A stretch of 5,521 bases of DNA, from assembly GCA_030667735.1 (NCBI GenBank), contig DAOUVG010000121.1, forward strand, positions 1-5,521, given 5' to 3'. Below are positions 1 through 5,521 of the stretch, piece after piece. A model generated the notes under the pieces. The model worked only from the letters and a program-made list of their open reading frames with translations, ran no database searches and was not told the DNA's origin. The position numbers were made by a program, and so were the translations under genes. Every line of letters begins with the position of its first letter. Within the stretch, counting starts at the first letter, position 1. The stretch comes from Dehalococcoidales bacterium (GTDB lineage Bacteria; Chloroflexota; Dehalococcoidia; Dehalococcoidales; Fen-1064).

Positions 1-130
1 CCTCTGACTGACGGAGCTCTTCTTTAATGTGTTCAAGCTCGGTTTGGGATGCCTCAAGCTTTGCCGTACGCAAGTACAGAGTCTCCAGTTCCCGGAGACG
101 ATAGTCTCCGGTTCTATCATTACCAGCCAT
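1..130 (-). CDS. N-terminus of probable sensor protein (coiled coil, PAS/kinase-like), partial
   Basis: The minus strand is open from an ATG at 130-128 to the left edge, giving 43 residues and no stop. The start reads MAGNDRTGDYRLRELETLYL. Residues about 11-43 are charged with heptad-like Leu/Ala spacing (LRELETL, KLEASQTELEHIKEELRQSE), which predicts a coiled coil. The closing ELRQSE is typical of the linker just before a PAS domain in bacterial sensor histidine kinases and PAS/GGDEF proteins. No signal peptide or membrane segment is seen in this part, so a cytoplasmic sensor is likely. A GGGAG lies 11 bases upstream of the ATG. The protein class is inferred from this short N-terminus only; the catalytic part is outside the window, and any other coiled-coil protein remains possible. 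Confidence 0.6.
   Translation of the reverse strand, partial: MAGNDRTGDYRLRELETLYLRTAKLEASQTELEHIKEELRQSE
92..111. repeat. Perfect 8-bp hairpin at the start of the sensor gene
   Basis: CCGGAGAC (92-99) and GTCTCCGG (104-111) are perfect inverted arms around a GATA loop. A second GTCTCC on the plus strand at 81-86 can compete for the same GGAGAC (94-99). The structure lies about 6-13 codons into the sensor reading frame, so it could affect early translation, or it could be a by-product of coding sequence. Confidence 0.4.
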
Positions 131-181
131 GAGTGCTATTACTCCCGACAGGGGTAGTAACAGCAATGCCGTCAGCCCGGA

Positions 182-196
182 CTGTCAGAGTAATAG
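182..196 (-). repeat. 15-bp motif CTATTACTCTGACAG, left inverted copy
   Basis: On the minus strand this reads CTATTACTCTGACAG, identical to plus-strand 5437-5451 at the other end of the window. A diverged plus-strand copy (CTATTACTCCCGACAG) is at 136-151, making a local inverted repeat around about 30 bases. The motif contains the TGACA core that is common in this region. Confidence 0.4.
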
Positions 197-228
197 TGCC
201 CGGGTCCTGTTCACCGGGAATCGAATGG

Positions 229-261
229 CACTGACAATGCACTGACAGGCCACTGACAATT
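229..261. repeat. Three 11-bp tandem repeats, CACTGACA core
   Basis: Three consecutive units read CACTGACAATG, CACTGACAGGC and CACTGACAATT. The first eight bases are identical in each, and the period is exactly 11 bp, about one helical turn. Such iterons place binding sites on one face of the helix and are typical of multimeric regulator binding. Inverted copies of the core (TGTCA at 284, 296 and 303) lie just to the right. The array falls in the predicted leader of the minus-strand sensor gene, downstream of the promoter-like sequence at 312-341. Confidence 0.65.
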
Positions 262-311
262 TAAGTGATATTACGGTAGCACTTGTCATGCAATTTGTCA
301 ACTGTCAAGTT

Positions 312-341
312 ATTATATGGGATGTGTCCTGACAATGTAAG
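312..341 (-). promoter_or_regulatory. Possible sigma70 promoter for the sensor gene
   Basis: On the minus strand, CTTACA (341-336, four of six matches to TTGACA) is followed after 18 bases by a perfect TATAAT (317-312). Transcription would start near 305 and run to the ATG at 130 through a leader of about 175 bases containing the TGACA repeat cluster. This is prediction from consensus matching only. Confidence 0.4.
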
Positions 342-384
342 GTCGATTACCTGGAAAATATTGTCAGATACCGGGGTATATATC

Positions 385-403
385 CACTGGTAATTTACCG
401 GTG
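385..403. promoter_or_regulatory. 19-bp near-perfect palindrome, possible operator
   Basis: The sequence CACTGGTAATTTACCGGTG is a palindrome with arms CACTGGTAA and TTACCGGTG, one mismatch and a single central base. This size and symmetry suit a dimeric regulator. No gene start is directly adjacent, so its target is unclear. Confidence 0.3.
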
Positions 404-514
404 TTGCGTGTGTAGAGAAGTGATGTGGCCGCTAATAGTCTCCACTGTGTATTATCACTGGGACAGGGATGTCCGTACTTTTCGAGAACAATTCCGAAAT
501 GTGGGACGCTGGAA

Positions 515-535
515 ACTGACACGGCGATTGTCAGT
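515..535. promoter_or_regulatory. Perfect inverted repeat ACTGACA-N7-TGTCAGT
   Basis: Seven-base arms ACTGACA (515-521) and TGTCAGT (529-535) face each other across a seven-base spacer. The arms contain the same TGACA core as the tandem repeats at 229-261. This is the most symmetric version of the motif in the window and could be the full two-half-site form of a binding site. Confidence 0.45.
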
Positions 536-634
536 GGAAATAACTTACACTGTTTGGTAGGCAGTTTACTGAGAAGGGAAGTTTGTCAGGACGGCCGACA
601 GATTAATCACCTGTTCTGTCAGTGGCTCTGACTG

Positions 635-1600
635 CTACCTGTAGCGGACCCGTGGGTCCAGAAAGGCATAGCTGAGGTCGGTCAGCAAAATGAGTACCAT
701 ACCGAATCCAGCCAGCAGAGTGTTTATTGCACTGACAAAAGGATAGTCTCTTCTATTGATGGCATCCAGGAAAAGGCGTCCCATACCAGGTAGACTGAAT
801 ATCTGTTCCATTATGACGGCACCGCCTATCATAATGGGTATCTGCCCGGATATCATGGTAATCACGGGAATCATGGCGTTCCTCATGGCGTGGCGAATGA
901 CGACTATGCGTTCTTTCAGCCCCTTTGCCCAGGCAGTCCGCACGTAGTCCTGACGCAGTACTTCAAGCATTGTGGTGCGCAACATCCTCATTGTCGTTGC
1001 CGACATCGACGTACCCATGAGTATTGCCGGAATGAGGAACTGTTCGAGGTTGGACATGGGGTCGTCGCCAAAAGGAATGTAACGCACTGGTGGTGACCAT
1101 CCCCACCATATGGATGGGAAGACCATAATCATAGTAGCCAACCAGAAGGCAGGCGTCGCCAGGTTAACAATGGCAAAAGTCCTTCCCACTACATCGCCCA
1201 TGGTGTCTTGACGTATCGCGGAATAGAGACCTATCGGGATGGCGATTATCTGTGAGATTAGAAATGAGAGAAGACCAAGCTCAAAGGTTATCGGTAGCCT
1301 GGCGATTATCTCGGGGAGTACGGGACGCTTTAACCATAGGGAATCTCCGAAATCACCACGCAGGAAAATACCCTTCATCCATGTCAGATATTGCTCATGC
1401 CACGGCATGTCCATTCCGAGCATTGCCTCGACTGCCGCGATGTCCATCTGCCCACCGGTCGATTCCCTTGACCCCATCTCGATAGCCATCATCTCCACCG
1501 CGCTGCCGGGAATGAGGCGTATGGTGAGGAATACCACTATGGTTACCAATAAAAGAGTGGGTATCATGAAAGCAATTCTTCGGATTATGTAGTTGCGCAT
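635..1600 (-). CDS. dppB: Peptide/nickel-type ABC transporter permease, DppB/OppB family
   Basis: This 321-residue inner-membrane protein would form half of the transmembrane channel of a peptide, nickel or opine ABC importer, moving substrate handed over by a periplasmic or lipid-anchored binding protein. It starts MRNYIIRRIAFMIPTLLLVT, the usual DppB opening. About six membrane segments are visible near residues 10-30, 101-127, 140-165, 186-208, 243-266 and 290-312. The cytoplasmic EAA-type loop that docks on the ATPase is at about 221-242 (RTAWAKGL, then RHAMRNA). IFSLPGMGRLF (267-277) and the C-terminal LDPRVRY are family signatures, and the length is normal. A GGAG six bases before the ATG supports the start. 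Unusually, it stands alone: the expected DppC partner should follow below 635 but does not, and no ATPase or binding protein is present. Substrate cannot be read from sequence. Confidence 0.93.
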   Translation of the reverse strand: MRNYIIRRIAFMIPTLLLVTIVVFLTIRLIPGSAVEMMAIEMGSRESTGGQMDIAAVEAMLGMDMPWHEQYLTWMKGIFLRGDFGDSLWLKRPVLPEIIARLPITFELGLLSFLISQIIAIPIGLYSAIRQDTMGDVVGRTFAIVNLATPAFWLATMIMVFPSIWWGWSPPVRYIPFGDDPMSNLEQFLIPAILMGTSMSATTMRMLRTTMLEVLRQDYVRTAWAKGLKERIVVIRHAMRNAMIPVITMISGQIPIMIGGAVIMEQIFSLPGMGRLFLDAINRRDYPFVSAINTLLAGFGMVLILLTDLSYAFLDPRVRYR

Positions 1601-1618
1601 TTTCTACTCCGGTTAGCT

Positions 1619-1624
1619 ATTATA
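1619..1624 (-). promoter_or_regulatory. -10-like TATAAT upstream of the permease
   Basis: A perfect TATAAT lies on the minus strand 18 bases upstream of the permease ATG. No acceptable -35 hexamer is found at 15-19 bases spacing, so an activator-dependent promoter or a chance match are both possible. If used, the mRNA leader would be very short. Confidence 0.3.
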
Positions 1625-1910
1625 TGGAAGTCTCTGTCTTGCGGCGTTTGCCTCCGGTTGCCAGGCATGGCATAATACCGCACTAAACCAGACTGGAAAC
1701 AGGGAAATACCAGTGCTGACAGACCTGCTCATGCGTTCAATATAGTATAGTACCTCGCATCGCTTGTGGCACTCATTTAACGCAGGAAACATTGGTTTAT
1801 TCTACATCATAATGCAGGCATTTATCAATATCGCGGGAGGGTGACCCGGGCGTCCGTTCCAGAGCTATTCGCTGCCCATCCGAACAGGCAAGCGGCAGTC
1901 CCCGGTTACT

Positions 1911-1939
1911 TTGCAATAGTTGTCTCTTTGCCACATAAT
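1911..1939 (+). promoter_or_regulatory. Possible sigma70 promoter for the HAD phosphatase gene
   Basis: TTGCAA (1911-1916) and CATAAT (1934-1939) are separated by exactly 17 bases, with four of six and five of six consensus matches. Transcription would begin near 1946, upstream of the GTG at 2009 but downstream of the alternative GTG at 1841. This supports the shorter protein. Confidence 0.45.
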
Positions 1940-1997
1940 GTCCGTGGCTGCTGGTGCTTACTGCGTGACCTATGCGTACTTAAGAGGGTGCTGTTCC

Positions 1998-2001
1998 GGA
2001 G
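1998..2001 (+). promoter_or_regulatory. Ribosome binding site deciding the HAD gene start
   Basis: GGAG is placed seven bases before the GTG at 2009, an ideal distance. The alternative GTG at 1841 has its GGGAGG (1835-1840) directly abutting the start codon, too close to work normally. Confidence 0.6.
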
Positions 2002-2008
2002 ATGGAAA

Positions 2009-2857
2009 GTGATAAACCTTCCCACATTTAATCGTATTCCCGGTGCGATTGCCGTTGACCTTGACGGGACCCTGCTAAACAGCCGGGCACAGCTATCCGA
2101 GCGAAACCGCATGGCTATAAAAGGGTGCGTAGCTCGTGGTATTCCCGTCGTTATTGCCACCTCTCGACCCATCCGGACGCTTCGCCGCCTGGTCGGTGAT
2201 GACCTGACAAACTTCTGCTCTCTGGTAGTTATGAATGGAACCGCTGCTCTGGCAGCACCTCCACTTTCCGGTGCGTTCCGGGAGGTGCTCCCGAAAGGGG
2301 TGGCCCGGGGCATTGTGGACCTGCTCGCGGGCATGGGACCGGAAGTGCGAGTGACGGTGGAAATCGAAGGCTGGGAGTTCGGTGCCAACTGGGCAGCCGA
2401 CGCAGAAACGCTCTGGCAGTTCAATGCGGCAACACCGGATATGGTCATGTCCGTAGACGAGGCTCTGACGAGAAACCCGTCCAGGATTGCCACCAGTCGT
2501 GGTGGGAGCGATGTCTCTGACCTGGCTGCGGAGGTCTCACGGCGATATGGAGATATTGTATCAGTGGTGCCGGCTAACGGGATGACGTTTCTCAATATCC
2601 TGAGTATTCGGGCATCAAAGTCCGGCGCTCTGCAACATCTCCTCCTGTCGAGGGAAATCGCAATGGATGATGTACTTGCCTTTGGCGATGATATTCCGGA
2701 TATTGATTTGCTGGCCTCATGTGGTACTGCGGTATCCATGGCTAATGCCGTTCCTGAGGTACTATCCCTTTGCAGATATTCCACTACCAGTAATGATGAC
2801 GACGGTGTGGCTGTGGTACTGGAACGAGTGCTGGCAATAAGCGGGCAGAAGCAATAA
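2009..2857 (+). CDS. Cof-type HAD-superfamily phosphatase (HAD-IIB)
   Basis: From the GTG at 2009 this is a 282-residue cytoplasmic phosphatase of the Cof/YidA group, which dephosphorylates small sugar phosphates and cofactor intermediates using an Asp nucleophile and Mg. Motif I is DLDGT (D17 nucleophile, D19 acid/base). N76-G77 is the family NG. Motif II is ATSRP (residues 50-54, Ser52), where relatives usually have TGR. Motif III Lys is K204 in RASKSGAL. Motif IV is GDDIPD (226-231), where Pro replaces the common Asn of GDxxND. The C-terminus follows the family pattern (VSMANAVPEVL, then SNDDDGVA). The C2-type cap lies between about 80 and 195. The frame is open back to a GTG at 1841, but those extra 56 residues are Cys/Arg-rich and not family-like. 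It appears monocistronic, ending in tandem TAA stops. The exact substrate is unknown. Confidence 0.88.
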   Translation: MINLPTFNRIPGAIAVDLDGTLLNSRAQLSERNRMAIKGCVARGIPVVIATSRPIRTLRRLVGDDLTNFCSLVVMNGTAALAAPPLSGAFREVLPKGVARGIVDLLAGMGPEVRVTVEIEGWEFGANWAADAETLWQFNAATPDMVMSVDEALTRNPSRIATSRGGSDVSDLAAEVSRRYGDIVSVVPANGMTFLNILSIRASKSGALQHLLLSREIAMDDVLAFGDDIPDIDLLASCGTAVSMANAVPEVLSLCRYSTTSNDDDGVAVVLERVLAISGQKQ

Positions 2858-2874
2858 TAAGGCCGGGGCAGCGA

Positions 2875-3036
2875 CTTTATGAATACCCTTCGGGTATTCT
2901 GTTTGACCTCGATGATACGCTTGCAACCTGCGGCGCTCCGGAGGAGGCCTGGCTGGCGGTATGCCGTGAGTCCCCGTCTCAGGTGAACATCGGGGTGCAG
3001 CGGATGCTTGTCGGCTATCGTAGCAGCCTGCTATAA
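2875..3036 (+). pseudogene. Remnant of a second HAD-superfamily hydrolase
   Basis: The plus-strand frame reads through YPSGILFDLDDTLATC and EEAWLAVCRES, then stops at TAA 3034-3036. GILFDLDDTL is an unmistakable HAD motif I (DxDxT), and the following acidic/aromatic helix resembles the cap start of subfamily IA phosphatases. The frame opens at about 2800, but no ATG, GTG or TTG codon precedes the motif, and everything beyond about 35 residues after it is missing (motifs II-IV absent). It is therefore a decayed N-terminal piece. It differs from the intact HAD gene upstream (DLDDT versus DLDGT), so it is not a simple duplicate of that gene. The dehalogenase promoter overlaps its end. Confidence 0.7.
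2881..2899 (+). terminator. Possible terminator hairpin after the HAD phosphatase gene
   Basis: GAATACCC and GGGTATTC form a perfect 8-bp stem with a TTC loop, 23 bases after the stop codon. The tail (TGTTTGACC) is only weakly U-rich. The stem also lies in the HAD remnant, so part of it may be former coding sequence. Confidence 0.4.
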
Positions 3037-3037
3037 T
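3008..3037 (+). promoter_or_regulatory. Sigma70-like promoter of the dehalogenase operon
   Basis: TTGTCG (3008-3013, four of six matches) and a perfect TATAAT (3032-3037) are 18 bases apart. Transcription would start near 3044, giving a leader of about 50 bases before the first dehalogenase gene. The -10 box overlaps the stop codon of the HAD remnant. Confidence 0.5.
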
Positions 3038-3083
3038 GGCGCTTACAGTTTGCCTGAGACACTATTATATTTCTCTTACCGGA

Positions 3084-3089
3084 AGGAGG
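3084..3089 (+). promoter_or_regulatory. Strong Shine-Dalgarno for the first dehalogenase
   Basis: AGGAGG, inside AAGGAGGT, is a full anti-16S match. It lies four bases before a GTG at 3094 and ten bases before an in-frame ATG at 3100. Neither spacing is ideal, so the start is uncertain by two residues. Confidence 0.75.
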
Positions 3090-3093
3090 TGGT

Positions 3094-4029
3094 GTGCGTA
3101 TGACCCGAAAACTGCTTGAAAGACCTGACTGGCTCAGAGCAATCTTTCCCTGGGAGCAGCATGCGATTACCGTGAACGGAAGGACCATGGCCTATGTGGA
3201 CGAGGGTGACCACGAAGCCCGGCCGGTCCTGCTCCTCCATGGAAATCCCGCCTGGGGCTTACTCTACCGTTATTTCATCCCGCCGCTGACCGAGGCCGGG
3301 TACCGGGTTATCGTGCCGGATTGGATTGGGGCGGGCTACTCGGACAAACCGCGGGTAGACAGCGCTCTCACGATGCCTCACCATATCGCCGACCTGGTAT
3401 CTCTCATGGACCAGCTGGGACTGCGGGGATTCGTCGTCGTGGGACAGGACTGGGGAGGCCCTCAGGGTGTCGGAGCCGCACTGCAACGTCGGGAACGGCT
3501 GGATGCAATGGTGCTGATGAATACCTGGCTGTTCACCGGCAATGTCGGCCGCTTCCATTCTTCGTCACGTCCCTGGACAACATGGCACGCGCCACTGATA
3601 GGCCAGTTCTTTATGAAGCGGCACAAGATACTGTCCCACGCCGGGCCATCACTCGTATCGCGGAGAGGTATGAGTGAGACTGAAGCCCGTGCCTATCACC
3701 ACATCTACGATGAGGCGGACTCGGACCACGTGGTCCTGACATGGCCGCGCACTATTCCGATGCGGGAAGGCGACCGTGGCTGGGAGCATATGCTCGCCAT
3801 CGAACGACGGTTACCGGAACTGGCACAGGTACCAACCCTCCTTATCTGGGCACCGGAGGACAATGTCTTTCCAATAGAGTACGCAAACCGACTGAAGGAG
3901 CTGCTGCCACATGCCGAAGGCCCGATAACGTTTGACAATGCGGCGCACTTCCTTCAGGATGACCGCGGCCCGGATATCGCCCGGAACATAGTCGAGTTCC
4001 TGGACAGGACGGTGGGGAGGTCATTATGA
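3094..4029 (+). CDS. Haloalkane dehalogenase-like alpha/beta hydrolase (subfamily III pattern)
   Basis: This 311-residue protein (309 if the ATG at 3100 is used) is a cytoplasmic alpha/beta hydrolase most like haloalkane dehalogenases, which cleave carbon-halogen bonds with water to give an alcohol and halide. HGNPAW (49-54) supplies the oxyanion region and the halide-binding Asn (N51). GQDWGG (117-122) holds the nucleophile D119 followed by halide-binding W120. WAPEDNVFP (252-260) gives a likely acid D256 after strand 7, and NAAHFLQDD (282-290) gives the catalytic H285. Asp-His-Asp with Asn-Trp is the subfamily III combination. The cap spans about 145-230, with W161 and W164 as possible extra halide ligands. 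GQDWGG rather than GHDWGG argues against an epoxide hydrolase, though that class and other C-X hydrolases remain possible. It is first in a two-gene operon, and its stop overlaps the next start (ATGA). Confidence 0.8.
   Translation: MRMTRKLLERPDWLRAIFPWEQHAITVNGRTMAYVDEGDHEARPVLLLHGNPAWGLLYRYFIPPLTEAGYRVIVPDWIGAGYSDKPRVDSALTMPHHIADLVSLMDQLGLRGFVVVGQDWGGPQGVGAALQRRERLDAMVLMNTWLFTGNVGRFHSSSRPWTTWHAPLIGQFFMKRHKILSHAGPSLVSRRGMSETEARAYHHIYDEADSDHVVLTWPRTIPMREGDRGWEHMLAIERRLPELAQVPTLLIWAPEDNVFPIEYANRLKELLPHAEGPITFDNAAHFLQDDRGPDIARNIVEFLDRTVGRSL
4015..4029 (+). promoter_or_regulatory. Shine-Dalgarno and ATGA translational coupling site
   Basis: GGGAGG (4015-4020) lies five bases before the second dehalogenase ATG (4026), inside the last codons of the first gene. 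ATGA (4026-4029) combines the start of one gene with the stop of the other, which normally couples their translation and fixes the start of the second gene, including its unusual extension. Confidence 0.8.
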
Positions 4030-5339
4030 AGTTCATTACGCCATCCGCTGAACAGTTGTCCTATCTCCGTGCCGACCCGTTACTGGTGGAGCAGGAGCTT
4101 GATGCCCGCCCGGAAGTTGCACAAGCACTGGAGAGAGTGACCGGTATCCGCGCGGGCAGGGTCTACTGGTGCTCGGAGCACGACCACCTCTATGCCCTGG
4201 AGTTGGGGGACCTCGGGAGGGGTTGGCCCTCGATAGCTACCGTCTTTGGTTTCTGGGACCGCTACGAGCCGCGTCCGCCGGAACACGAGATTGATTGTGA
4301 CCTGCTTGACTTCGGGGCGTGGGTGGCGGAAGTCACCGGGGGTATGGACCCTGCCGATATCAGGCTGGTGGCAGGGTTCGCTCAGCAGCAGACAGACCGG
4401 GTGCAATTGACCTGGCCCGACGGTTCGGTGCTGCGTACGCCGGAGGAGCGCTTTGCCAATCTGCCGGGTTATCCCTATGCGCCGCGCTACGTGGAGATGG
4501 AAGGGCTTAGAATGGCCTATGTGGAGGAAGGCTCCGGCGACCCGATACTGATGCTTCACGGTGAGCCGACCTGGGGGTATTTGTACCGACACATGATACC
4601 GGTTCTATCCGGGGCAAACCGTGTGATAGTGCCTGACCAGATAGGGTTTGGACGGTCCGATAAACCGGTTGCGGATAACGCATATAGCTACAGGGCATAC
4701 GTGCGCTGGATGCGGAAGTTCATCCTGGAACTGGACCTCAAACGAATAACGCTGGTCTGCCAGGACTGGGGAGGTCTGATTGGCCTGCGTGTTGTTTCTC
4801 AGATGCCCGAACGTTTCGCCCGGATTGTCCCGATGAACACCGGTATCCCCGATGGGGGCAGACCTGGTGGGACGTCCGCTGCGGAGACCGGAGGAATGGG
4901 AGGGGCCTTTATGACCTGGCGAAAACTTTCACAGCGACTGTCAGAGTTCGACCTGTCGGCAATGATGAAGCAGGCTGTTACCAACCGCGAATTGACCGAA
5001 GCCGAAGCAGCCGCCTACGGGGCACCTTTCCCTTCGGTGGAGTATCAGACAGCGGCTCTCCTCTGGCCTCGCCATGTGCCGATACGCCCGGACCATCCAG
5101 GGGCCTATGACAATCGTGTTGCCATCGAGGTACTGAGGACGCTTGAGCTACCGGTGCTCCTGCCCTGGGCGGAGGGAGACGCCATCACCAGGGCAGGAGA
5201 GAGTATGTTCCGAACTATTTTCCGCAACTGCGCTCCCCCGCTGCCCATCAGGAACGCAGGACACTTCATCCAGGAGGATGCCGGAGAAGAAGTCGCCGGG
5301 AATATCCGCAGGTGGATTCTGGAGACGCCGATACCATAG
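4026..5339 (+). CDS. Haloalkane dehalogenase (subfamily I, DhlA-like) with novel N-terminal extension
   Basis: The 437-residue product has a complete DhlA-type haloalkane dehalogenase at about 136-437, beginning with the family's own N-terminal pattern RTPEERFANLPGYPYAPRY (137-155). Key residues visible are HGEPTW (178-183), CQDWGG (245-250; nucleophile D247, halide-binding W248), cap tryptophan W298 in FMTWRK (second halide ligand by comparison with W175 of DhlA), TEAEAAAYGAPFP (324-336), acid D385 in EGDAIT, and H413 in AGHFIQED. Asp-His-Asp with Trp-Trp is the subfamily I set, so activity is plausible. Residues 1-135 are extra: usual family length is about 300. That region is unrecognised, mixed alpha/beta in character, with C49, H52 and H54 close together, and no signal peptide or membrane segment. 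A GGGAGG five bases before the ATG and the ATGA overlap support this start. An internal GTG at 4428 lacks a ribosome site. Confidence 0.9.
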   Translation: MKFITPSAEQLSYLRADPLLVEQELDARPEVAQALERVTGIRAGRVYWCSEHDHLYALELGDLGRGWPSIATVFGFWDRYEPRPPEHEIDCDLLDFGAWVAEVTGGMDPADIRLVAGFAQQQTDRVQLTWPDGSVLRTPEERFANLPGYPYAPRYVEMEGLRMAYVEEGSGDPILMLHGEPTWGYLYRHMIPVLSGANRVIVPDQIGFGRSDKPVADNAYSYRAYVRWMRKFILELDLKRITLVCQDWGGLIGLRVVSQMPERFARIVPMNTGIPDGGRPGGTSAAETGGMGGAFMTWRKLSQRLSEFDLSAMMKQAVTNRELTEAEAAAYGAPFPSVEYQTAALLWPRHVPIRPDHPGAYDNRVAIEVLRTLELPVLLPWAEGDAITRAGESMFRTIFRNCAPPLPIRNAGHFIQEDAGEEVAGNIRRWILETPIP

Positions 5340-5359
5340 ATAGAGAATATAATAAACTA

Positions 5360-5379
5360 CCCCACAGCTTGCTGTGGGG
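5360..5379. terminator. Hairpin after the dehalogenase operon
   Basis: CCCCACAG and CTGTGGGG pair perfectly around CTTG, 20 bases after the operon stop. The plus-strand tail (CATTAAATTAATA) is AT-rich but not a clean T run. On the minus strand the tail is TAGTTTATTATATT, more terminator-like, so the stem may also stop transcripts coming from the right. A palindromic repeat unit is the alternative reading. Confidence 0.5.
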
Positions 5380-5521
5380 CATTAAATTAATACATACTTC
5401 GTTTGCCCTGCATTTTTACCCTGCTTTCAAATGGAGCTATTACTCTGACAGGGTGATGAAAAAGGGGAGTTCAGAAGGGGCGAAACCCCTCTTCTGAGGG
5501 GCGCCCCGTCTAGGCCGCACG
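5380..5521. other. Non-coding right edge with GC-rich stem-loops
   Basis: No gene is supported here. A compound stem-loop spans 5471-5497: TCAGA and TCTGA form the outer arms with a two-base CT bulge, and AGGGG pairs with CCCCT around a CGAAA loop. It is immediately followed by a perfect 10-bp palindrome, GGGGCGCCCC (5498-5507). No T run follows before the edge, so a dispersed palindromic repeat or structured RNA end is as likely as a terminator. Confidence 0.45.
5437..5451 (+). repeat. 15-bp motif CTATTACTCTGACAG, right copy
   Basis: This is an exact match, in inverted orientation, to 182-196 some 5.2 kb away. A 15-base exact match is not expected often by chance in a window this size, but two copies alone do not define an element. 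Confidence 0.4.

Follow-up and report, generated by a model that had tools for sequence, protein, structure and literature searches.

Haloalkane dehalogenases (HLDs), HaloTag among them, are treated in research and in engineering as single chains that need no partner. What role might a further domain play when it precedes such an enzyme in the same open reading frame (ORF)? This question is raised by the window analysed here, a stretch of 5,521 nucleotides that constitutes contig C73 of the 1.82-Mb draft genome of a Dehalococcoidales bacterium. A preliminary description had noticed an unrecognised N-terminal domain fused to a dehalogenase of the DhlA type, and by implication had linked its function to that dehalogenase. 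Here we show that its constant partner across genomes is another gene, encoding the hydrolase directly upstream.

Organisation of the locus and its two enzymes

Two ORFs on the plus strand, at 3094-4029 (311 aa) and 4026-5339 (437 aa), overlap by four bases. The first encodes an alpha/beta hydrolase, here called UPH for upstream hydrolase. The second encodes the fusion, which starts with a conserved domain of 124 residues (NDOM; 4026-4397, plus strand), delimited through protein homologues, their alignment, fold prediction, and searches of Pfam and NCBIfam. After a linker of approximately 12 residues (4398-4433, plus strand), bounded by the end of free-standing members around residue 124 and an RTP-type motif from residue 137, the HLD domain follows (4434-5339, plus strand). 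The ATG of the fusion lies at 4026, with GGGGAGG just upstream, and overlaps the UPH stop codon as ATGA (4026-4029, plus strand), an arrangement that is the same in most relatives. The UPH ORF itself opens at a GTG (3094); since many of its homologues are 309 aa long, the ATG at 3100 is the likelier start. A sigma-70-like promoter match upstream of UPH (3008-3037, plus strand) is a consensus match only, in a region that counts four of them where 1.0 is expected, and a 10-pair stem-loop just past the operon (5358-5381) is terminator-like on the minus strand according to a scan that found two such structures against 1.3 expected. Further upstream, the window carries a gene for a HAD-family hydrolase (Hydrolase_3; 1841-2857, plus strand) ahead of UPH, and a divergent gene for an ABC transporter permease of the BPD_transp_1 family (635-1600, minus strand). 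A protein similar to this HAD-family hydrolase is likewise encoded before UPH in locus L002 (3730-4827).

The dehalogenase part of the fusion is complete, as the preliminary description had stated: residues 134-432 match NF002043 (PRK00870, haloalkane dehalogenase) with 332.5 bits at a curated cut-off of 265, the RTP-type motif RTPEERFANLPGYP indeed begins at residue 137, and a complete pentad is predicted (D247, W248, W298, D385 and H413), its positions being assigned by motif and from what we take to be the corresponding residues of DhlA. In 61 aligned fusions, these columns hold D in 61, W in 59, W in 61, D in 60 and H in 60 rows. On such sequence features, the fused HLD belongs to subfamily I and is predicted to have dehalogenase activity. 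Its best matches in the PDB are 4mj3, 6f9o, 5esr, 2xt0, 7avr and 1b6g. The alignment to these solved HLD-I chains begins at residue 135 or 136 of the query and at around residue 3-5 of the best chains, which therefore have no N-terminal domain of this kind, in line with the earlier remark that classical subfamily I enzymes lack one.

UPH is likewise a member of the dehalogenase family, but the same profile gives it 159.8 bits, which is below the cut-off of 265. Its nearest solved chains are 8ooh (E 2.4e-33) and 8ckp (1.2e-32), followed by 6f9o at 7.3e-31; we take the first two to be entries of DhmeA from Haloferax mediterranei, and 8ooh to represent subfamily III. UPH is termed HLD-III-like here, on a ranking of solved chains in which 6f9o follows closely. 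Its predicted pentad (N51, D119, W120, D256 and H285) is present in full in 143 of 144 aligned UPH rows, the exception, P0262, having Ala at position 119. Pentad residues are conserved in both UPH and the fused HLD, and both enzymes are predicted to be catalytic.

UPH is the constant partner of NDOM

Scanning the contigs of 84,980 genomes with an NDOM profile yielded 25 loci besides the window, with MAG labels that include Chloroflexota, Acidobacteria/Terriglobia, Deltaproteobacteria, Betaproteobacteria, Nitrospiraceae, Binatus, Planctomycetaceae and a Bathyarchaeote, among others. NDOM is rare, being present in one of 301 Chloroflexota genomes, the window's own. When UPH was searched for at E<=1e-40 in these 25 genomes and that of the window, one orthologue was found in 26 out of 26, those of the 25 being 66-94% identical to the UPH of the window. 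The UPH gene of G304 (L005) is broken, its match being limited to residues 111-307. UPH is split over two frames at L005:2959-3799 and at L041/L042, through decay or, these being draft genomes, sequencing error. Four NDOM genomes gave an additional UPH match of 37-39% identity, which in at least G302, G310 and G322 is the fused HLD beside UPH.

Searches were also started from UPH. At E<=1e-60, it was found in one of 251 Chloroflexota genomes (again the window's own), one of 247 from the phylum of G305 (the seed), and five of 247 from the phylum of G318 as well as five of 247 from that of G309, many genomes being shared between these two sets. At E<=1e-50, it was found in four of 14 genomes of the window's family, seven of 148 from the class of G318 and four of 200 from the family of G307. 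G815 was not counted as new, having coordinates identical to those of G301, which leaves six new genomes (G811, G816, G824, G888, G889 and G897), and in all six NDOM is the next gene downstream. Among the candidates scored in these UPH-first searches, a partial set in some genomes, no UPH orthologue was seen without NDOM in the same genome. Protein homologues amount to 906 for NDOM (585 with the length of the fusion and 321 with that of the free domain, fragments included) versus 899 for UPH at E<=1e-100, counted at thresholds that are different and arbitrary. Genomes that pair NDOM with UPH come from several phyla.

Altogether, 32 loci were compared (the window, L002-L026, L030, L035, L037, L039, L040 and L041). 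UPH is adjacent upstream on the same strand in 29 of these and shares one ORF with NDOM in another (L025), together 30 of 32. At L007, UPH lies 1.9 kb upstream of NDOM with a long minus-strand ORF in between, and L013 begins at a contig end, the UPH of that genome ending at the end of another contig. The overlap between UPH and NDOM is exactly four bases in 18 of 23 measured loci and in the window (19 of 24), the remaining five spacings being +1, -14, -26, +386 and +1900. In 20 loci, NDOM forms a fusion with an HLD; another 11 have no HLD, NDOM being a free-standing gene in ten of them and part of the UPH ORF in L025, and L022 is truncated by the end of its contig. The single ORF of L025 (3888-5252) joins UPH and NDOM through a linker of approximately 30 residues; the coverage of this contig is low (1.44), so the fusion could be an assembly error.

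The constant partner of NDOM is the UPH gene and not the fused HLD, and the functional link to its own dehalogenase that had been implied before finds no support. Because the UPH gene adjoins NDOM in nearly all 32 loci, even where no HLD is fused, we consider it probable, though far from certain, that UPH has NDOM as its dedicated small subunit, and that the fusion with HLD-I would tether a second enzyme to the UPH complex. An AlphaFold2 model of the L025 ORF (P0241) reached a pTM of 0.59 and a mean pLDDT of 70.1. Nearly all of each row was placed correctly in the underlying alignment (A11); with the UPH part poorly modelled and six UPH rows in the alignment besides P0241, the model is uninformative on contact between UPH and NDOM, either way.

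NDOM is an unnamed domain with a predicted fold of its own

The preliminary description had put the domain at about 135 residues. A conserved coding region does lie ahead of the HLD, of which the domain itself takes up residues 1-124 and the linker the rest. Residues 1-136 alone have no NCBIfam match, and in Pfam only a sub-threshold one to UnbV_ASPIC (E 0.085). Among 87 aligned family members, none matches Pfam at E<=0.01, and six match NCBIfam, with PRK00870 only, as these rows probably extend into the dehalogenase (C-terminal overhang). As had been noticed, NDOM is an unnamed domain, for which neither Pfam nor NCBIfam has a family. In titles and abstract openings of open-licence literature, no description of NDOM or of its pairing with UPH was found among the matches listed; both enzyme families are known.

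Predicted alone, NDOM reaches a pLDDT of 95 and a pTM of 0.87. It is predicted to fold independently, an outcome named earlier as support for a separate module, into a compact alpha+beta domain with a beta-alpha-beta-beta-beta-alpha-alpha core that is preceded by a short N-terminal helix. Free-standing homologues and repeated fusion in relatives, both suggested earlier as things to look for, exist as well (321 free-size proteins and ten free-standing genes in the 32 loci; 585 fused-size proteins and 20 fused loci). By sequence, NDOM has no solved-enzyme match, and its predicted fold has no clear relative among the solved structures compared, though it may belong to a fold family outside that set. 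A viral structure library returned nothing significant. Mobile or viral cargo was considered as well and rejected: 22 pattern matches in viral contigs held no NDOM relatives, and no NDOM was found in plasmids.

The wider operon is not conserved. Setting aside UPH, NDOM, HLD and antisense ORFs, the commonest extra gene cluster is of the SDR family, in five of 26 loci (L002, L008, L015, L017 and L018), and other neighbouring genes recur in at most three of 26. Neighbours were annotated with Pfam for 30 chosen ORFs and with NCBIfam for eight, and those that look catabolic are the SDRs, located beside or near the cassette in their five loci, a CoA-transferase of family III, a thiolase and an acyl-CoA ligase. 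In L002, the closest relative, SDR and CoA-transferase family III genes lie downstream of the fusion (7351-9536), hinting at acyl-CoA catabolism. An OleB-type pathway was considered because a thiolase, an acyl-CoA ligase or an SDR gene lies nearby on its own in some loci, and was dropped because the ORFs scanned never combine the three.

Co-occurrence is also compatible with two proteins of one pathway that do not touch. NDOM could then be a separate enzyme or ligand-binding protein that shares a pathway with UPH but does not bind to it, their genes moving as a cassette. Its invariant polar residues (R15, D17, E22, E24, D26, R42, S50 and R83) could make up an active or ligand-binding site, and the catabolic look of some neighbours would suit such a role. 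However, no solved enzyme is matched by sequence, nor clearly by fold, and a 4-base overlap together with one-to-one pairing is more typical of subunits. On balance, we regard a separate, non-binding protein as rather unlikely.

The fused dehalogenase is dispensable

An HLD was sought in eight genomes of the 11 HLD-less loci. At E<=1e-50, five of them (G303, G313, G319, G324 and G325) showed none, and in G318, G320 and G811 the sole match is 41-43% identical and located on another contig; none of the eight thus carries a close relative of the fused enzyme. L017 contains a full-length fused ORF (6001-7230) with Leu, Gln and Gly in place of W248, D385 and H413, the latter two columns being placed by MAFFT alone since BLASTP stops at residue 370. 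In the same locus, NDOM (65% identity across residues 1-116) and the UPH pentad are both preserved, and the HLD half is a candidate pseudoenzyme beside an intact NDOM.

As such, the fused HLD is dispensable across loci; where present, it is well preserved. In the comparison of the window with L002, a single pair, dN/dS is 0.147 for NDOM (residues 1-124) and 0.088 for HLD, and HLD is therefore not under weaker constraint in this pair. Across 12 fused loci, mean pairwise identity is 0.73 for UPH, 0.67 for NDOM and 0.64 for HLD. Their pairwise distances correlate with r 0.77 for NDOM-UPH, 0.74 for NDOM-HLD and 0.75 for UPH-HLD, and since the second value is close to the first, these mirror-tree data do not single out UPH.

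A tree of 186 NDOM sequences (117 labelled fused and 69 free, L025 among the latter) shows 17 changes between the two labels, at least four of them on starred branches, where shuffled labels give a mean of 56. This tree, built on 124 columns, is weakly resolved, with 99 of 183 inner branches open, and does not give the order of fusion and loss. Left out of it were L022, which is cut, sequences listed as fused of fewer than 400 aa, those listed as free outside 119-130 aa, and near-copies of the same label (>=93%).

These data bear on the idea that NDOM assists the fused HLD-I within the same chain, as an accessory domain serving as a lid or in solubility or oligomerisation, with the adjacency of UPH reflecting nothing but operon structure. 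Most loci (20 of 32) do carry the fusion, and its linker is short; moreover, the distances of NDOM correlate with those of HLD (r 0.74), and dN/dS is lowest for HLD (0.088). Yet NDOM occurs without HLD in 11 of 32 loci, no close HLD was found in the eight such genomes searched, L017 retains NDOM beside a decayed HLD, and the fused and free labels switch at least four times on the tree, which together make an accessory domain decidedly improbable.

Conserved residues and the start of the domain

C49, H52 and H54, read earlier as a compact Cys/His cluster, are present in the window, but a metal-binding or sensor module built on them is very hard to sustain: across 87 rows, C49 is Arg in 81, and H52 and H54 are His in 72 and 79, so that the cluster as such is not conserved and the idea is largely refuted. 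From the aromatic stretch at residues 66-77, W77 is invariant and W67 is not conserved, and in the acidic segment near residues 85-95, E86 is conserved in 82 rows, D90 in 79 and D92 in 86.

That the extension is an annotation artefact with its true start near residue 136, as the alignment of solved HLD-I chains only from query residue 135 or 136 could suggest, has practically no chance and is refuted by comparative data: the region is present in 906 protein matches, 79 of 87 rows begin with Met at one shared position, dN/dS is 0.147, stand-alone NDOM genes exist and the fold prediction is confident. The early translation start proposed before, on the ATG at 4026 with its ATGA overlap and GGGGAGG, is borne out by these homologues. 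In L003, the conserved start position (1391) reads ATA instead of ATG, and the 4-base overlap with the UPH stop is kept.

Discussion

In this study, we describe an unnamed domain with about 900 protein matches that accompanies one dehalogenase-like hydrolase wherever the genome context is readable. If NDOM is a small subunit of UPH, the two proteins would bind each other, as their co-occurrence, the gene overlap and the one UPH-NDOM ORF suggest, and NDOM may shape the active site or the assembly of UPH and be needed for either its activity or its assembly. Through NDOM, the fused HLD would be brought to the UPH complex, where both active sites could act together, perhaps serving successive steps of a catabolic route. 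Among the roles floated in the preliminary description, partner binding and a formerly separate gene fit best, with the direction, fusion or loss, left undecided by the tree; a site formed by the Cys/His residues does not.

A more specific version is that UPH and NDOM form a two-component enzyme of the dehalogenase family with an obligatory small subunit, and that the fusion with HLD-I results in a complex of three domains and two active sites, in which product is passed between dehalogenase-type sites. We offer this as a tentative possibility. Should NDOM be a required subunit, UPH expressed alone could appear inactive, and screens based on the cloning of single genes would miss its activity.

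How do these proteins compare to known systems? The fused enzyme resembles HLD-I of the DhlA type in that residues 134-432 score above the cut-off, in its N-terminal RTPxxRF motif and in its complete predicted pentad. It differs in the 124-residue domain ahead of the enzyme, which the best solved chains do not have.

For UPH, a precedent for action in a complex exists in XcOleB, which is described as belonging to subfamily III and functioning as part of large multi-enzyme assemblies (PMC10503415). Unlike OleB, a beta-lactone decarboxylase from a multi-enzyme olefin assembly, UPH-NDOM is not flanked by an oleA/oleC/oleD-like set in the loci scanned, its neighbours being variable. OleB partners are not known to be NDOM-like.

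Closest to UPH stands DhmeA, which is assigned to subfamily III and has a pentad of the type Asn-Trp-Asp-Asp-His (PMC10503415); the pentad of UPH is of the matching type, with Asn and Trp for halide binding. For subfamily III, passages of that paper describe homo-oligomers and name no small partner (PMC10503415). What sets UPH of these loci apart from DhmeA is that it forms one tight family, 66-94% identical to the protein of the window, and comes with a small partner gene.
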